A stretch of DNA of 64,000 nt. Origin: Chitinophagaceae bacterium. Its GTDB lineage: Bacteria; Bacteroidota; Bacteroidia; Chitinophagales; Chitinophagaceae. The notes under the pieces were generated by a model that searched no databases, had not been told where the DNA came from, and worked only from the letters and a program-made list of their open reading frames with translations. The position numbers were made by a program, and so were the translations under genes. The stretch's first letter is position 1. Every line of letters starts with the position of its first letter. Positions 1 to 64,000 of this stretch are shown in pieces. Where the stretch lies: contig JAHBTJ010000005.1 of assembly GCA_019638595.1 (NCBI GenBank), forward strand, positions 248,001 to 312,000. Direction: 5' to 3'.

Positions 1-2819
1 CCACCGCCACCACCAGAAGCGGTTGAATAATGCATCCATTCTACATTCCAATAAGTGCCATCATTTAGCAAACGCACTGCGTCTGCAGGAGGAATAACAA
101 TGCTACTTACTGCTATGCTGTCATGAAAATCATTACCGCCGGAATTGCTGTTGAGCGTTATGTTACCCGTGCCCCTGTTCTTGATGTAGATATAATTCTT
201 TGTGTTACCAGCAATCGCGAGCATTGTCCACGTGGACGCCCCACCGGTGTGAACGTAGTCCCTGTTTGCGCCTGATACCGTAACAGAACTAAAGCTGTTT
301 ACGTTTAAGTCTATTAAATTAGAAGGCGTATAAAATTTTTCCCATGCTGTTCCGTTGAATTGGTACATTGTCTTAATGCCGGTTCCGTTGTTGAATCCGA
401 ACAATCCCTCAGCCGGATTAGAAATAGCATTCATTTGCGAATTGCTCCACCGGTTGGGCAGCCAGCCTTTATTACTACCATTTGACTGTATAGAAGCTGA
501 AGAATCCCTTACGGAATTGCTGCCAGTTACCAGTCCATCCCTATGATATGCCGATCCGTCAATACGGAAATAATGTATAGTAGTATCTGTGTTTGTTGCG
601 GTGTCTCCGGGCGCCCTCAAGGCCATGGTAAGAAAACTTTGTTCGCCGCTTCCCCAGCTTTCACGGTCAACGCCCATATAGATCATGCGGAAGGTGTTGC
701 TGCCTCCTGCCGAAAGGCTTCCTAGCATCTTAAACATTTCATTCCTTCCAGATGTTGCGCCGAAATAACCACGCCACATTGCCATCCTGCTGTTGGCTGT
801 AGTGTTTTCATCGTAGAACTCAAACCTGTTAAAGTTGCTTTTACGCATAGAAAAGCGTGTGACACCAGGCAGTACTGTTTCAATGCCGCCTGCGGCCGCA
901 TCCATCTTAATGCCCGCGGCGCTGTTTGACTTGAATGCGATTGAATCCCTTGTCATGGTACCGTCCAGGTCAACCTCAACTCGTGAAGTAGTGTTAAGCT
1001 GTACTTTATTTTCAAAGACACCCGCAATATCGTTTGAGGACACTCTTAAATCACGGCTGGTCGTAGCTCTTATGCCATAGAGGAAGCGGTTATTAATGCT
1101 ATCTTTTATAATGTTGTCTGTTACGATTGCGTTTTGAACATTCAGAAAAGAAATGCCCACGGCGCTATCTATAGCAGGATTGTATATCTTGTTTCCCGTG
1201 AAAGTTATGGATGTGTCTTTGTTGAAATAAATAGGAATAGTACTTGCCAGGTTTGAGAATGTACAGTTTGTTACAGATATGTCATGCACACCGTCATAGC
1301 TTGCCGACTGGGCTATAGCTGCGAAACCACCCTCAAACACGCAGTTATCAATGCTTAAACCCTTCCCCAGCCTTAAAGTAATACCTCTGTTCCTGCTGTT
1401 TGAAAACTTTAAATTCGATACCTTGATAGCGGCATCAAAATCCCACGTGCCCGGGTAATATACAAGCCCTTCTTCAGAAGCATTTACATAGCCACCGGAC
1501 ACGTTTACGTTTCGGGTACCAGCTAAAAAGTAATAGCCGTTGTCTTTTATTGAATCAATTTTATTGCCGATCAGGTCGCCACCATATACGTTTGTAAGGT
1601 TAAACCCTACGCCTACGCTATCAACCTTGTTGTTGTTTGCATTGATATTTCCGCCATTCACAACTTTGAGAAAAGGAGAATGGCTGTTGGCTGTTGTATC
1701 GCTGTTAACGATGTTGCGACCGATACTGTTATTGACATACACATTGTATGCGTCCATGAAGTAAAAGCCACCGTGCAGCCCGTTTCCGCGCTTATATTGA
1801 TTTTCTACAAGGCAGGCATTTACGAAAACGCCATTCACATTGCTGAACCTAAAGCCGTTATCAGCCAGCAGGTTCAGATTGATCTTTAAACCTGTAATAC
1901 TAATGTTTGAAGAGTTGGTTATCCATACGGAAGCATACGATCTTTCAAGGTTCTGAATAGTTGAATTATTGCCGATGATTGTAAACCCACTCCTGTTATC
2001 AATCCTCCAGATTGAATCCTGGGCATTGATGGTATACACCTTATCCTTCCCAAATTCAACAGTGCTGCCATTGACTGCTGCCCGCATTATCTTCACAAAT
2101 ACTGTTGCCAGGTCGCTAGCCCCGTACCAATCTACCTGTAACACAGAAAAATTACGCACATAATAATCATCACCTCTTTTGAAAAATATCACATTGTCTA
2201 CCCAGTCATCGGTGATCGTTTGTCCCCTGTAGGTGGATGCTTTGGTGACGGTCACCGGTTCACCAGTGTACTGATCTATTATGTCGGAAACTACATCCCC
2301 GATAGTTCTCTGGTTAATCGGAAAAAAAGAAAAATTGCCTGTAGTTAATAATGGGGATGGTACGCCACTGCCACTTTCGCCGGCAGTCCACTCCGTCCAG
2401 TAAGCATTCCCGGTTCCTCCTACAAGCGCATAATACTTTAGTGAATCAGCAACGTATACAAGCAGCCCTTCCTGTCTGCTTTCGTCAGGAATATTATTTC
2501 TCTCTTCTATCGTTTGCTTGAATTGTAGCCCGGATATTCCTCCTCCGCCTCCAAATGTGCTATCAAGAAACGGAACCCATATTTCCGATCCATCTATGAT
2601 TTTTTTTCCATAAAATCTGTTTTTATAAAAACCAATAGATCCCGTATCTGCATTATCTAATAGTCTAAATGGAGATGTGAGTTGATCTTTAAACCTGCCA
2701 TTATCCCACTGAAACAGTCCTCTGATCGGGTTCCAGTATTGACCGCGAATAATCTGCGCCTGCGAAGTGCATACGAATGCCAGGGCGATAAGTGTGAGAT
2801 AAGGTTTAGTGAACTTCAT
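1..2819 (-). CDS. Phage tail spike/fibre with right-handed beta-helix region, partial (C-terminus off the left edge)
   Basis: The minus-strand frame is open from an ATG at 2819 to the window edge, at least 939 residues. It begins with a Sec-type signal peptide (MKFTKPYLTL then a hydrophobic core, ending S-Q-A-Q). An N-terminal region rich in W/F/Y follows, then about residues 230-600 hold many short N-rich strands of the type seen in pectate-lyase-like parallel beta helices (repeated patterns such as ITGLKINLN, VTNCTFSN, VTDNIIKD). Beta helices of this kind in phage are usually receptor-binding or polysaccharide-degrading spikes. It is the last visible gene of the late operon, after the baseplate genes, which fits a host-recognition role. 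The visible C-terminus ends in a Gly run. The signal peptide is odd for a virion protein assembled in the cytoplasm. Function is inferred from fold pattern and position; no catalytic residues were identified. Confidence 0.75.
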   Translation of the reverse strand, partial: MKFTKPYLTLIALAFVCTSQAQIIRGQYWNPIRGLFQWDNGRFKDQLTSPFRLLDNADTGSIGFYKNRFYGKKIIDGSEIWVPFLDSTFGGGGGISGLQFKQTIEERNNIPDESRQEGLLVYVADSLKYYALVGGTGNAYWTEWTAGESGSGVPSPLLTTGNFSFFPINQRTIGDVVSDIIDQYTGEPVTVTKASTYRGQTITDDWVDNVIFFKRGDDYYVRNFSVLQVDWYGASDLATVFVKIMRAAVNGSTVEFGKDKVYTINAQDSIWRIDNRSGFTIIGNNSTIQNLERSYASVWITNSSNISITGLKINLNLLADNGFRFSNVNGVFVNACLVENQYKRGNGLHGGFYFMDAYNVYVNNSIGRNIVNSDTTANSHSPFLKVVNGGNINANNNKVDSVGVGFNLTNVYGGDLIGNKIDSIKDNGYYFLAGTRNVNVSGGYVNASEEGLVYYPGTWDFDAAIKVSNLKFSNSRNRGITLRLGKGLSIDNCVFEGGFAAIAQSASYDGVHDISVTNCTFSNLASTIPIYFNKDTSITFTGNKIYNPAIDSAVGISFLNVQNAIVTDNIIKDSINNRFLYGIRATTSRDLRVSSNDIAGVFENKVQLNTTSRVEVDLDGTMTRDSIAFKSNSAAGIKMDAAAGGIETVLPGVTRFSMRKSNFNRFEFYDENTTANSRMAMWRGYFGATSGRNEMFKMLGSLSAGGSNTFRMIYMGVDRESWGSGEQSFLTMALRAPGDTATNTDTTIHYFRIDGSAYHRDGLVTGSNSVRDSSASIQSNGSNKGWLPNRWSNSQMNAISNPAEGLFGFNNGTGIKTMYQFNGTAWEKFYTPSNLIDLNVNSFSSVTVSGANRDYVHTGGASTWTMLAIAGNTKNYIYIKNRGTGNITLNSNSGGNDFHDSIAVSSIVIPPADAVRLLNDGTYWNVEWMHYSTASGGGG

Positions 2820-2825
2820 CGTAAT

Positions 2826-2849
2826 CAAAATTATGTATAATAGTTTAAA
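2826..2849 (-). promoter_or_regulatory. Candidate late promoter upstream of the tail spike gene
   Basis: On the minus strand the order is TTTAAAC (2843-2849), a 9-nt gap, then TAATTTTG (2826-2833), which fits the Bacteroidota -7 consensus TAnnTTTG. The spike ATG lies 7 nt downstream of the -7 box. The same arrangement occurs at 16507-16530 and 24940-24964. There is no TTG at the usual -33 position, so TTTAAAC may be an activator site or an alternative upstream element. Inferred from sequence only. Confidence 0.4.
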
Positions 2850-2867
2850 TAAGTTTTAATAGTTTAA

Positions 2868-4388
2868 TTATATCCAAACAAATTCATACTCTCCGTGGTT
2901 GGTAGGGCGGTTCTCATTATTTGCAACATATACCGGGGATAGCTGGGTGCCTTTTTGAATATGTCCGCTTGATGTTCTCCCTACAGAAGGCTCTGAATCA
3001 GACCCATCCGTGTAATATCCTTCTGCGCCGCCTCCGCTTTTTTCCCACCACATTAAAAGAGCCTTCATTTTATTCATCAACCCTCCGCGCTCGTATGGAA
3101 ATTGAGAATTTTTTTGCCCGGAAGGAACGATGATAAAATGCCTGTGAGGCCCGATTTCTTCATACTGCCTTCCTCCTGGATAATCGTTTACGAGATCAAC
3201 AACGGTATCGCCTGAAATAGTAGGATATTTTCGTGTAATGTCTGTTCCCGGATTTTCGAATGATTTTAAATTCCTCCCAAACCCATTTTGCTTGTTTGGT
3301 GTTCTGAAGTATTTGTTACCCCCAGACTCCCACCAGTACCAGCTTGCTTCTTTTCCCTGAACAACGGTTGGACTATTTATTGCCACCGTTGATGGCATAT
3401 CCTGTATAATGTCGTAGATTCGAGGATAGTCATCTCCGTTCCTCGGCAGCCCATCAGTCCAAAGGGCGTTTATATGGCTTGCCATATAGCTTTTAAAGAA
3501 TGACCCGATTTTAGGAAGAAAATCAAGTCCCTCAAGTATTTCAAACTTCGAACCTCTTTTGAATATTTTCCATCGCTCAAACCTGCCAATTACTACCCTG
3601 GGCTTATCCTGCCCGTTTACATTAATAGCATCTCCATCTTCCGCTTCAAATACGGTTTGAAATTGATTCCCGCCGTTGCAAATAACCCCATACCAATCCC
3701 CGTCTGGAATTGTGCCAATAGATTCCGCGGTAAGCTTCAGTCTAGTTGAACTGCCTTTAAGATATAACCACTTATTCCTATGCGAATACGTCAATACCGT
3801 ATCTTCTGTAATCTCGTCATAGTATACTTTTTGCTGCGGGGTTTGTATTATTACCTCTTGCAAATACGATATCATCCCAACCCATACATCATTTTCCGCG
3901 AATACCGGGCCGTCCGGCTCTTGGTTTTCGGGATTCAATATGGTAACCGTGTTTCCCTCTCGTATCCATTCGATGCCCTCCTCGGTTGGCCCAGAACCTC
4001 TTTTATTAAGGGATGTTAGTATTTTCCCATCTAAATAGCTGTCAGTAAAAGAGCGCTCGCCGCTAATCGGGTCGTAAACGTTTCCGTCTTCGTCAACCCT
4101 TCCTCTATCTACATAATAAAATCTCTCTTCCAGTACGGCTTTTTTTTCTGATATATTTAATTGAAAGCTTCCAAGTGCGGTAGTAAGGTCTGTTCCGTTG
4201 TCGCTTTCATACCATCTTACAGTTGCTGCGCCAGGGTTTACGCCTACAAACATGTAGTTAGTATTATCGTCTCCGGGGGCTTTCACCACCCTTGCAACCT
4301 CAATTAAAGGGTCGTTGTTGTAATACAAAACAGCAATAATGTGTTTGGTGGTCGCTATGGTTGATATGATTATTGGTTGATTAACCAT
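2868..4388 (-). CDS. Phage baseplate/tail tip-associated protein, hypothetical
   Basis: A 506-residue protein starting at ATG 4388, which overlaps the stop of the upstream gene by one base (TAATG), so the two are probably translated together. It has no signal peptide. It is rich in aromatic and charged residues with many short beta-strand patterns (for example VRWYESDNG, WYGVICNGG, KYFRTPNK). It lies between baseplate genes and the beta-helix spike, so a baseplate wedge, adaptor or fibre-attachment role is the best guess. I do not recognise a specific domain. Assignment to virion structure rests on operon position. Confidence 0.6.
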   Translation of the reverse strand: MVNQPIIISTIATTKHIIAVLYYNNDPLIEVARVVKAPGDDNTNYMFVGVNPGAATVRWYESDNGTDLTTALGSFQLNISEKKAVLEERFYYVDRGRVDEDGNVYDPISGERSFTDSYLDGKILTSLNKRGSGPTEEGIEWIREGNTVTILNPENQEPDGPVFAENDVWVGMISYLQEVIIQTPQQKVYYDEITEDTVLTYSHRNKWLYLKGSSTRLKLTAESIGTIPDGDWYGVICNGGNQFQTVFEAEDGDAINVNGQDKPRVVIGRFERWKIFKRGSKFEILEGLDFLPKIGSFFKSYMASHINALWTDGLPRNGDDYPRIYDIIQDMPSTVAINSPTVVQGKEASWYWWESGGNKYFRTPNKQNGFGRNLKSFENPGTDITRKYPTISGDTVVDLVNDYPGGRQYEEIGPHRHFIIVPSGQKNSQFPYERGGLMNKMKALLMWWEKSGGGAEGYYTDGSDSEPSVGRTSSGHIQKGTQLSPVYVANNENRPTNHGEYEFVWI

Positions 4389-5335
4389 TATTCGTATTTT
4401 TTAATTAAAATCTGATTACTACCGGTATTTTCTATATCTCCAAAAATGTTAGTATGAGCTGTGGATAGTATATATACCTTTCTTTCCGTGCTGATGTCCG
4501 TATCGGTATCAATAATATCCGATGACCTGTTTAAAGATTCCCGAAGATTGTACCTGTATCCACAAAGGGGATACCCTGCGATCTTGGTGGGCTCAAACTC
4601 TTGACCGGCTTCAGCCTTGCAAAACTGCTTTCCGTTTATGCGCACATTGTCAAATCCGAATATTGTATTTAAAAAAGGAAGTTCGCCCGGATGTATTCCA
4701 TGTTCGTTTCCGAAAACTGCCTTGAAAACACGGAATTGCTTACTATCTATCATTGTCATATTCAACGGCTGATCCTCCCACATCGCATCCTTGCTGCCCA
4801 CTTCCGGACTGTCAAATCTCATCTCTATCCTTCTTGCCGGTCGGAATCCTTTTTCAAAAATCATATCGGATTTTCTGTGTGAATTAAAATACTCTATATA
4901 TACTGTGCCTTCGTGCTTTTGTTGAATGCATAGCGGTTCAGAAAGTAGCGTGCTTACATTCTCTCCATACCCCATGAATGCGCGCAGACGATATTTTCCC
5001 GGTGCGATATCAACCAACGATATCTCCGCTTCATAAATCCTGAAACCTGGATTATTAATGTCTTGCTGCTTCTGATCCATGACGGTGGCGTACTCCTCGC
5101 CAGTATATTGATTGGTCAGCTTTAGGGAGATGCCTTCAAAGTCGGCTAAGAATTGAAGCCTGATAGCGTCTGTTGTTTGCCATTTCTGTTCATAGTCAAC
5201 CGGCTCATCCCATTCGTAATTCATCTCCGAAAAGAAAAGATCTTCGAAATTAAAGTCATTGTATGCCGCTGGCTTTACCCGGTTTTCGTTTACAAACCGG
5301 ACAGGATTTGCTATGCTTTTATATATCCGGCTCAT
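4388..5335 (-). CDS. Phage tail-end protein, hypothetical
   Basis: A 315-residue protein from ATG 5335; its start overlaps the end of the 728-residue gene upstream (ATGA type), and its stop overlaps the next start. Sequence is beta-rich (strings such as YEWDEPVDYEQKW, KYRLRAFMGYGE), with no membrane segment or signal. Located after the tape measure and a large tail-tip protein, it probably belongs to the distal tail or baseplate. No named family recognised. Confidence 0.55.
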   Translation of the reverse strand: MSRIYKSIANPVRFVNENRVKPAAYNDFNFEDLFFSEMNYEWDEPVDYEQKWQTTDAIRLQFLADFEGISLKLTNQYTGEEYATVMDQKQQDINNPGFRIYEAEISLVDIAPGKYRLRAFMGYGENVSTLLSEPLCIQQKHEGTVYIEYFNSHRKSDMIFEKGFRPARRIEMRFDSPEVGSKDAMWEDQPLNMTMIDSKQFRVFKAVFGNEHGIHPGELPFLNTIFGFDNVRINGKQFCKAEAGQEFEPTKIAGYPLCGYRYNLRESLNRSSDIIDTDTDISTERKVYILSTAHTNIFGDIENTGSNQILIKKYE

Positions 5336-7518
5336 ATACTGCTTAAATCGTTTTTGGGTGATGAAATAAGGGTTAGGGATTGCACTTCATTCATCCACGG
5401 CTGGATTGATACCGTATGAAGAAATCCATAATAATCTTTATCATTCCATACTATCTTAAAGCAGTTCCTTTTTAAGTCGTTTTCGTTTTGAAGCTCAATC
5501 AGGTTAATTGGCTTGTATGTCTCAAACTTCATCAAGTCCGGACGGAAGTACGGTTCGCCAAGCGACGATACTGGAATATCTTCTTTTTCTACAAGCGAAT
5601 TAAATTTGACATCTGCGTTCTTTTTTGAGGATGTCATATTTAAGTTTCTGGATTCTACATCGAACAAACAGGATCTTAAATACCTTCCTTTTCTCAATAA
5701 TTTATGTTTTGGACTAAATTTTGCATTAAAATGGCTAGCAGGATCAATTACGCCGGTTATCGTCTCAGACCTATCCACCTTGTACATGTATATAGAAAAT
5801 GCGGGGATGGGATTATTCTTGTCAATAACAATAGCAAATGTTTCATTATCAGAACTTGCGTCTGTAGTCGTTTTACCACCAAAGTTTATTCTCACGTATT
5901 CCATCCCTATGGCATCCTCCCTGTATGGGCTTGACAAATCAAGTGTCCTGCTGCTTCTAACAACAGGGGCATGCCACGTCTGCTCTGAATTAAATTCCGT
6001 TCTCCCGTTTACATCTTCATAGTTTTGATCTTTACACCCAATTTTTATAGTGTTGAATAATTTTTCATTATCTGTATCTAGCTCAATATTTCTTACGGCT
6101 CCAAGATTTGTGGATTTATTTAAGCTTAAACTGTTTACAATCGGACTGTTGCCGAAAATAATAGAACCGGCAGGCGGCAGTTGAAACTGATCTTTTAAAT
6201 CCCCTATCACTGCCCTTTTGACCACGTTTGTTCCATCTTGGAATTTTCCTATTCCGAAGTAAACATCTTCGTTACACCATAGCCACTGAAAGAAATCATT
6301 GAACGATGTTTTAATTTTTGCATCTGGCAGTCTTCTTATCGCATCCCCGCACGTAATAAAATATTCCTTTTTTTTATTTAAATATGTTAAGTCTGCCGAG
6401 TACTTATTGTCTGTCATTTTTTCTACCAGCTTTTTGAAAAGTATTGATGCATGGTAGCCTGGAACAGCGGCTGGCGGATGTTTGTAAAAATAAGTAACCT
6501 TGAATAGCCCTGTTCCAGAATAGTTAAAGTTTATGTTTGTATCGGTATTAGCTCCGTCTCCTTGTGGATTTACCATTGTATAGAAATACAACTGATCTCC
6601 TTCATTAACATTGATTGTTATTGTTCCGTTTACCCTGTTTGTTCCTTGTAACTCCCACGGTTGATTAGTTTGAAATAATGTATATCCAGTCCCTATTCCG
6701 TTTTTGTTGATTAGCCTTATCTGACTGTTGCATGTCATTCCTATCTCCGATGTAAGCCCTCCAGCATTAGACCTGGTCAGCATGTAGTCATATTCTACTG
6801 TAACCGTACTTGAGGTTGTGGCCTGCATAAACCATTGTCCTGTAGCCTTTATGTTTTGATTATTATTGTTGACCTTCGTTCTGGATGTAGTCTTAACACC
6901 ACCTATGTCATTAACCTCTTTGTAAACTTCCTGTAGGTCAACAATATGGCTTTTGTTATAAGGATAATTATCAGCAATAAACCCATCGGTAATAATATAC
7001 TGAATTGTGTTTTTAAGATTTATTCCTTCCATTTCAACAGCCGCAATCTCTGACCCTTCTATAGGTATTTCATATTCCGTGTTTTCGTTTGCTTTTATCA
7101 TCGCCTCAATGCCCCCATCCAACAAACTGACCTCTATTTTATTTTCGCTTTTTTTTACAGTAGTTAAATCAAATTCTCCCCTATAGTAAGGCACATATCC
7201 AAACCCGTAATGTGTATTGTTTATAAAAAAGTCAAGGATGTATATAACAAGAAACGAACGAAATTCATAGCCCAGTTTATACCTGATGTGATTCAGTATG
7301 GATCTGCCGTCCCTTACGAATGAAAGAGGAAAAGAAAAATTTCTAAATACACCAAACCACTTGGAATCCCGTTTAAACTCTATTGTTTTATCCTGGAACC
7401 CATCCGGAGCATGCTGCAACTCACGAAACTGGCCCTGCGATTGAACGAGACCGCTAGACTCGTAGAATGACCTGCCGTCCTGGTCGGTAATACAATATAT
7501 AAACTTGTTTTCTGTCAT
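5332..7518 (-). CDS. Large tail tip/baseplate protein, hypothetical
   Basis: A 728-residue protein from ATG 7518, which overlaps the tape measure stop by four bases. It is the first gene downstream of the tape measure gene, the position usually held by distal tail and tail-associated hub proteins in siphoviruses. The start (KFIYCITDQDGRSFYES) and the overall beta-rich composition fit a hub-like protein; no lysozyme or peptidase motif was seen. Role is inferred from gene order. Confidence 0.6.
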   Translation of the reverse strand: MTENKFIYCITDQDGRSFYESSGLVQSQGQFRELQHAPDGFQDKTIEFKRDSKWFGVFRNFSFPLSFVRDGRSILNHIRYKLGYEFRSFLVIYILDFFINNTHYGFGYVPYYRGEFDLTTVKKSENKIEVSLLDGGIEAMIKANENTEYEIPIEGSEIAAVEMEGINLKNTIQYIITDGFIADNYPYNKSHIVDLQEVYKEVNDIGGVKTTSRTKVNNNNQNIKATGQWFMQATTSSTVTVEYDYMLTRSNAGGLTSEIGMTCNSQIRLINKNGIGTGYTLFQTNQPWELQGTNRVNGTITINVNEGDQLYFYTMVNPQGDGANTDTNINFNYSGTGLFKVTYFYKHPPAAVPGYHASILFKKLVEKMTDNKYSADLTYLNKKKEYFITCGDAIRRLPDAKIKTSFNDFFQWLWCNEDVYFGIGKFQDGTNVVKRAVIGDLKDQFQLPPAGSIIFGNSPIVNSLSLNKSTNLGAVRNIELDTDNEKLFNTIKIGCKDQNYEDVNGRTEFNSEQTWHAPVVRSSRTLDLSSPYREDAIGMEYVRINFGGKTTTDASSDNETFAIVIDKNNPIPAFSIYMYKVDRSETITGVIDPASHFNAKFSPKHKLLRKGRYLRSCLFDVESRNLNMTSSKKNADVKFNSLVEKEDIPVSSLGEPYFRPDLMKFETYKPINLIELQNENDLKRNCFKIVWNDKDYYGFLHTVSIQPWMNEVQSLTLISSPKNDLSSI

Positions 7519-10500
7519 CGAATATTACTTCCAATATATTCCCAAAAGTTGTTATGTTGTTTGTGCATCGCACTCAAGCCGGCACGGGTAGCATTGAGTT
7601 GAATTGTTTCTTTGTTTTTGACCGTTTCTCTTAATTGCGCTATTTCTCCCAACAATGCACCAATCATCTCTTTTGTATAATCTTTTTCACTTTTTACATT
7701 CTGCACGGGCAACTGTTTAAATGCCGCGGTTTGCGCTACTTCCATAACCTCATTTGCATCTGGGAATACTTTTGTTCCCTTTGGCAGATTTACTAACGTG
7801 CTTTTGTCTGGTGTAATAAAAGATTTGCCTCCAGGAGTAACTACCAGCTCTTTTTTACCCCCATCGCCAACTACTGCAAGTCCGCCAGGGTGTGATTTGT
7901 TATCGTCTACCCCAACACCTTCAGCATATTGCGGGATAGGTGTTGCAGCGGCTACTGCTAGTTTAGCTGCACCCATCGCGCCTACGGCAGCAGCCATTGC
8001 AATGTTTGCAGGAGAGTACGGCTTCATTCCCAGCGCCCGGATAACAGCAACTGCCGTTTCCTGTACTATTGTAGCAATATTTAAAGCTTTGTCAAATCTT
8101 GCCTGCTTTTGTTGCGCTAATCTTTGCCTTTGCTCAAGCTGTGTTTTCTTTGCATCAGCCGTAGCATTGATTTGGGCAATGAGCGCAGCCTTTTCCTGTT
8201 CGCTTGCGGTAGTTGTGCGTATAGCTTCAATTTCTGTATCTCTTTTCTTTTCAATGAGATCAATTTGCTCCTGAAGTCGGTTTTTTTCCTTTTCATACCT
8301 GATTGAAAGAAAATCCCCTATCTGCCCAAACATGTCCACTGCATATTTGGAATAGGTGGCAAGCTCTTCAATATTTTTCCTTATGGCGTCATTACCTCTT
8401 TTGTTTTGCGAAATCTTAAAGTCGGCTACCTTTTGCTCAAGAGCTATCCGAAGCACAGACAGATCTTGCTCCATTTTAAAGACTTTATCACGGTCGTCCA
8501 TGTCACCACTGCCTTCCGCAATCTGCCTTTGGATAGCTAACCTTTGCTCTGCAAATTCTATTTCTTGCCGAAGTGATTTAACGCCATACTCAAACTGAGC
8601 TATAAGCCTTTTTTTATTATACTGATCTTCACTGATCAGCCCTTGTCCATACTGCTTATCTAGGGTAGCGAGGCGGGCATCATATTGGTTTTTAAGGTCA
8701 CCGGATGCTAATTTTTTCAGGTTATCCTCGTGCTTAATCCTTGCATCCTCTTCTTTTTTCAGGAAATCAAGGAGTTTGTTTATATAATTTGTTCTGTAAT
8801 TATCTGTGATTGCGGCTTCTTCTGAATCGTATTTAGCCAAATTGGCTTTTCGTTTTGCAGCTGCCGCATCCGTGATGTATTGAATGGCTTTTTCTCTTTC
8901 CTTAATGTTTTTGTAGTCTTTTTCTGCGACTGCTTTATCTTGTTGCTCCTTTGTATTTATCTCGCCAAGATTGAAGTTGTATTCCAGTTTTTTTAAAGCC
9001 AGGGATACGGCTAAATATTTTTCGGCAGCCTCTTTTCTTCTTTTGTACGTTTCGTTGTCATCCTTTACAATCTGGTCGTTTTGTTTTTGCATATCCTCCA
9101 GAAATCTTTGCTGGACTTCGTATTGGGCCTTTCGGATATCATCACCCATGCTGAATATTTTATCCCGTCCAGCCTTTGTTTCATTTCCGGTTTTTATACC
9201 CAATTTCTCTTCTAGTCCTTTAAATGCTGCAAAAGCATCTTTTCCCATTTCTTCATATATTTTCTTTCGATCATTAGCATCTTTCTTAACCTCCTCTGTT
9301 CCTTCCTTTTGAGCCTTTATAAGTACACCAAGCGCCTTATTGTTTAATCCAAGACTAGTTAATGCTGCGATTTTTACTTTCTCGAATGTGGATACATTTT
9401 CGTTTAGACCGGCAGTTGCAGCTTTTGCGGATTCCTCTGCCGCTTTTGCGAAAAAGGCGTTTGCTAAAGATTTTTGAAGCATCATATCCAAATAATCCTT
9501 TTTGTTGTCTATGAGCCACTGTTCCGCTTCTTTAAGATTATTTACTTCACCCTTAGCCAGATTCAGGCTTTTGTTCATTATGTTAACAGCCTCTGTTTTA
9601 TCTATTACACCTTTTTTTGCTTGCTCAATTGCAACCTCTATTTCATAAAAATTTTGTATAGCCTTTTTATAGTCGCCATTAGCATAAGCCTCGTTAAGAG
9701 ATTCCATCTCAAGTTTAAACTTGTCAACCTTTTCCCTACCCTTAAATAATTCTATAAAAAAGTTAGCTATGTCTTTTCCGTAAACAGTAAGAAGCGTTAC
9801 GCCCACCGACAAAGCTGTTCCCCAAGAAATAATTGAAGTGGCAAGTTGCTTGAATAAGCCAGGAACTTTCTGCCCCTCCGCACGCATGGCAGCTATTTCT
9901 TTCTTTGTTTTACTTATCTCATCAAAAAGAATCGGCAGGTTATTAGATATCGCAAGAAATCCTGTTTGCATGCTCATTGTAAAAGCTGGCAACTCTCTTG
10001 TGATCTGATTGATTGAGTTTCCTAACCCATTCCACCCGGATTTATAGTTGCCTACATTGCGTTGGAAGTTTCCTAGACTTGCGTCTATCTTTTTCAATTC
10101 AGCATCCAGTACAGTAATATTTTGTTTTAGCTTAGCTCCAAAGGCGCCATTTCTTTCATCTGCTGATATCTGCCTGAATAAGTCTCGCATTTGCCCCAGC
10201 TCCTGATTCATTTGATCGTATGAACCTTCTGCGGCTTGCGTCTCCTTTATCTGTGATTTAATAGCTAGACTAACTTCTGAAATAGCGTTTTTTAGTTCAG
10301 ATTCTCTTTGTTTTAAACTTAATATTCTTTGTGAAACATTAGAGTATGAGCTACCGGTAGATTCAATAGCAGCATTGCTTTCTTTGATTAACTCTTTTAT
10401 TTTCTTTAATTCACTTTCGTGAAGTATCTGTAGCTTTATATTTTCACGCAAGGAATTTGTTTGTTCTTTCCATTTCTGATCTAAATTGTCGAGCGTTTGG

Positions 10501-10742
10501 CTTATTGCGTTTTCTGCTACCTGTAACTTACCTGTAGCCTGTACAAGCTGTTCTGTTGATTGTGCTGCCGCTTGTGCCTGTTTGCCGACATCCGCCAGTC
10601 CTTTGCCGCCATCAACAGAAATCTTAATGTTATTAATTTTCTCAATTTTCGACATTACGGAAGACAATAGCTCATCCAGAAAGTCAAGATCACTTTTAAC
10701 TTTCGCCCGATTGACTATACTATCTATCCGTTCGTCGCTCAT
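7515..10742 (-). CDS. Tail tape measure protein
   Basis: A 1075-residue, mostly helical protein from ATG 10742. The N-terminal 230 residues and residues about 540-830 are long coiled coils rich in E, K, Q and A. Residues about 265-335 contain hydrophobic stretches (for example AISNNLPILF, WGTALSVGVTLLTVYG), and a second Ala/Gly-rich hydrophobic region lies near residues 905-930 (AAVGAMGAAKLAVAAATP), as in tape measure proteins that thread into the host membrane. It is the longest gene of the tail module and follows the major tail and chaperone-position genes. Its length would set a long flexible tail. Start overlaps the upstream stop (ATGA). Confidence 0.9.
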   Translation of the reverse strand: MSDERIDSIVNRAKVKSDLDFLDELLSSVMSKIEKINNIKISVDGGKGLADVGKQAQAAAQSTEQLVQATGKLQVAENAISQTLDNLDQKWKEQTNSLRENIKLQILHESELKKIKELIKESNAAIESTGSSYSNVSQRILSLKQRESELKNAISEVSLAIKSQIKETQAAEGSYDQMNQELGQMRDLFRQISADERNGAFGAKLKQNITVLDAELKKIDASLGNFQRNVGNYKSGWNGLGNSINQITRELPAFTMSMQTGFLAISNNLPILFDEISKTKKEIAAMRAEGQKVPGLFKQLATSIISWGTALSVGVTLLTVYGKDIANFFIELFKGREKVDKFKLEMESLNEAYANGDYKKAIQNFYEIEVAIEQAKKGVIDKTEAVNIMNKSLNLAKGEVNNLKEAEQWLIDNKKDYLDMMLQKSLANAFFAKAAEESAKAATAGLNENVSTFEKVKIAALTSLGLNNKALGVLIKAQKEGTEEVKKDANDRKKIYEEMGKDAFAAFKGLEEKLGIKTGNETKAGRDKIFSMGDDIRKAQYEVQQRFLEDMQKQNDQIVKDDNETYKRRKEAAEKYLAVSLALKKLEYNFNLGEINTKEQQDKAVAEKDYKNIKEREKAIQYITDAAAAKRKANLAKYDSEEAAITDNYRTNYINKLLDFLKKEEDARIKHEDNLKKLASGDLKNQYDARLATLDKQYGQGLISEDQYNKKRLIAQFEYGVKSLRQEIEFAEQRLAIQRQIAEGSGDMDDRDKVFKMEQDLSVLRIALEQKVADFKISQNKRGNDAIRKNIEELATYSKYAVDMFGQIGDFLSIRYEKEKNRLQEQIDLIEKKRDTEIEAIRTTTASEQEKAALIAQINATADAKKTQLEQRQRLAQQKQARFDKALNIATIVQETAVAVIRALGMKPYSPANIAMAAAVGAMGAAKLAVAAATPIPQYAEGVGVDDNKSHPGGLAVVGDGGKKELVVTPGGKSFITPDKSTLVNLPKGTKVFPDANEVMEVAQTAAFKQLPVQNVKSEKDYTKEMIGALLGEIAQLRETVKNKETIQLNATRAGLSAMHKQHNNFWEYIGSNIR

Positions 10743-11374
10743 TTTCTCATTTTTTCACGTTCAACAAATCTGTTATACTGCCTTATTCTTTCACAGAACT
10801 CATATACGGTGATCTGATCGGTTATTATCATTTGCACATGATTTCCTAAAAGAATTAGCCAGTCAATGAAATATGCCCTTGTGATTTTTTTATCTCCGTT
10901 ACCCCTGAGCTTTTCTTTAATTGTATCGAATCTTATCTGCAAAAGATCACGTTCAATTACAAGCCCCCGGCTGCGTTTATAAGCCCTGTCTAGCAATTTG
11001 AAATATTCTTTCCGGTCGGCATAATCAAACCTGAAATCTATTTTCAATAATTTGTTTAGCTCGTCAAAAAGTGGAACATACGGAAATAGTTTAAGAGCTT
11101 TAATTATCTCCTCAACCTGAGTGATGATAAGATTAATCTTAATCAAAGCCTTCCACGATGATATAAAGTGTTTGTATTCTCCATCTCCCATCATATCAGT
11201 ATACTGCTGGTATATGTTGGTAAAGGCTGCCTCCAGCTCTGTTAAATGTGGTGATCCTTCTATTACAAGCGCATGAAGATTGTTGTCTACTACACAATCA
11301 ACAAACCGGCTTAACGGCAGTTTGTCAATCTGCCGAAAATACTTCGCGGATTGGCTTTTTATTGTAGATGGCAT
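10739..11374 (-). CDS. Tail assembly protein upstream of the tape measure, hypothetical
   Basis: Helical protein of 211 residues if started at ATG 11374 (MPSTIKSQ). A longer frame opens at ATG 11440, but its first 22 residues (basic, low complexity) lie entirely over the coding sequence of the small gene 11325-11522, so the internal start is preferred. Contains long amphipathic helices (EEIIKALKLFPYVPLFDELN) and no known domain. It sits directly before the tape measure gene, the position of tail assembly chaperones. A programmed frameshift with its neighbour was looked for and not supported. Confidence 0.6.
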   Translation of the reverse strand: MPSTIKSQSAKYFRQIDKLPLSRFVDCVVDNNLHALVIEGSPHLTELEAAFTNIYQQYTDMMGDGEYKHFISSWKALIKINLIITQVEEIIKALKLFPYVPLFDELNKLLKIDFRFDYADRKEYFKLLDRAYKRSRGLVIERDLLQIRFDTIKEKLRGNGDKKITRAYFIDWLILLGNHVQMIITDQITVYEFCERIRQYNRFVEREKMRK

Positions 11375-11522
11375 CGTCTGCCGTTCCGATACACCATTGA
11401 TTTTCTTCCTGCCAGATAGCCATAGTTTTCTTTTGCTCATTTGCTTGCTTTTTGGCTTCTACTTTTATTTTTTCGTATTCCGTACCATTTCCGGGTACGC
11501 CAAAACATCCGCAACTCATCAT
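11325..11522 (-). CDS. Small Cys-containing phage protein
   Basis: A 65-residue protein from ATG 11522, beginning MMSCGCFG and continuing with a K/E-rich helix (EKIKVEAKKQANEQKK) and a C-terminal strand region with W and C. Its start overlaps the stop of the preceding gene (11519-11968) by 4 nt. It lies in the tail assembly block. The CxC at the N-terminus could bind metal, but a single pair is not enough to say. No function is assigned. Confidence 0.5.
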   Translation of the reverse strand: MMSCGCFGVPGNGTEYEKIKVEAKKQANEQKKTMAIWQEENQWCIGTADDAIYNKKPIREVFSAD

Positions 11523-11968
11523 TTAAGCTTTAATCCTGTTTCTTGTTCAATCAAAAACTTCCAATAAGGACGCAAGTATTCTTCCACATACTCCTGCTTG
11601 AATCTCGGGCTCAACCCGAATATATCTCCATACTTTTCTTCCAGCCCCTGCCTTTTTGGGTCTTCCGACGTGGTTACTACGTTCAGACCTTTTACATCCG
11701 TTCTTATCCCTTTGTAGAAATCCCCTTCGTTGTAAAGAGTAACTCGGTCCGTAATTGATCCCAATCCTTTGCCAAACAATTGCTTCATGCGAATTGTCAA
11801 CGGCCGGTAGGATGGGATTATCTCTTTTCCGTCCGCGCGTAACCCCTGTGACATCTGTTCTGCGTTTAAGTCTGCGTAAGATCCTGTGGTATCACTCACC
11901 GACTTTACCGCCACGGCTGTTACGTCGAGGTTTCTCAACACTTCCCGAAGGTTTTTCACCGTTCCCAT
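11519..11968 (-). CDS. Phage minor tail or head-tail joining protein, hypothetical
   Basis: A 149-residue protein from ATG 11968. Central part has the pattern seen in many Bacteroidota phage proteins of this position: conserved P-x-T-x-x-M/I-K near residue 55, then TDRVTLYNEGDFYKGI, then an acidic GLSPRFKQEYVEEYLRPY helix near the C-terminus. Its first 26 codons overlap the 3' end of the 70-residue gene upstream. It is in the operon between the major tail protein and tape measure, suggesting tail completion or terminator function. Confidence 0.55.
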   Translation of the reverse strand: MGTVKNLREVLRNLDVTAVAVKSVSDTTGSYADLNAEQMSQGLRADGKEIIPSYRPLTIRMKQLFGKGLGSITDRVTLYNEGDFYKGIRTDVKGLNVVTTSEDPKRQGLEEKYGDIFGLSPRFKQEYVEEYLRPYWKFLIEQETGLKLK

Positions 11969-12104
11969 GATGCATTGCTTTACAAAGAGCGTACACCTCC
12001 TTTAATTTTTCTTCAGGAAGCGTATGCTTTTCGTGATTGACAAATTGAGATTCCGTAAGACCGGCAGCCCACTTATCGTTGATATAAACTCCATCGAACA
12101 CCAT
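11892..12104 (-). CDS. Small phage tail-module protein
   Basis: A 70-residue protein whose ATG at 12104 overlaps the stop of the major tail protein by one base (TAATG). The middle is helical (ESQFVNHEKHTLPEEKLKEVYALC), the last 20 residues are basic and disordered. Its 3' part overlaps the next gene by 77 nt in a different frame; both frames look usable, so this end is uncertain. No family recognised. Confidence 0.45.
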   Translation of the reverse strand: MVFDGVYINDKWAAGLTESQFVNHEKHTLPEEKLKEVYALCKAMHHGNGEKPSGSVEKPRRNSRGGKVGE

Positions 12105-13060
12105 TACTTAGTAAGTATTACGGACATTAATTCAAGACCAGTTACGTCTCCAGCGTCAAGTTGTGCCGGCGTTGGAGGATTCAGCCTGATTTGAGTGTCG
12201 CTTGATAATGCGCCAAATGCCGTATTGTCAAATGTTACGGTAAGCGCCTTTAGCCCATTGTCTACAGCGATAGATGTAATTGTCAATGGTGTTGCAAAAT
12301 TTGCCCCGGTGCCGGCACTAAAGTTTGCAGATAATGCAGCCAGCGCTGTTCCGTATTCATCAAATACATCATAGTTGCCAAGCAAATTTGAGGTCGGTAC
12401 TTCTGCCTTGACTTTATACACGTTTGATGCTTTGGACAGGTATGACAGGTTTGCATCAATCAAGGGGATAACGTCTTCAATATTGTTGCCGCTCAAATCT
12501 GCGAATACCGGATTGTCCATGTATTCTGAATTTGAAAGAATAGATATTGTAAATGTTACTACGCCCTCTTCAACATTCTGCCCGGTGGCAATTCTGTTGC
12601 CGGTGAAAAAAAGCTTTGCTTGGTAGCCTACCAGGTTAGCACCCTTCTTTGTACCCCACAAAACGCCATTGGCGTCATATTCAAATATTCTTATGGTCTG
12701 GTTATTGAAGGTTCTTAAACGCTTCAACAAGTCGGCGCCGGCAAATATCTTAACAGTATATACCGGTTTGCCCTCTCGAAGCGTCACCGTAAAACCAAGC
12801 CCGAGCGAACCGGTTGTGTTGGATTCAGAGGAATCTGCAATCTCCTGGGCTTCGTTGATAACAAAAATTTTATTTGCCGCGTCTTTGGAAAGCTTTGCGT
12901 TTGCAACAAGCGTATTAAACAAGGTGGTTTCGTCTGCATAACCTCCGGCATTAATAGCACCGTTGAAAATGAATACTTTTTTCAGTATCCCTTTACTTTT
13001 ATCGCACTGCAATTCCCCTGTGTTGGCTACACCTGCCTTACCGCATAATGAAAGAGCCAT
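12104..13060 (-). CDS. Major tail tube protein
   Basis: A 318-residue protein from ATG 13060. It has the composition of a tail tube subunit: G, A, N, T-rich beta strands, few charged helices, no signal peptide, and an Ig-like C-terminal section (residues about 230-318: LTITSIAVDNGLKALTVTF). Only 18 nt separate it from the upstream gene. It precedes the tail assembly and tape measure genes, the standard siphovirus order, and is the only abundant-structural-protein candidate in the tail block. Confidence 0.75.
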   Translation of the reverse strand: MALSLCGKAGVANTGELQCDKSKGILKKVFIFNGAINAGGYADETTLFNTLVANAKLSKDAANKIFVINEAQEIADSSESNTTGSLGLGFTVTLREGKPVYTVKIFAGADLLKRLRTFNNQTIRIFEYDANGVLWGTKKGANLVGYQAKLFFTGNRIATGQNVEEGVVTFTISILSNSEYMDNPVFADLSGNNIEDVIPLIDANLSYLSKASNVYKVKAEVPTSNLLGNYDVFDEYGTALAALSANFSAGTGANFATPLTITSIAVDNGLKALTVTFDNTAFGALSSDTQIRLNPPTPAQLDAGDVTGLELMSVILTK

Positions 13061-13078
13061 ATTAATAAGGTTTAATGA

Positions 13079-13645
13079 TTAACAAATTTTATTAGGATCA
13101 AATATTAGATTGTAATTGAATCGAAAACAATGGTACGGGTGCATATCAATGAATTTTAGACGGTCATCTCTTCTTGTCCCAGGATATTCCTTTAAAACAT
13201 TTTCAACTCCCAGTTCAAATCCTTCGTAGTTCATGCCGAATGAAAACTTTGATAAAGACCTGAATACCTGTTGCCTTAGTTCTTCGTCTGCCCTATGTTG
13301 AATAGTAGCTCCAAACCTGTCTTTTAATGCCATCTTATTCAGGTCTGCAAACATCACCAGATGCACGTTCACACGATTCATTACAGAGTTGGTAACCTCT
13401 GTTGAAATACCGAAGAATGAAATAGCATGAAGCCCGTCATTGAAATAAACTTCTTTGTATTCATTTCCTCCGATATACACCTCCGCTACATATCCGCCTT
13501 CAGACTGGTTACGGTATGCACGCCCATAGCACTCATACTGACCCTCATCTATTTCCCACGCATTCGTCAGGAAGCTATGAAGCTTGGTTTGCGCCTTTTG
13601 GATGGGTATATCAACGCCCGCCGGATTGTTTTTAAGAATTAACAT
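13079..13645 (-). CDS. Head-tail connector/tail completion protein, hypothetical
   Basis: A 188-residue protein from ATG 13645, overlapping the stop of the upstream gene. It contains aromatic-rich strands (ECYGRAYRNQ, HCFRFNYNLIF) and one helix (DEELRQQVFRSLSKF). It lies just upstream of the major tail protein, where neck and tail-terminator genes normally lie. Assignment is by position only. Confidence 0.5.
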   Translation of the reverse strand: MLILKNNPAGVDIPIQKAQTKLHSFLTNAWEIDEGQYECYGRAYRNQSEGGYVAEVYIGGNEYKEVYFNDGLHAISFFGISTEVTNSVMNRVNVHLVMFADLNKMALKDRFGATIQHRADEELRQQVFRSLSKFSFGMNYEGFELGVENVLKEYPGTRRDDRLKFIDMHPYHCFRFNYNLIFDPNKIC

Positions 13646-14916
13646 AGGCTGACAGATTGTGCTTTAGCTACCGGGAAGAATGATTCTTTAACTCTTTTTA
13701 ACTCGGAGTTAATTTTATCCTGTAGTCCAAATGTTTTAGGTACATCCGAAACAGGTATCGCGCCATTCAATTCATACTGTACCCCCATTTTGTCAAGATC
13801 GGTTTTCAACATGCGTTCAGTACGGTTACTTCTTGTGCTGTATATTATTTGTTTTACAACATTATGCGCAACCTGAAGTCCTATAGCATTATCAAACAAA
13901 TGAGCCTGTTTTAAAATGGATTCAGTATGATCTTTGAAGGTGGATATTTCCATATTCAGTCCATGGCTACGATTAGATAGAGAAGACTGCTTTCTGTCGA
14001 AAGTGTCCGTCTTATCAGCTGATATAAAGTCAAAGCCTACGACCTTGCATTTATTTTTACGTCCATATTCATCTATGGCTCTGGCTGATCCCAAATCACC
14101 CTGATAGTATCCTAAATAGAAATGCCCGCCCAGGTAATCACCAGAGAGGTAAGTAAGAACAAGCTCGTTTGACAACTCAACCTGTACTGTTTCGTTTGCG
14201 CTTGCCGTTACCTGCTGTTGCCAGATAGGAACTTCTCTTGTTTCGTGATACAGGTATAAATTAAAGGTTATGTTCTGATTAAAATATAGCTGTATAGAAT
14301 TGATCCGCAAACCAAATTTGGGAGCCACAAGAAAACGAACGCCAACAAACTTATCTCCGTTCTCGATCTCACTATTGTTTTCGATTCTGTCAAAGAGCAA
14401 TGTGTTATCAACTAATTCGGTTTCACTGAAAACTTTTGTAAGGCATGAGATTATAGAACCTCTTGTTAATTGCTGTACCTCAGCGCTTAAATTACCTTCA
14501 ATCGTTTCGCTGATATTCGGGATGGTAACCAGAGGATGAAACGACCCGTCGTCAAAGTATCTGCCAGACCTGCTTTGTTGTAGCGAGACATCTACATTAC
14601 CACGCCATCCTATCCTGGATGTAAGCACAGTCATTACCTTCGGATAGTTAAATCCGTTAGTATACCATCCTGTCGTTGTGCTACCCGTAACAAAAGATGG
14701 AATGAAGTAAAAGACCTCGCCGTTTTCTGTTGCATTAGGTACGGAAAATCCGCCCCCGGGCAGCACCGAATATTCTGAATTAGTTACCCTTCCCAAACCC
14801 CTTTTTTCGAGATGCCCGCCCACGCCCGCAAGCGACGGAATAGGAAAGTCTGTACTACCCGCAGGCTGGTCATAAAGACCAGATCCTCCTACTACTATCT
14901 CGTAAAAGGTGTTCAT
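13639..14916 (-). CDS. Phage structural protein of the head-tail region, hypothetical
   Basis: A 425-residue protein started at ATG 14916 (MNTFYEIVVGG). The open frame runs further upstream to 15081, but those 55 residues are over the neighbouring gene 14913-15317; the chosen start forms an ATGA overlap with that gene's stop, typical of this operon. The protein is beta-rich with a central section of alternating polar residues (residues about 200-290, IQLYFNQNITFNLYLYHE). No signal peptide. The gene follows the capsid protein; a minor capsid, neck or stopper role is plausible but not shown. Confidence 0.55.
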   Translation of the reverse strand: MNTFYEIVVGGSGLYDQPAGSTDFPIPSLAGVGGHLEKRGLGRVTNSEYSVLPGGGFSVPNATENGEVFYFIPSFVTGSTTTGWYTNGFNYPKVMTVLTSRIGWRGNVDVSLQQSRSGRYFDDGSFHPLVTIPNISETIEGNLSAEVQQLTRGSIISCLTKVFSETELVDNTLLFDRIENNSEIENGDKFVGVRFLVAPKFGLRINSIQLYFNQNITFNLYLYHETREVPIWQQQVTASANETVQVELSNELVLTYLSGDYLGGHFYLGYYQGDLGSARAIDEYGRKNKCKVVGFDFISADKTDTFDRKQSSLSNRSHGLNMEISTFKDHTESILKQAHLFDNAIGLQVAHNVVKQIIYSTRSNRTERMLKTDLDKMGVQYELNGAIPVSDVPKTFGLQDKINSELKRVKESFFPVAKAQSVSLC

Positions 14917-15317
14917 TGATTGTATCGTCTTGCTACGTACCTGACAGATAATATACTTGACATGGTACCATAGCCGGTATGAATCACCCGTAGAAATACG
15001 GGAACAGGAGCGGATATATAAAAAGATCTTGTTTGAGATGCTACATCCGTAACAGATTGAGCTACCGTAAGGGTGTCCCAATTTGATCCATCGAGGCTCC
15101 CTTGTACCTTGATATTACCAGCTACAGTGCCTGATACCTTCGTGGCTTTCGCCTGTATTACAACGCCGGAATAGCCTGCGGTCAACCGAATAACCTTCGA
15201 TGCTGCACCTCCGTTTGATACAGTGTCTCCAGCAGTGAGAGGTATTATTGTTGCCGATTGTGCGTTTGACCGAACTGCTCCAATCACTAGCGCAACGAAT
15301 AAGATTGCTATTTTCAT
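14913..15317 (-). CDS. Small exported protein encoded inside the head-tail operon
   Basis: A 134-residue protein from ATG 15317. It begins with a clear signal peptide (MKIAILFVALVIGAV, cleavage likely after S-N-A-Q), then a compact beta sandwich-like domain of about 114 residues (TIIPLTAGDTVS, GNIKVQGSLDGSNW). It sits 22 nt after the capsid gene and overlaps the next gene by ATGA, so it is made with virion proteins. The mature part resembles small structural or Ig-like decoration domains, but an export signal would send it to the periplasm. Possibilities are a periplasmic superinfection-exclusion or surface protein, or a virion protein whose apparent signal is not cleaved. Confidence 0.6.
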   Translation of the reverse strand: MKIAILFVALVIGAVRSNAQSATIIPLTAGDTVSNGGAASKVIRLTAGYSGVVIQAKATKVSGTVAGNIKVQGSLDGSNWDTLTVAQSVTDVASQTRSFYISAPVPVFLRVIHTGYGTMSSILSVRYVARRYNQ

Positions 15318-15339
15318 TATCGTTTAGTTTTAAAAGTGA

Positions 15340-16389
15340 TTAAGAGCCTTGACCAACCAGGTGTACAACGCTGTCTCCAGCCGCAGATAAAGGAGGTAAG
15401 GCATACGCAATAGTCAGCGCTATTTCCCATTCATCCACAATATCCTGGGTGCTTCCTCCTGTTGTGTTGGCGGATGTGTCCGCACGTTGTGTGTACATAG
15501 ATATGTCTGCTACCGAGCCGCTTCCGAATGGATCAGAAACAGTGCCGAGCATACCCACTTCGTTTTCTCCGGAGTTAACACCAGAGCGGTTAAGAGGATC
15601 ATTCCACGGCATCGCCGATAACGCGCCAGCGGGCATAATCAGTACAGCCCCATTCGTATAGGTAGAGCTCACTACATCCTGCGTGCGACTGATGTTCAAT
15701 CCATTGAACTGAAATGAGGTGTTAACTGCATTTCCTGACGCCTGGTTCATTGCATACTCAAAAGCGTCTGCCTGTTGAAGATCAGCGACAATGTCATATT
15801 CAGGCAGGAATTTACGCGCCATCATAAATGACTTAATTTTCTGAGCAAAGACAGACCTTCTGTCGGCGTCAATAAAAAGTGAGTAGCTTGTATCTTCCCA
15901 TGTTCCAGGGTTTGCGGATGCTATTTCCGCATTAACGGCGCCGGCTGACAGTTGGCAGCGATTTGCATATAAGAATGCAAGGGCTGTTGTATCATGCCTC
16001 GTGCGGAGGTTTTTCCACTTCATCTCATACAGGTTGTTGAACATGTTTTGATATGTTACAACATTATTCTGTGCGATTTTGCGGGGTAGCTGAATTTTTT
16101 CCACGTGAGTCACGTATGTGAGCTCTATCTTGCCGGAATCGCCATATGAACCGGTGTGGTTGTGCGCCTTAGCGGTTGTCGCTCCTGCTGCTACGTCTTT
16201 ATGGTAATATATATCTACCGGACGTAATTCTGACGCTCTCAATTCGGATGCATTAGGAATTGATATTTCTTGGTTTTTCAACGCAAGCTCCAATACTGTT
16301 GGCATTTTCCTGCGCTGCTCCGGAGCGTTATTCTTAGCAGTAACAACAGCCTGACCTTTAGCAAGGACTGATGTGGCATAGTTTGCCAT
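15340..16389 (-). CDS. Major capsid protein
   Basis: A 349-residue protein started at ATG 16389 (MANYATSVLAKGQ); the frame stays open to 16461, but that extension runs into the hairpin region and is not credible. The sequence is typical of large capsid subunits: a long N-terminal arm with a basic segment (NNAPEQRRKMP), a central region with helices (YQNMFNNLYEMKWKNLR, FAQKIKSFMMARKFL), and a conserved beta-rich C-terminal domain with ALTIAYALP near the end. It follows the scaffold-like gene and precedes head-tail genes. HK97-like fold is inferred from position and pattern. It has a 120-nt leader with a strong stem-loop. Confidence 0.8.
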   Translation of the reverse strand: MANYATSVLAKGQAVVTAKNNAPEQRRKMPTVLELALKNQEISIPNASELRASELRPVDIYYHKDVAAGATTAKAHNHTGSYGDSGKIELTYVTHVEKIQLPRKIAQNNVVTYQNMFNNLYEMKWKNLRTRHDTTALAFLYANRCQLSAGAVNAEIASANPGTWEDTSYSLFIDADRRSVFAQKIKSFMMARKFLPEYDIVADLQQADAFEYAMNQASGNAVNTSFQFNGLNISRTQDVVSSTYTNGAVLIMPAGALSAMPWNDPLNRSGVNSGENEVGMLGTVSDPFGSGSVADISMYTQRADTSANTTGGSTQDIVDEWEIALTIAYALPPLSAAGDSVVHLVGQGS

Positions 16390-16453
16390 GTTACCAAAAA
16401 TTAAAGAGTTAATGAAGATTGTTAAGGTGGAGTACCACTCCGGAAGATTATGC

Positions 16454-16508
16454 AGTACCACTGCTTACGTCAACTTGCAGGTACCACCTGCGGTGAGTTG
16501 ACGGTACT
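16454..16508. repeat. Multi-stem inverted repeat in the capsid gene leader
   Basis: Nested complementary arms: AGTACC (16454-16459) with GGTACT (16503-16508), GTCAACT (16469-16475) with AGTTGAC (16496-16502), and GCAGGT (16477-16482) with ACCTGC (16486-16491) around a 3-nt loop. Together they fold into one long hairpin. It lies between the promoter-like motif at 16507-16532 and the capsid start, so it would form in the 5' leader of the capsid mRNA. It could stabilise the mRNA, end upstream transcripts, or bind a protein. Confidence 0.6.
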
Positions 16509-16532
16509 AAATTACAATAGTTTGTTTAAACT
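16507..16532 (-). promoter_or_regulatory. Candidate late promoter for the capsid operon
   Basis: Minus strand: TTTAAAC (16524-16530), 9 nt, then TAATTTAG (16507-16514), one base from TAnnTTTG. The upstream box sits in the 14-bp palindrome-like AGTTTGTTTAAACT (16519-16532), which recurs with one change at 25998-26011. Predicted transcription would start just inside the hairpin at 16454-16508. It would give the capsid operon its own promoter below the terminase-portal genes. Confidence 0.4.
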
Positions 16533-16776
16533 ATAAAAGTTTTTTCGAAAAAAAATTAAAATATATGCCATTTATATTTATTGGATTCCTGAACTTATGA
16601 GATGGAAACTTTTTTAGTCGAGATATCATCTGCCTGCCTTTTAATAATGAGGCTATGCTTTCGTTAGAAATTCTTAACCCCTTAAAGTGCCAATAATAAT
16701 CGGGGGTTTTCATAACTACTAAGCGATGTTTTTCCGGGAACTGTAAAACGGTATGAAAGACTTCATTTGTTTGCAT
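16531..16776 (-). CDS. Small phage protein inserted before the capsid gene, hypothetical
   Basis: An 81-residue basic protein from ATG 16776, two bases after the stop of the gene upstream. Sequence is unremarkable (FPEKHRLVVMKTPDYYWHFKGLR), ends in FFSKKLL, and has no known domain. It is AT-rich compared with the capsid gene. Together with 16779-17213 it interrupts the usual scaffold-capsid neighbourhood and looks like an accessory insertion. Confidence 0.5.
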   Translation of the reverse strand: MQTNEVFHTVLQFPEKHRLVVMKTPDYYWHFKGLRISNESIASLLKGRQMISRLKKFPSHKFRNPININGIYFNFFSKKLL

Positions 16777-16778
16777 GG

Positions 16779-17213
16779 CTATAGGTTTATTTCAAGTTCT
16801 TTTCCTGTCAAAATATAATAAGCGTTTTGCAGTTGGTGGATATACTTTATAATATTGGGCAAATAAACTCTTTCAGCCTGTTCATAATTTCTACTTTCCA
16901 ATATAAATACATTTGCTCCATTATCATATCTAAGTACATTATATTTATTCCATAATGTTTTATCAAAATAACACCCGTTAACCTGATCAAACCCACATTT
17001 TTTTAGCATTTCTGGAGTGATCGGTATCGGGTCTATGCTTTCTGGAGTAATAGTATGATAAAAATGGGCAAACTCACCAAGTCCATCTGAAATCATACCG
17101 TGGTCGGTGATGGTTGCTCCATTGATTCCGGCTGGCTCAATTTTTTCTACATAAATAATGCTTTCGCCATCTGTGACCAGGTTTCCCAATCTTAGATCTT
17201 TTGGATTAATCAT
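16779..17213 (-). CDS. Conserved Bacteroidota phage-type hypothetical protein (INPKDLRLGN start)
   Basis: A 144-residue protein from ATG 17213. It begins with the signature INPKDLRLGNLV and has an IPITPEMLKKCGF segment near residue 70 and a C-terminal helix LPNIIKYIHQLQNAYYILTGKEL. Proteins with this layout are common as single accessory genes in Bacteroidota prophages and mobile elements, with unknown function. Here it sits between scaffold and capsid genes. It is AT-richer than the structural genes, which fits later gain. Confidence 0.6.
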   Translation of the reverse strand: MINPKDLRLGNLVTDGESIIYVEKIEPAGINGATITDHGMISDGLGEFAHFYHTITPESIDPIPITPEMLKKCGFDQVNGCYFDKTLWNKYNVLRYDNGANVFILESRNYEQAERVYLPNIIKYIHQLQNAYYILTGKELEINL

Positions 17214-17291
17214 ATCTCATTATACTATTTTATCGTCAGCAATAAAACCAGGTATAGAAATACCCGGATGTGTTTGGACGAACTGCTTAAA

Positions 17292-18134
17292 CTAGCTATA
17301 CATGTCAAAGTCCTGAACCTCTTTAGACTGCTTTGCCAAAGCGTTTAGGTACTCGTCTCCTAACAGGTTCTTTCCCGGGTTTTCGGCTTTCCATTTAGCC
17401 TCAAACGCTGAGGCTGTTTTAATTCCATTTGTAGGAGGCGGTGGCGGATTATCGCCTCCTCCGCGCCCTCCATGTGGCGGTATTGGAGGGGTGTTGCCTA
17501 TCCATTTTTTTTCTGTGAAGAAGTCGGCTATTGCCTGCTGTGGGTCAATAGGTGACTGCGAATCCTTGCTACGGAGAATTTCTCCATTGCGTTTTACAAC
17601 AGTTTTTCCGTCCTGCTGCTCAAACTGAAAGTTCATCTTGACCAATGCAAGACGTTCACTATCTGTCAGATCTTTACTTCTGTCTGTTGGGAAGTGGGAG
17701 ATTAACTTAACATCCCACGCGGCATCTGCGGCGCGTTTTTCATAGTCTGCCTTTTCTTTTATCAGGGACTCTTTGTCTTTAAGAAGCAGGCTGACCTGAT
17801 CCTTTAGTCCCTGGTCGCCCTGCGATAGTTTTGCATTAACTGCCTCGACAACCTTATCAACATCTACGCCTATATTGTCGTCAAGGTTGAATTTTTTTCT
17901 AAACGCTTTTGCTGCAAGCTCTTTTCCTTTAGCCTCTCCCTTTGTTTCTCCTGCCTTCTCACCTTCTTTCACCTTGTTGGCATCCCTGGTAACCAGGTCA
18001 GCCGTTTTAATTACTGTTACATCTTCCGGAACTTCATAATCTACCTCATCGGCAGCGGTTACGGCGGCAATGAGCTTATCTACATCAAAGCCGAACGCCT
18101 TTATTTTGTCTTTTGATTCTTGCTTTAGTGCCAT
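17292..18134 (-). CDS. Capsid scaffolding-like protein
   Basis: A 280-residue acidic, mostly helical protein from ATG 18134. The middle (residues about 75-145) is a K/E/D-rich coiled coil (DQVSLLLKDKESLIKEKADYEKR); residues about 218-240 form a flexible P/G-rich linker (PPIPPHGGRGG then PPPPP); the C-terminal 45 residues form a short helical domain ending DFDMYS. Scaffolds have this design, with a C-terminal capsid-binding helix. Position just upstream of the capsid gene supports it. No protease motif was seen in it. Confidence 0.65.
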   Translation of the reverse strand: MALKQESKDKIKAFGFDVDKLIAAVTAADEVDYEVPEDVTVIKTADLVTRDANKVKEGEKAGETKGEAKGKELAAKAFRKKFNLDDNIGVDVDKVVEAVNAKLSQGDQGLKDQVSLLLKDKESLIKEKADYEKRAADAAWDVKLISHFPTDRSKDLTDSERLALVKMNFQFEQQDGKTVVKRNGEILRSKDSQSPIDPQQAIADFFTEKKWIGNTPPIPPHGGRGGGDNPPPPPTNGIKTASAFEAKWKAENPGKNLLGDEYLNALAKQSKEVQDFDMYS

Positions 18135-18142
18135 AATTTTTT

Positions 18143-18379
18143 TTATTTAAATGGATTAGTGACTGATAACATAATAGGAGAGTAGGGACTTCCGAACGTA
18201 AGTTGGCTAAGCCAAATCTGCCCGGTTTTGGATATCTCATCCAGTTCCTGTTTTGTAAACTGAAAACAACAGGTGACCCTGCCATCTGAAGAGCTGTCAA
18301 TATGCGCCGGTAGGGGCTGGTATTCTGGCTGATCCTTACCGATAACAGCGTTTGCTTGCTCAAATTCTATTGGATACAT
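18143..18379 (-). CDS. Small phage head-module protein, hypothetical
   Basis: A 78-residue protein from ATG 18379 (MYPIEFEQANAVIGK). It follows a pattern I recall from small Bacteroidota phage proteins: F-E-x-A-N near the start, PLPAH, C-C, then IWLSQLTFGSPYSPIMLS. Function unknown. The start overlaps the end of 18367-18609 by 13 nt. Confidence 0.55.
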   Translation of the reverse strand: MYPIEFEQANAVIGKDQPEYQPLPAHIDSSSDGRVTCCFQFTKQELDEISKTGQIWLSQLTFGSPYSPIMLSVTNPFK

Positions 18380-18609
18380 TTTAGTACGTTTTTGCCCGGT
18401 GGCGGCGGGGTAATGATTTTCTCAAATTCACAGACAGTGAGAGTTGAGCAGAACGCCTGCCCGGTTTTCAGATAAATAAAAACTCCCCAGGAATACCCCT
18501 CATGATAGGCAAGTATAGAAGCGGGATCTATTTTACACGAAACCTCCTTATCTGGATTACGCAAACCTTCGTCGCCCGGTAGTGCTATTGGTATGGTAAT
18601 GTAATTCAT
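18367..18609 (-). CDS. Small phage head-module protein, hypothetical
   Basis: An 80-residue protein from ATG 18609. Contains strands around SWGVFIYLKTGQAF and a C-terminal PPPPGKN segment. It sits in a tight run of small genes between portal and scaffold. No family recognised. Confidence 0.5.
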   Translation of the reverse strand: MNYITIPIALPGDEGLRNPDKEVSCKIDPASILAYHEGYSWGVFIYLKTGQAFCSTLTVCEFEKIITPPPPGKNVLKCIQ

Positions 18610-18612
18610 TAA

Positions 18613-19017
18613 TTACCTTTTAAGCAAATAATACTTTCCATTACTCAACGAGGCAGCGTTATAAATCTGTTCGTTGTAATTAATTGCTTGGCTAAGCAAG
18701 ATCCGTGTTGTGTGCTCCGGGATATCGGTCTTAGCTCTAACGCCCACAAAGTCTTTAGGAGAATCTCTCATCCCTGGATACCGTTCAACGAATACGGGAT
18801 TAACCTTCAATAAAACAAAGTCATAATGACCATCCAGACGGAGCTTTCCTTCAAACTCTTTATATTCTTTAAATTTGTCACCGGTCAAATCCCGGTAATC
18901 AAAATCTGGAACCCTGAACGTTGTTTTTTGTTCCGGTTTTTGTTCCGTATCTGGTGATACGGATAGTTTTAATTCTTCTGCTTCATTAGGTGCAGTAACC
19001 TTTTTGGGTCTTGCCAT
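18613..19017 (-). CDS. Phage hypothetical protein between portal and scaffold
   Basis: A 134-residue protein from ATG 19017. The first 35 residues are basic then E/K/P-rich and probably disordered (MARPKKVTAPNEAEE), followed by a folded section with DFVLLKVNPVFVERYPGM and a C-terminal NGKYYLLKR. Operon position suggests a minor head protein. No domain recognised. Confidence 0.5.
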   Translation of the reverse strand: MARPKKVTAPNEAEELKLSVSPDTEQKPEQKTTFRVPDFDYRDLTGDKFKEYKEFEGKLRLDGHYDFVLLKVNPVFVERYPGMRDSPKDFVGVRAKTDIPEHTTRILLSQAINYNEQIYNAASLSNGKYYLLKR

Positions 19018-19055
19018 TTTTTTTGATTTTTATGACTGGTTAATAATTCGTTGAT

Positions 19056-19292
19056 TTAATTTTTTTGTATTAGCTCGTAATCAGTAGCGTTTGTCCAGTC
19101 TGGCTCACACGTGTCCCCCTTACATGGAATTTCCATAACTAACTCTCCGACAACTTTTAAGTAGCCCATATTTTCATTACACCATTGTTGAGCAAGGCTC
19201 CACGTAGGAGCTTCCACATACGGGCCAATCCAAGTTTTCATTTCACCGGTACTTCCATCCAGCGCTTTTATTTCAGTTGTCCACTTTCTCAT
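19056..19292 (-). CDS. Small conserved phage protein downstream of the portal
   Basis: A 78-residue protein started at ATG 19292 (MRKWTTEIKALDG). The frame is open further upstream to 19376 but that part overlaps the portal's 3' end. It matches a layout I recall from Bacteroidota prophages: WTTEIKA, TWxGPxVE, A-x-x-W/Y-C, GYLKVVGELVxEIP and a final TDYELIQKN. Function unknown. Confidence 0.6.
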   Translation of the reverse strand: MRKWTTEIKALDGSTGEMKTWIGPYVEAPTWSLAQQWCNENMGYLKVVGELVMEIPCKGDTCEPDWTNATDYELIQKN

Positions 19293-19323
19293 ACCCCAAT
19301 ATCGTAAGTGTTGTTGATTACAA

Positions 19324-21072
19324 TCATGCCATATCTTTTTTCGGTTCAGGCTCAGCAATCCCCTTAGATTCAACATACATCTTCAATTCCTCTTTAAGAG
19401 CTGTTGGCGTAAAAGAAGGTGATACCCATTTTCCGTCCGGCACCGTATCGCTCCATTCGCCAAAGTATCTTTTCTGTAGCTTGTCCGAAAAAGGAATAAT
19501 CTGGCTAGCTTCCACATCTTTGACATTGGTATGCGGAAACGGCTCCACATCCAGCATTTTTAAATATTTGGCAAGCAAAACAGGATTTCTTTTGTACTTC
19601 GCCCTGTAATATTTTTCCAACGCTTCATCAAGTGCGAAATCAGGAGCGCCCTTCGTCCTCCTTTCCTGATAATCCTCCATTAGCTCTTCTGGTGTTCTCA
19701 AAATGTACTCGCGCCCTAATGTTATACTTGATTTCTTCCATTCATCCTCAAACCAATATTGCCCAATAAAATCAGCTATAGCATTTTCTGTTTTCTCAAC
19801 CCAATCTGCGGTTAGGTTCAAGCGCGATTCTTTTGGCATATCGCTGCTGTTCACTTCGGTGGCGGTCATGTTTGAGTCTGCCCCAATTTTCGGCCGCTTT
19901 AGTCTTACGTTGCCCCAATATGTCATCTCTATCATCTCTTCAATATCATCGAGCGATACGTCTTGTTTTTCCCAACTTTCAATATCTGGAGTAACATAGC
20001 CAAAAATCTTACGGAAATCAAAGCCGCTGTTTTCAAGTATTTCTAACGGAAACTTAGCCACATCGCTAACTTTTGTACGCAGCTTATAGCCACTCCCTTT
20101 ATCTGCCCCCCCGGGAGTACAGTCAGGACAGGCAGCCCCTTCTATATACCCTGTCCCTACACATGTAGGGCACTTTAAAAGCGGCTCTATTGCTTTAGCA
20201 AAGCCATGATACATCTTTTGAATATCTCTTATGCTCCTTGCTTCTAAAAAAGATTGTGCGAGCTCAAATACATAATGCAGTGGTGATAAAAAAACATTAG
20301 GCTCGTCAAACTTCATTATATCCGAAACAACAAAAGCAGGAGTGCGGCCCAGCGTGTTGGCTATTGGATTTTGCTGTGCGATATTTGACACAAGATTTAC
20401 ATTGCTGCCGTCCTTATGCACAATAATATCCTTTCTGTCATCTACTAAGCGGTAGTATTCTGTTTTGTCGGATGCCTTTAGATTCTTTAGCTTTTCATCA
20501 GTAATTCCAAACTTTCTGCACTCACCAACCGTTAACCTGAATGAGATATATTCTAAATACCTTCCATTGGGCAAGTAGTCGTAAACTGAATTGATACTTT
20601 TGTATGTTGGGTATATTCTTGGCTGGTTAAATTCCCCTGTTTCGTTGATCTTTACTGGATCAACCTCCATCATAATAACGCCCATCGGATCAGCTCTGTA
20701 AGCTGACAGCGCGAACACTTTTACCCAATCCCTTAGCCCTACTCCGAATCTCACATTTGAAAGGAGTGAGTTAATATGTACTTCCTTTTCTTCTGTAAGC
20801 CCAAAATGAGAACTGCCGCCATGTGCGGTAAATACCATATCTTCCTGCTGCAGCAGTCTCGAAAACATATCCTTATTGCTTACAGCGTATTTCTTCTGCA
20901 CATCAAACAATTCCTTTGAAACAAAATGCTCGCAATGTCTTATGGCCGATTCCATTCCACTGCCGTACAAGTGAAGCATTCCTATCCTGCAAAACTCTTT
21001 GCCTGTTTCTATCAATCCTTTGTTGGGATTACTTCTAATAATCTCCTGTATTTCTTCAAATGTCAGTATCAT
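19324..21072 (-). CDS. Portal protein
   Basis: A 582-residue protein from ATG 21072, 5 nt after the large terminase. Length, position and composition fit a portal: mixed alpha/beta N-terminal part, a central stem-like helical region and a C-terminal acidic/basic tail. Unusually, residues about 299-318 carry two CxxC pairs in a DnaJ-like setting (CPTCVGTGY then CPDC), encoded at 20115-20175, a likely zinc ribbon. Portals normally have no zinc site there, although such insertions may be usual in this phage group. The ring would form the DNA channel at the capsid vertex and the docking site for the terminase. Confidence 0.8.
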   Translation of the reverse strand: MILTFEEIQEIIRSNPNKGLIETGKEFCRIGMLHLYGSGMESAIRHCEHFVSKELFDVQKKYAVSNKDMFSRLLQQEDMVFTAHGGSSHFGLTEEKEVHINSLLSNVRFGVGLRDWVKVFALSAYRADPMGVIMMEVDPVKINETGEFNQPRIYPTYKSINSVYDYLPNGRYLEYISFRLTVGECRKFGITDEKLKNLKASDKTEYYRLVDDRKDIIVHKDGSNVNLVSNIAQQNPIANTLGRTPAFVVSDIMKFDEPNVFLSPLHYVFELAQSFLEARSIRDIQKMYHGFAKAIEPLLKCPTCVGTGYIEGAACPDCTPGGADKGSGYKLRTKVSDVAKFPLEILENSGFDFRKIFGYVTPDIESWEKQDVSLDDIEEMIEMTYWGNVRLKRPKIGADSNMTATEVNSSDMPKESRLNLTADWVEKTENAIADFIGQYWFEDEWKKSSITLGREYILRTPEELMEDYQERRTKGAPDFALDEALEKYYRAKYKRNPVLLAKYLKMLDVEPFPHTNVKDVEASQIIPFSDKLQKRYFGEWSDTVPDGKWVSPSFTPTALKEELKMYVESKGIAEPEPKKDMA

Positions 21073-21077
21073 AGCAT

Positions 21078-22490
21078 TTAAACGGCATAGCCGAAATATT
21101 TTTGTTGTTTAATCAATTCCCGATTAACAGCCATTACTAAACAATCTACAGCCTCATCATGTGTTGCCCTGGGGAACGTACACACCTCGTGCAGAAAACT
21201 TTCATTCCAGGAGCCTCTTAATAATTTTACCCTCTTTGACTCAAGTGTGGCGGTTATTGCCGTGGCTCTTGTCACTTTGTCTTTTTCCGGATTTTCATCC
21301 TCGATGACATTCATATTCGTTTCAGCTCTTAATTGTTGCACCAGGGACTTTCCCGACGCCTTTGGTTCTATGCGGATAGCCGATCTCGAACTATATCCGT
21401 TTCTTTTTGCAAAAGAAACAGTGTGTTTTGTCAGGGCTGGAAATTCAAGCCTCATACTCTCCCAATCGCTTATTACAAGATTATTGCCGTCAACATAATA
21501 GGACATAAACCCAGATGGGTCGTTTTCTTTTTTTACCGTATAAGCAGTATCCAAAACAAAATGCACATCCTTGCCCAGCCAACTACCATCTATTATATCA
21601 AACCATCCTCTTTTTATTATACCACCACTCAAATCTGCCGGAGTTTGCTCATATTGCCCTGCATATCCATAGCTGCCTAAATCCTCTTTTGCCTGGCTTA
21701 AAACCTCTCTGGTCATCCTCGCAGCGTCCATAAGCCCACCCTTATAAAACCCTCTACATTCTTTTGGCTTTACCACCTCGCTATCCTCCGCCGGGAAGCA
21801 GACGTGTTTCACTTTCAAGCTTTTCTTAGCTAACAAATAGCCAGTAGGGTCATTTTCGTGCAACCTCTGCATAACTAAAATAACCACGCTCACTTCTTTG
21901 TTAACCTTACGGGTGGATAGCGTTTCGCTTATCCATTTATTAGCCGTTTCCCGCTCTACCTCACTGCTCGCCTGCTGCGGACTTAATGGGTCATCAATAA
22001 TAAGTTGATGAGCGTGTATCCCCGTGATTCCACTTCCTGTTGATGTAGTATACCTTTCTCCGTTCTTACTTGTTGCCAGGTGTGTTTTTGCGTCCTTCTT
22101 TATTCCCACATCAGGGAACAACCTTTGATACTTTTCAGACGTAAAAACTTTCTTACATTTTTCCGCTATATCTTCTGATACAGTAGAACTGAATGACCCA
22201 CAAATAAATCTTTGCGTTGGGTCAATGGTCCAACACCATACGGGGTACATCTCGCTTATCACCGTTGATTTTGATGTGCCCGGCGGTACGTTAATGATAT
22301 AATAGTCAAAGAGCTTTTTTTCCCTGCGCTTAACCCTTAACCCAACATCCTGTAATTCATCGCAGATATACTTTATATGCCAGTTCCAGACAGGTGTTTC
22401 CGAAATAACGGTGTCCCACATCGTCTGAACAAAAAAGTAAAACGACCTTCTGCACTTTTCCGCGATCGCTCTATTAACATCAATTTTCAC
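21078..22490 (-). CDS. terL: Terminase large subunit (DNA packaging ATPase/nuclease)
   Basis: A 470-residue protein from GTG 22490. Residues 68-76 are a Walker A-like loop (VPPGTSKST), residues 163-168 a Walker B (LIIDDP), and the C-terminal RNase H-like nuclease has D314 (HFVLDTAY) and a further acidic cluster in THDEAVDCL near residues 445-455. It packages DNA into the prohead through the portal encoded next to it, cutting concatemers. Order TerS-TerL-portal is standard. The GTG start overlaps the small terminase stop by 11 nt, so the subunits are likely co-translated. Confidence 0.93.
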   Translation of the reverse strand: MKIDVNRAIAEKCRRSFYFFVQTMWDTVISETPVWNWHIKYICDELQDVGLRVKRREKKLFDYYIINVPPGTSKSTVISEMYPVWCWTIDPTQRFICGSFSSTVSEDIAEKCKKVFTSEKYQRLFPDVGIKKDAKTHLATSKNGERYTTSTGSGITGIHAHQLIIDDPLSPQQASSEVERETANKWISETLSTRKVNKEVSVVILVMQRLHENDPTGYLLAKKSLKVKHVCFPAEDSEVVKPKECRGFYKGGLMDAARMTREVLSQAKEDLGSYGYAGQYEQTPADLSGGIIKRGWFDIIDGSWLGKDVHFVLDTAYTVKKENDPSGFMSYYVDGNNLVISDWESMRLEFPALTKHTVSFAKRNGYSSRSAIRIEPKASGKSLVQQLRAETNMNVIEDENPEKDKVTRATAITATLESKRVKLLRGSWNESFLHEVCTFPRATHDEAVDCLVMAVNRELIKQQKYFGYAV

Positions 22491-22965
22491 GCTTTGCTTT
22501 GATGATTTCGTCTAATGCCCTATCCGACAGTTTACTATAATCAATATCATCTTTAATTGTAATCTCTGATTTTGATGGCGATTCCCAGCCCTCCTGTGTT
22601 GCAATTGTTTTTATCGCCGCTATCCTCTCGGAATCGCTTGGCAACAATCCCTGTCTTGATAAATTCCCCCTCGCTATTTTTGTTAAAATCTCCTGCGCCT
22701 CTAACTTGGTCAATATATCCCTTTTAACAGCTTCTTGCGCTAACCCTGCACCTTCCTTCATCTTTAATGCGTTAAGCTCTCTTTGCGCCTCCGGATACAG
22801 TTTCTTGTAGAGTTTGATGCACCTTTGGTATTCAATCTTGTGAATCGTTCGTATATAATCGTAGAACCTTGTTTGGTTCAGAATATAGTCCGCCCCCTTG
22901 TTGATTCCATCAATCAATACCTCCTTTACCTTTTCGTCCGATATGGATGTTTTTTTCTTTGTCAT
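22480..22965 (-). CDS. terS: Terminase small subunit
   Basis: A 161-residue, highly charged helical protein from ATG 22965, directly upstream of and overlapping the large subunit. The N-terminal 50 residues have a helix-turn-helix-like pattern (ISDEKVKEVLIDG, NQTRFYDYIR), the middle is a coiled coil with repeated K/E, and the C-terminus (DYSKLSDRALDEIIKAK) is a short helix as in small terminases that contact TerL. It should bind the packaging site. Confidence 0.75.
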   Translation of the reverse strand: MTKKKTSISDEKVKEVLIDGINKGADYILNQTRFYDYIRTIHKIEYQRCIKLYKKLYPEAQRELNALKMKEGAGLAQEAVKRDILTKLEAQEILTKIARGNLSRQGLLPSDSERIAAIKTIATQEGWESPSKSEITIKDDIDYSKLSDRALDEIIKAKREN

Positions 22966-22997
22966 AATAAAATACCCTTGTGCAGGGTAGATTTAAT

Positions 22998-23111
22998 TTA
23001 CCTTAACCTTGTAAGACCAGACAGTTTTCGTAAATCTGATCTCAGGGCGCCGGCTAGTTGGTTTTTCCTCGATTGGGCTTTTGATGATTTGCCCTTGTTT
23101 CCTCCTGCCAT
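22998..23111 (-). CDS. Very small basic protein (37 residues)
   Basis: An ATG frame of 37 residues in the gap between the radical SAM gene and the small terminase, starting MAGGNKGKSSKAQ and ending GLTRLR. It is strongly basic (5 Arg, 5 Lys) with one amphipathic helix (LAGALRSDLRKLSG). Nothing else occupies this stretch and it is spaced evenly within the operon. It could be a small nucleic-acid-binding peptide. Too short to be sure it is expressed. Confidence 0.35.
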   Translation of the reverse strand: MAGGNKGKSSKAQSRKNQLAGALRSDLRKLSGLTRLR

Positions 23112-23142
23112 TTGTATGGGTTTATAATAATTGCAAAATTGC

Positions 23143-24342
23143 CTATTCAATAAAATGTCTCAACTTATCGCTTGGCTCCGCATTAAACCAATAAATAATC
23201 TTACTATCTTCTTTACAGCGGTATGTTCCAGGCTTCTTATCGCTTCCGTAGCTTAGTACAGAAAACAGGTCGTTATTAAATAAAGATTTAGGAATGTCTA
23301 TATTATCCCAGTATGCCTCTAAAACACCTTTCAGCGTTTTAAATGGAGTGTTTTCTAGCTTTTTGTAAACGTTTCTGGCTATCCTGTATACAAATCCATC
23401 TGCCTCGCTAAACTCCTGCTCGTAGAACGGTTCTTTCATAAATTCGTAATACTCATGCCATTTTATTTCACCACCGTTGGGGTACTTTTTAAAGCAGTGG
23501 TTTATGAAGTCTTGATTAGTTTTTATTGTCTTGAACTTTTTATGATAATCATCAAAAAAAGAACTTGCGTTTGGTTGATTGATTGAGAATACTTCGCCGC
23601 CGGAATCTTGTATGTATTCTCTTGCCCAGTCTATATACGAGTAGTTTGGGGTTCTTTTAGCAGCTTCTTTGATTAAAGAGGATCCTACGGCTAACTTTTC
23701 TTTCTCGCTCATATTACCCACCTGCTTGGCGTTAAGGTGTATAAGCTCAAGCCAATAGCCTTTAACCCCCATATCCAACAGCCGGTCTACCATTTCCTGA
23801 AAATCAGCCACGGGCAGCCATTCTTCTACGAGTGGGTTAATTCCTACGGAAACGCTATGTCCTTTTGATAAAAGTTTTTCTATCAGTTCAAATCTGCTTT
23901 GTATTGTTGGTGCGCCCGGTTCGAGTTTTTTCCTTAGATCATCGTTAAGTTGTGAGATTGATACGTACCAGTGTGTTTTGTAATCTAATAGTGAAAGCGC
24001 TTCGTCTATTCCGTCGCCACCTCTGGTTTGGAAAACTATTTTATTTTCGTTTGCATTGAATAGCTCTATAAAAGAGAGTGTCTGCCTGTAGTTTGTTTTG
24101 GCAAATGGGTCAACCCTGTTAGAAAGTAGTATTGGGTATTTTTCTCTTAAAAGATAGGAGGTAAGCCCTTTGCCTTTGTTGCAATTCTTGATCTGATTTA
24201 TTGTCGCTTTTACATCAAGCGTTCTGCCTGGTTGGTTCAGGTTAGCGAAGCACACGGCGCATTTATGCGAGCAATAATTCATACTCATCTCCAAAGGAAT
24301 GGGGGATATTGTAAACTCCCCCGCATACGCACTTATAGACAT
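23143..24342 (-). CDS. SPL-like radical SAM enzyme
   Basis: A 399-residue protein whose ATG at 24342 follows the ParB stop with no gap, so the two are coupled. C24, C28 and C31 form the CxxxCxxC cluster site (YCSHKCAVCF) for a 4Fe-4S centre that cleaves S-adenosylmethionine. Downstream blocks match the spore-photoproduct-lyase-like branch: LLSNRVDPFAK near residue 72, a QTRGG strand near 105, VSISQLNDDLRKKLEPGAP near 125, then SVSVGINPLVEEW near 165. This branch includes DNA repair and nucleic-acid-acting enzymes. The gene lies between ParB-fold protein and terminase in the late operon. Substrate unknown; DNA is a guess from neighbours. Confidence 0.8.
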   Translation of the reverse strand: MSISAYAGEFTISPIPLEMSMNYCSHKCAVCFANLNQPGRTLDVKATINQIKNCNKGKGLTSYLLREKYPILLSNRVDPFAKTNYRQTLSFIELFNANENKIVFQTRGGDGIDEALSLLDYKTHWYVSISQLNDDLRKKLEPGAPTIQSRFELIEKLLSKGHSVSVGINPLVEEWLPVADFQEMVDRLLDMGVKGYWLELIHLNAKQVGNMSEKEKLAVGSSLIKEAAKRTPNYSYIDWAREYIQDSGGEVFSINQPNASSFFDDYHKKFKTIKTNQDFINHCFKKYPNGGEIKWHEYYEFMKEPFYEQEFSEADGFVYRIARNVYKKLENTPFKTLKGVLEAYWDNIDIPKSLFNNDLFSVLSYGSDKKPGTYRCKEDSKIIYWFNAEPSDKLRHFIE

Positions 24343-24906
24343 TTATTCCAGTGTTTTGTAGGTGAACAATTGCTTAAACGCCTCCGTATCGGTTCTTATA
24401 CCATTCTCTTTTTTGTATAGCTGAAAATCTTTGTATTCTTTCGCGTTTAGGATAATTGATAAGGGGTATATTCCTAGCGGCCCGCCCTGTTCTTCCTCTT
24501 TTTCGGGGAACACACCCAATTCTTGAACGTCAATATTGTATTCTTCTACTGCAACTTCCTGTATCTTTTCTTCATCCAGTCTTATATTGTGCTTGGCTAC
24601 GGTGTTTGCTAATAGGGCTGCGGTGTGGAATTGCGCTGTATTGCTTTTAATATCCTTTCGCTTAATAATTATAGGGCGCTTGCCATCCGATTCAACTATA
24701 ATAGGCTCAATGCCATCAAACTTTTGGTTCATAACCTCTTGGCGGGCATTGCCTGATATAATTTTATCGTCCGCTGATACGGTGATGCTTTCTATTACTC
24801 CCACCTGCTCGACAGACTTTTCCAATAATGACATTCCTAGTTGAGAATGTTTGTTGAAATTCTTTTCGTCTGGCTGAAAGTCGGTTAATTTAATCCTCTT
24901 TGACAT
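24343..24906 (-). CDS. ParB/sulfiredoxin-fold nuclease-like protein
   Basis: A 187-residue protein from ATG 24906. The first 95 residues are a ParB N-terminal domain: KLTDFQPDEKNFNKH, then LLEKSVEQVGVIESITV, then the catalytic-type loop SGNARQEV (residues 51-58, the GxxR of ParB). The remainder is a helical extension ending near KEEEQGG and a further strand-helix region. There is no HTH of chromosome partition ParB. Such single-domain ParB proteins are common in phages, frequently beside DNA methylases. Here the partner is a radical SAM enzyme. It is the first gene of the late strand with a candidate promoter 34 nt upstream. Confidence 0.8.
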   Translation of the reverse strand: MSKRIKLTDFQPDEKNFNKHSQLGMSLLEKSVEQVGVIESITVSADDKIISGNARQEVMNQKFDGIEPIIVESDGKRPIIIKRKDIKSNTAQFHTAALLANTVAKHNIRLDEEKIQEVAVEEYNIDVQELGVFPEKEEEQGGPLGIYPLSIILNAKEYKDFQLYKKENGIRTDTEAFKQLFTYKTLE

Positions 24907-24939
24907 TGATTTATGATAATCAAAATTAAATTATAATAA

Positions 24940-24964
24940 CAAATTTAGACTATTGTAGTTTAAA
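24940..24964 (-). promoter_or_regulatory. Candidate promoter for the ParB-radical SAM-terminase operon
   Basis: Minus strand: TTTAAAC (24958-24964), 10 nt, then TAAATTTG (24940-24947), a perfect TAnnTTTG -7 box. It faces away from the small RNA promoter at 24980-24987, so both directions share this AT-rich region and may compete. The motif matches those at 2826-2849 and 16507-16532. Confidence 0.45.
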
Positions 24965-24979
24965 TTTAAAAATTTGTTT

Positions 24980-24987
24980 TACCTTTG
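24980..24987 (+). promoter_or_regulatory. -7 box of a small RNA promoter
   Basis: TACCTTTG fits the Bacteroidota TAnnTTTG consensus on the plus strand. A TTG at 24953-24955 is a possible -33 element, slightly further away than usual. Transcription would begin near 24993 and run into the terminator at 25057-25089. Confidence 0.4.
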
Positions 24988-24992
24988 TTTTG

Positions 24993-25089
24993 ACCATACC
25001 CCTTATACTTAAGGGGTATTTATCCGGGTTGTTATAAATCGAAAGGTTTACAACCGCCCAACATATCCCCTTTATGTTGGGCTTTTTTA
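24993..25089 (+). ncRNA. Predicted structured small RNA with its own terminator
   Basis: About 97 nt between a consensus -7 box and an intrinsic terminator, with no start codon for a protein. Three hairpins can be drawn: TACCCCTTA/TAAGGGGTA around TACT (24997-25018); GGTTGT...ACAACC enclosing AAATC-GAAA-GGTTT, closed by a GAAA tetraloop (about 25027-25055); and the terminator GCCCAACAT/ATGTTGGGC followed by six T (25057-25089). The terminator loop contains CCCCTT, which could pair instead with TAAGGGG of the first hairpin, so two alternative folds are possible. Start is estimated from the promoter; regulation is inferred. Confidence 0.55.
25057..25089 (+). terminator. Intrinsic terminator of the small RNA
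   Basis: Perfect 9-bp stem GCCCAACAT/ATGTTGGGC with a 9-nt loop, followed by TTTTTT. Points on the plus strand and lies antisense to the late-strand leader region. It ends the predicted small RNA before it reaches 25268-25681. Confidence 0.8.
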
Positions 25090-25267
25090 TTGCCCTTGCC
25101 GGAAATCAAGTCAGCCGTTTGACGATTTAAAAGAAGTGCTACGAGTAATAGAAATTGACAAAAAGTATACGCGCCAATTTTCAGATCAATTTTGGGACAT
25201 GGTTCTTGATAAGCTAAAAAGGCTGAAATAGCGGCAAAAATGGCGCTGTGGCAAAGGCTTTGAAGGG

Positions 25268-25681
25268 TTAATATTCTGTCTTTCGCTTCCACTCTACACC
25301 TAACGCACTCATTCTGTTATTGCAAAATGCCATGGTAACATTATAGTCATTTTCTGAAATACTAAGTGCATTTTTTAACGCTTCGATATATTCATATTCT
25401 TTATGTCCGAGTGGAGCGCCGGATGATAGTATATCCATGCACAATGTAAACAATATCAGCCGGGCAGGCTCCCTTATGTGTTGCGCGCATTCTCGTACGG
25501 TATTAATGTTTGTCATCTTGTCGCCATTTCTGAAAAAGAAATTGTATATATCCTTTTTCTCAAGCCCCCATCTTAAAAACACAATATCGCCCGCTCTGGT
25601 TCTTCGGTGCTGACATACGTCTCCCCCATATTTGTAGGACATGAGTAATATTGTGAAGAAACTATCTGTTTCTTTTATCAT
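25268..25681 (-). CDS. TerB-like small protein, hypothetical
   Basis: A 137-residue protein from ATG 25681, overlapping the XRE regulator's 3' end by 20 nt. Residues about 75-115 (RLILFTLCMDILSSGAP, then EYEYIEALKNALSISE) follow the TerB pattern of a helix ending in a D-G/A loop and a second helix with regularly spaced acidic residues. The N-terminal half is basic with C and Y and is not recognised. TerB-type proteins are frequent near regulators in Bacteroidota mobile elements; their role in phage is unknown. An internal start at MTNINTVREC is possible. Confidence 0.45.
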   Translation of the reverse strand: MIKETDSFFTILLMSYKYGGDVCQHRRTRAGDIVFLRWGLEKKDIYNFFFRNGDKMTNINTVRECAQHIREPARLILFTLCMDILSSGAPLGHKEYEYIEALKNALSISENDYNVTMAFCNNRMSALGVEWKRKTEY

Positions 25682-25982
25682 CTTCCAGTTCTTTTAATGC
25701 TTGTTTTATCTGCTGGATTGGCGTAAGCCTCTTTTTTTCGCCCCGGAACATGTTATTTTCAACTCCGAATACAAAATTAAAGTTACCATTTCCTATTAAT
25801 TCCATTGCAGCCTGAATGTGATACACCTGGAATGACTGACGCCCATTCCTTATGCCGGATATATTACCCTGGTATAGTCCGATGGCATTTGCAAAGTCTG
25901 TTTGCGTTCCTCCTGTCTTTTGCTTCCAATATTCCATTACCTGAAGCATCCTGGTGTCACTTATGCACTTCTGCTTTGGCAT
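25662..25982 (-). CDS. XRE-family HTH transcription regulator
   Basis: A 106-residue protein from ATG 25982. Residues about 22-62 form a Cro/C1-type helix-turn-helix (GTQTDFANAIGLYQGNISGIRNGRQSF). The C-terminal part is basic with a helix TPIQQIKQALKELEDD. No signal or protease domain, so it is not a LexA-type repressor. It lies above the late genes on the same strand with the palindrome AGTTTATTTAAACT 15 nt upstream of its start, which may be its own operator. It could be the late-gene switch or a cargo regulator. Confidence 0.75.
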   Translation of the reverse strand: MPKQKCISDTRMLQVMEYWKQKTGGTQTDFANAIGLYQGNISGIRNGRQSFQVYHIQAAMELIGNGNFNFVFGVENNMFRGEKKRLTPIQQIKQALKELEDDKRNR

Positions 25983-25997
25983 TGATATTGTTTTTAT

Positions 25998-26011
25998 AGT
26001 TTATTTAAACT
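25998..26011. promoter_or_regulatory. Palindromic operator-like site upstream of the XRE gene
   Basis: AGTTTATTTAAACT is a near-perfect inverted repeat (AGTTTA/TAAACT on the other strand reading) and differs in one base from AGTTTGTTTAAACT at 16519-16532 beside the capsid operon. A shared regulator of both is plausible. Seen in sequence; role inferred. The rest of 25983-26126 holds no gene. Confidence 0.4.
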
Positions 26012-26126
26012 TTTATAGATTTGTACTATTAATTGTTCAATATGAGATTGTTTGTGATTACATTCAATATTTCGGTTTCCACTTCGTAGTCCATATCTTT
26101 TGTTGTTGGTTTGGCTTGCTGAGTCC

Positions 26127-26567
26127 TTATTTTCCGAATAGTTTATCTAATTGTTTTCGTGTAACCGCAAACCAAGGCCCGCCCATGTCAAGGGAAGCCA
26201 TACCGTGGTAATTTGAGATGGCCACATCGGTTTCTCCCAGTGTGAAAACCTTTATATAGTCTTTGTCTTTTTTATTTTCATATACCGACAAGAACAGATT
26301 GTACAACTTTTCTTTTGTATTCCCAACCGACGAAAAGGACACATATTCAATTGATGTAATCTCCGAATATCGGTAGTCATTAAATTTTAGCGTATAAGTA
26401 GTGTCGTTGTCGCCGACAACATAGGACAGCTCAGCCAAAAAAGTTAGTCCCCCCGAAAGCCTACCAACCGTTATGCTCTTTTTGGGAGATATCGGATCAG
26501 AAATCTGCCCCCACCCAAAAGCTGGCAAGCACAGAATAGAAAACAATATATTTCTCATGCGTTTCAT
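26127..26567 (-). CDS. Secreted periplasmic protein, prophage cargo
   Basis: A 146-residue protein from ATG 26567 with an N-terminal signal peptide (MKRMRNILFSILCLPAFGWG, cleavage before Q). The mature part is beta-rich (DTTYTLKFNDYRY, IEYVSFSS) with no known domain. It lies with three other exported proteins between the late genes and the repressor, on the repressor's strand, the usual place for genes expressed in the lysogen. Lysogenic conversion is the likely role; the target is unknown. Confidence 0.55.
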   Translation of the reverse strand: MKRMRNILFSILCLPAFGWGQISDPISPKKSITVGRLSGGLTFLAELSYVVGDNDTTYTLKFNDYRYSEITSIEYVSFSSVGNTKEKLYNLFLSVYENKKDKDYIKVFTLGETDVAISNYHGMASLDMGGPWFAVTRKQLDKLFGK

Positions 26568-26639
26568 TCATTTATTTGAGCGCACATAAACGATCGTATG
26601 CCATTCCCTAAAAAATACCGATTACGATTGTCCCCCATT

Positions 26640-27245
26640 CTAAATTCCCCATCCGGCAAATATCATTACGGTACCGGTTCGGTCTATTGGTTCTTTTTTT
26701 ATACTGTACAAATAATCAACCCTACCGCCTATTTGTATTTTGTCAAACTTTTTCATTAATCCGAATCCGCCAATAACACCATAGGCAAGCTCAAGCCTTT
26801 CCGGATCAATAAAACTGCTTTTATTTAAAAGATAGTCCAGTCTTGGGCCTATACCCAAAAATGGCACAAGGCTACTTTGCGATAGCTTAAAATTAACCGT
26901 AGCGTTTGCAGTTAAATAAGTAAACCGTATTACATTAGTTTTATCGTAAGAGCTATTTCCGTTCACGTCCGTATAAGTAACCCTGTCTTTCCTACCTTTT
27001 TGTACTATGCCGATGTTGGCTGAAAGGAATCCCCATTTTCGTTCCACAAAATCAGCTCCTATAGTACCCGAAAACCCTATTGCGACATTTTTAATGCCAG
27101 TTGGGTGCAAATCGGGGTTTGAATTAACAACCGAAAACGATGTCCCTGCGTTTAGCTTAATAGTTTGGGCACATAATGCAGCAGGAATAAGTAAAATAAA
27201 GGAGGAAAACGAAATCATTAATAATGGGATAGGTAGCTTTCTCAT
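26640..27245 (-). CDS. Outer membrane beta-barrel protein, prophage cargo
   Basis: A 201-residue protein from ATG 27245 with a signal peptide ending A-L-C-A-Q. The mature chain shows alternating hydrophobic strands ending in aromatic or small residues (GFSGTIGADFVE, WGFLSANIGIVQKG, VPFLGIGPRLDYLL, IQIGGRVDYLYSI) and a last strand VMIFAGWGI, typical of small 8-strand OMP beta-barrels of Bacteroidota. It is transcribed with the repressor block. A barrel made by a lysogen can change the cell surface and block adsorption of related phages; this is inferred. Confidence 0.7.
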   Translation of the reverse strand: MRKLPIPLLMISFSSFILLIPAALCAQTIKLNAGTSFSVVNSNPDLHPTGIKNVAIGFSGTIGADFVERKWGFLSANIGIVQKGRKDRVTYTDVNGNSSYDKTNVIRFTYLTANATVNFKLSQSSLVPFLGIGPRLDYLLNKSSFIDPERLELAYGVIGGFGLMKKFDKIQIGGRVDYLYSIKKEPIDRTGTVMIFAGWGI

Positions 27246-27277
27246 ATGCCTGGCTTTGGTTATTTATTCAACGATAA

Positions 27278-27550
27278 TCATTGCCTGGTACATCTCATGT
27301 TTGATGTTGACCAGGAACCGTTATTATTCTTAATGCTTCCCCTTGTCTTGTTTGTTACTTCTTCCATTTCTGCAACTGTCATGTCACACTTTTCTATACT
27401 GCTGATAGTTCTTAATGTCTCCTGGCTTCCTACGCCGGCTGTTATAGTTGTTACACACTCCCAGCAATACTTAGCAGCCATAAGCCTGTCTATCTTTTTG
27501 CAGGAACATAAGGACAAAAGAATGGAAGCAATGACGATTGTTTTTCTCAT
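27278..27550 (-). CDS. Small lipoprotein
   Basis: A 90-residue protein from ATG 27550 with a lipoprotein signal (MRKTIVIASILLSLCSCKK; lipidation on a Cys after S-L). The mature part contains a further CWEC motif and K/N-rich tail. Its start overlaps the stop of 27547-27837 by ATGA, so the two are translated together. It could be an Rz1-like spanin subunit, but there is no lysis module nearby and it is on the lysogenic strand, so cargo is likelier. Confidence 0.55.
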   Translation of the reverse strand: MRKTIVIASILLSLCSCKKIDRLMAAKYCWECVTTITAGVGSQETLRTISSIEKCDMTVAEMEEVTNKTRGSIKNNNGSWSTSNMRCTRQ

Positions 27551-27837
27551 ATGGTTTTGGGGTTGGGTTGTTTCTTACGTTGAACACTATTGCTTACCGG
27601 TCGCAGCTCTAAAGTCTCCAGCTTCTTTTCTATGCTAACAACCTGGTCAAGTATTTTATTCAAGTTCTTTTGAATCTCTGCAATGCCGGTTTGTCCGGCG
27701 GCTTCGCTTTCAGACGGGTTAATAACCACCTTTTCCGCGTCCTTAATAATCCCCGCGCCGTTTATCATGCCCGCCTCCTGCTTTATATCGGCATCTTTTG
27801 TATCCGGGGCAAAAGCCAGCTTTTCTTTCAATTCCAA
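27547..27837 (-). CDS. Coiled-coil protein with unclear start
   Basis: A 96-residue frame with TTG at 27837 as the first usable start. The coding signal continues upstream without ATG (residues in frame read ...LELQELRAEYEKALDKI) to a stop near 27899. An ATG at about 27907 is in another frame, one base off, so a single-base indel may have separated the real start. The protein has an acidic, Ala/Gly-rich middle and a C-terminal coiled coil (NLNKILDQVVSIEKKLETLEL). It precedes the small lipoprotein. Function unknown. Confidence 0.4.
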   Translation of the reverse strand: MELKEKLAFAPDTKDADIKQEAGMINGAGIIKDAEKVVINPSESEAAGQTGIAEIQKNLNKILDQVVSIEKKLETLELRPVSNSVQRKKQPNPKTI

Positions 27838-27950
27838 AATCTTATCCAGGGCTTTTTCGTATTCAGCCCGGAGCTCCTGTAATTCAAGTGTTTCTGCTTA
27901 TATTCATTAACTTTTTCTTAATAATTATTTGTTCACCCTTAAATCCGTTA

Positions 27951-28445
27951 CTATGGCTTTTTACCACGATTTGCCCTGCCCTTGTTTTCTTTGCCCTTTT
28001 CGCCCGCGTTGTCGTGAAATTTCCGAACATCAGACTCTAACCTGGTTAGAGCGCTGTCCGATTCTGAAAGAGGCGGCGAATAACTTTTTAAAAAAACACC
28101 AATCTCGCCAGCCAAAGCCTTCTGCTTTTCTTCAATCTTTTGAAGAAAGGATAAAGGGTCTTGACCCGGCAAACCTGAATTAGAACTACCACTCACAATA
28201 TCTTTTCCCGCAACCTCTATATATATTTTACCGTATTTTCTTACAAATTGTTCGATTTCTTCGCCATAAACACGCTTTAGGGCATCAACCAGGTTCTTAT
28301 TATCATCTTTTTTCTTTTCAGCCCTCACATACGCCCCCTCATATCCAATAGCGACAGCCACTTTTTCAAGCGAAACACCTGTCTGAAATTGAATTATATT
28401 CAATAATTCGCCTAAATTTTCAAATTTTTCTAATAATTGTTTCAA
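27951..28445 (-). CDS. Prophage repressor-like HTH protein
   Basis: A 164-residue protein with no internal Met; the only start available is TTG 28445. Residues about 10-42 fit a degenerate helix-turn-helix (LLNIIQFQTGVSLEKVAVAIGYEGAYVRAEKK), the type found in Bacteroidota phage regulators that face a Cro-like gene. The C-terminal two thirds are helical and charged and end in a basic GKENKGRANRGKKP tail. It is divergent from the early operon over three direct repeats, so it is the best candidate for the lysogeny repressor. It heads the cargo operon toward 26127. Confidence 0.6.
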   Translation of the reverse strand: MKQLLEKFENLGELLNIIQFQTGVSLEKVAVAIGYEGAYVRAEKKKDDNKNLVDALKRVYGEEIEQFVRKYGKIYIEVAGKDIVSGSSNSGLPGQDPLSFLQKIEEKQKALAGEIGVFLKSYSPPLSESDSALTRLESDVRKFHDNAGEKGKENKGRANRGKKP

Positions 28446-28495
28446 TAAAAAAATCTTTTCTAAATCTTACAAAATGTTTGTTTTCTAACAATTTG
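28426..28495. promoter_or_regulatory. Divergent control region with three direct repeats
   Basis: Three copies of TTTTCTAAnnATTnnT occur at 28426-28440, 28456-28470 and 28481-28495, with spacings of 30 and 25 nt. They cover the repressor start and the space before the Cro-like gene. A minus-strand promoter (TTG, 19 nt, TAAGATTT) fits the repressor direction. The repeats are likely operators for the repressor and/or Cro-like protein. Confidence 0.5.
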
Positions 28496-28542
28496 TATAT
28501 ATTTTTACATTGTCAAAGCGATTTAACGCAGACGACGCAAAA

Positions 28543-28761
28543 ATGAGATTAACAAATATAGCAATATTAACAATACGTGGCAGTCGGGGCATAAATAAAA
28601 AATTATCCAAAGTATTGGATGTAAGCGTAAGCACGATTAACAGGTATATAGCCGATAACAGTGATAACCTTACAAAAGCCGCTGCATTAGAAGTCATCAA
28701 ACAGGAATTAGGACTTACTGAAGATCAGATATTAGAAAGAGAACCGGCAACCGCCGCTTGA
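28543..28761 (+). CDS. Cro-like HTH regulator, first early gene
   Basis: A 72-residue protein from ATG 28543; the frame extends to a TTG at 28510 that would add 11 residues. Residues about 18-45 are a helix-turn-helix (INKKLSKVLDVSVSTINRYIADN) followed by DNLTKAAALEVIKQELGLTEDQIL, a layout common in Bacteroidota phage regulators. It is the first gene on the early strand and faces the repressor. It probably represses the repressor promoter or controls early transcription. Confidence 0.7.
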   Translation: MRLTNIAILTIRGSRGINKKLSKVLDVSVSTINRYIADNSDNLTKAAALEVIKQELGLTEDQILEREPATAA

Positions 28762-28796
28762 GGTGTGAGGTGCAAATATACCCTGCTAACCTGTGA

Positions 28797-29072
28797 ATGT
28801 TCAAATCAATTCGACCAAAATATCCTGAAATTATCGAAAGTTCACAAATGTTAAAAAATACTGAAATGGAGATTGTCAATATTAGCCGGGCGACTAAGAC
28901 AAGGTTTGCGAAAGGGCATTGTTATCATGCCATATTATTAATAGGTGGGGATTATTATTATTCAAGCGGCGTATGGAGCGACAAGAAACCAAGCAAATCC
29001 GATGTAGCGCTATTCACTCCGACGAGGAAGGTTGACCCAAAATTTTACAAAGCAAACGGTATACCAGCCTAA
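28797..29072 (+). CDS. Early phage protein, hypothetical
   Basis: A 91-residue protein from ATG 28797. Contains a central hydrophobic strand block (KGHCYHAILLIGGDYYYSSGVW) flanked by charged segments. It is 35 nt after the Cro-like gene in the same direction. No family recognised. Confidence 0.5.
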   Translation: MFKSIRPKYPEIIESSQMLKNTEMEIVNISRATKTRFAKGHCYHAILLIGGDYYYSSGVWSDKKPSKSDVALFTPTRKVDPKFYKANGIPA

Positions 29073-29108
29073 GGACGGGACAGTTTCTAACCTCTTAATA
29101 GTTCAGCC

Positions 29109-29534
29109 ATGACACAATCAACTACCTCAACTGCCTTCAACCTGTTCGACAATCTTTTGTCTGCAGTCCGCCCGGCCGACAACATGGAAGTCGCCAACCG
29201 CATCAACGCCAACCTGCCGGCAGATCCTTCACCCTATTTCAATATTGATATTCACAACTACCTGATGAGCAGGGGTGCTCGGTTTGAAGATTGCAACAGG
29301 GGCAATGGTAAAGGATTCGGTAAGCTCAAATACACTTTTGAGGTAGGCAGGGAAACTGTGAAGCTGGTGTTCAGGCCTGATGTGGATGGTGAGTTGATCT
29401 TCATCCAGTACTGGTGGGTAGATGATGATCCGGATCGCATTCAACACGGCTACTGGCTCACTGATCACCGGTTTACCAACCCGGGCACACTGGAAGATTT
29501 TAAAACCATCCTAAACGCATACCTGCACCAATGA
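29109..29534 (+). CDS. Early phage protein, hypothetical
   Basis: A 141-residue protein from ATG 29109. The N-terminal 40 residues are T/N/A-rich; the rest has alternating strands and aromatics (KLKYTFEVGRETVKLVF, FIQYWWVDDDPDRIQHGYW) and a C-terminal helix. It overlaps the next gene by 4 nt (ATGA). GC is higher than the surrounding small genes. Function unknown. Confidence 0.55.
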   Translation: MTQSTTSTAFNLFDNLLSAVRPADNMEVANRINANLPADPSPYFNIDIHNYLMSRGARFEDCNRGNGKGFGKLKYTFEVGRETVKLVFRPDVDGELIFIQYWWVDDDPDRIQHGYWLTDHRFTNPGTLEDFKTILNAYLHQ

Positions 29535-29755
29535 ACTCACCGCTATCTAACAAAGAATTAGAACTAAAAAGCCTGCTTTTGCAGGTGGATCCTGGATCAG
29601 CTTGGTTTATGCCGGTAAGGGATATTCTACAGGAAGGCATTAGCTGGAAGATACGCCGGCTGTTTGCTGAGCTTAAATCACAGCGTGCCGATAACCCGGC
29701 AGCAATGAGGATAGCAATCGGGCAGGATGCTGCGGAAAAACTTGCAGGGCTATAA
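29531..29755 (+). CDS. Small early phage protein
   Basis: A 74-residue protein from ATG 29531, coupled by ATGA to the previous gene. Helical, with ISWKIRRLFAELKSQ and a final AEKLAGL. No domain recognised. Downstream partner of 29109-29534. Confidence 0.5.
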   Translation: MNSPLSNKELELKSLLLQVDPGSAWFMPVRDILQEGISWKIRRLFAELKSQRADNPAAMRIAIGQDAAEKLAGL

Positions 29756-29785
29756 AAATGTATTTCACACTTTAAAAAATAAGAA

Positions 29786-30109
29786 ATGGACAATCAAAAT
29801 CTCACGCTGGAAGATATCCAACTGATCAACGAGGCGCTGGATTTCCTACCTAAAAAATCCTTGCAATCTATTTCCGAAAATGCTTTCAGTAAAGGGTTAA
29901 GAGCTTTTACCCTTGGCGGCGAATCTGCTGCTAAAAATGCGCTTGATGATCTTATGAAAAAAGGTGAGCAAAAACATGATGAATTAAAAGACAGGATCAC
30001 GCTGCTGCAGGCAAAGCTCATCGGAATAAAATACACAATAACGACAACAGGCCGCTGCTGTGACAGTATGCCGTTGAGCAATACTCCTGTTACGTCCTGC
30101 ATCCCATAA
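29786..30109 (+). CDS. Small early phage protein
   Basis: A 107-residue protein from ATG 29786. Mostly helical (EDIQLINEALDFLPKKSLQSI), with a C-terminal segment rich in T, C and P (TTTGRCCDSMPLSN). It is the last protein gene before the RNA-rich tract. No family recognised. Confidence 0.5.
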   Translation: MDNQNLTLEDIQLINEALDFLPKKSLQSISENAFSKGLRAFTLGGESAAKNALDDLMKKGEQKHDELKDRITLLQAKLIGIKYTITTTGRCCDSMPLSNTPVTSCIP

Positions 30110-30123
30110 CTTTTTAACCAGGA

Positions 30124-30216
30124 CGGTTTAGCCAACCCTGCGGCTATAAACCAGGGAAGTTCTTACAAGTGTTTTTGTGGAAGTAAATCCTGCCCCGGCA
30201 GTTGCATTCCGGGGCA
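30124..30216 (+). other. Two stem-loops leading into the tRNA tract
   Basis: First stem GGTTTAGCC/GGCTATAAACC (about 30124-30151, small internal mismatch) and second stem TGCCCCGG/CCGGGGCA (about 30190-30216, 10-nt loop). They lie between the last small protein gene and the interrupted tRNA. They may be processing signals or part of a larger RNA; no T-run marks them as terminators. Confidence 0.45.
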
Positions 30217-30219
30217 AAT

Positions 30220-30357
30220 GGGAAGGTAGCTCAGTCGGGTAGAGCACAGAGGGAAAGATCGTTTCTATGAAAATAGAGTTCGAAAGAACGGCACTGCCAA
30301 CGAATCGGTTTTTACCCCAGCGGTCAGTGGTTCAAGTCCACTCCTTTCCACTCTCTC
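30220..30357 (+). tRNA. Interrupted or degenerate tRNA, possibly Lys(TTT)-like
   Basis: The 5' end GGGAAGG (30220-30226) pairs with CCTTTCC at the 3' end; a canonical D arm (GCTC-AGTCGGGTA-GAGC) and T arm (AGTGG-TTCAAGT-CCACT) are present. Between D arm and T arm lie about 80 nt, where 22 are normal. The extra about 58 nt fold into hairpins TCTAT-GAAA-ATAGA and GTTC-GAAA-GAAC, both with GAAA loops, and GGC-ACT-GCC. Just before the T arm, TTTTTAC could be an anticodon loop with TTT, but its 5' stem partner is poor. It is either a tRNA broken by an insertion or a tRNA-like RNA. Not a group I intron (far too short). Confidence 0.5.
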
Positions 30358-30407
30358 CATGGTTAGGATTTAGAAATCAGTCGCTGGTATTCCTGCCAGC
30401 GAAATAT

Positions 30408-30480
30408 TGCGGGGTAGAGCAGATGGCAGCTCGCCAGGCTCATAACCTGGAGGCCCTGGGTTCGAGTCCCAGCCCCGCCA
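30408..30480 (+). tRNA. tRNA-Met(CAT), initiator-like
   Basis: Cloverleaf is complete: TGCGGGG/CCCCGCC acceptor with an unpaired first position (T1 against C72, the hallmark of bacterial initiator tRNA), D arm GAGCAGATGGCAGCTC, anticodon arm CCAGG-CTCATAA-CCTGG, T arm CTGGG-TTCGAGT-CCCAG, discriminator A at 30480. The D-loop pattern AGCAGnnnGGnAGCTCG is that of initiator, not elongator, tRNA-Met. CCA is not encoded. The anticodon stem has two of the three G-C pairs typical of initiators. It is preceded by a stem-loop TCGCTGG/CCAGCGA (30381-30402). Confidence 0.9.
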
Positions 30481-30505
30481 CAACACAACAGAGGGTGTAT
30501 TTCGA

Positions 30506-30694
30506 ATGAGACCGACCTCTAAATCCCTGGTCAATGCCACACAAAAGGAGTTGTATAGCAGCAACAACAAAGTAAGTGGGACGCTACTTGATCGGGGACG
30601 AAAAAGGGTGAATGTAGCCAGTGGGGCGGTTGTAATTGCTAGCGTTACAACGGGCAGGAGCGATACCTGCTACATGAGCAAACAAGTTCTTTAA
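30506..30694 (+). CDS. Small ORF within an RNA-structured region, doubtful
   Basis: A 62-residue ATG frame just after the tRNA (MRPTSKSLVNATQKEL). Composition is plausible, but the DNA also forms stems GTTGTAA/TTACAAC (30629-30651) and GCAGG/CCTGC (30654-30670), so the region may work as RNA. No family recognised. Confidence 0.3.
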   Translation: MRPTSKSLVNATQKELYSSNNKVSGTLLDRGRKRVNVASGAVVIASVTTGRSDTCYMSKQVL

Positions 30695-30837
30695 ATGAAT
30701 TGCAGGCTAAATAACAGCCGAGTTAAAGAGTAGGCACCCTGCAATACGAAACCATCATAAAGCCGGTGAGGTTAGCCCGGATTATTAAACCATCAAACCC
30801 GGATCCTTATGGGATCCGGTCTTTAAAACAATATAGC
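30695..30837 (+). other. Non-coding stretch with further hairpins
   Basis: ATTGCAGG/CCTGCAAT (30699-30745) encloses GGCT/AGCC, and CCGGATCC/GGATCCGG (30799-30819, 5-nt loop) is followed by TCTTTAAAA and may act as a weak terminator before the small membrane protein. With 30124-30480 this makes about 700 nt of structured sequence with little coding potential. Confidence 0.4.
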
Positions 30838-30957
30838 ATGAACAAAGACAGATTGATCCGCTGGGCGTTCCTTACGATTGTTTTGACTATGTGTTTTATG
30901 GTGGTCGCTTACGGGGTAGCAAAGTTTTTAAGCTTGTTTTTTAACTACAACCAATAA
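30838..30957 (+). CDS. Single-span membrane miniprotein
   Basis: A 39-residue protein from ATG 30838 (MNKDRLIRWAFL). Residues about 9-34 form one hydrophobic helix (AFLTIVLTMCFMVVAYGVAKFL) with a positively charged N-terminus, so it should sit in the inner membrane with the N-end inside. An upstream GTG at 30766 would extend it through a hairpin and is not preferred. Small phage membrane proteins often act in lysis timing or exclusion; nothing here decides that. Confidence 0.55.
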   Translation: MNKDRLIRWAFLTIVLTMCFMVVAYGVAKFLSLFFNYNQ

Positions 30958-30960
30958 TAT

Positions 30961-31113
30961 ATGCCAGCAGAAATCAAATCAAAAGGGGTAAGGGTTGAAG
31001 CGACTGTTTCAAAAACGCTCCGCGACCGATTCAAAAAGCACTGCAAGAAAATGAACATAAGTGTATCGCAGCATCTGCGGGATCTCATGCAGCTCGCTTT
31101 AAAAGCAAAATAA
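30961..31113 (+). CDS. Ribbon-helix-helix-like small DNA-binding protein
   Basis: A 50-residue protein from ATG 30961, four bases after the previous stop. The layout is a basic beta strand (KGVRVEATVSKTLRDRF) then two helices (KKHCKKMNISVSQHLRDLMQLAL), matching the CopG/Arc ribbon-helix-helix fold. Such proteins bind DNA as dimers and often repress their own operons. Too short for most gene finders. It lies at the head of the recombination genes and could regulate them. Confidence 0.55.
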   Translation: MPAEIKSKGVRVEATVSKTLRDRFKKHCKKMNISVSQHLRDLMQLALKAK

Positions 31114-31179
31114 TTATTCACCCGGAGCCAGGATAAACCTTTCCCGCTTTTTAATCCGCCTGGCTCCAAAACTTTAACC

Positions 31180-31374
31180 ATGGCCCGCCCGGTAACGATA
31201 AAAAATATAAAACAGCACTTTGAATGTGTGTGCGGCCGCCATGTGGTTGAAGATTGTGAGATGAAAATCCGGTATAAAGACCTGCGCGGAATGAAAAGAA
31301 AAGTGTATAAAAATACCGGCAAGCGTTTTTTCCTTATGCAAACAAAAAGTACTGAATGCCATTGTTACGATTAG
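31180..31374 (+). CDS. Small Cys-rich protein
   Basis: A 64-residue protein from ATG 31180. Cys residues are arranged as CVC (about 16-18), one C near 26 and CHC near 61, with several His, which could hold a zinc ion. Basic middle (YKDLRGMKRKVYKNTGKRF). Preceded by a non-coding gap of 66 nt and followed by a hairpin GCGTGG/CCACGC. Possible nucleic-acid binder; no family recognised. Confidence 0.5.
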   Translation: MARPVTIKNIKQHFECVCGRHVVEDCEMKIRYKDLRGMKRKVYKNTGKRFFLMQTKSTECHCYD

Positions 31375-31410
31375 TAAACCCGCGTGGATGGTTACCACGC
31401 TCTATTATAT

Positions 31411-31560
31411 ATGAAACGTAAACGTGTATTGTTCCCCGACGAGCTCAAGCATTTCGACCCGAAAGAAGGCGCAGTTGCAGAAGTTGAAGTTGAAGTTGAG
31501 GCCGGCGAAGAAAATGGCGGAGAGGAAACTGGTGAAGAGGACGCTGAAGATGATGAGTAA
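31411..31560 (+). CDS. Small acidic protein with basic N-terminus
   Basis: A 49-residue protein from ATG 31411. It starts KRKRVLFPDELKHF and then becomes almost entirely acidic (alternating E and V, then E/G/D repeats, ending EDDE). Highly acidic phage miniproteins often mimic DNA or bind basic host proteins. It is immediately upstream of the Sak4-like gene's structured leader. Function unknown. Confidence 0.5.
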   Translation: MKRKRVLFPDELKHFDPKEGAVAEVEVEVEAGEENGGEETGEEDAEDDE

Positions 31561-31581
31561 TTGCTCCGGGAGCAAATTAAA

Positions 31582-31605
31582 ATGCCCTTCGGTGAAAACC
31601 GGAGG
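31582..31605 (+). promoter_or_regulatory. Strong stem-loop in the leader of the recombination operon
   Basis: GCCCTTCGGT-GAAA-ACCGGAGGGC forms 10 pairs (one G-T) closed by a GAAA tetraloop. A preceding TTGCTCC/GGAGCAA stem and a following ATTGAAAA/TTTTCAAT stem flank it. There is no T-run directly after, so a stability or regulatory role is likelier than termination. It lies 45 nt before the start of 31651-32598. Confidence 0.45.
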
Positions 31606-31650
31606 GCTTCATTGAAAAATAATTTTCAATTACATAATCAAAGTAAAGTT

Positions 31651-32598
31651 ATGCCAATAATTAAAGCAAATGAACCCCTACCTGAAAGTTCGGTCGTTAT
31701 AGGGGTCTATGGCGAACCAGGTGTTGCCAAAACGACTATAGCCAATACAGCAGAAAATCCATTGCTGTGCGATTTCGACCGAGGATCCAGGCGGTCATTA
31801 TTCAGAAAAGACACATTAGTGCTGACAGGCTGGAATGATGTTATTAACGAAGAAAAGGCCGGGACCTTTAAAGGTTATAAAACGATCATCATTGATACAG
31901 CAAAAGCGGCCCTGGATGATTTTCTTATGACTTACGTGGTTGAAAAAGACTTCAAGCTAAGAACGAATAAGCTTGGTGCATATGGCGCCATTGGTGACGA
32001 ATTCAAGCTCTTCTTAAACAACAGGAGAAATGAAGGCGCTGATGTGATCATCATTGCGCATGCAAAAAAAGATGAGGATACCAAAAAGCATATTCCTGAC
32101 ATCACCGGTCAGTCATATAACCTGATGCTCAGGGTGTGCGATCAATTGGGTTATGTATCCATGATCAACAACAAAAGAACGATCCAGTTCTCTCCAACAG
32201 ATGTTACTGTGGGCAAGAACACTGCTACTCTTCCCATAATGGAGATCCCCGACAAATCGGATCCGGCAATTACTCACTTCATGGCTGATATCATTTCCAA
32301 AACAAAAGAGAGCCTGTCCAGGCAATCAGAAGCGCAGGCTGAGGCTACAGCAAAATCAGAAAAGTTTCAGAAGGAAATAGCAGCTGTGCAAAATGTTGAT
32401 GATCTCAATAGTGTGCTGACGGTTGTGCAACTTTTACCAAAATTCCTAAAGGACCAGCTCAATAAGTTGATCGGGGATAAGGCCAAAGAGAAAGGCTATA
32501 AGTTCAACAGGGATAAGGTATTGTTCGAGGATCCGGCACCGGCTGCTGTAAAATCAAAAACAGCTCCTGCTGAACAGGAGGAATTGAATTTCCAGTAA
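31651..32598 (+). CDS. Sak4-like phage recombination ATPase (RecA-like, AAA_24 family)
   Basis: A 315-residue protein from ATG 31651; an upstream frame to a TTG at 31561 crosses the hairpins and is not used. Residues 21-29 are a Walker A (GEPGVAKTT); TIIIDTAKA near 80 is the Walker B strand; DVIIIAHAKKDED near 125-140 is the sensor strand, followed by a QSYNLMLRVCDQLGY segment. This is the compact RecA-like fold of Sak4-type single-strand annealing or strand-exchange proteins. The C-terminal 100 residues are helical and acidic. Next to an exonuclease gene, it should take part in phage recombination and replication restart. Confidence 0.75.
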   Translation: MPIIKANEPLPESSVVIGVYGEPGVAKTTIANTAENPLLCDFDRGSRRSLFRKDTLVLTGWNDVINEEKAGTFKGYKTIIIDTAKAALDDFLMTYVVEKDFKLRTNKLGAYGAIGDEFKLFLNNRRNEGADVIIIAHAKKDEDTKKHIPDITGQSYNLMLRVCDQLGYVSMINNKRTIQFSPTDVTVGKNTATLPIMEIPDKSDPAITHFMADIISKTKESLSRQSEAQAEATAKSEKFQKEIAAVQNVDDLNSVLTVVQLLPKFLKDQLNKLIGDKAKEKGYKFNRDKVLFEDPAPAAVKSKTAPAEQEELNFQ

Positions 32599-32631
32599 AT
32601 CACATTCATCACTTTTTTAATAATATATATT

Positions 32632-33489
32632 ATGGGAAAAGCGGTTAAGATCAACCCGGAAGAGCTGTCAGACAATGCCATCGTTGATAAATACAAGCCC
32701 AACCTCAAACGCTTTGACAAGGCAAAAAAAATGATAGGCCTTGTTGTTGGCGAAATGAAAAAATTTGAGGTCATCCTTTCAGATGAGTCTCAGGTTTCGG
32801 CAATGGATATGCTCAAGATTGCTAGTAGTGTAGAAAAAGCTATTGAGAAAAAGCGAAAGGATCAGGTGGCGCCCTGGAATGATGGTGTAGCACAGATCAA
32901 CAGTTACGTAAAGGATTTGGTTAAGGACCTGAAGCCTGGTATTGAAACTGTAAAAAAAGCTGTGTTATCTTACCAGCAGGAGCAGGAAAGAAAAGCCATT
33001 GCATTAAGAACAGAAACCAGAAAAAACACGCTGCTGGAGCTCGGATATGAAAATGACGAAAACACATTATTTAAGCATGATGTTGATGGAGTAATCACTA
33101 TTGCTGAGATAGAAAATTACAATGACATACATTGGGATAAAGTTTTAGAACAGGCTGCACAAAGAATATCAGAAAGTGTTGCAGCTCTCCAGGAAAAAAA
33201 TGAAGAAGCAGAAGAATTATCTGCACTTTTTTCTGACCAACATGAGGATTTGATTAAACCTACACCAGCTCCGGCCGTTGCAACTTTTGCTCCTTCCCAT
33301 TCCATTCCCATTCCAGCAAAACTAAAAGGAACTACCAGGCGCTGGACGTTTCAGGTCACCGATGGTTCGATTGTACCTAAAGAGTACTTGAAGGTGGATG
33401 AAGTAGCTATACGCGAAGCGGTAAATAAAGGTATAAGGGACATACCCGGAGTAAGAATTTATCAGGACACATCACTTTCAATCAGGTAA
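32632..33489 (+). CDS. Recombination-associated phage protein, hypothetical
   Basis: A 285-residue protein from ATG 32632. The first 200 residues are a long charged coiled coil (KAIEKKRKDQVAPW, VKKAVLSYQQEQERK); then comes a P/A-rich linker (PTPAPAVATFAPSHSIP) and a folded C-terminal domain RRWTFQVTDGSIVPKEYLKVDE ending PGVRIYQDTSLSIR. The pattern is one I recall from Bacteroidota prophages next to recombination genes. It may be a DNA-binding partner of the Sak4-like ATPase or the exonuclease; no catalytic motif. Confidence 0.55.
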   Translation: MGKAVKINPEELSDNAIVDKYKPNLKRFDKAKKMIGLVVGEMKKFEVILSDESQVSAMDMLKIASSVEKAIEKKRKDQVAPWNDGVAQINSYVKDLVKDLKPGIETVKKAVLSYQQEQERKAIALRTETRKNTLLELGYENDENTLFKHDVDGVITIAEIENYNDIHWDKVLEQAAQRISESVAALQEKNEEAEELSALFSDQHEDLIKPTPAPAVATFAPSHSIPIPAKLKGTTRRWTFQVTDGSIVPKEYLKVDEVAIREAVNKGIRDIPGVRIYQDTSLSIR

Positions 33490-33492
33490 TAT

Positions 33493-34185
33493 ATGCAAAG
33501 AATTGCAGCGACTACTTTGGAAAAATTCAGAAGGTGCGTTAATAATGCTTCCCCTTTTGACACAGAAGAATCCCTTATTGATTCTATCAAGGGTTTGTTT
33601 GCCGGCACCAGCAAAACGCGCTTTGGCGGAGCTTATCATAAAATAATAGAGCTGGGTGATAAGCTGCTGACAATGCATGAAGGACAATCTGGATTTTTAA
33701 GCGATAATCATTTTTTCACATGGGCTCAGGCAAAGCCGGCAGTAGATTATAGAAACGAACATTCGCTTATGGTCCATGAAATGGAAATAAGGAAAATGTA
33801 TTCTACATCCTATGGAGACTTTCAGGTGTCAGGAAGAATTGACGGTATTGATGGCAGGATTGTAAGGGATGCGAAAACAAAATTCAGGCAGGTGAGCGTA
33901 TCTGAATATATGCATAGCATACAATGGAAAGTTTATCTGGATGTACTAGGGCTTGATGTGTTTTACTATGATGTTTTTGAGGTAAGACGATTTAAAGAAA
34001 CAACCGGCTCACCACTGATATATGACTGTGATATAATTCCGCATGATCCTATTAAGTGTGAGCGATACGACAATATGGAGTCTGAAATTGTCACAACACT
34101 GAACCAGTTTCTTGAATACGTATATAGCAAAAACCTGAACGGATTTTTAAAACCTGCTCTGGAAGAAGAAGTAAACTTTTTTTAA
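33493..34185 (+). CDS. PD-(D/E)XK exonuclease (RecB/Cas4-like)
   Basis: A 230-residue protein from ATG 33493. The nuclease core is visible: H49 in the first helix, D117 in SGRIDGIDG, D126-x-K128 (RDAKTK), and Q144...Y148 in SIQWKVYLD, the order of the RecB/lambda-exonuclease-like fold. It should degrade one DNA strand to give ssDNA for the Sak4-like protein. Its stop overlaps the next start by TAATG. No helicase domain is fused. Confidence 0.8.
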   Translation: MQRIAATTLEKFRRCVNNASPFDTEESLIDSIKGLFAGTSKTRFGGAYHKIIELGDKLLTMHEGQSGFLSDNHFFTWAQAKPAVDYRNEHSLMVHEMEIRKMYSTSYGDFQVSGRIDGIDGRIVRDAKTKFRQVSVSEYMHSIQWKVYLDVLGLDVFYYDVFEVRRFKETTGSPLIYDCDIIPHDPIKCERYDNMESEIVTTLNQFLEYVYSKNLNGFLKPALEEEVNFF

Positions 34186-34787
34186 TGAACATTATTTTTT
34201 TCGATACAGAAACAACAGGCCTGCCAAAAAACTGGAAAGCTCCAATGAGTGATCTGACTAACTGGCCAAGGATAATTCAGATGGCATGGATGGTTTGTGA
34301 CATTGAAGGAACTGTGATAAGGAAGCAGAATTACTTAATAAAGCCTGATGGATGGCAAGTTCCGACAGAGGATTTCTGGGTTCAAAATGGATTCTCACAA
34401 CAGAAAAATTTATGTGAGGGTATTGCTTTAAAATATGTACTGGATGCATTCCTGGATGATTATGATGCATGTGATATTGCTGCGGCCCATAATATGGATT
34501 ATGACAGAAATGTATTGGGAGCTGAATTAATCAGATCCGGTAAATCAGCAAAATCAAGACCAGCTAATATATGCACCAAAGAGCTGGGTACTAATGTATG
34601 TAAGATTCCAGGCAGTTACGGAAAATATAAGTGGCCTTCATTAACGGAGCTGTACCAGTTTTTGTTCAGTAAAACTTTCCAGGACGCCCATGATGCAATG
34701 GGAGATGTGCTGGCAGGTATGAGCTGTCTTCTGGAAATGATAAAGCGTGGTATAATAGTTTTTGAAGACCAGGCAAACGTAGTATAA
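34185..34787 (+). CDS. DnaQ-like 3'-5' exonuclease (DEDDh)
   Basis: A 200-residue protein from ATG 34185. Motif I FFDTETTGL (D7, E9), motif II AAHNMDYDRNVL (D107), motif III DAHDAMGDVLAG (H169, D174) give a complete DEDDh active site. Length equals a bare exonuclease domain, without polymerase. Such phage proteins trim DNA ends or act as proofreading subunits with the host or phage polymerase. It lies between the recombination exonuclease and the helicase genes. Confidence 0.85.
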   Translation: MNIIFFDTETTGLPKNWKAPMSDLTNWPRIIQMAWMVCDIEGTVIRKQNYLIKPDGWQVPTEDFWVQNGFSQQKNLCEGIALKYVLDAFLDDYDACDIAAAHNMDYDRNVLGAELIRSGKSAKSRPANICTKELGTNVCKIPGSYGKYKWPSLTELYQFLFSKTFQDAHDAMGDVLAGMSCLLEMIKRGIIVFEDQANVV

Positions 34788-35050
34788 TGCCGCGACTTAC
34801 GGAAAATATCATCAGTGTGTTTCGGAATGTATACGGTATGGCCGGTGACGAAGTAACAGTTATTAGCGACCATGGTGTTGTGATGATAGTAGAAGATAGT
34901 GATGGTAACAGGTTCCCTGTAAACGCACAGAAGCTAACATTTGATCAATCAATTATAGATAGAAAGCCATTAACTATAATGAAGAATACCAAACCGGCTA
35001 AAAGTCGAAAAGTATCAATCCAACATCCAGAACAATCAACACTCTTTTAA
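34787..35050 (+). CDS. Small phage replication-region protein, hypothetical
   Basis: An 87-residue protein from ATG 34787, overlapping the exonuclease stop (TAATG). Strand-rich SH3-like pattern (MAGDEVTVISDHGVVMIVEDSDGNRFPVN) and a C-terminal tail with QSTLF, a short segment resembling clamp-binding peptides (QxxLF). A phage beta clamp is encoded at 38394, so clamp binding is possible. Confidence 0.5.
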   Translation: MPRLTENIISVFRNVYGMAGDEVTVISDHGVVMIVEDSDGNRFPVNAQKLTFDQSIIDRKPLTIMKNTKPAKSRKVSIQHPEQSTLF

Positions 35051-35067
35051 AAAATAAAAACATTGAC

Positions 35068-35526
35068 ATGAATAACGAATTTGAAGGCAAATCCAACTAC
35101 GACCTGCGCTACATTATTCGGTACACCGACAAAAAAGATGTCGCCGGGGAGCAGCTGTTAAAGCAGTCACCGAGCAATGAAGACCTGCGCTACATTATTC
35201 GGTACACCGACAAAAAAGATGTCGCCTGGGAGCAGCTCCGTAAAAATCTAAATGTTACGGCTATCGTAAACGAAGAGGCATTAATAAAAGACATTGCTAA
35301 GAATGTGCTTGATCGTCCTGGCTCGCTTGATATGAGCCAATGGCATTGTGGGACATCTCATTGCCTGGCTGGGTGGGCTTGTGTCTTATCTCCCGAAGCC
35401 GCAGAAGTTGAACATAGGTATGATACCGAAACTGCAGGCGATGTATTCCTTCCCAATTATTCCCATCTCTTTTTTGAAGACAACGATACTGTGCTTGAGG
35501 TATTAAGGTCTAAGGTTGCAAAATGA
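35068..35526 (+). CDS. Phage protein with a tandem internal repeat
   Basis: A 152-residue protein from ATG 35068. Residues about 12-30 and 39-57 repeat the same unit (DLRYIIRYTDKKDVA) at a 27-residue period. The C-terminal half holds SLDMSQWHCGTSHCLAGWACVL, a recurring phage motif of W-H-C...H-C-x-A-G-W with unknown role. The repeat is nearly identical in DNA, so the duplication is recent. Confidence 0.55.
   Translation: MNNEFEGKSNYDLRYIIRYTDKKDVAGEQLLKQSPSNEDLRYIIRYTDKKDVAWEQLRKNLNVTAIVNEEALIKDIAKNVLDRPGSLDMSQWHCGTSHCLAGWACVLSPEAAEVEHRYDTETAGDVFLPNYSHLFFEDNDTVLEVLRSKVAK
35101..35237. repeat. 81-bp-period direct repeat inside a coding gene
   Basis: Two 56-bp copies (35101-35156 and 35182-35237) differ in a single base. 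They lie inside the gene 35068-35526 and keep the frame. Likely a slipped-strand or unequal-crossover duplication. Confidence 0.85.
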
Positions 35527-35558
35527 TAATCATTCAATATTAAACCAACTTCTACAAG

Positions 35559-36110
35559 ATGACAAAGAAAAAACAACATGCTAAGGAACCGGAAGAGAAA
35601 AAGCCATTCATCATTCTGAATGCAAAAGTTAAAGAAGGTATCTGTGAATACAGCTACGAAATCAATTCCGGCCCCTGCGAAGGAGACCAGGTAAAAGGTC
35701 GGAAAGGAATCAATATTGTACATGATGATCTTACTGATGCATTCAGTAAGCTGGATGTTCACCTCGCTATACTGGATGATGCTTTTATTGATCAGGAGCT
35801 GTCATTGGAAGAAATGGAGAAAGAAACGAAATCTTTCAGGGTATACGGATTCAGGGTAAGCGGCACAGATGAGAATGAAGGTTTTATATTGAGCGGAGAA
35901 AAATGGGTGAAATATGGAAGTGTAGGTATTGACTCTCCTAAAATAACTAAAGCAAGCGCATATCCCTACTGGCAGGAACTCTGTGATGCAATGGAAGCAG
36001 CTCGTAACGAGGTACAGGGTTATATGAATGGGAAATCAGCACCTAAGATGGAACAAACAGAAATCAACTTTTCCGCACCAGGAGGTGATGACTTTAATAA
36101 TCCCATGTAA
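35559..36110 (+). CDS. Phage replication-region protein, hypothetical
   Basis: A 183-residue protein from ATG 35559. Acidic, with an N-terminal K/E tail, then a beta-rich section (KPFIILNAKVKEGICEYSYEIN, FRVYGFRVSGTDEN) and a C-terminal segment MEQTEINFSAPGGDDFNNPM with an acidic tip. The layout (OB-like strands then an acidic tip) resembles a single-strand binding protein, but no match can be claimed. Its stop overlaps the helicase start. Confidence 0.5.
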   Translation: MTKKKQHAKEPEEKKPFIILNAKVKEGICEYSYEINSGPCEGDQVKGRKGINIVHDDLTDAFSKLDVHLAILDDAFIDQELSLEEMEKETKSFRVYGFRVSGTDENEGFILSGEKWVKYGSVGIDSPKITKASAYPYWQELCDAMEAARNEVQGYMNGKSAPKMEQTEINFSAPGGDDFNNPM

Positions 36111-38392
36111 TGTTATTTGCACCAGAACAATTAGCCACCAACACGTTTACACCCCGGCCATACCAGACCGGAGCCATAGATGCTGCTGTTAATTTCTTCA
36201 ACGGACAGTGTAAGGAGCATGGGCTCGTAGTGCTCCCGACAGGAGCTGGGAAAAGCATCGTTATTGCTAATATAGCAAAAGAGCTGGAGGGCAATACTAT
36301 TGTGTTTCAACCATCAAAGGAGATACTGGAGCAGAATTATGCGAAATTTATCAGCTATGGTTACCGGGCATCCATATACAGCGCCAGTGCAGGGCAAAAG
36401 AAGATTGATAAGATAACATTTGCCACAATTGGGAGCGTCGCAAAAAAACAACACCTTTTTAAAAATTATCGAAACATTATTGTTGATGAATGTCATCTCG
36501 TTAACAGCAAAACCAAGACAGTTAAAGAAAATGATGGCAGTGAGATTGTTAAGGGTGGAATGTATTACAGCTTTTTTGAAGCGATTGAAGATTGCAGGAT
36601 CCTGGGACTTACTGCTACTCCATACCGCTTAAGCACAGGAATGGATGGGGCTATGTTAAAATTTCTAACCCGGACCAGGCCAAAGACATTCAGCGATGTA
36701 TTATATGTAGTTCAAACCAGGGAACTATTTGCTGCTGGTTACCTGGCTAAGCTTGAATACTTTTCTTTTGATACTATAGATAGAAAAATGCTGAGCCTGA
36801 ACAGCACTGGTTCTGACTTCACAGAAGCATCGCTAAAAGCTTACTACAGAAAAATAAATTTTCCAAAGGTTACAGCTTACTGGGCTAACAGGATCATTGC
36901 CAAGCGCAAAAATCTTTTGATTTTCTCAACAATGATTTCCGAAGCATACGAAGCAGCCAGGCTCATACCTGATGCTGTTGTGCTCACTGGAAAGACAGAA
37001 ACGCGGCAAAGGGAAAGGATACTTAGTGACTTTAAGGCCGGCAGGATCAAGGTACTGGTTAATGTTGGTGTGCTCACGACAGGGTTTGACTTCCCTGCTC
37101 TGGAGGCAGTATTAATAGCAAGAAGTACAATGAGCCTGGCACTATACTATCAAATGTGCTTGGACATGGAAACAGAAGTGCTGACAAAAAGAGGTTTTTT
37201 AAAACATGGTGAAATAAACGTAAGTGATGAGGTGGCAGCATATATTAAAGAAACCGGAGAAATTAAATGGACTTCCATCAAAAATATTATTCATAGACCA
37301 ATAGCGAAAGAAGAATATTTTATACAATATAAAAATCAACATTTAGATTTCAGAGTGACAGATAATCATGATATGATTTTCAGAGCAAGAGGTGCAAAAT
37401 CATATAGAAAAGATAAAGCAAATGAAATGATGAATTTGAATTGTATGATAGATGTTCCTGTATCTGCAAAGGAGATTATTGATGATACTGATATATCCGA
37501 TGACCAGTTATTGTTTCTTGGGCTGTTTTTATCTGATGGCTCATTAAATAAAGTGAACAATACAATAAATATAGTTCAATCTGAGAATTATCCACTACGA
37601 CTGAACGTTATTGAGGATTGTTTAAAAAACTGCGGTTTCAAGTTTGGTAAATGTATTCGGGTAAGAAAGGGTAACGAATCAAAATATTCAAACATGGTTC
37701 ATTATAGCATTTCACACGGAATGCCAAGAGGGAAAAATAAAGATAAAACAGGATGGAGCGTACTTGAAAAATGGATTAATAAATCAATGAATGACAATTA
37801 TAACCTCTTGAGTGAAAGGCAATTTGAAATTCTTCTTAAAGGGGTAAATCTTGGAGATGGGCGTAAATATCAATCAACAGATTATAAAGTATCTACCATG
37901 ACAATAGCAATGGGTATTAATAAAACTTATGCTGATAATTTCCAAAGCCTATGTATTCGACGTGGCTATAGGGCGAATATGTCGATTATAAAAAAAGAGG
38001 GATTCAAAGATCAATATATTCTGAACATAAAAAAAATATCAAAATCCACAATCGCTGGTAATAATATTTCCGACAAAAAAATACTGAACAGGTCTTTCAA
38101 GAGAACACGAATGGAGAAAGTCAGAGGTGCCGGAGAGAATGTTTGGTGTATCGAAAATGAAATTGGGACAATAGTAACCAGACGTAACGGGAAAGTTATG
38201 ATGACTGGAAATTGTGGCCGCGCTATGAGGCCGCATCCGGATAAAGAGAGCGCCTGGATCGTGGATCTTGGCGGCAATATCAATTTTTTTGGCAAAATAG
38301 AAACGTTAAATGTTACCCGGAATAACCGCGGATTATGGGTTGTCACCAACAATGGCAGACAGCTCACGAATGTAAACTTTACAAAATCTTAA
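36110..38392 (+). CDS. Superfamily 2 helicase interrupted by an intein
   Basis: A 760-residue open frame from ATG 36110 (TAATG overlap with the upstream gene). The helicase part has Walker A LPTGAGKS (residues 42-49), DECH (126-129), GLTATP near 172, and TTGFDFP near 325. Residues 350-701 are an intein placed inside motif VI, so that splicing joins YYQM to CGRAMRP and restores QxxGRxxR. The spliced helicase is 408 residues, a short DEAD/DEAH-type enzyme likely acting in replication fork or recombination. Without splicing, motif VI is split and the ATPase should be inactive. Confidence 0.88.
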   Translation: MLFAPEQLATNTFTPRPYQTGAIDAAVNFFNGQCKEHGLVVLPTGAGKSIVIANIAKELEGNTIVFQPSKEILEQNYAKFISYGYRASIYSASAGQKKIDKITFATIGSVAKKQHLFKNYRNIIVDECHLVNSKTKTVKENDGSEIVKGGMYYSFFEAIEDCRILGLTATPYRLSTGMDGAMLKFLTRTRPKTFSDVLYVVQTRELFAAGYLAKLEYFSFDTIDRKMLSLNSTGSDFTEASLKAYYRKINFPKVTAYWANRIIAKRKNLLIFSTMISEAYEAARLIPDAVVLTGKTETRQRERILSDFKAGRIKVLVNVGVLTTGFDFPALEAVLIARSTMSLALYYQMCLDMETEVLTKRGFLKHGEINVSDEVAAYIKETGEIKWTSIKNIIHRPIAKEEYFIQYKNQHLDFRVTDNHDMIFRARGAKSYRKDKANEMMNLNCMIDVPVSAKEIIDDTDISDDQLLFLGLFLSDGSLNKVNNTINIVQSENYPLRLNVIEDCLKNCGFKFGKCIRVRKGNESKYSNMVHYSISHGMPRGKNKDKTGWSVLEKWINKSMNDNYNLLSERQFEILLKGVNLGDGRKYQSTDYKVSTMTIAMGINKTYADNFQSLCIRRGYRANMSIIKKEGFKDQYILNIKKISKSTIAGNNISDKKILNRSFKRTRMEKVRGAGENVWCIENEIGTIVTRRNGKVMMTGNCGRAMRPHPDKESAWIVDLGGNINFFGKIETLNVTRNNRGLWVVTNNGRQLTNVNFTKS
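37157..38212 (+). mobile_element. Intein with LAGLIDADG-type homing endonuclease
   Basis: 352 residues from Cys350 (CLDMETEVLTKRG, block A) to Asn701, followed by Cys702 of the extein. Block B is RVTDNHDM (residues 415-422) with the T-x-x-H pattern. Two DOD endonuclease helices are seen: LLFLGLFLSDGS (467-478) and LLKGVNLGDG near 580. The last block ends NGKVMMTGN, so the usual penultimate His is Gly. That variant is known from some phage inteins but can slow the last step. The insertion site is the codon-conserved helicase motif VI. AT content is higher than in the flanking extein. Confidence 0.88.
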
Positions 38393-38393
38393 A

Positions 38394-39458
38394 ATGAAAA
38401 AAGTTACAGTAAAATCAGAACTGATAAAAAAAGCTTTGTCGAAGCTTGGTGCAGCTGTGAATAATAAAGTTATACCTGCGCTGGAAAATGTTTATTGCAA
38501 GGTGGAAGGTAGTACGATTGCTCTTACCACATGCGATACTGAAATGTTGATTCGCTATAACCTTATGGCCGAATCGGACGGGGATGGAGAATTCTTTTTG
38601 AGCTTTCACCTGTTTAATAGCATCGTGAAGTTATGTAAAGAAGAAGTGATTGAATTTGAGCCGCTGAAAGCATCTGTAAAAGTAAAAATCGGGAAAGATG
38701 TCTATACTTTGAAGTTCAATGCGAAGCTTGAAGATTTTCCTAAATTAAGTGAGGCGCCTTCACAGCATGAGGTTGAATTTGATGACAGATTGATAGCTAT
38801 GATGGTGGCTGCAACAGAATCTGCCAGCAAGTCCGAAACTGATCCGAGATTGGCTCGTATTTGTCTCAATATTAATTACACTGGTACTGACATTGTGGGC
38901 ACTGATAGTTATATTCTATATAAATACAATTCTCCGGCAGAGTTAAAAGTTACTACTTCCTTATTGCTTTCTCCACGAATGGTAAAGGCTATTGATGGGC
39001 TGGAACAGATTGTAATAAAATGGAATGATTCTAAATTTAGTTTCTCCACGCCTGAGATCCTGATAGTTATTAACAGACCGGAATTTAAATATCCAAACTA
39101 CCTGGGTATAATACCAAACCATGAATCTAACCTGAAGATCAGCCGATCTGCATTGGTTGAAACATTTAAGAAGCTCAATATTTCCGAAACCAAAACATCT
39201 GCTCTTCATTTACTATCAGATGCGATCAAAGCCGAAGTTGAAGATAAAGCTACAGGAGTAAAAATCAATGCCGAAGTGGATTGTATCTATAGCGGCCAGG
39301 TGACTGATATTTCATTAAACGCGGCCGATATTCTAAGATTATGCCACCAAACAACTTGTGAGCACCTTGAGCTGGCAATTCATAGCCCGAACAAAGCTGT
39401 TGTAGTTCGAGGTGAAGATCCTAACTACCTGGCATTAATAATCCCAACTTTTAAATAA
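38394..39458 (+). CDS. Beta sliding clamp (DnaN-like)
   Basis: A 354-residue protein from ATG 38394, one base after the helicase stop. It has three similar beta-rich domains of about 115 residues (first: VIPALENVYCKVEGSTIALTTCD; second: PSQHEVEFDDRLIAMMVAAT; third: LKISRSALVETFKKLN), ending PNYLALIIPTFK, the position of the clamp C-terminal strand. Length fits DnaN (about 366). It would encircle DNA and tether polymerases. No phage DNA polymerase is seen in the window, so it must serve the host enzyme or one encoded elsewhere. Confidence 0.8.
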   Translation: MKKVTVKSELIKKALSKLGAAVNNKVIPALENVYCKVEGSTIALTTCDTEMLIRYNLMAESDGDGEFFLSFHLFNSIVKLCKEEVIEFEPLKASVKVKIGKDVYTLKFNAKLEDFPKLSEAPSQHEVEFDDRLIAMMVAATESASKSETDPRLARICLNINYTGTDIVGTDSYILYKYNSPAELKVTTSLLLSPRMVKAIDGLEQIVIKWNDSKFSFSTPEILIVINRPEFKYPNYLGIIPNHESNLKISRSALVETFKKLNISETKTSALHLLSDAIKAEVEDKATGVKINAEVDCIYSGQVTDISLNAADILRLCHQTTCEHLELAIHSPNKAVVVRGEDPNYLALIIPTFK

Positions 39459-41080
39459 TGACAACTCAACAATTGCTGCAGCAATGCACCATCGACAATA
39501 ATATCGTCCTGCTTCCAAATATCAAACTGGAAAGAAAAGAATACATGGAAGTGAAGAAAGCTCTTGAGCTAATTGGGGGTAAGTGGAAGGGAGGTAAAAC
39601 GCAAGGGTTTGTATTTGAACAGGATCCAACAGAACTGCTGCAGGCACAGGCCAGTGGTGAACAGCGGAATCTGAAAAAGGAATACCAGTTCTTTCCAACG
39701 CCGCCAGCAGTAGCAAAAATGATGATGGAATGCCTTCCTGAAGTGAAACCCGGCTACAAAGTGCTGGAGCCTTCCGCAGGTGATGGAGCACTCATAAAAG
39801 CTTTTCATGACCAGATTGGTCATATCGGGCGGGAAGTTGATTGCTTCGAGCTAATGGATGTGAATCGAATAAAGCTTAAATCCATTAAGGGGGCCAACAT
39901 CATTGGTGAAGATTTTATGGAATGTAAAAAGTGGGATGAGTATGATCTGGTAATTGCAAATCCGCCCTTTACTAAAAACCAGGATATAGACCATATTGGC
40001 AGAATGTTCAAGGTATGTAAACCATCCGGCTTAATAATAACACTTGCCAGTGGGTCCTGGAAGCATGGCTCACAAAAGAAGCATAAACAGTTCAGGGAAT
40101 GGCTTGATAACATGGTCACTACAGAAGAGGAAATTCCGGCCGGAATGTTCAAGGAATCTGGTACGATGGTTTCTACAATCCTATTACGAATTGTGAAACC
40201 ATTATATGCCGGTGACCTCCCATGGGAACGCCCGGAAACATTTACTGTTTCTTCTCCTGAATTACAAAAACAGGCTGAAAAATTTATTGCAAACCGGTTT
40301 TCTTCCACTGAGGCCAATAGCAATATAGCTGAGGATGAGCCTATTACAGAATTAGTGGGCGAAGCACAGACAGAAGAAAGTGAAAATCTCCCAGAACGTA
40401 AATGCCGTGTTTGTGGCTGCACTGATAATGATTGCCGGCAATGTATAAAGAAAACCGGGAAACCATGCCATTGGGTGGAAGAAGATCTGTGCAGCGCCTG
40501 TGTAACTCGTGAACCGGAGGAAATTTTGAAGGATATAAAACAGAGCATGAAAGAAGCTGATAAAACCTTCAATGAACTTGAGAAAATGCTATCACCAAAA
40601 AATAACGATATGAATTTTTTTGAACAGTTGTCAAATGCCGGATCGGTTGATATTACTCTTCGCATTATGAAGAAAAATGAAAAGCTTACGGTAAATGTAA
40701 TGCCTGGCTCTGGTCAGTCGGTCACTCAGCCGATCATTATAACCGGCACCCCGCAGGATCTTGACGCTGAGTTTTTCAATACGCTATATCCGCAAGTGGA
40801 AGAAGTGACAGGCATCATTCATAACATTGAAAGGGTGAAATCCCAGGCAATTGATAGAAAAGAAAAAAGTGAAAAGAAGCCTGCCGAAACCAACCCACCC
40901 AAACCATCCGCTCCACAAAAAAAGGCAAAGGAAAAGGCTGATAAGAAAGTTAATGTTAAGGCGAAAGAACCTGTAACGGAACGGGCCAACCTATTTGAGG
41001 AGGATAATACCCAATCGTCAACCGATCAAACTGATTCCAATGACACAGAAACAAAAAAAGATGATGGAGATACTGATTAG
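39458..41080 (+). CDS. Adenine-specific DNA methyltransferase fused to a PRTRC-E-like domain
   Basis: A 540-residue protein from ATG 39458, overlapping the clamp stop (TAATG). Residues about 75-260 are an N6-adenine methyltransferase: SAM motif LEPSAGDGAL (103-112) and catalytic NPPF (168-171), preceded by FFPTPPAVAK. Residues about 315-350 form a Cys-rich finger (CRVCGCTDNDC, CxxC near the end). Residues about 385-470 fit PRTRC system protein E (MNFFEQLSNAGSVDITLRIM, then IIITGTPQDLDAEFFNTLYPQ), followed by a K/P/E-rich tail. The next genes are other PRTRC members. Likely self-modifies phage DNA; the role of the E domain is unknown. Confidence 0.75.
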   Translation: MTTQQLLQQCTIDNNIVLLPNIKLERKEYMEVKKALELIGGKWKGGKTQGFVFEQDPTELLQAQASGEQRNLKKEYQFFPTPPAVAKMMMECLPEVKPGYKVLEPSAGDGALIKAFHDQIGHIGREVDCFELMDVNRIKLKSIKGANIIGEDFMECKKWDEYDLVIANPPFTKNQDIDHIGRMFKVCKPSGLIITLASGSWKHGSQKKHKQFREWLDNMVTTEEEIPAGMFKESGTMVSTILLRIVKPLYAGDLPWERPETFTVSSPELQKQAEKFIANRFSSTEANSNIAEDEPITELVGEAQTEESENLPERKCRVCGCTDNDCRQCIKKTGKPCHWVEEDLCSACVTREPEEILKDIKQSMKEADKTFNELEKMLSPKNNDMNFFEQLSNAGSVDITLRIMKKNEKLTVNVMPGSGQSVTQPIIITGTPQDLDAEFFNTLYPQVEEVTGIIHNIERVKSQAIDRKEKSEKKPAETNPPKPSAPQKKAKEKADKKVNVKAKEPVTERANLFEEDNTQSSTDQTDSNDTETKKDDGDTD

Positions 41081-41318
41081 TGGTGGATGCATCAGCGCCG
41101 GCTATCGCGTGCTTGATGAAAACCGCAATCCGGTGATGAAAATATCATCTGAAACATTCAAAAATTATAAATACCTGTTCCGAAAGTCCGGTATTGTCTA
41201 CCTGATCAATAAGTCGAAAGTCAGGCAGGAGCATGGGAATTCATTTATTAAAAAACAGTATAAAAATTTATCAAATGGCATTAGAAGTAACCAACCTGGA
41301 ACGGGAGTTCAGGTTTAA
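41040..41318 (+). CDS. Small protein between PRTRC-E and PRTRC-C, hypothetical
   Basis: A 92-residue protein from ATG 41040, overlapping the methyltransferase end by 41 nt; a second in-frame ATG at 41064 would shorten the overlap. Basic, with YRVLDENRNPVMKISSETFKNYKYLFRKSGIVYLI in the middle, a small winged-helix or strand pattern. Its 3' end overlaps the PRTRC-C gene by 44 nt. Resembles in size and style the neighbour 41498-41755. Function unknown. Confidence 0.5.
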   Translation: MTQKQKKMMEILISGGCISAGYRVLDENRNPVMKISSETFKNYKYLFRKSGIVYLINKSKVRQEHGNSFIKKQYKNLSNGIRSNQPGTGVQV

Positions 41319-41496
41319 AAAAGATGGTACGGAAGTAAAGCTTCCTGATCCGAATCCGGAATTCACTACCAATGAGGTTTTGCAATTTTATTCGGGACAA
41401 TACCCGGAGCTAACTACCGCTACATTGGAAGGTCCAAAAACAGATGGCACAAAAGCGGTGTATTCTGTAAAAACCACTATCGGCACAAAAGGTTGA
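41275..41496 (+). CDS. PRTRC system protein C, ubiquitin-like
   Basis: A 73-residue protein from ATG 41275 (MALEVTNLEREF). PRTRC-C is the short family that Pfam describes as prokaryotic ubiquitin-like. It has the beta-grasp order: strand REFRFKKDGTEVKL, then PNPEFTTNEVLQFYSGQYPEL, then TATLEG, then AVYSVKTTIGTKG. It ends in a single Gly rather than Gly-Gly, so conjugation would need a variant tail or it acts as a bound partner. The E2-like and E1-like genes follow in the same operon. Confidence 0.75.
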   Translation: MALEVTNLEREFRFKKDGTEVKLPDPNPEFTTNEVLQFYSGQYPELTTATLEGPKTDGTKAVYSVKTTIGTKG

Positions 41497-41497
41497 G

Positions 41498-41755
41498 ATG
41501 AGGCGAAACTTCGAACAAAATAAAAAGCTTATATCAGACTTGATTCAGCCAAGGCTCAACAAGCTGGGTGTAATCAGGACCAGTAACGCCTGGAAAATCT
41601 GCAAGGGCGACCCTTCGCTACCATATAGCTCTGTTGCCTTTCATTTTAAAGTTATTATGATGAAAATGGTGGAAGAGGGTAAAGCTGACCGTATCTGCGG
41701 AGGTGTTTATTTCATTCATAAAAATTCTTTCAGTGAAAAAGAAACCAGACTTTAA
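41498..41755 (+). CDS. Small PRTRC-linked protein, hypothetical
   Basis: An 85-residue protein from ATG 41498, one base after the PRTRC-C stop. Winged-helix-like pattern: RNFEQNKKLISDLIQPRLNKLGVIRTSNAWKICKGD, then a hairpin AFHFKVIMMKMVEEGKADRI and GGVYFIHK. It could bind DNA. It sits inside the cassette and may be specific to it. No named family. Confidence 0.5.
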   Translation: MRRNFEQNKKLISDLIQPRLNKLGVIRTSNAWKICKGDPSLPYSSVAFHFKVIMMKMVEEGKADRICGGVYFIHKNSFSEKETRL

Positions 41756-42931
41756 AAAAACATGCCGAAAACAATTAACCATACAACAACTTCACGAAGA
41801 GCTCGGAGAAATATTTCAAAAAGAAATATCAAAAAAAGATCTGGACGCAAGATTTGCACAAGAAAGGCCCAGGCAGTTGCCCCCGTCATTGCAAATTCCA
41901 TATTTGCCTTAAAGCTGACGCCGATCCCGGGCGTATTCGTTGAGCAAAAAGTAAAACGAAGGAGAAGAAACAGCTGGGAGATCGAAGATGATTACGAGAA
42001 AATGTATTATGATCTTTTTGCAGCTTATAAAAATTATTGTCATCTCCTGGGTAAGGATGCGGTAGTGATGGATCCTTTTAAAAACGGCATTGATCTGAGT
42101 AAGTCATTATATCTCCTTACCGGACGCATCAAAAATATTGTGCCTAAAGGCTTTGATTTCAATATTGACCGACAGGGGGACAATTATTGCATCACAGTTA
42201 TGAAGGCGCTTGACCTTGAAAACCGCTGGCATTTTTTCAATATCGAGCCGGTGGTGAAATTTCTTAAAAAGAAAGACGAAGTACTACATGACCTGTTCCT
42301 GTCAGCTATAGCAATATTGTCTGCAACAGATATACAAACATGGTATGATTGCAGCCTATACGCCTTAGATGTGATGATGGATGAGTATAACATTATGGAT
42401 TGGATTGAATGCCGGATAGAGGATGAGTCGGAAGTGGAAAGAATGATGGTTGAAATAAATATCCTGCGCAATAGCTATCAAAAGGGTGAGATATATGCTT
42501 ATCAAAGACGAATCGGAAATTCCTTTATGAGTCCAGTATTACTGGAAATGAAAACCAGGAAATTAAATGTGCGCAACCCAATCAAAAAATGGATACTTAA
42601 GGTGGCGGCAATGGCAAAAGAAGGCTTTCGGCTGAGAGACTTTATTTACGAAGGGATTAACGAAGAATATGGCGAAGGAGCTATTCGGCTGGAAGACCAG
42701 ATTACTATTTTATGGAGTGATAAGGATTTTGTTTTTGATGTGACTTCGGAAGTAATTGATAATGAAGCTGCAAATTTTGGCGTGCAGTCTCCGGTTTATC
42801 ATTTCGCTATTGATGAGCAGACAAAGCATATTCCTTTTGAAAATATGAGTAATGCGCAAAGGTGGATTAATGATATCGAAGAATTATTCAACAGTTACCA
42901 GGACGTGCTAAAATATATAAAATATGAATGA
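41733..42931 (+). pseudogene. PRTRC system protein F-like, split by a -1 frameshift
   Basis: Read as one gene, it starts at GTG 41733 (KKKPDFKKTCRKQLTIQQLHE) and stops at TAA 41910-41912 in frame 1. In the -1 frame the same coding sense continues without a break to 42931 (LTPIPGVFVEQK...NAQRWINDIEEL). Around the junction, residues QIPYLP of the first frame and LKLTPIPGV of the second join neatly if one T is added at CCTTAAAG. No classic slippery heptamer is present. The 60 residues that the second frame adds upstream are basic nonsense (RRARRNISKRN). So it is either a point mutation, a sequencing error, or an unusual recoding site. Position and length (about 400 residues) fit PRTRC-F. Confidence 0.6.
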
Positions 42932-43631
42932 CAGAACCGATTTACTCCTCAGCGAATACAAGCCATCAGTAGTAATCATGGTGTATAAGGGCGGGCATAA
43001 CAAATATTACCTGGAAAGTCATGATGTAAATGGTCGTGGTGAGATACTTGCCGGCAAACCGCTGCTGCAGGAAACCCTGCAGGCAGTAGTAGATGTGTTT
43101 TTTGATGAAAGAAAGAATAGAACGGCTATCGGCGGCATTATGCCTGATAATTTGCTCCACTTCTGTCATCTTCCAGGCGGCAATTACCGGATGATCTGGT
43201 TTAGACCGGAGGAGCAGCGTGTTATCCACCACGCAGAATCTCTTAAAATCAAAACCGGTATTACTTCTGTGCCGGCGCTTATCTATAGGGTTAGCGGTGG
43301 TGATCTTGATGTTTTTGCCTTAAAGGCCAACAAAAGGCCTGATGAAAAAACAAAGTTATTTGTCGCCCCATTTTTTAATGTATCAAATGATGGAGGTGTC
43401 TGTCTAGGTAACGCTAAAGTAGAGAAACCAAAGGTGCTCACTTTTTCAAACCTGATAAAATATTGGGAGGATCTTTTCTGGCTTAGCGAGTTCAGCCATG
43501 TCAACGGAAATGAAAAAGTAAAATCAGGAGACCTGACAAAGATTTGGCGATCACTTGTCGGTGCAAAACAGAAGTTTCCAAAAGAGGAGCTGATGCCATC
43601 TGAAGTAACAATGAAAAATATTATAGCATGA
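42924..43631 (+). CDS. PRTRC system protein B, E2-like (UBC-fold)
   Basis: A 235-residue protein from ATG 42924, overlapping the previous gene by 8 nt. PRTRC-B belongs to the family Pfam treats as prokaryotic E2-like. The key site is visible: FFNVSNDGGVCLG (residues 150-162) with Cys160, matching the HPNV...G-x-[VI]-C-L active-site pattern of ubiquitin-conjugating enzymes. Upstream, the strands RVIHHAESLKIK and VPALIYRVSGGDLDVFAL form the expected meander. Next gene is E1-like. It would accept a PRTRC-C or similar modifier as a thioester. Confidence 0.78.
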   Translation: MNDRTDLLLSEYKPSVVIMVYKGGHNKYYLESHDVNGRGEILAGKPLLQETLQAVVDVFFDERKNRTAIGGIMPDNLLHFCHLPGGNYRMIWFRPEEQRVIHHAESLKIKTGITSVPALIYRVSGGDLDVFALKANKRPDEKTKLFVAPFFNVSNDGGVCLGNAKVEKPKVLTFSNLIKYWEDLFWLSEFSHVNGNEKVKSGDLTKIWRSLVGAKQKFPKEELMPSEVTMKNIIA

Positions 43632-44392
43632 TTCATTATACTGCTCCATATTTGTTGAACCCGCAACACAGGATCACCATTGACCTGATCGGATGCGGAG
43701 GCACTGGAAGCCAGGTGCTCAGTAATCTCGGTAGAATGAATTATGCCCTGGTGGGCCTCGGTCATCCGGGACTGCAGGTTAAAGCCTGGGACCCTGATGT
43801 GGTGACCTCATCAAACTCAGGACGGCAACTCTTCTCTCCCTCCGACCTCAACCAGAATAAAGCTGCCGTGCTTGTTACCCGTGTAAACAGATACTATGGC
43901 ACTGAATGGCAAAGTGAGCCGTATTATTACTCTGGCCAAGGTGAGGAATATAGTAATATCACCATTAGCTGTGTAGATACAGTTGCAGCTCGACTGGATA
44001 TAGATCAGCAGCTTCGTCATCCGGTAGCAGCAAAAACTGAACAGCCATTTACTAAATTATATTACTGGCTGGATTTAGGCAACCTTAAAAAGACAGGTCA
44101 GGCTGTTCTCGGAACTATTGGATCAATACCGCAGCCAAAAGGACAGAAAAGCAAAGCCACCTTAAAAAATGTCGTGAAACTTTTCCCGCAGATGAAAAAT
44201 ATAAAAGATGAAGATCAGGGACCATCTTGCTCACTGGCAGAGGCACTACAGGGTCAAGATTTGTTTATCAATAGCACCCTGGCTCAGTTCGGGTGTGACC
44301 TCTTATGGAAGCTCATCAGGGAAGGCAGCATCCGCTATCACGGCTGTTATGTCAATCTTGAAACCATGACTGTTAATCCGATTAAAATTTAG
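43628..44392 (+). CDS. PRTRC system ThiF/E1-like adenylating protein
   Basis: A 254-residue protein from ATG 43628, overlapping PRTRC-B by ATGA. The N-terminal Rossmann loop GCGGTGSQV (residues 23-31) binds ATP, and WDPDVVTSSNSGRQLFSPSDLNQNK (residues about 57-81) contains the conserved D and the R/N/K of the E1 adenylation site. ISCVDTVAARLDIDQQL near 118 follows the E1 family. A C in GPSCSLAEAL near 200 is the candidate thioester Cys. It should activate the PRTRC-C C-terminus. No JAB-type peptidase (PRTRC-A) is in the window. Confidence 0.82.
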   Translation: MIHYTAPYLLNPQHRITIDLIGCGGTGSQVLSNLGRMNYALVGLGHPGLQVKAWDPDVVTSSNSGRQLFSPSDLNQNKAAVLVTRVNRYYGTEWQSEPYYYSGQGEEYSNITISCVDTVAARLDIDQQLRHPVAAKTEQPFTKLYYWLDLGNLKKTGQAVLGTIGSIPQPKGQKSKATLKNVVKLFPQMKNIKDEDQGPSCSLAEALQGQDLFINSTLAQFGCDLLWKLIREGSIRYHGCYVNLETMTVNPIKI

Positions 44393-44429
44393 TTATTCAT
44401 TTTAAACAACATAAAAATTCACAATCAAC

Positions 44430-44822
44430 ATGAAACTTATCTATTTCACAGAAAAAACGATTCCAAAATCAACCACCAGATCAGGTACGGCAAAAGTAAC
44501 CTTTAACAAAACAGGAGTTATCTCTATCAACCAAAAAGCATGCGATAAAATGTTACTTAGCCCGGGTGACAAGATATCTATAGCCCAGGATGAAAAGGTT
44601 CCGGAGAACTGGTACATATTTAAAGATACTAACGGCTTTGAGGTCCGGGGGGGGTATGATAAGAAAGGATGCCTGTTCAATCATTCATTACTGACACAGA
44701 CGGTTGTTGATGCTTTGGGTTTACCTATTGATAAAACGCATGGTTTTCTTGTTGCCGGCAAACCAACAACTGTGAATGGTGATAAAACACAGTTCTGGGG
44801 GTTAATAGCTCCTGTGCAGTAA
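44430..44822 (+). CDS. Phage protein after the PRTRC cassette, hypothetical
   Basis: A 130-residue protein from ATG 44430. Beta-rich (KVTFNKTGVISINQKACDKM, SPGDKISIAQDEKVPENWYIF, FLVAGKPTTVNGDKTQFWGLIAPV). The first half resembles the swapped-hairpin pattern of AbrB-like transcription factors (GxISINxKA...LSPGDKI), but the identity is only suggestive. It is the last gene of this block before the HNH nuclease. Confidence 0.5.
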   Translation: MKLIYFTEKTIPKSTTRSGTAKVTFNKTGVISINQKACDKMLLSPGDKISIAQDEKVPENWYIFKDTNGFEVRGGYDKKGCLFNHSLLTQTVVDALGLPIDKTHGFLVAGKPTTVNGDKTQFWGLIAPVQ

Positions 44823-44878
44823 CGAATCCGAAAAATATTAATCCGTACCCTGCCCGTACCTAAAAAACTAATTCAATA

Positions 44879-45289
44879 ATGGCAGGAGTAATTATCACTG
44901 AAAATGGATATGAATTTCCAACATGGAAACCACATTGGTATACCAGGGAAAAACTAAATAAGTACTATCGACAACTGTCTGATAATGATCCGGACATCAG
45001 GAGGAAGTTTTATAAACTCCTCCGTATAAGTAGTTCGGCGTTTATAGCCAGACGAGATGTAAGATTTGTGATTTTCTCAAGGGATAATTGGCGGTGTGTG
45101 CATTGTAATCAGAGTGATCGCATACAGGTGGACCATATCATAACGGTATTAGATTGTGCCAACGGATGGATCTCATTAGAAGACTTAAATAAGGAAAATA
45201 ATCTTCAAGCACTTTGTATACGCTGTAATGCCTCCAAGCCGCACACCCATAGAACGCCAAACAGAGTAAACAACATAAATAATGCCTAG
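44879..45289 (+). CDS. HNH endonuclease
   Basis: A 136-residue protein from ATG 44879. The ββα-metal site is intact: C73-x2-C76, then DH at 85-86 (VDHIITVLD), N108 and C113-x2-C116-N117 (LCIRCNASK). This is a stand-alone HNH, a type used in phage packaging or as a homing nuclease. It is far from the terminase genes, in the replication region, so a homing or recombination role is as likely as packaging. The stop overlaps the next gene start by 8 nt. Confidence 0.85.
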   Translation: MAGVIITENGYEFPTWKPHWYTREKLNKYYRQLSDNDPDIRRKFYKLLRISSSAFIARRDVRFVIFSRDNWRCVHCNQSDRIQVDHIITVLDCANGWISLEDLNKENNLQALCIRCNASKPHTHRTPNRVNNINNA

Positions 45290-46463
45290 AATCCGAACTA
45301 TAAAACCGACACATCATTCCGATAGGAAATTGCCGGAGATATCCCTGCAGGCACATCTGCTATGGGTGCTTAATTGGTGTTGGTCTGACGATGAAGGAAT
45401 CTTTGAAAACGACCCCTTACTTATAAGATCAAACAATTTTCCACGCAGAACTGATATTAGGGTTGAACAGATAATACAATGGCTTGACCAGTTAGTAAAA
45501 GCCCGGTTCCTAGTACCCTTTACGTATAATGGCGAAGGCTACTACATAAACCGCACTTTCAAAACTCATCAAAAAATTGACCGTCCACAGGCTTCAAAGA
45601 TTCCTTTGGATGTTATTTTTTCAATTCGTGGACAGTTCGACGAACGTTCGACGATTGATCGAGACGATTCGACTCAGTATAGTAATGTATTGGAAAGTAG
45701 TGTAGAAGAGAGTAAAGGAGAGTATTTGGGGGCACCTTCGGCGCCAACCGCACCACCGGATGTTGGTAAAAAATCGAAAAAAAAGCCTGTAGAACAAAAA
45801 AAGTTTGTTCCGCCATCGCTTTCCGAAGTCGAAAAGTATTTCATCGCCACGATGGGAAACCCAACCGACCCGCGCTGCTGGATGGAAGCCAAATGTATCA
45901 ACCAGGCGGGGCAATGCTTCGATCACTACACCGCCAACGGTTGGGTGCAGGGCCGCGGAAAACCCATTAAAAACTGGCAGGCATCCTGTCGTAACTGGAT
46001 CCGTAATGAGCTAAACGGCACCTATGGCCCGGTAAGAAAAAGTGAGCCGCCGCAGAAAAAAAATGAGGAACCGCCGCCAGCGCTATCGGTTGAAGCAACA
46101 CCATCGCCCCCGGCAATGCCCAAAACGGCAGTTGAGATCAACTACCTGTTTGAGCGGTTCATGGAAGGTCAGGTAACGATCATCAGTGTTGATGCTGCTC
46201 ATTACGACTACCTGAAGAAAGCCGGCAGGATCAACTGGACCAAGGAGCAAACGGCTGCGATCAGCCAACAGGCAAAAGACCATATCACGGAGAAAAGCCT
46301 GCCGGCAGACGAAAAAAATGTGCTGAAGTTCATGAAGCTGTTTGGGGTGATCGAGTATTTCCAACAACAAAAAACAAAAGGTGATGAGAAAATATTCTGT
46401 GAAAAAGATTTCTCCGGTGCCGCAGCATTTAGGGCACAGACGCCGGTTCTATATCGGCATTGA
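45282..46463 (+). CDS. Phage replication initiation protein (winged-helix, O-like)
   Basis: A 393-residue protein from ATG 45282. The N-terminal 120 residues (PRIRTIKPTHHSDRKLPEI, then GIFENDPLLIRSN, then VEQIIQWLDQLVKARFLV, then GYYINRTFKTHQK) are the winged-helix pattern of phage replication proteins. A K/P-rich linker leads to a second domain (residues about 165-250: SEVEKYFIATMGN, INQAGQCFDHY, PIKNWQASCRNWIRN) of the DnaD-like type that recruits the helicase loader. The rest is disordered and helical. It likely binds the origin, possibly within its own gene. Confidence 0.72.
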   Translation: MPRIRTIKPTHHSDRKLPEISLQAHLLWVLNWCWSDDEGIFENDPLLIRSNNFPRRTDIRVEQIIQWLDQLVKARFLVPFTYNGEGYYINRTFKTHQKIDRPQASKIPLDVIFSIRGQFDERSTIDRDDSTQYSNVLESSVEESKGEYLGAPSAPTAPPDVGKKSKKKPVEQKKFVPPSLSEVEKYFIATMGNPTDPRCWMEAKCINQAGQCFDHYTANGWVQGRGKPIKNWQASCRNWIRNELNGTYGPVRKSEPPQKKNEEPPPALSVEATPSPPAMPKTAVEINYLFERFMEGQVTIISVDAAHYDYLKKAGRINWTKEQTAAISQQAKDHITEKSLPADEKNVLKFMKLFGVIEYFQQQKTKGDEKIFCEKDFSGAAAFRAQTPVLYRH

Positions 46464-46869
46464 TTGCGGAGTAAATACCGGAATAGCCAAGTGGGACAAG
46501 GAAATGAAGCGGCTGACACTCGTGAAAAGCACAACCATCCTTCAGGCAATTGCTGAAGTGAAGGATGCCTGGGAACATGATCGGGGAACAGTATTTGTCC
46601 GAGTGGAAGATGCCCGCCTTCGCAAGTGGATACCCAGGCAAAAAACTGAATCGTCTGAACGTGGAAGGCGAGAAGGTGCCGGCAGCGTGAAACGTGATGC
46701 GATCATATGGGAAGAGTTTTTAACAAGCGAGAATATTCCGCATGAGTTTGTGGCGCCAAAGAATAACAAAACGAAAATGACAGCCGAATACTTCAAAAAA
46801 ATATCCGGCTGGATGGGATCAACAAACAGTCATGCGCGGGATGCCGCGGCATTGGTAATCGGTTTATGA
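46384..46869 (+). CDS. RuvC-like Holliday junction resolvase/RNase H-fold nuclease
   Basis: A 161-residue protein started at ATG 46384 (an adjacent GTG at 46381 also fits), overlapping the initiator gene's end by 80 nt. Active-site order: D27 in YIGIDCGVNTGIA, E75 in FVRVEDARLRKW, D153 in SHARDAAALVIGL, matching RuvC/RNase H-like phage resolvases. Residues about 86-102 form a basic loop (QKTESSERGRREGAG) likely to touch the junction. It should resolve replication and recombination intermediates before packaging. Confidence 0.78.
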   Translation: MRKYSVKKISPVPQHLGHRRRFYIGIDCGVNTGIAKWDKEMKRLTLVKSTTILQAIAEVKDAWEHDRGTVFVRVEDARLRKWIPRQKTESSERGRREGAGSVKRDAIIWEEFLTSENIPHEFVAPKNNKTKMTAEYFKKISGWMGSTNSHARDAAALVIGL

Positions 46870-47111
46870 CCTGCAGACTGGAAATATGGCTAAAGGATTA
46901 CTACTTCACCGAAGAGCTGATCCAGTTGCCGCATGATCCGCTCATATCCTTTGAAGAAAACTTTAACCTGCGAAAGATGATCCTGGATCTGGCAATAAGA
47001 CGCATGGAGGTCATTTACCAGAAACAAATTGAAAGATGCCAGGGGAAGTATCATTTCGTCATGGTATTTGAATCACGAATTTTTGAACTTGAAATTATTG
47101 AAGATGAGTAA
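46866..47111 (+). CDS. Small phage protein, hypothetical
   Basis: An 81-residue protein from ATG 46866, overlapping the resolvase stop by ATGA. Acidic and helical (FEENFNLRKMILDLAIRRMEVIYQKQIE). No domain recognised. Sits between resolvase and an HTH protein in a tight operon. Confidence 0.5.
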   Translation: MTCRLEIWLKDYYFTEELIQLPHDPLISFEENFNLRKMILDLAIRRMEVIYQKQIERCQGKYHFVMVFESRIFELEIIEDE

Positions 47112-47355
47112 ACAAGAAAAAAGCTACGACCGTAACTACTTCTCAGAAAAAATTAAGGAAAAACTGAAAGCCGATAATATCAGTTCCACCCAGGCGGCAA
47201 AGATCGTAGGTGTTGACCAGGGCACATTTTCAAAGATGGCCCGGGCGGCAACCTTCACTCCCAATATTGAACTGTATTACAAGATGTGCCAGTGGCTGGG
47301 CATGCCGATGGAGGATGCTTTCAGGGAGAATGTATTGCCGGTTTTTGAATATTAA
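47104..47355 (+). CDS. XRE-family HTH regulator (late early-region)
   Basis: An 83-residue protein from ATG 47104, overlapping the previous stop. Residues about 16-60 are a helix-turn-helix (KADNISSTQAAKIVGVDQGTFSKMARAATFTPNIEL) with a C-terminal MCQWLGMPMEDAF, the layout of small Cro/C1-type or Xre regulators. It could control the accessory genes downstream, which start a new AT-rich block. Confidence 0.7.
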   Translation: MSKQEKSYDRNYFSEKIKEKLKADNISSTQAAKIVGVDQGTFSKMARAATFTPNIELYYKMCQWLGMPMEDAFRENVLPVFEY

Positions 47356-47402
47356 ACTTTTAAAAAACATCTTCCTGGCGTCAGGAAGGTGATGAAAAAA
47401 AT

Positions 47403-47453
47403 ATGACTACTGAACAGCTTTATGAACTGTTTAAACAACAAAATATAATATGA
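47403..47453 (+). CDS. 16-residue micro-ORF coupled to the next gene
   Basis: ATG-started frame MTTEQLYELFKQQNII whose TGA overlaps the ATG of 47450-47692. The helical peptide could be a translated leader or the start of a lost gene. Too short to assert expression. Confidence 0.25.
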   Translation: MTTEQLYELFKQQNII

Positions 47454-47692
47454 GCGAGCATACAGCTTATGTAGAAAAAAAAGATGACGGTGTTTTAATA
47501 TTCTCCGTCCACAACGAAACAGGAAGTTGCGCTAACGGGTTTATTCATAACGAAGACCTTGTGAATGCTATTAGAGACCTTAATAAGATAGTAAAAAATC
47601 TACCCTGCAAATGCTCCCACCCAATTAAAGAAAAAGGATACGATTTATGTTCTATCTGCGGGTGTAAATATAGTACGATACTTCATAAATGA
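47450..47692 (+). CDS. Small Cys-rich phage protein
   Basis: An 80-residue protein from ATG 47450. The C-terminal third has five Cys in CKCSHP...CSICGC, a possible zinc site. The N-terminal half is strand-rich (GVLIFSVHNETGS). No named family. First of a run of small AT-rich accessory genes. Confidence 0.5.
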   Translation: MSEHTAYVEKKDDGVLIFSVHNETGSCANGFIHNEDLVNAIRDLNKIVKNLPCKCSHPIKEKGYDLCSICGCKYSTILHK

Positions 47693-47725
47693 CAAGAGAG
47701 TAAAATTTATGAATAAAATTTTAGT

Positions 47726-47926
47726 ATGGCTGGTCTACAAAAACTCCTGAAGCTCTACGGCAGAATAGAATGTAAAGGCGAAAACGGAAAGCGTGTAATG
47801 TGGGTATGGGATTACGCTAACGACAAGCCGCGCATTGAATCTGAAATGACAAAAGAAGAATGGGCGGCAAGCGAAAAAGCAAAGTATAAACTTTTAAAAA
47901 GTCAATTGAATGAGGAACGAAAATAA
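47726..47926 (+). CDS. Small phage protein, hypothetical
   Basis: A 66-residue protein from ATG 47726. A short strand section with two W (VMWVWDYANDKPR) is followed by a charged helix (MTKEEWAASEKAKYKLLKSQ). Such proteins occur in Bacteroidota phages without known role. Its 3' end overlaps 47910-48347. Confidence 0.5.
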   Translation: MAGLQKLLKLYGRIECKGENGKRVMWVWDYANDKPRIESEMTKEEWAASEKAKYKLLKSQLNEERK

Positions 47927-48347
47927 TAATAAGGGAAACCGACCGATAAAATACCGGGGTAAAACAGTGGGAGGCGATTGGGTTTTTGGAAACTATTCCC
48001 ACTTAAAAAAAGATTTTTCAACTATAAAAGCCGGGCATTACATATCAAATTCTGTCGGTGCGCCATTTGCTTTTCTTGTCCGACCCGAAACAGTAGGGCA
48101 ATATACCGGAATGAATGACGGTAAAGGAAAAGAGATATTTGAAGGCGACATACTCGCAGTTAAGGACGAATATGGAAGCTATGTATTTGCTGCCGTAAAA
48201 TGGGGTGATGATTACCCAGCCTTTACCCTTCATCCTAAAATCGATGATGAGTATTATAACAGCTTACAGCACGCAGTTTTGGTTTGCGGTTGTAAAATTG
48301 TAGGAAACGTATTTGAAAGCCCTGAATTGCTTAACAACAATGAATGA
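47910..48347 (+). CDS. YopX family phage protein
   Basis: A 145-residue protein from ATG 47910. Matches the YopX family layout: RPIKYRGKTVGGDWVFGNY near the N-terminus, FLVRPETVGQYTGMNDGKGKEIFEGDILAV in the middle, and a C-terminal strand VCGCKIVGNVFESPELL. The family is spread through phages of Firmicutes and Bacteroidota; its function is unknown. Its stop overlaps the next start by ATGA. Confidence 0.85.
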   Translation: MRNENNNKGNRPIKYRGKTVGGDWVFGNYSHLKKDFSTIKAGHYISNSVGAPFAFLVRPETVGQYTGMNDGKGKEIFEGDILAVKDEYGSYVFAAVKWGDDYPAFTLHPKIDDEYYNSLQHAVLVCGCKIVGNVFESPELLNNNE

Positions 48348-48916
48348 TCTACGCATATTATAAACAAAAGCTAAATACAATGACAATACAACAACTACAA
48401 CAGTCGAACCTGCATGAAATTATAAAACATGCAAAAGATTTTGCAATAAAATTACACTCAGATGTAAATCATAAATATGATGGCTTAGATTATTCAACTC
48501 ATTTGTACATGGTTTATGATACTGCCTGTCAATTCAGCCATTTGTTACCAGTAGAAATTAAAATCGAGGCTTTAGCATCCGCGTGGACACATGATTTAAT
48601 TGAAGATTGCAGGGTTACATATAATGATATTAAAAGAGAATTTGGGGAAACAATTGCAGAAATAACTTACGCCCTTACCAACGAAAAGGGAAGAAATAGA
48701 AAGGATAGGGCAAACGAAAAGTATTACGAAGGAATTAGAAATACACCCGGCGCAACTTTTGTAAAATTATGCGATAGAATGGCTAATGTATTGTATGCAA
48801 GAATTGAACATACAAGTATGTACAATGTGTATAAAAGAGAGAACGAAGATTTTTGTTCGCATCTATATACCCCCGATTTACAAGAAATGTTTACCTACTT
48901 AAAAAAAGCAGTTTAA
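48344..48916 (+). CDS. HD-domain small alarmone hydrolase-like protein
   Basis: A 190-residue protein from ATG 48344 (ATGA overlap); an ATG at 48380 is an alternative. The HD metal site is visible: H53 (STHL), H83-D84 in WTHDLIED, and D144 in KLCDRMANV, with YNDIKREFGETIAEI in the SpoT/MESH1-like spacing. Length equals stand-alone (p)ppGpp hydrolases and it lacks a synthetase domain. It could lower alarmone levels during infection or counter toxic nucleotide synthesis; the substrate was not tested. It lies within small accessory genes. Confidence 0.72.
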   Translation: MIYAYYKQKLNTMTIQQLQQSNLHEIIKHAKDFAIKLHSDVNHKYDGLDYSTHLYMVYDTACQFSHLLPVEIKIEALASAWTHDLIEDCRVTYNDIKREFGETIAEITYALTNEKGRNRKDRANEKYYEGIRNTPGATFVKLCDRMANVLYARIEHTSMYNVYKRENEDFCSHLYTPDLQEMFTYLKKAV

Positions 48917-49437
48917 TGGAAATAAGACAACTACAGCAATACCCGCTAGGGCGTAAAGGGGTAAAAATACAGCACTTTGACCAAGAAAGAGAGGTTGATT
49001 CCGTGTGCTGGATAGAGGAATTATCTGTGGACGAAATAACCGTATCAAACGGAGAGTATGAATACTGGCTGAAGCCAGCACTGGCGACCGCTATTCTATA
49101 CCCATTATCCGCCCTTACGAAGGAAATAGAAGTGTACGGAGAAAGATTTGTGCCGATTATTGAGATAGCTAAAAGGGTTGATAATGGACACAATTCAAAT
49201 TCAATCATTAAAGAATACACAGGACTAATATTAGTCAAGACAGACAAATGCGATGATTGTGAAAACGTATACATAAGACACGCAAACGGGGAGCTGCTTT
49301 CTATAACAAGAGGCGATAGTAATGTAACCTTCAAAACGTACACAGCCATTATCCAACTCCTACAATCCTGGTTCATCAACTATCAGGGAATAGAAGCAGT
49401 AAACCCGTTTGATTTAAACGAAAACCCTTATAAATAA
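48916..49437 (+). CDS. Phage accessory protein, hypothetical
   Basis: A 173-residue protein from ATG 48916, overlapping the HD gene stop (TAATG). The ORF opens earlier at 48853 but that part lies over the HD gene. It begins MEIRQLQQYPLGRKGVKI and is beta-rich (YWLKPALATAILYPLSALTKEIEVYG) with CDDC near residue 122. No family recognised. Confidence 0.5.
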   Translation: MEIRQLQQYPLGRKGVKIQHFDQEREVDSVCWIEELSVDEITVSNGEYEYWLKPALATAILYPLSALTKEIEVYGERFVPIIEIAKRVDNGHNSNSIIKEYTGLILVKTDKCDDCENVYIRHANGELLSITRGDSNVTFKTYTAIIQLLQSWFINYQGIEAVNPFDLNENPYK

Positions 49438-49452
49438 AAAAATAATAAAAAA

Positions 49453-49734
49453 ATGAAAGAAAAATACTACAAACTAATACAAGCTATAAAAAAAATACCA
49501 TTAGTCAGGGACGGCAAGGCAACCCACGAAGCCCTTGCGTCTTTTCACGGAGATATAAAAATGTTTCAAAAACTAGTTAGGATGTGCGAATCAGTAGAAA
49601 AAAAAGAAGAGGTGGACTTAATTTTTGAAAAATGGGAATTGTATATGAATCTTAGAAACAAAGAAGACTTTATACCGCTTTCAGAAAGTAATAACAAGTC
49701 TGTGTATCAAGATATTTTTCAATGTAATATTTAA
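49453..49734 (+). CDS. Small helical phage protein
   Basis: A 93-residue protein from ATG 49453. Charged helices (YYKLIQAIKKIPLVRDGK, FQKLVRMCESVEKKEEVDLIFEKWEL). No domain recognised. AT-rich, as the genes around it. Confidence 0.45.
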   Translation: MKEKYYKLIQAIKKIPLVRDGKATHEALASFHGDIKMFQKLVRMCESVEKKEEVDLIFEKWELYMNLRNKEDFIPLSESNNKSVYQDIFQCNI

Positions 49735-49750
49735 ACAAAACAATTAAACA

Positions 49751-50149
49751 ATGGAACAATTAGTTACAATACACATTGGATATGCATGCTATAGATCACT
49801 TGAAAATTGGAATCCGGAAATACGGTTCAATCTCCTTGAAGAGGCACAAGCGGAATTAACGAACAGTGATGATATCAGGTTTATAGTGACTGAAGTATCA
49901 GAAGATCAGCCAGACGGCAAGCGCCTTATAAAACAGGAGCGGATCGCTCAAGCACCACAAGAGTGGATACCGGCAAAGTTTATCCCCGAATATGATGGAT
50001 GGTACCTTGTATACACACAACGTAAAACGGAGTGTGGAAATACAATAAGCTCGCAGCGCGTAGTGTATTATGATTATACAGGCTGGAGAATTAGCAAAGA
50101 TGAAACGGTATCACACTGGATGATTATTAAACCACCTAAAATAAATTAA
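49751..50149 (+). CDS. DUF551-type phage protein
   Basis: A 132-residue protein from ATG 49751. The C-terminal half matches the DUF551 layout: EWIPAKFIPEYDGWYLVYTQ, then RVVYYDYTGWRISKDE, then VSHWMIIKPP. The N-terminal 65 residues are a separate strand-helix section. DUF551 proteins are common in phage accessory regions; function unknown. Confidence 0.7.
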   Translation: MEQLVTIHIGYACYRSLENWNPEIRFNLLEEAQAELTNSDDIRFIVTEVSEDQPDGKRLIKQERIAQAPQEWIPAKFIPEYDGWYLVYTQRKTECGNTISSQRVVYYDYTGWRISKDETVSHWMIIKPPKIN

Positions 50150-50153
50150 AGCA

Positions 50154-50594
50154 ATGAAAATTTACGTAGCAAGCTCCTGGAGAAACCTTCAGCAGGAAGT
50201 GGTAGTTCACATGTTAAGGCAATGGGGTCATGATGTTTATGATTTTAAGAATCCACCCAATGGCGGTAAAGGATTTTCGTGGTCGGATATTGACCCGGAC
50301 TGGAAGCGATGGACGCCGGAGGAATATGTAAAGAACCTCAGCGATCCGATAGCCGAAAAAGGTTTTGCATCCGACTTTGAAGGTATGCAATGGGCGGATG
50401 CATGTGTAATGGTGTTGCCTTGCGGCAGATCAGCCAATACAGAAGCCGGCTGGATGAAAGGAGCCGGAAAGAAAGTATATGTATTCCAGCCAACAAACGA
50501 AGAGCCGGAGCTGATGTACAAGATCTATGACGGCGTGCTCACTTCTTACGGGCAACTCATGGATATTTTCGCACCGAAAGGTGTTTTATCGTAA
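50154..50594 (+). CDS. Nucleoside 2-deoxyribosyltransferase-like protein
   Basis: A 146-residue protein from ATG 50154. The Rossmann-like start KIYVASSWRNLQQEVV and the active-site block WADACVMVLPCGRSANTEAGWMKGAGKKVYVF (residues about 83-115, with a Glu in NTEAGW) match the deoxyribosyltransferase/SLOG-type fold. It would act on nucleosides or nucleotide-linked ribose in the cytoplasm, for salvage or for removing a signal nucleotide. Sits in the accessory block. Family is clear, substrate is not. Confidence 0.7.
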   Translation: MKIYVASSWRNLQQEVVVHMLRQWGHDVYDFKNPPNGGKGFSWSDIDPDWKRWTPEEYVKNLSDPIAEKGFASDFEGMQWADACVMVLPCGRSANTEAGWMKGAGKKVYVFQPTNEEPELMYKIYDGVLTSYGQLMDIFAPKGVLS

Positions 50595-50610
50595 ATGTTC
50601 AAACCATGTT

Positions 50611-51096
50611 ATGAAAACAATAATAACAATTGCGCTACTATTGGTAACCAGCTCCATTTTCGGGCAAAAAAAGAGTGATACAGCAAATTACCCCAATTAC
50701 CTGTCACGTCCGGCTAAGGCACGTATATTTTCTTTACAGGTTGAAGATACTCCCAGTATGTATGTTTCCAATAAAATCCTTTTGGTGATTAGACGTAGGC
50801 AGACCGGGGAAGATCTACCATTAGAAGACCGGTGCGTCTTGCAGGTTTTATTTCCCGACAGCACGGTAATAATAAAAGACAGCGCCCAGGCAATTATCAG
50901 ATTGCTTGAATCGCTGGACGATAAAGTATCTGAAAACAAACGCCTATATAAGCAGGTGCAGACTTTTATTCAAGAAATCAACAATTTCGGACGTGGAAAA
51001 CTTAGCTGGGATGTGATGATAAATAAGTTTGATATAATGCTTGAAGAAGAGCCACCCGCATTAAAACATTCATATAAACTAAAAACAAGGCAATGA
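50611..51096 (+). CDS. Exported phage accessory protein
   Basis: A 161-residue protein started at ATG 50611 (MKTIITIALLLVTSSIFGQ). The first 19 residues form a signal peptide with a Bacteroidota-type F-G-Q end. The mature part has a beta section then a helix (AQAIIRLLESLDDKVSENK) and ends basic. An upstream ORF start at 50527 overlaps the previous gene and is not used. Periplasmic role unknown. Confidence 0.55.
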   Translation: MKTIITIALLLVTSSIFGQKKSDTANYPNYLSRPAKARIFSLQVEDTPSMYVSNKILLVIRRRQTGEDLPLEDRCVLQVLFPDSTVIIKDSAQAIIRLLESLDDKVSENKRLYKQVQTFIQEINNFGRGKLSWDVMINKFDIMLEEEPPALKHSYKLKTRQ

Positions 51097-51341
51097 AATA
51101 CCCGATCTACCGAAAGTTTCGAAACGGTAAGGAGTTCCATAAAATAACCGCTCCCGACCGGATCATATCAGTGTTAGTAACAGGTTACAAAAATGGCTAC
51201 CGGATAATCACTACGGGGAACAATAATCAAATTCAAAGTGCCCTGGATCCGGAAATAAGCGTCAGCGCCACCATGAGCGAATTTGAAAGGGCTTACAATG
51301 AAGCCATGTGGCAAATAAAAAAATCAAATACTGTTGTATGA
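51093..51341 (+). CDS. Small phage protein, hypothetical
   Basis: An 82-residue protein from ATG 51093, overlapping the previous stop by ATGA. Basic N-terminus (KYPIYRKFRNGKEFHKI), then beta strands (ISVLVTGYKNGYRIITTG) and a final helix. No domain recognised. Confidence 0.45.
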   Translation: MKYPIYRKFRNGKEFHKITAPDRIISVLVTGYKNGYRIITTGNNNQIQSALDPEISVSATMSEFERAYNEAMWQIKKSNTVV

Positions 51342-51610
51342 ACTTAAAAATTTTTAGCCGGCTTAAAAGCAGGGTGCGATATTGGTTTTTCCGGCAAGCT
51401 TTAAAAGATATTTCATTGCAGAATAAGATCGAAAGGGATAAAAAGAATGAAGGAATTGCATTTCACCTATGGATTGGCAGCTTACACAAAAAGGGTTTTC
51501 CGAGAAAAGAAAATAACTCATATATGGACTGCTGGGATCTATGGGATTATTATAGTCTTCGTGAAGAAAGGGAGATATATGTCCGCCATGCAGATAGTAA
51601 TAAATCTTAA
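51338..51610 (+). CDS. Small basic phage protein
   Basis: A 90-residue protein from ATG 51338 (ATGA overlap). Very basic N-terminal 35 residues (LKIFSRLKSRVRYWFFRQ), then W/Y-rich. The downstream fragment 51579-51799 starts inside it in another frame. Low confidence in function. Confidence 0.4.
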   Translation: MNLKIFSRLKSRVRYWFFRQALKDISLQNKIERDKKNEGIAFHLWIGSLHKKGFPRKENNSYMDCWDLWDYYSLREEREIYVRHADSNKS

Positions 51611-51799
51611 TCTAAAAAACTATACTTCCGAAGTTCCGGCCATCACATCAATGGCCAGGATTGAAAAGTGCCTGGTTGAAGCCGGCGCTACAGACCCGGT
51701 CGTTATGGCTGGTACCTTACCGATCCGGTAGCCTTTGCAACACCGATACCCGCAAAAGGAAAGCAGGGATTTTGGGAGTATCCTGAAGAGCTATTGTAG
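51579..51799 (+). pseudogene. Scar of a small phage gene joined to an ASCH-domain C-terminus
   Basis: The frame from ATG 51579 reads MSAMQIVINLNLKNY, then SMARIEKCLVEAGATD, a family pattern, then breaks into nonsense and stops at 51729-51731. From about 51698 another frame reads GRYGWYLTDPVAFATPIPAKGKQGFWEYPEELL and ends at TAG 51797-51799; this is the usual end of an ASCH domain (G-R-Y-G-W, then P-I-x-x-K-G-K-Q-G-x-W). So two unrelated gene ends meet out of frame, a recombination remnant. The following 45 nt hold two copies of GAGCTATTGYAGGGCTGCTG. Confidence 0.6.
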
Positions 51800-51856
51800 G
51801 GCTGCTGCAGAGCTATTGCAGGGCTGCTGAAGTTATAACACTTAAAAGAGGATAAT

Positions 51857-52189
51857 ATGGACGAATTGACCAAAACACTCAAAAGAATCCGGTGGGCATT
51901 TAACATATACGCGTTGTTCATTATTGTATGGTACTGCACACACTGTATATATTTCAAAGAACAGGAGGATATTATTGGTAACGATATTATCCGGTATAAA
52001 CAACTATACCTTGATGGGCTTGAGTGGAGGTTTAAATTCAATAAACGAGTAGTCGGATGGGCTTCTGATCCCTACTGGAAGTGTGTTGGTGGCGAAGAAA
52101 CTGATTTAGGAAACGGTGCCAAACTTATTGGAACAACCGTATGCGGAACATTCTGCGACAAAATATATTTTAATAATAAAAGAAAATAA
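51857..52189 (+). CDS. Membrane-anchored phage protein, hypothetical
   Basis: A 110-residue protein from ATG 51857. One hydrophobic segment at about residues 14-34 (AFNIYALFIIVWYCTHCIYF) after a basic N-terminus, then a soluble C-terminal section with several Cys (YWKCVGGEE, TTVCGTFCDKIYF). Likely inner-membrane with a periplasmic domain that could form a disulfide. No family recognised. Confidence 0.5.
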   Translation: MDELTKTLKRIRWAFNIYALFIIVWYCTHCIYFKEQEDIIGNDIIRYKQLYLDGLEWRFKFNKRVVGWASDPYWKCVGGEETDLGNGAKLIGTTVCGTFCDKIYFNNKRK

Positions 52190-52196
52190 CAATGAC

Positions 52197-52406
52197 ATGA
52201 GCGATATAAAAATAACTCAGGATGTGCAAAATGAAGAATGGCTTACGATAAGGGAAGCTACAATATTTATAAAATGTGAATCTAAGTCAAGCTTATACAA
52301 ATATTGCTCCCTCAACAAGATTCGAAGAACCAAAGTGTTGAGGAAAACTTTGGTATCCAAAGTTGATTTAAAACGAGCGTTGGAGAGAAATGCTATTGTT
52401 GTTTAG
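52197..52406 (+). CDS. Excisionase-like HTH protein
   Basis: A 69-residue protein started at ATG 52197 (MSDIKITQDVQNEEW). Pattern EEWLTIREATIFIKCESKSSLYKYCSLNKIRRTKV is the MerR/HTH_17 winged-helix layout used by phage excisionases. It is the last early gene, runs into the integrase on the other strand with a 14-nt 3' overlap. Position and fold suggest directionality factor for the integrase. Confidence 0.6.
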   Translation: MSDIKITQDVQNEEWLTIREATIFIKCESKSSLYKYCSLNKIRRTKVLRKTLVSKVDLKRALERNAIVV

Positions 52407-53754
52407 GCTTAAGATTTTTTATATCAGTTTTTTCTAACATTTTTTTATGCCCCCTTGCTTTTATTTTTGCAACATGCCTATCGTATTTTGAAAGCATTTT
52501 AATTCCTGAGTGTCCAACCATATCCTTTACAACATACTTATCTATTCCCTCGGCAAGTAGGTTGGCAATAAAGGTACTGCGACCAACATAAGGTGTCACA
52601 TCGGTATATTCAATGCCTGCTATCTCGAATAAAACCCGCAGATGATAAATTTCATTCGATTCGCTAGTAATACAATCAAAGAATCCTGGTTGTGATTTAA
52701 AGAAGTTGTATGCCTCTACAGCAAAAGGCAACAAAGTAACTCCGTATTTTTTGTTATTTTTGGTTCTTCCTTTGTATAAATAAACAAGACCATTTTCAAC
52801 CTCATCAAAATGCTCTCTTTTAATACTCTTTACTTCTTTATAACCGGTGCCGGAGCCAGCCATAAACAGGAAAAAGTATTTTGATCTTTTAAGCGGTGGG
52901 CTCAATTTTTCATTATCCATTCCCCAGATGATTTCAATGTCATCGAATCCGACCGGCTCCCTGTCCGAATCATCAAAAACCCCGATTAATCCATGTCTAA
53001 TAGGCACATGTTTTATTAATCCCAATCCCCCTTCTTGTATTGGCAGCGCCGAAAAATTCATTACGGCCCGGAGCTTTGATAAATATGTTTTTATCGTATT
53101 AGGAGATAAAGTGCCGCCTTCTGGTTTCAATCTATTTTTGGGTTGCTTAAGCAGGAATGACTTAAATTCATCTGTATCATTTATAGAAATTTCAGATACC
53201 AGAACGCTGTCTTTTTTATACTTTTCTTGCCAAAAACTCTTTAAAAACCTAACCGTAATGTCATATTTTAGCTTGGTGTTTTCAGACATTTCACCTGTAT
53301 GTTGTTCATAAGAGCCAATATACGCCTTTGTAACTACTGAAAACTCGTGCTCCTGTAGTACGCTTAACTGCGATTTGTATATCTGTTTCCTAGATTTACG
53401 ACCGGTAATAGCCGGTTTGATACCGATCTCAACCTCTTTTATTATCGTTGCTAAATCCGTCTCCCCATTCCCCAACAGTCGTTGTAGATATTGCCTTATT
53501 AACAACCTGGAATCGTCAATCTTTTTATTGTTCAGGGCAGCAATGCCATTATTCCCTTTTACATAATAGCCATCCCACGATTCTTTGTTACACATTATTC
53601 CAAGTCCGGCGGTCACTCTTTTATTCGTGAGCCAGATATTGTTCAAGGCAAACTCAAATCTGAAATATATTTCTATAATTCCCTTTTTTGTTTTATGTTT
53701 TTTTGAATAAAGAGTGTACCTTACTATAACATTTCCCAGATGTTCAAGTGACAT
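52393..53754 (-). CDS. int: Tyrosine recombinase integrase (Bacteroidota type)
   Basis: A 453-residue protein started at ATG 53754 (MSLEHLGNVIVRYTLYSKKHK); the frame is open to 53889, but the extra 45 residues cross the inverted repeats. N-terminal Arm-binding, then SAM-like core-binding (about residues 110-260), then catalytic domain. In the catalytic domain the first Arg is missing: the expected TGLR region reads GSGTGYKEVKS. R in PYVGRSTFIANLL, H in DMVGHSG and the nucleophile Y in SKYDRH are present. Loss of the first Arg is known in some Bacteroidota recombinases. It faces the tRNA-Leu, the likely attachment site. Confidence 0.85.
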   Translation of the reverse strand: MSLEHLGNVIVRYTLYSKKHKTKKGIIEIYFRFEFALNNIWLTNKRVTAGLGIMCNKESWDGYYVKGNNGIAALNNKKIDDSRLLIRQYLQRLLGNGETDLATIIKEVEIGIKPAITGRKSRKQIYKSQLSVLQEHEFSVVTKAYIGSYEQHTGEMSENTKLKYDITVRFLKSFWQEKYKKDSVLVSEISINDTDEFKSFLLKQPKNRLKPEGGTLSPNTIKTYLSKLRAVMNFSALPIQEGGLGLIKHVPIRHGLIGVFDDSDREPVGFDDIEIIWGMDNEKLSPPLKRSKYFFLFMAGSGTGYKEVKSIKREHFDEVENGLVYLYKGRTKNNKKYGVTLLPFAVEAYNFFKSQPGFFDCITSESNEIYHLRVLFEIAGIEYTDVTPYVGRSTFIANLLAEGIDKYVVKDMVGHSGIKMLSKYDRHVAKIKARGHKKMLEKTDIKNLKPKQQ

Positions 53755-53771
53755 AAGTACGGTTTTTTGAA

Positions 53772-53854
53772 GTAGGGAATAAATGTAGAAGAAAAATATC
53801 GGAATTAAGTTCCCTACATCGAAAAGTCCGCCATCCAACCGCCAATTTTCGATG
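53772..53854. repeat. Two interleaved inverted repeats near the prophage end (candidate attachment-arm sites)
   Basis: GTAGGGAA (53772-53779) pairs with TTCCCTAC (53810-53817), and CATCGAAAA (53817-53825) pairs with TTTTCGATG (53846-53854). Both are perfect. They lie between the integrase start and the tRNA-Leu. Such repeats are typical of arm-type integrase sites and may flank the crossover core. A TGTAC/GTACA pair at about 53872-53887 is a possible third. The exact attR core cannot be set without the left end. Confidence 0.45.
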
Positions 53855-53937
53855 AATTTCCACGGTCTTTCATGTACTACTATGTACACTTCCTATTTGT
53901 TATAAGAAACCATTGGTATTGATTTACAACTAAATAT

Positions 53938-53968
53938 AAAAAGCCACGCAATATTTACGTGGCTTTTT
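53938..53968. terminator. Bidirectional terminator beside the tRNA-Leu
   Basis: AAAAAGCCACG (53938-53948) and CGTGGCTTTTT (53958-53968) form a GC stem with A- and T-runs on both sides. It is 4 nt from the tRNA 3' end and would stop transcripts leaving the tRNA gene and transcripts from the phage side. Confidence 0.8.
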
Positions 53969-53972
53969 ATTG

Positions 53973-54056
53973 TGCCCAGAACAGGAATCGAACCTGCACA
54001 TTGTTGCCAATACCAGATTTTGAGTCTGACGCGTCTACCAGTTCCGCCATCTGGGC
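53973..54056 (-). tRNA. tRNA-Leu(CAA)
   Basis: Reverse strand folds as a class II tRNA: acceptor GCCCAGA with TCTGGGC, anticodon loop CTCAAAA giving CAA, long variable arm and T loop TTCGATT. 84 nt; CCA is not fully encoded. Its 3' end faces the prophage, the usual orientation for an integrase target, so attB probably overlaps the 3' half. Host gene. Confidence 0.93.
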
Positions 54057-54157
54057 ATTAATGGGGTGCAATATTAAAGCATTATAACATGCAAACCAAT
54101 AAAATTATGCCTGTAAACTATAAGGGGTGAAAACGATGCGCACCGGTGCACATACAT

Positions 54158-54190
54158 AAAAAGCCTGCCCAGTATCCGGAGCAGGCTTTT
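54158..54190. terminator. Bidirectional terminator between tRNA-Leu and a host gene
   Basis: AAAAAGCCTGC and GCAGGCTTTT form a stem with a 12-nt loop, with A and T runs. It lies just after the stop of 54210-55820 on its strand and can serve it. A perfect palindrome GCACCGGTGC lies about 15 nt upstream on the tRNA side. The stretch 54060-54157 has no gene. Confidence 0.75.
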
Positions 54191-54209
54191 ATAATGATGA
54201 TAAGGTTTG

Positions 54210-55820
54210 TTAGTTAACTGTGATCAGCAGCGGTTGAAAAAGTGTTTTCTTCAGCCTGGCTCTTCCAATAAACTGCTTGTCATTTATTTTGGTAAACTCC
54301 GAGGGGTAGATCATCATATCTTCTTCTCGTGTATTGAAGATAAGCTCCTTGGTTACATTTCCTTTATTGTCAATTTTACTCACAAAAACCTGCCCGCCGG
54401 CTCCGTCTATGTGCTTTGCAGGAGTATCGTCATCGTCCATTTTTTGATTTTTAATGTTGTCGAGATACAAAAAGTAATAGCCCGTTTCATCGCTGATCAG
54501 CTTAAAGCTCATAGTGCCTTTTCCCCTGGTTCCGTACTGCATTTTAGGGATCTTTTTGAGCCATTCAATTTCACCGGACGCGTTTACGCGGGTTGCCAGT
54601 ATATCATCGTAATGGTAAGTAACATAAGTAGAGCTGGATGTCATCATACCATTGGCCCCGAAACCAGATCTTTGGTGAGTACGGGTGTACTGCTCTTCGC
54701 ATGCTATCAGCACACTGCCGTCTTTTTCAACCAGCACATCCGTTACTTTCAGGTTCGGAATTTCATAATCGTCTTTTTTCTCTCTTTTTCTTTTCTCCCG
54801 GCGCGATTCAAATTTTACCAGCTCTGATATAGGAAATTTATAAAATCCCTTTTTATAATCCACTACTTTATTGCCATTAAACAATCCGAGAAAAATACCT
54901 TCCGTAGTTTTGGTTTTCGGGTCTTTGCTGTAAGTGCAGGCAATTACCATATCGTGTTGTGCATTTTCAATGAGTGTAGATTCGCGGATGAAATACTGGT
55001 CTAAAGAAACAGTGGTATGCACTACCTGCTCATTGTTCTTTGTGAACTTAAAAACTTCCAGGTGGTAAGCGGGATTGCCGGTAGCTTTATCAAACTCCTT
55101 CCTTGAGTCGGAATTATATACTTTAGCCAGCAGGTAGGCGTTGCCTTCAGCATCTACCGAAAAATCAGCGTTGTCCATTACAGCTTCGTTGTAAGGCATG
55201 GTAAATTCGTTACCCCATAATTTGTTCATGTTACGGTCAAACACGTAGATGCCTATCCTGTCGAGACTTTTTTTATCTTTTTTGTCGGCGGGAGCCAGGC
55301 GATAGCTTACCAGCAGCTTTGTGCGGTTTGCATCAAAGTTGAATTGATATTTATCTGTTTTTTTAAAGCTATACCAGCCCGTTGTACTCATACTGCCCGC
55401 CAACCTGTCGGTTTCAATCAGCTTTTCGTTCTTATTGCCCAGTTTCCCGTTATTTACATCTATGGTAGTTACGAACAACATTTCCTTTTGCCGGTCTTTA
55501 TCCCAGTCGCTGCGCAACCAAAAATAAAGGGGGTTAAAGTCAATTACTATCTCGCTATTCATATTTCGTGTAGCGTCTGGTATGGGTATTACTTTTTCGC
55601 CGGTTTGTGCCAGGCTTTTAGGGTTAAACCTGGTAAAGTACAATTCATCTTTTTTTAAAGAAAGGTTAACGATGCCATTTTCGTTGTTCCCAAAAAAAGA
55701 AAGGTCTTCAGCTTTTTTGGGAAGCCCGTATTCCGCACCGGTTTTAAACTGGAATTTTTTACTCTGGGCGGTTGCCATTATAGCCGGAAAGCAAATGGCG
55801 ATCAATATTATCTTTTTCAT
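54210..55820 (-). CDS. Exported hypothetical protein (host)
   Basis: A 536-residue protein from ATG 55820 with a signal peptide ending T-A-Q. Long stretches of alternating strands of the kind FDANRTKLLVSYR, ADFSVDAEGNAYLLAKVY, DKNGKL or VLVEKDGSVLIAC recur every 60-70 residues, suggesting a beta-propeller-like fold. A basic patch REKRKREKKDD is near residue 330. No catalytic motif recognised. GC-richer than phage genes, outside the prophage. Confidence 0.6.
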   Translation of the reverse strand: MKKIILIAICFPAIMATAQSKKFQFKTGAEYGLPKKAEDLSFFGNNENGIVNLSLKKDELYFTRFNPKSLAQTGEKVIPIPDATRNMNSEIVIDFNPLYFWLRSDWDKDRQKEMLFVTTIDVNNGKLGNKNEKLIETDRLAGSMSTTGWYSFKKTDKYQFNFDANRTKLLVSYRLAPADKKDKKSLDRIGIYVFDRNMNKLWGNEFTMPYNEAVMDNADFSVDAEGNAYLLAKVYNSDSRKEFDKATGNPAYHLEVFKFTKNNEQVVHTTVSLDQYFIRESTLIENAQHDMVIACTYSKDPKTKTTEGIFLGLFNGNKVVDYKKGFYKFPISELVKFESRREKRKREKKDDYEIPNLKVTDVLVEKDGSVLIACEEQYTRTHQRSGFGANGMMTSSSTYVTYHYDDILATRVNASGEIEWLKKIPKMQYGTRGKGTMSFKLISDETGYYFLYLDNIKNQKMDDDDTPAKHIDGAGGQVFVSKIDNKGNVTKELIFNTREEDMMIYPSEFTKINDKQFIGRARLKKTLFQPLLITVN

Positions 55821-56085
55821 GTAATGAGGTGGTTGAAATAGTGAATGTTTCAGAAACCGAATATGCAGGTTTTGAACGAAAAATTATTGTAAATAGTATA
55901 CCGGGGAAATTTTTTTGTAAAAAGCAACAGGTAGGGCCTATAGTAAAAGCCGAAACTGCCATCACAATATCACGTACGGCAACCTCTGCATAATTAAAGC
56001 CGGTTAACAGCATGAGTGCCATAACGGTTAGCCAGGAGGTAACAATATGCCCGCCAATTTTCGCTTTTTCAGCACGGTACTCCAT
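55759..56085 (-). CDS. Small membrane protein, uncertain
   Basis: ATG 56085 opens a 108-residue frame whose first 60 residues have two hydrophobic segments (TSWLTVMALMLLTGFNY and IVMAVSAFTIGPTCC), as in small inner-membrane proteins. The last 20 residues overlap the start of 54210-55820. The true end may be a lost stop or frameshift. Low confidence. Confidence 0.3.
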   Translation of the reverse strand: MEYRAEKAKIGGHIVTSWLTVMALMLLTGFNYAEVAVRDIVMAVSAFTIGPTCCFLQKNFPGILFTIIFRSKPAYSVSETFTISTTSLHEKDNIDRHLLSGYNGNRPE

Positions 56086-56214
56086 CTTATAACTTATGTG
56101 TTATCCGGGTAACATTTACTGTGCATGACTGTTCTGGAATCACTCAATGGGATATTTCATCTCGTTACGGTTAGCCGCATTTTTAATTTGTAAACAATCT
56201 TTATACTTAAATAC

Positions 56215-57546
56215 ATGAGCATGAAAAACAGGTTTTCACTATTGGCTGTTGTGCTGGTCATCATCATTTCCTGCGAAAAAAAAGAGATCCTTTTAGCTGA
56301 AACCGCCGCAATTACCCAGGCGGCAGGAGATACCATTCAATGGGTGCAATTTGAAGATTTGCCTGAGAAATACAGGAGTGCGAAAAGGGTTGTGATGACA
56401 GAGGACAGGCAGGATGCGGTAAGCAAGCGATTGATTGAAACTTCTTATGGACCTTATGGTAACACATCAGGTGGCGACTATTTTGGTTTCCCCATCAGTA
56501 ACCACCGCCTGCTGATGATTGCCATCGGCACCTACGATGGTCGCAAGCCGAACCAGATAATGATCTGGGCGGAAGACCCCGATGGAGTGCTGGTAATGTA
56601 TACCAGCCAGGAACCCGGTGCAAGCAGTTTGCAGCTCAGGTATACCGTGCCCGGAGAATATATCCGGGGCGTGGGTGGTTATTACGGTGAATGCCTGAAC
56701 CGCCTGGAAATATATACCAATGTAACTGCATTATCTATGGGAGAGTTAACAGGCACGCGTTTTATAGATATACCCGGTACCGGTTTTGACGTAAGCCGCT
56801 TTTACGGGTTCACCGGGCTGACTAAAATCTCGCGCCTCTACTTCCAGGCGGCAGAAAGACCCTGGTCGCCCATATCAGGATCGGCAGCCAGGGATATAGC
56901 TGTTGATACAGCCGGAAAAATATACAAGGTAAGCAGAACTACAGGCTCTATATACCAAAGGGCCGCCAATGCTGCTTCCTGGTTGCTTATGAGTGGTACA
57001 GAAAATTCAGAAAGGATAGCAGCGAACGCAGGCCGGGTATATATCATTCGCTCATCCGGCAGGATTTACCGCTTGTCGGGCACTACCTGGACCGTTACAG
57101 CTACCGATTGCCCGGGAGGTGCAAAAGATATAGCGGTTGACGCCAACGGTAAGTTGTGGGTGGTTACCAAACCGGGTTATATCTATACCCTGGAAGGTAA
57201 TTCCTGGGTAAAACAACCCGGATCTTCAGGTTATAGAATAGGGGCCGGTGGCGTTGCAGGTCAAAACAGCCAGGTTTGGCTTGTGAATTCAGTGGGCAAA
57301 ATCTATAATTGGAATGCCACCCAGGGCAAATGGGAACAACGGGCCGGCAGTGACGGAATAGATATTACGGTGGACAACCATTATAATACCTGGCTCACAA
57401 ATTCAATAGGGAGAACATACAGGTACGACTATGCCAGGAAAGATTGGATTGAGTTTAAAACTGCGAATGCCGGCTCGGTATCGGCGAATGCCAATAAACT
57501 GGTGATGATGAATAGTGTAGGCACTTTATATGAAATGCGTTATTGA
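56215..57546 (+). CDS. Lipoprotein with jacalin-like and tectonin/beta-propeller domains (host)
   Basis: A 443-residue protein from ATG 56215 (second ATG 56221). Signal ends I-I-S-C, so it is a lipoprotein. Residues about 75-180 have the jacalin-like lectin pattern (YGPYGNTSGGDYF, then NHRLLMIAIGTYDG, then GEYIRGVGGYYG, then LNRLEIYTN). Residues about 215-443 are tectonin-type repeats (IAVDTAGKIYKV, RVYIIRSSGRIYRL, IAVDANGKLWVV, VWLVNSVGKIYN), about six. Such surface proteins bind glycans. Could be a host receptor for phages or an adhesion protein. Confidence 0.65.
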   Translation: MSMKNRFSLLAVVLVIIISCEKKEILLAETAAITQAAGDTIQWVQFEDLPEKYRSAKRVVMTEDRQDAVSKRLIETSYGPYGNTSGGDYFGFPISNHRLLMIAIGTYDGRKPNQIMIWAEDPDGVLVMYTSQEPGASSLQLRYTVPGEYIRGVGGYYGECLNRLEIYTNVTALSMGELTGTRFIDIPGTGFDVSRFYGFTGLTKISRLYFQAAERPWSPISGSAARDIAVDTAGKIYKVSRTTGSIYQRAANAASWLLMSGTENSERIAANAGRVYIIRSSGRIYRLSGTTWTVTATDCPGGAKDIAVDANGKLWVVTKPGYIYTLEGNSWVKQPGSSGYRIGAGGVAGQNSQVWLVNSVGKIYNWNATQGKWEQRAGSDGIDITVDNHYNTWLTNSIGRTYRYDYARKDWIEFKTANAGSVSANANKLVMMNSVGTLYEMRY

Positions 57547-57672
57547 GCGGGTACGCTAACTTTATACCGCTGTTGCCATTTTTTGCTTTGCTATTTATAA
57601 AACTTATCATAGCCCGGTTGCTGCCGTTGCTGCTTGGCTCTACATCAAAGCTTTTGATGACTGTGCTGTTCG

Positions 57673-58350
57673 TTATTTGTTTTCGTAAATATTTTGTACT
57701 TGTTTAGCAGTTAAAGCGTAGTTGTAAATTTTCAAATCGTCAAATTTAGCGGTAAAGTTATTTTCGCCTAATTGAAAAGCGCTTGACAAGGTATTCAATG
57801 TTGTTTCTTCTGTGTTAAATGATTTATCTAAAACTCCATTTATATACAGGGAAACAATGGTGTTATTTGAAAGACTAAAGGCTAAATGCGTCCACGTGTT
57901 TGGTTGGAAACTTGTATTAAACTGCACATCTCCAACTCCCGTTTGAAACAGAAGATCACTATTTTTGTCTATATAAACACCAAACACACCTGCACCTGTA
58001 AATGAACCATATTTACAAATGTTGTGAGGTGATGAAGGAACGGCTGGAATGTTGAACCATACTGAAATTGTTCTTGCACTGCTGTCTAACGGTAAGCTGC
58101 TTAATGATTCTCTGGCGCCGTTGGTTAGCGATAACGCAGAATTCGTGTTTCCGTGCCGGTCGGTAGTAAATGTGTTTCCTGTGCTCGAAAGCGTGCCTGT
58201 ACCCACTGTGGCGGAAAGTGAGTTGTCAAAAGGAAAATCATATATTTTCGTTTGTGCGTTTGCATTGTCATTATCTTTTTTACAGGAACTGTTAATACTT
58301 GCCGTAAAGCAAACAATCAGGAGAAATTTGAGTATTGTTTTATTTGTCAT
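57673..58350 (-). CDS. LamG-domain lipoprotein (host)
   Basis: A 225-residue protein from ATG 58350. Lipoprotein signal INSSCKK. Residues about 45-220 have the concanavalin/LamG pattern: YDFPFDNSLSATVG, RTISVWFNIPA, then NTWTHLAFSLSNNTIVSLYINGVLD, and AKFDDLKIYNYALTAKQVQNIY at the end, the usual LamG finish. It is likely a surface glycan-binding protein. A short region to 57547 has no gene. Confidence 0.8.
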   Translation of the reverse strand: MTNKTILKFLLIVCFTASINSSCKKDNDNANAQTKIYDFPFDNSLSATVGTGTLSSTGNTFTTDRHGNTNSALSLTNGARESLSSLPLDSSARTISVWFNIPAVPSSPHNICKYGSFTGAGVFGVYIDKNSDLLFQTGVGDVQFNTSFQPNTWTHLAFSLSNNTIVSLYINGVLDKSFNTEETTLNTLSSAFQLGENNFTAKFDDLKIYNYALTAKQVQNIYENK

Positions 58351-58982
58351 TTTATTTTTTTTATTTTTAAATTTCTGTCATTTTTTGAGTGGGTTCTGCT
58401 CCACTTTATTGTGCCGAACAGTTAAACGCCTGACAAAACTATACAACGCCGGAGCATCATTATTTATTACATAAAAGCGTAATGTGCTATAGAATTTTTT
58501 CTATTTACTTGGGAGAAAACGCGTAATTCAAAAATTCACCCGGCGAGAAATCCGCCAGCCTTTTGTACTAATGCTCAACATCTGCACTACTGCCCGGCAG
58601 GTTCCTCATGCACGCTGCCATGTTTTAGATCAATGCAGCAAAAAGTAACCCAAAAGCCCTGCCTGAATGACCAGTCGGGCAGGCGCCCGAAATCGGCCGT
58701 AGCCGATTTCGTCCCGCCTTGCCAGGGATTTCGCTTTTAAAATATTGTATACACGCGAGGATGGCTTCACCCGCCGTAACATTGCTCCAACTTAGGTTTT
58801 GATGCTGGCGGGATCGCAAGGACGCTAAAATTGTTTTGGGTTTACAACCTGCACCAAAGCAAAGTATACATTAGCTCAACCTCTTGCCCGTTTTTGCGAG
58901 CCGCCGCATGTATTCTAAAAGCGAAATCCTGATCTGTTGATGCATATACAGAAGATTCCGTTAACGCCCTTTGATTTTATCC
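58351..58982. other. Host intergenic region with an inverted repeat, no gene seen
   Basis: 632 nt between a lipoprotein and the response regulator. Short open frames here have no start or sequence support. The first 150 nt are AT-rich and may hold the lipoprotein promoter. The middle holds the hairpin at 58678-58723; the rest has no clear signal. Confidence 0.4.
58678..58723. repeat. Long imperfect inverted repeat (REP-like)
   Basis: CGAAATCGGC (58688-58697) and GCCGATTTCG (58702-58711) around CGTA form 10 perfect pairs; GGCAGGCG (58678-58685) and CGCCTTGCC (58715-58723) extend the stem with a bulge. No T-run. It resembles a REP/MITE-type palindrome and may be one of many in the genome. Confidence 0.6.
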
Positions 58983-59609
58983 CTATCGCGATAAATATTT
59001 TTTTATTGCTTCACTGCGTGTTCTTACATGCAGCTTTTCGTAAATGCTGCTGGCATGCTTTTTTACAGTATCAATAGTAACAGCCAGCTTATTGGCGATC
59101 TCCTTATATAAAAAGCCGTCTACAATAAGCTCCAGTACCATCTTTTCCCTGTCCGTAAGACTGTTAAGCTCTTTAGGGCTGCCGCTGCCCCGTTGAAAAT
59201 AGTTAATAACCCGCCTGGCAATTTCCGGCGACATGGGTGCGCCTCCGGCATGAAGTTCCATGATGTTCTCAAGCAGGTAATCGAATGAGTATTTTTTAAG
59301 CAGGTATCCCCCTGCCCCGGATTTAATAGCGTTAAACACTTTATCATCGTTATTAAATATGGTCAATACCAGGAATTTGGCGGCGGCGTCCTTTAATTTT
59401 ATCACCTGTATGGCTTCTATCCCCGACATGCCGGGAAGATCAATATCCATAAGCGTTATATCCGGCTTCAAGTTATCGTATTCGTTAATATAGGATTCAG
59501 CATCGGCAAAAGATCCTATACAGGAGAGATTGGATGAACTGTTAACAATGTCTTCAAGCGCCTGCCTCAAAATAGGCTGATCATCAACTATGCAAATCGT
59601 AATTATCAT
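58983..59609 (-). CDS. LuxR/NarL-type response regulator
   Basis: A 208-residue protein from ATG 59609. Receiver domain with D9-D10, phosphorylation D55 in TLMDIDLPG, T near residue 83 (VLTIF) and K in LLKK near 104. The C-terminal DNA-binding domain has LTDREKMVLELIVDGFLYKEIANKLAVTIDTVKKHASSIYEKLHVRTRSEAI, the LuxR HTH. Sits 6 nt downstream of its cognate kinase gene, on the same strand. It probably binds the inverted repeats near 62738, 62886 and 63232. Confidence 0.9.
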   Translation of the reverse strand: MIITICIVDDQPILRQALEDIVNSSSNLSCIGSFADAESYINEYDNLKPDITLMDIDLPGMSGIEAIQVIKLKDAAAKFLVLTIFNNDDKVFNAIKSGAGGYLLKKYSFDYLLENIMELHAGGAPMSPEIARRVINYFQRGSGSPKELNSLTDREKMVLELIVDGFLYKEIANKLAVTIDTVKKHASSIYEKLHVRTRSEAIKKYLSR

Positions 59610-59614
59610 AATAT

Positions 59615-62600
59615 TCAGTCTTTACTTGTAAAAATATTTATAGTAATGTTTGTTCCGTTATTGTTATCAAATTTTACTTCACCGTTTATGCTGGAAATCC
59701 TCCTTTTAATATTGTTTAACCCGTTTCCTGTTGTTGGGAGGCCTTCCGGTATACCTATACCATTGTCGCTTATCACTATCTGTAATATATTTTGGCCTAT
59801 GGTTCCACATTGAATGGAAAATACGGTTGCCCTGGAGTGTTTTACTGTATTGTGAAAAGCTTCTTTTGCTACGAGCAGGATATTTCTGCGTTGTGTGCTG
59901 GTTATATGAATGTCTTCCTGCATATTGCTTTGAATATCGAGGCGCATCGGCAGGTCTATGCGCTGGAGATAACTTGCCATATATATCCTGAGATGCGCTA
60001 TTAACCCGTTAAAGGAGTCGTCTGAGTGATTAAGTACCCAAATGATCTCACTCATCTGGTCAATGAGCTCGCCTGATACCTTTCCTATATCTGCCAGCAT
60101 TTGAGGCGCTCTCGGGCTGTTGGGATGAGCGCTTACAGAGCTTGAAAGCAGCCGGATAGACGTGAGGCCAGAGCCCAGATCGTCGTGCAGCTCCTGCGAT
60201 ATGCGTTCTCTTTCGCTTTTCAGCGCTATTTGTTTGGAGGCTTCTATTCTTTCCTTCTCGAATTTTTTCCTGTACCAATAATTTAGTATAAGGAACATAA
60301 GCGCAAAAAATGTGATTGACACTAATAATACAAACCACAGCTCCTCCCAAAAAGGCTGCTTAATCCTGAAACTATAGGATACTTCTCTTACTGTATCACT
60401 GTCAGGATATTTACCTGTTACGATCAGCTTATATTTTCCAGGCTTCAGGTCCATATATTCCAGCGTAAGGCCTGTAGGAATCCGCCACGCGGAATCAATT
60501 CCTTCCATCTTATAACGCATTTCAAACGGCTCTGCCTGCAGGGTGGAAATAGCGTGCACTGAAAAGCTGAAGTTATTTTTATAATGGGGGAATGGCCTGG
60601 TATTAACAATAGAACCCGGCAAAATGCTGTTGTGCAATAAAGAATCCTGGTTTTTTATCCAGTAAAAGAAAAGATGGAAATCTCTCTTTTTATTGCTGAA
60701 AAGATTGGTATTGATAGCTGTTACTCCTTTTACACCGCCGAAATATACATTCTGATGATCATCTACAGCAAGGCTTTTGGAGTTAAATTCAGAATTGACT
60801 ATGGTTCGCAGGGCCGATAGCTTGAATATACTTCTCTGAACACAGTCGTATGCAATAGCTCCTCCGTTGGTGGCTGCCCAAAGAATGTCACGGTTGTCTA
60901 TAAACCCACTGTAGCTTATATTGCCGGGTAGTCGTTTGCTTTCAGCACATAAATGTTCTTTAAAGCCAAATTTTGCATCAAATACATATATGCCGTTTGT
61001 AGTTAATAAATATTTATGCTGCCTGCTGTCTTCAAGCACAAATCTTACCGGGATATTGGGGTTAAACAGATCAATCGCTTTTTTCAGCCGGACGCCTTCA
61101 AGGTTGTACACCTGTAATCCGGAAGTGCCTACGGTTACCTGGCCTGAGGAAAGCACTTCAATACAGGTAATATAATGTGGCGACGCGATTGAATCTAAAA
61201 ACATAAACCTGAAGCCCTGCGTTACGCTTCCTTCCACCCTGAACAATTGATTGTTTGCGCTGTAATAAAATAACTGATCGCCCGCCTTTTTAATAATAGG
61301 AATGGCGTCTTTGGAAGGAAGTAACATGTCGAAAGACTGCTTATGCGCAAAAGCAATGCTGTCTACCGGGAATGTAGGAAATTGTGCAGATAACTGACTG
61401 GCATTGATGATTCCCAGCTTAAAATCATTCCACAATACGGTCCATATATGATCCCTGTCGAGGTTTTCGAGTGTGGCAATGGAATTAGGCGCCAGTCCCC
61501 TGATCTTATGATGTTGTAAAACGCTGTTATTATCGCCAGGGGTAACGATATTGATATCGTTTTTAAAGTCGGCGAAAAGCAACTTTTCATTATGTAATAC
61601 AATAGAAGATACGGAACTACCTTTACTGGGAAAATCACTATAGTTTTTTACTAATGCAGTGCGGTCGGATATAAGAATGCCGGATATTCTCGTAGACAGA
61701 TATATCTCATCTTTATTGGTTCCTATGTCTACAACATGAGTCTGCTCTTTATCGCCGCTTTCAAGCAGTGTTTGAGTTTTATCTTTAATGGTATTTGAGG
61801 CGGTAAAATACACAAACAGCTTATTATATCCGCCTATCCAGTAATTTCCCAGGTTATCCATTGCAATATCTTTCAGCTCAAAATCATGCTCTCCTTTAAA
61901 GAATGAAGAGAGGAATACCTTGTGTATAAGTTTATGCGATTGCCTGGCTACCCGGTAGATAGCATGATCTGTACACACCAGGTATTCCTCTTTGTTATCA
62001 GCATTCACCATTATGTTCCTCGTTTCGGCAGGCAGCTTCAATAAGGTGTCTGCCCTGTTTTCAGGAATGTTGATTTTTACGAAATGGTTATCGGTGGTGA
62101 GGTAAAAATAGTCTGAAGTAACCCCGCTTGTATTTACACGTATTCCCTGTTTTGCACGGGTATAAGGTACAATTGATTGTATGGTTAATGCCCTGTTCAG
62201 TACATATAATTTACCGGCAGTTTCCGCGTAAAGCTCTTCTCCGGAAGCCGAAGCGCCTATAAGATGGATGGGCTGGCGTGATACAGGCAGGGGTTGTCGC
62301 TTCAGCTTTTCTACAGTATTGGTTTTATAGTGATAGAGGTATAATCCATTGGGTGAGCTGATCAGCATTGATATGCTGTCTGCTTGCAAAAAATTATGAG
62401 GTAATTGTGCGAGGTTAAAATTGCTGTCGGATGAATAAGTGGGTAAATTAAAAAAATGGGTGCCATCGAAGATACTTACTCCATAATAGTTGCTCACCCA
62501 CAGGAAGCCGTATTTATCCTGGTACATATTGTCACAGGCCCCCGACGGAAGCCCCTGTTCCGCATCGTACCGCTTAAACCGTATGTTGTCATAGCTGTCT

Positions 62601-62683
62601 GTTTGCGAAATACCGCCGGCACTGATGAAAACCAGGCTCAGGGCTATACATACAAACTTATATCGCTTTTTAAGGGGGGGCAT
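59615..62683 (-). CDS. Sensor histidine kinase with Reg_prop/Y_Y_Y periplasmic sensor
   Basis: A 1022-residue protein from ATG 62683 with a signal peptide ending G-I-S-Q. Residues about 35-640 form a beta-propeller-type sensor (YGFLWVSNYYGVSIFDG and similar WVATN-type repeats), then a Y_Y_Y-like domain near 690-760 (KYKLIVTGKYPDSD). A membrane helix is at about 770-795 (WFVLLVSITFFALMFLILNYWY). H-box RISQELHDDLGSG is near residue 829 (HisKA_3). N-box AFHNTVKHSRA and G-box SDNGIGIPEG give an ATPase of the HATPase type. The input likely is a secreted or glycan signal. Pairs with 58983-59609. Confidence 0.88.
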   Translation of the reverse strand: MPPLKKRYKFVCIALSLVFISAGGISQTDSYDNIRFKRYDAEQGLPSGACDNMYQDKYGFLWVSNYYGVSIFDGTHFFNLPTYSSDSNFNLAQLPHNFLQADSISMLISSPNGLYLYHYKTNTVEKLKRQPLPVSRQPIHLIGASASGEELYAETAGKLYVLNRALTIQSIVPYTRAKQGIRVNTSGVTSDYFYLTTDNHFVKINIPENRADTLLKLPAETRNIMVNADNKEEYLVCTDHAIYRVARQSHKLIHKVFLSSFFKGEHDFELKDIAMDNLGNYWIGGYNKLFVYFTASNTIKDKTQTLLESGDKEQTHVVDIGTNKDEIYLSTRISGILISDRTALVKNYSDFPSKGSSVSSIVLHNEKLLFADFKNDINIVTPGDNNSVLQHHKIRGLAPNSIATLENLDRDHIWTVLWNDFKLGIINASQLSAQFPTFPVDSIAFAHKQSFDMLLPSKDAIPIIKKAGDQLFYYSANNQLFRVEGSVTQGFRFMFLDSIASPHYITCIEVLSSGQVTVGTSGLQVYNLEGVRLKKAIDLFNPNIPVRFVLEDSRQHKYLLTTNGIYVFDAKFGFKEHLCAESKRLPGNISYSGFIDNRDILWAATNGGAIAYDCVQRSIFKLSALRTIVNSEFNSKSLAVDDHQNVYFGGVKGVTAINTNLFSNKKRDFHLFFYWIKNQDSLLHNSILPGSIVNTRPFPHYKNNFSFSVHAISTLQAEPFEMRYKMEGIDSAWRIPTGLTLEYMDLKPGKYKLIVTGKYPDSDTVREVSYSFRIKQPFWEELWFVLLVSITFFALMFLILNYWYRKKFEKERIEASKQIALKSERERISQELHDDLGSGLTSIRLLSSSVSAHPNSPRAPQMLADIGKVSGELIDQMSEIIWVLNHSDDSFNGLIAHLRIYMASYLQRIDLPMRLDIQSNMQEDIHITSTQRRNILLVAKEAFHNTVKHSRATVFSIQCGTIGQNILQIVISDNGIGIPEGLPTTGNGLNNIKRRISSINGEVKFDNNNGTNITINIFTSKD

Positions 62684-62706
62684 ATACAGGTTTGGTTTTT
62701 TTTTTG

Positions 62707-62751
62707 TGAAGCTAGTTTAGTTAATGCTAAGGGGTATTACACTTTTGTGTA
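62707..62751 (-). promoter_or_regulatory. Promoter of the kinase-regulator operon with an inverted-repeat activator site
   Basis: Inverted repeat TACACAAAAGTGTA (on the minus strand, 62738-62751), then 23 nt, then TAGCTTCA (62707-62714), near the TAGCTTTG box of the two plus-strand promoters. The exact 23-nt spacing is the same in all three copies, so the site is placed like an activator just upstream of the polymerase. Confidence 0.5.
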
Positions 62752-62885
62752 TGAGCCAATATAAATTAGCCATTTTTTACCAAATATGTAAATATATTTC
62801 GGGGGCGAATGTGGTCCCGGTGAAAAAATATCCGGGTTTTGGCGTTGCACCGGGGTTTTCAATTCCGCTAAAAAAAATTCGCTTT

Positions 62886-62947
62886 TACACAAAAGTGTAT
62901 AGAAATGTTTTGTGCGGCTGTATAGCTTTGCATTATAAATCCAAACG
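62886..62947 (+). promoter_or_regulatory. First plus-strand promoter of the regulon
   Basis: TACACAAAAGTGTA (62886-62899), 23 nt, TAGCTTTG (62923-62930, TAnnTTTG). The 28 bp from 62920 to 62947 are identical to 63267-63294, covering the -7 box, the predicted start and the first transcribed bases. Drives the predicted small RNA. Confidence 0.55.
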
Positions 62948-63110
62948 AAAAATCCAATTTTATCCTTATCCCTTGAAAGCTATCCGTATTCTATGATAAG
63001 AACCCATGCCCAACTGAAAGTTTCAGCCAGGAAAAAGCACCTCTCCATAATATGCGGGTCCTTATCCTGAAAAACAAAAGCCGTTATCATTCCTGGTAGC
63101 GGCTTTTTTA
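62937..63110 (+). ncRNA. Predicted small RNA or leader peptide transcript
   Basis: About 170 nt from the first plus-strand promoter to a terminator AAAAGCCG/CGGCTTTTTT (63076-63109). It has no clear protein; a 25-residue frame at 62993-63070 (MIRTHAQLKVSARKK) is possible. It would be co-regulated with the kinase next to it. Start estimated from the -7 box. Confidence 0.45.
63076..63109 (+). terminator. Intrinsic terminator
   Basis: AAAAGCCG and CGGCTTTTTT pair around a 16-nt partly paired loop; the last six bases are T. It separates the first promoter transcript from the orphan kinase's own promoter at 63232-63294. Confidence 0.7.
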
Positions 63111-63231
63111 TGCCGGCATCCGGTACCAGCCTCTTTCCGTATTTTATTTTGATAAAGAAGCTACCCTTTTGTGCAACGGCTGTTGCATAATCATTTAATT
63201 ATCAAATGTTCATAAAATCAATTTCAGTAGT

Positions 63232-63294
63232 TACACAAAGGTGGTATTTACGTGGGTGCTCATCAGGTATAGCTTTGCATTATAAATCCAAACG
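63232..63294 (+). promoter_or_regulatory. Second plus-strand promoter, for the downstream kinase
   Basis: TACACAAAGGTGGTA (63232-63246) is a one-insertion variant of the inverted repeat, followed by 23 nt and TAGCTTTG (63270-63277). The 28 bp 63267-63294 repeat those at 62920-62947 exactly. ATG of the kinase is 64 nt after the repeat. Confidence 0.55.
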
Positions 63295-63357
63295 GAGAAT
63301 GCAGCATATATAGTAAGAAACAACTTCATTCCCGGAAAAACCTGTCAATCGGTTCCT

Positions 63358-64000
63358 ATGGCTAAAAAAGAAATCCTTCATTATTCATCCGCACCCGTAG
63401 CGGGAGATACCCTGACCGGCGGTAAAAACCATAAAGATTATTGTCTTTTTGAAAACGCTGCCTGTGATACACCACTTATTATACCCGGAAACGCCGTCAG
63501 CTCCCATGATTTATCGAAGATCGCGCTGTTATCATACGAAGCTGCAAGAAGAGAAATGGCGCACGAGCTGCACGACAATGTTAACCCGCTGCTTTGTGTT
63601 GCAAAGATTTACCTTGATCAGCTAACACCGGCAACAGAAAGTGAAGTGCTGGCGAAAAAGCAGGTGATGGAGCTCATTTCAGAAGCTATTCAAAATGTAA
63701 AGCAGGTATCTGATACCTATTCAATTTTTGACCGTAAGGATTCTTCGGTTGTTGCGGTTGTAAATGACCTTATTAAAAAAATAGAAAAGCTGAATCTTTT
63801 TGAAATTGATTTTTTGTACAGTTCGCAACGTGTGCTTGATAAATTATCCTGTTGCTATAAGCTGACTATACACCGCATCATCCAGGAACAATTGAATAAT
63901 ATCATAAAATATAGTAAGGCTAAGCATGTGTGTGTGCAATTAAGCCTGAACAAAAGACATCTTTACCTGCAGATAGCAGACGATGGCGTTGGGTTTGATA
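63358..64000 (+). CDS. Histidine kinase, partial (C-terminus off the right edge)
   Basis: An open frame from ATG 63358 to the window edge, at least 214 residues, without signal peptide or membrane segment. The H-box EMAHELHDNVNPLLCVAKIYLD at about residues 64-85 is HisKA_3-type; the N-box QEQLNNIIKYSKAKHV is near 185 and the G-box ADDGVGFD at the edge. The first 50 residues are a short unknown region. This is a soluble orphan kinase, likely a partner of a LuxR-type regulator. It shares its promoter sequence with the nearby small RNA. Confidence 0.85.
   Translation, partial: MAKKEILHYSSAPVAGDTLTGGKNHKDYCLFENAACDTPLIIPGNAVSSHDLSKIALLSYEAARREMAHELHDNVNPLLCVAKIYLDQLTPATESEVLAKKQVMELISEAIQNVKQVSDTYSIFDRKDSSVVAVVNDLIKKIEKLNLFEIDFLYSSQRVLDKLSCCYKLTIHRIIQEQLNNIIKYSKAKHVCVQLSLNKRHLYLQIADDGVGFD

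Follow-up and report, generated by a model that had tools for sequence, protein, structure and literature searches.

A tailed prophage in the genome of a Chitinophagaceae bacterium (GCA_019638595.1), identified from its genes and attachment repeats, carries a putative ubiquitin-like (Ubl) conjugation cassette. The cassette looks like a variant of PRTRC, a kind of system known mainly from plasmids, set among the DNA-replication genes of the prophage. We lean towards the view that it is a working one-way Ubl conjugation module in an apparent early replication operon, serving the phage. The window, i.e., the whole stretch of DNA that was analysed, comprises 64,000 nucleotides (contig JAHBTJ010000005.1, positions 248,001 to 312,000 of the forward strand).

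Prophage Location and Gene Content of the Cassette

The predicted prophage is about 65.3 kb long (65,316 bp from repeat to repeat). Based on profile matches, it encodes terminase, portal, virion and tail proteins in addition to an integrase. The cassette lies within this integrase-bearing span between the two 19-bp repeats, which bears out its assignment to a phage genome in the preliminary description of this DNA.

Table 1. Features of the prophage and its cassette (window positions, except for the left repeat).
Feature	Position	Strand	Remarks
Left attachment repeat, 19 bp	C45:236672-236690		identical to the right repeat; outside the window
DnaN-like sliding clamp	38394..39458	+	PF00712, 46.2 bits; TIGR00663, 87.8 bits (below the cut-off of 137.65)
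DNA methyltransferase with a fused PRTRC-E domain at its C-terminus	39458..41080	+	PHROG methyltransferase families; TIGR03741, PF19556
Small ORF between E and C	40995..41318	+	overlaps both neighbours; start position provisional
PRTRC-C	41275..41496	+	ubiquitin-like; ends IGTKG, no tail; TIGR03738, PF14454
Small ORF between C and F	41498..41755	+	open, tightly packed
F-position protein	41762..42931	+	family built from cassette loci
PRTRC-B, E2-like	42924..43631	+	TIGR03737, PF14460; Asn152, Cys160, His192
PRTRC ThiF, E1-like	43628..44392	+	TIGR03736; Cys201
Tyrosine integrase	52393..53889	-	PF00589, 34.1 bits; phrog_1, 80.9 bits
Right attachment repeat, 19 bp	53969..53987		at the 3' end of tRNA-Leu 53972-54056 (-)

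The PRTRC C, B and ThiF genes reported earlier were found where they had been placed, all of them above the curated cut-offs. C scored 68.7 bits with TIGR03738 (cut-off 45.95) and 86.6 bits with PF14454 (Prok_Ub), and ThiF scored 250.9 bits with TIGR03736 (cut-off 144.75) and 37.3 bits with PF00899. B reached 136.7 bits with TIGR03737, narrowly above the cut-off of 131.45, and 136 bits with PF14460 (Prok-E2_D). Two further components had been overlooked: PRTRC-E, which forms one protein with the upstream methyltransferase, and the gene in the F position. The PRTRC-E domain occupies residues about 386-504 of the methyltransferase (TIGR03741, 42.8 bits, cut-off 37.95; PF19556, 48.7 bits). The profile search proposed earlier was thus positive for B, C, E and ThiF, while the F-position protein gave no match to the curated PRTRC-F model, TIGR03742. 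The F-position family, which was found in many of the cassette loci compared, matched the PRTRC-F profile only weakly in hhalign (probability 34.8% over 70 columns). The predicted model of the prophage protein (pLDDT 86.5, pTM 0.80) is mostly helical.

From the clamp to ThiF, each gene overlaps or abuts the next one. The clamp gene starts 1 bp downstream of a RadD helicase gene, and its end overlaps the start of the methyltransferase-E gene. The small ORF between E and C had phmmer matches in five viral loci (L013, L015, L017, L033 and L038), and the one between C and F had no family match in the TIGRFAM, Pfam and PHROG profile searches.

Active Sites and Predicted Folds

The catalytic residues of the E1, E2 and Ubl proteins are near-invariant. 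Cys201 of ThiF was present in 183 of 184 alignment rows, the remaining row having a gap, and Gly73 of C in 129 of the 130 aligned C rows. In B, P149, N152, C160 and G162 were each found in all 164 rows and H192 in 151, and the position given previously for the E2 active-site cysteine, Cys160, was correct. Asn152 lies eight residues before Cys160, which we take to be the arrangement of the HPN motif in E2 enzymes. A profile of ThiF matched solved E1s, Cap2 and ThiF in the PDB across the adenylation half. A conserved downstream His was described for the E2-like protein of operon type 6d in 2006 (PMC1779556, in the part consulted).

The predicted model of B is confident, and the order of its elements appeared UBC-like by eye. 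No UBC protein was present among the 50 of 506 Foldseek matches to the PDB that were listed for B; the TM-scores were low in every row, so the fold searches may be uninformative. Profile searches of the PDB yielded no E2 for B, no beta-grasp protein for C and only chance-like matches for the F-position protein, for which the fold search against the PDB likewise gave no usable match. The classical Pfam E2 family was matched by none of 51 B proteins. In BFVD, B had three matches at E < 0.001, all of them phage proteins without known function.

Absent Partners and the C-Terminus of PRTRC-C

PRTRC-A (TIGR03735) and PRTRC-D (TIGR03739) had no match anywhere in the genome, and 14 control genomes were equally silent for both; the TIGR03735 model does recognise the A protein of Burkholderia phage BgVeeders33. 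The single genome match to PRTRC-ParB (TIGR03734) was below the cut-off (103 versus 278.6 bits) and lies outside the prophage, at C45:115096. The absence of these three partners, noted before, was therefore upheld. No JAB peptidase was found within the cassette. Prok-JAB occurs once in the genome, within a 6A-MBL-type protein on contig 34, and this host protein could act on the cassette in trans. This phage is not alone in lacking a JAB: of the 168 loci compared, 149 yielded no A; some of these 149 are incomplete, and they include annotated Bacteroidota plasmids.

The presence of a JAB went together with the form of the C protein. In JAB-less cassettes all C proteins (144/144) stop at a terminal Gly or Ala with no tail, whereas 21 of 24 C proteins from JAB-bearing cassettes have a C-terminal tail. 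These counts leave out loci without a C match (13 JAB-less and one JAB-bearing), the plasmid loci L207, L210, L211, L212 and L215, which have no recognised C, and L317, where neither A nor B was seen in the stretch and C ends in KTKG. Among the loci without A, 107 of 136 C proteins end exactly in GTKG, and all 136 end at Gly, or Ala in one; the JAB-bearing loci L082 and L090 have C ends of the tailed kind. It should be noted that the pattern rests on two to three changes of A on the trees, and that the independent-pair tests (median p 0.5) were underpowered, with p 0.05 out of reach. The suggestion that the single C-terminal Gly of the prophage protein implies a different chemistry is not supported by these alignments, since such a Gly is the family norm.

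Distribution of the Cassette

Relatives of ThiF were found in 197 IMG/VR stretches with a six-sequence profile (A1), and the best 80 of the 197 were examined. The window ThiF used as a single-sequence query of viral contigs, unlike the profile, found no relatives. Phage carriage of the cassette is thus recurrent and less rare than the preliminary description implied. In a check of 10 of the 64 long ORFs from six viral relatives, phage genes were recognised for terminase (L016 and L045), head (L014), tail fibre (L015) and portal and tail (L019), while L033 gave an integrase only. The terminase family phrog_38, which is narrow, was matched by six records over 50 of the best 80 viral loci.

BgVeeders33 (OK665841) likewise has a PRTRC set in a phage, consisting of A, B, C, E, F and ThiF, with A, B, C, E and F all above the curated cut-offs. 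Its C has a C-terminal tail, unlike that of the prophage, and Mu-type tail genes are annotated in it. Plasmids of Parabacteroides (NZ_OY725769) and Tunicatimonas (NZ_CP120684) also have the order E-C-F-B-ThiF without A. In Bacteroidota plasmid cassettes C ends in GTKG or GIKG, and they differ from the prophage in their context and in having a stand-alone E instead of a methyltransferase-fused one. The cassette is as common on plasmids and chromosomal elements as on phages, and several plasmid cassettes adjoin ParB genes.

The Neighbouring Sliding Clamp

The sliding clamp is a neighbour of the cassette and a possible partner. Among the best 80 of the 197 viral loci, 20 have a clamp no more than 300 bp away from a cassette gene, and 24 have one if the distance is extended to 2.5 kb; dnaN adjoins cassettes on Cytobacillus and Aeromonas plasmids. 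On the tree the clamp label, carried by 27 of 94 rows, changed 14 times. This would be consistent with the adjacent clamp being the target of conjugation, much as PCNA is modified by SUMO or ubiquitin, but we regard this as improbable. The clamp is out of reach in most of the best 80 viral loci and near the cassette in only 6 of 80 genome loci. Furthermore, among RadD-type viral loci, clamps occurred in 18 of the 76 that lack the cassette compared with three of the four that bear it (Fisher p 0.053; all four cassette-bearing records already belonged to the viral locus set). This weakens the case for singling out the clamp, as the association may stem from shared replication modules. The window clamp itself matched 11 of 50,697 records of a phage collection in a search that was insensitive.

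Proposed Function and Alternatives

Based on the above results, we propose the following course of conjugation. ThiF would adenylate Gly73 of C and then hold C as a thioester on Cys201. C would be transferred from ThiF to Cys160 of B, and B would join it to a protein, a step in which F and E may act as adaptors. C is probably already mature when made, and no cassette JAB would be available for its processing or removal, so tagging should be one-way. By tagging a protein of the phage or the host, the module may serve the element's own replication or maintenance; such a role is suggested by the gene neighbourhood, namely the replication genes here and the ParB or replication genes on many of the plasmids examined. 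It is doubtful that the reading can be narrowed to JAB-free tagging with a mature Ubl that operates in the replication operon of this phage lineage and modifies replication proteins such as the clamp.

Two alternatives concern defence. In one of them, the phage would tag host proteins, for example, parts of Ubl or CBASS-type defence, and so disable them during infection. A 6A-MBL anti-phage protein (E2-E1-JAB) is encoded in this genome as well, and the phage cassettes are early-type genes; nevertheless, we consider counter-defence unlikely. The cassette is situated among replication genes and not beside small accessory anti-defence genes, and on plasmids and chromosomal elements, where cassettes are equally common, counter-defence against a phage-type attack is less obvious. 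In the other, the cassette would protect the lysogen from other phages or incoming elements, as reported for Bil. Bacterial defence does make use of Ubl conjugation, in Bil and CBASS (PMC13373217, in the part consulted). Protection against invasive replicons was also a speculation of Iyer et al. in 2006 (PMC1779556, in the part consulted). We find this rather improbable here: the cassette belongs to a plus-strand replication operon and is not a separately expressed moron, and it has no defence-family match beyond the weak E1-E2 matches of ThiF in PADLOC, where C, F and B had no matches.

It is also conceivable, though very unlikely, that ThiF activates a ThiS/MoaD-like C in sulfur-carrier or peptide-adenylation chemistry for the modification of small molecules or nucleotides. 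ThiF domains and the beta-grasp family are also used in sulfur-carrier-type reactions, and the fusion of E to a DNA methyltransferase could be read in this way, with the methyltransferase perhaps involved in modification. However, the cassette showed no gene for sulfur transfer, and the E2-like B, with its invariant Asn and Cys, always adjoins ThiF in the complete cassettes seen. We prefer the one-way conjugation of C to a protein.

Relation to Known Systems and Significance

The closest known system is PRTRC (TIGR03734-03742), or operon type 6d of Iyer, Burroughs and Aravind (2006; PMC1779556, to the extent consulted). Common to type 6d and the prophage are a Ubl with a C-terminal Gly, an E1-like ThiF, and an E2-like B with the Cys and a downstream His. 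Type 6d also has a helical protein encoded between the C and B genes, which the F-position protein of the prophage may match by its place and its mostly helical model. PRTRC-E is present as in the PRTRC system. In type 6d, according to the same part of that paper, a JAB is always fused or adjacent, whereas the prophage has no JAB, D or ParB above the cut-off. It further differs in that E is fused to a DNA methyltransferase, the set is phage-borne and F falls outside the curated model.

Bil, Bub, type II CBASS and 6A-MBL follow the same Ubl/E1/E2 logic (PMC13373217, in the part consulted). With PADLOC, apart from the weak E1-E2 matches of ThiF, none of the system-specific E1-E2 or JAB partners of Bil, type II CBASS and 6A-MBL was found in the cassette. 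The families and fusions of these four systems presumably differ from those of the prophage cassette.

To our knowledge, neither PRTRC nor operon type 6d has been assigned a function, and the literature consulted on them, as far as it was accessible, gives none. No virus-encoded Ubl-E2-E1 pathway in bacteria was found in open-access titles and abstract openings, a scope outside which preprints and most subscription journals lie. If active, the prophage cassette would be such a pathway. The JAB/tail pattern predicts that a tailed tag is matured by the JAB, whereas in JAB-less cassettes the tag would be mature from the start and its conjugation perhaps irreversible. Cassette-bearing phages, including the deposited genome of BgVeeders33, would open the function of PRTRC to tests through phage growth.

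Composition of the PRTRC cassette

The window comprises bases 248001-312000 of contig 45 in a genome of 7.06 Mb, which judging by its relatives probably belongs to the Bacteroidota. The C, B and ThiF genes recognized in the preliminary description were all present (table), and C, B, ThiF and E each are members of their own PRTRC family: C matched TIGR03738 with 68.7 bits (cut-off 45.95) as well as PF14454, B matched TIGR03737 with 136.7 (cut-off 131.45) as well as PF14460, and ThiF matched TIGR03736 with 250.9 (cut-off 144.75). Two components had been overlooked, namely a PRTRC-E domain at the end of the methyltransferase (TIGR03741, 42.8 bits; cut-off 37.95) and an ORF at the position of F in other cassettes. 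The methyltransferase-E fusion was also found in L013, L015, L038, L094 and L095 (5/160 related loci). From the clamp gene to ThiF, intergenic gaps measure -86 to +6 bp, which suggests a single operon in the order clamp, methyltransferase-E, small ORF, C, small ORF, F, B, ThiF. As had been described, JAB (PRTRC-A), ParB and D are missing from the cassette, which as a whole lacks these three defining PRTRC components; we class it as a phage version of the PRTRC core that has neither JAB nor ParB.

Features of the prophage region (window positions unless stated)
Feature	Position
19-bp repeat, first copy	C45:236672-236690
Terminase, portal, virion and tail proteins	to the left, minus strand
Radical-SAM-like protein and adjoining gene	23143-24342, 24343-24906
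RadD-like helicase	36110-38392
DnaN-like sliding clamp	38394-39458
Methyltransferase with PRTRC-E domain	39458-41080
C (ubiquitin-like)	41275-41496
F-position ORF	41762-42931
B (E2-like)	42924-43631
ThiF (E1-like)	43628-44392
Weak RelA/SpoT match	48344-48916
Integrase	52393-53889
19-bp repeat in tRNA-Leu 3' end	53969-53987

Prophage location and spread among mobile elements

A perfect 19-bp repeat pair (E 6e-4 when 700 bp were compared with 45 kb by blastn) bounds an element of 65,316 bp. The cassette lies inside it together with terminase, portal, virion, tail and integrase genes, which places it on a prophage, as originally proposed. The B-ThiF DNA was not found in any of the 57 other genomes searched, 11 of them of the same genus.

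Several other genes of the window should be mentioned. The RadD-like helicase (760 aa) has an intein-like insertion within its YYQ...GR motif, and residues 429-510 give a hit to a homing-endonuclease model of PADLOC; the helicase relatives in L013 and L015 (about 385-392 aa) have no insertion. Another product has a weak match, of about 30 bits and far below the cut-offs, to the N-terminal portion of RelA/SpoT proteins and is possibly a phage alarmone hydrolase. By the terminase genes, a Radical-SAM-like protein (weak Rv2578c/PA0069-type match) adjoins a gene that is ParB-like by eye.

A ThiF relative was encoded on 197 IMG/VR stretches, the best 80 of which formed the viral set for locus comparison. 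The window ThiF grouped with seven viral contigs (L013-L017, L019 and L033; support 97/96), a group not starred in a smaller tree. Head, tail, terminase or portal genes were found on five of the six viral contigs checked (L014, L015, L016, L019 and L045), the sixth (L033) having an integrase only. In a phage collection, three records matched the window ThiF. One of them is Burkholderia phage BgVeeders33; five of its cassette proteins (A, B, C, E and F) scored above curated cut-offs. Based on these counts, phage carriage of the cassette is recurrent; no description of it was found in titles and abstract beginnings of the open-access literature searched. A PRTRC set with JAB is carried by BgVeeders33 (L007, OK665841) and 15 IMG/VR contigs (L078-L092); the BgVeeders33 annotation gives ThiF as a 'dinucleotide-utilizing enzyme' and the remaining cassette genes as hypothetical.

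ThiF exceeded the cut-off in 16/395 sampled genomes of the phylum, and a relative occurred in 372 of 72,556 plasmid records. The genome of the window contains a second, divergent E-C-F-B-ThiF cassette (contig C5, L005 7638-11176), probably on another mobile element, since SSB-like and other small genes are nearby. A Tunicatimonas plasmid bears a second ubiquitin-like set of multiubiquitin protein, ThiF-family protein and DUF6527 (L012 15059-17259), which is separated by about 7 kb from the PRTRC cassette of that plasmid. A Deinococcus plasmid (L203 1004-6666) has a single C followed by two consecutive B-ThiF pairs, and at G277:C1:1280488-1281267 a copy of PRTRC ThiF is interrupted by three internal stops, likely the remnant of a decayed cassette.

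Conserved residues and predicted structures

Cys201 of ThiF, in GPSCSLAEA, was Cys in 183/184 distinct rows (one gap). The ATP-loop glycines were retained in 181/184, and R66, K78 and D117 in 182/184. Because this motif resembles the PxCT of canonical E1 enzymes, we regard C201 as the putative thioester Cys. A six-protein ThiF profile matched UBA1, UBA6, NEDD8 E1, UBA5, Cap2 and ThiF in PDB (best E 4e-6), in the adenylation half only.

P149, N152, C160 and G162 of B were invariant in 164/164 distinct rows, and H192 was retained in 151/164; G73 of C was retained in 129/130 rows. The operon type, including the conserved downstream His of the E2-like protein, was described by Iyer et al. (2006, PMC1779556). 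The B model was confident (pLDDT 91.3, pTM 0.75), with strands, an Asn-Cys loop and helices in an order that by eye appears UBC-like. No UBC protein was among the matches listed by Foldseek against PDB (best 50 of 506) or found by a profile search with B against PDB, and the Pfam classical E2 family matched 0/51 B proteins. The putative E2 identity of B therefore rests on family curation and the active-site pattern, not on a structural test. The F model was confident and mostly helical (pLDDT 86.5); it had no match in PDB, and by profile comparison F was linked only weakly to the curated PRTRC-F.

JAB and the C-terminal tail of C

According to Iyer et al. (2006, PMC1779556), a JAB domain was always fused or encoded adjacently in this operon type. 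Among 168 loci compared, A was present in 19 and not found in 149, some of them truncated. All 136 recognized C proteins of JAB-less loci (112 distinct sequences) end at the conserved terminal residue (135 Gly, 1 Ala), while all 18 from JAB-bearing loci extend beyond it, by at least 48 residues where the motif was correctly read. Plasmids read individually were added: eight had neither JAB nor tail (Pelobacter, Deinococcus, Alteromonas, Marinobacter, Pseudomonas rhodesiae, Thiodictyon, Vibrio and Aeromonas), three had both (Cupriavidus, Manganitrophus and Ahniella), and three had JAB but no tail (Sphingobium, Sphingopyxis and Aromatoleum). In total, 144/144 JAB-less C proteins were tailless and 21/24 JAB-bearing ones tailed, the rows being related. 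An 83-row tree requires three changes of A and four of the tail; independent-pair tests, for which supported branches offered 2-3 pairs, had a median p of 0.5 and could not reach significance. A tail was never seen without JAB (0/144). This pattern fits JAB maturing a C precursor where a tail exists.

Neighboring clamp and proposed role

The gene overlapping the methyltransferase-E start encodes a DnaN-like clamp. Among the best 80 of 197 viral loci, 20 had a clamp no more than 300 bp from a cassette gene, and 24 had one at up to 2.5 kb (including L073, a weak 26-bit match); a clamp was found in 6/80 genome loci, some being the same elements as viral loci. Plasmids of Cytobacillus and Aeromonas also have dnaN beside the cassette; on that of Aeromonas caviae (L315 1-980) the gene is directly upstream, as in many viral loci. 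The clamp label requires 14 changes on the tree (27/94 rows). This adjacency may reflect a shared replication module: among 80 control viral contigs picked by a RadD relative, a clamp occurred within the locus in 18/76 without a cassette versus 3/4 with one (p 0.053), and the former count argues against a special clamp link.

Most likely, judging from sequence, ThiF would activate C, which would be passed to B and then attached to a protein; no cassette enzyme would remove it. Counter-defence is a possible but less probable role; a 6A-MBL anti-phage protein is encoded by the same genome. This host E2-E1-JAB protein is at L003 385-2667 on contig C34 (NF058523, 598 bits; cut-off 320). Replication genes surround the cassette here, and on plasmids cassettes often adjoin ParB genes, which favours a role in the replication or maintenance of the element itself.
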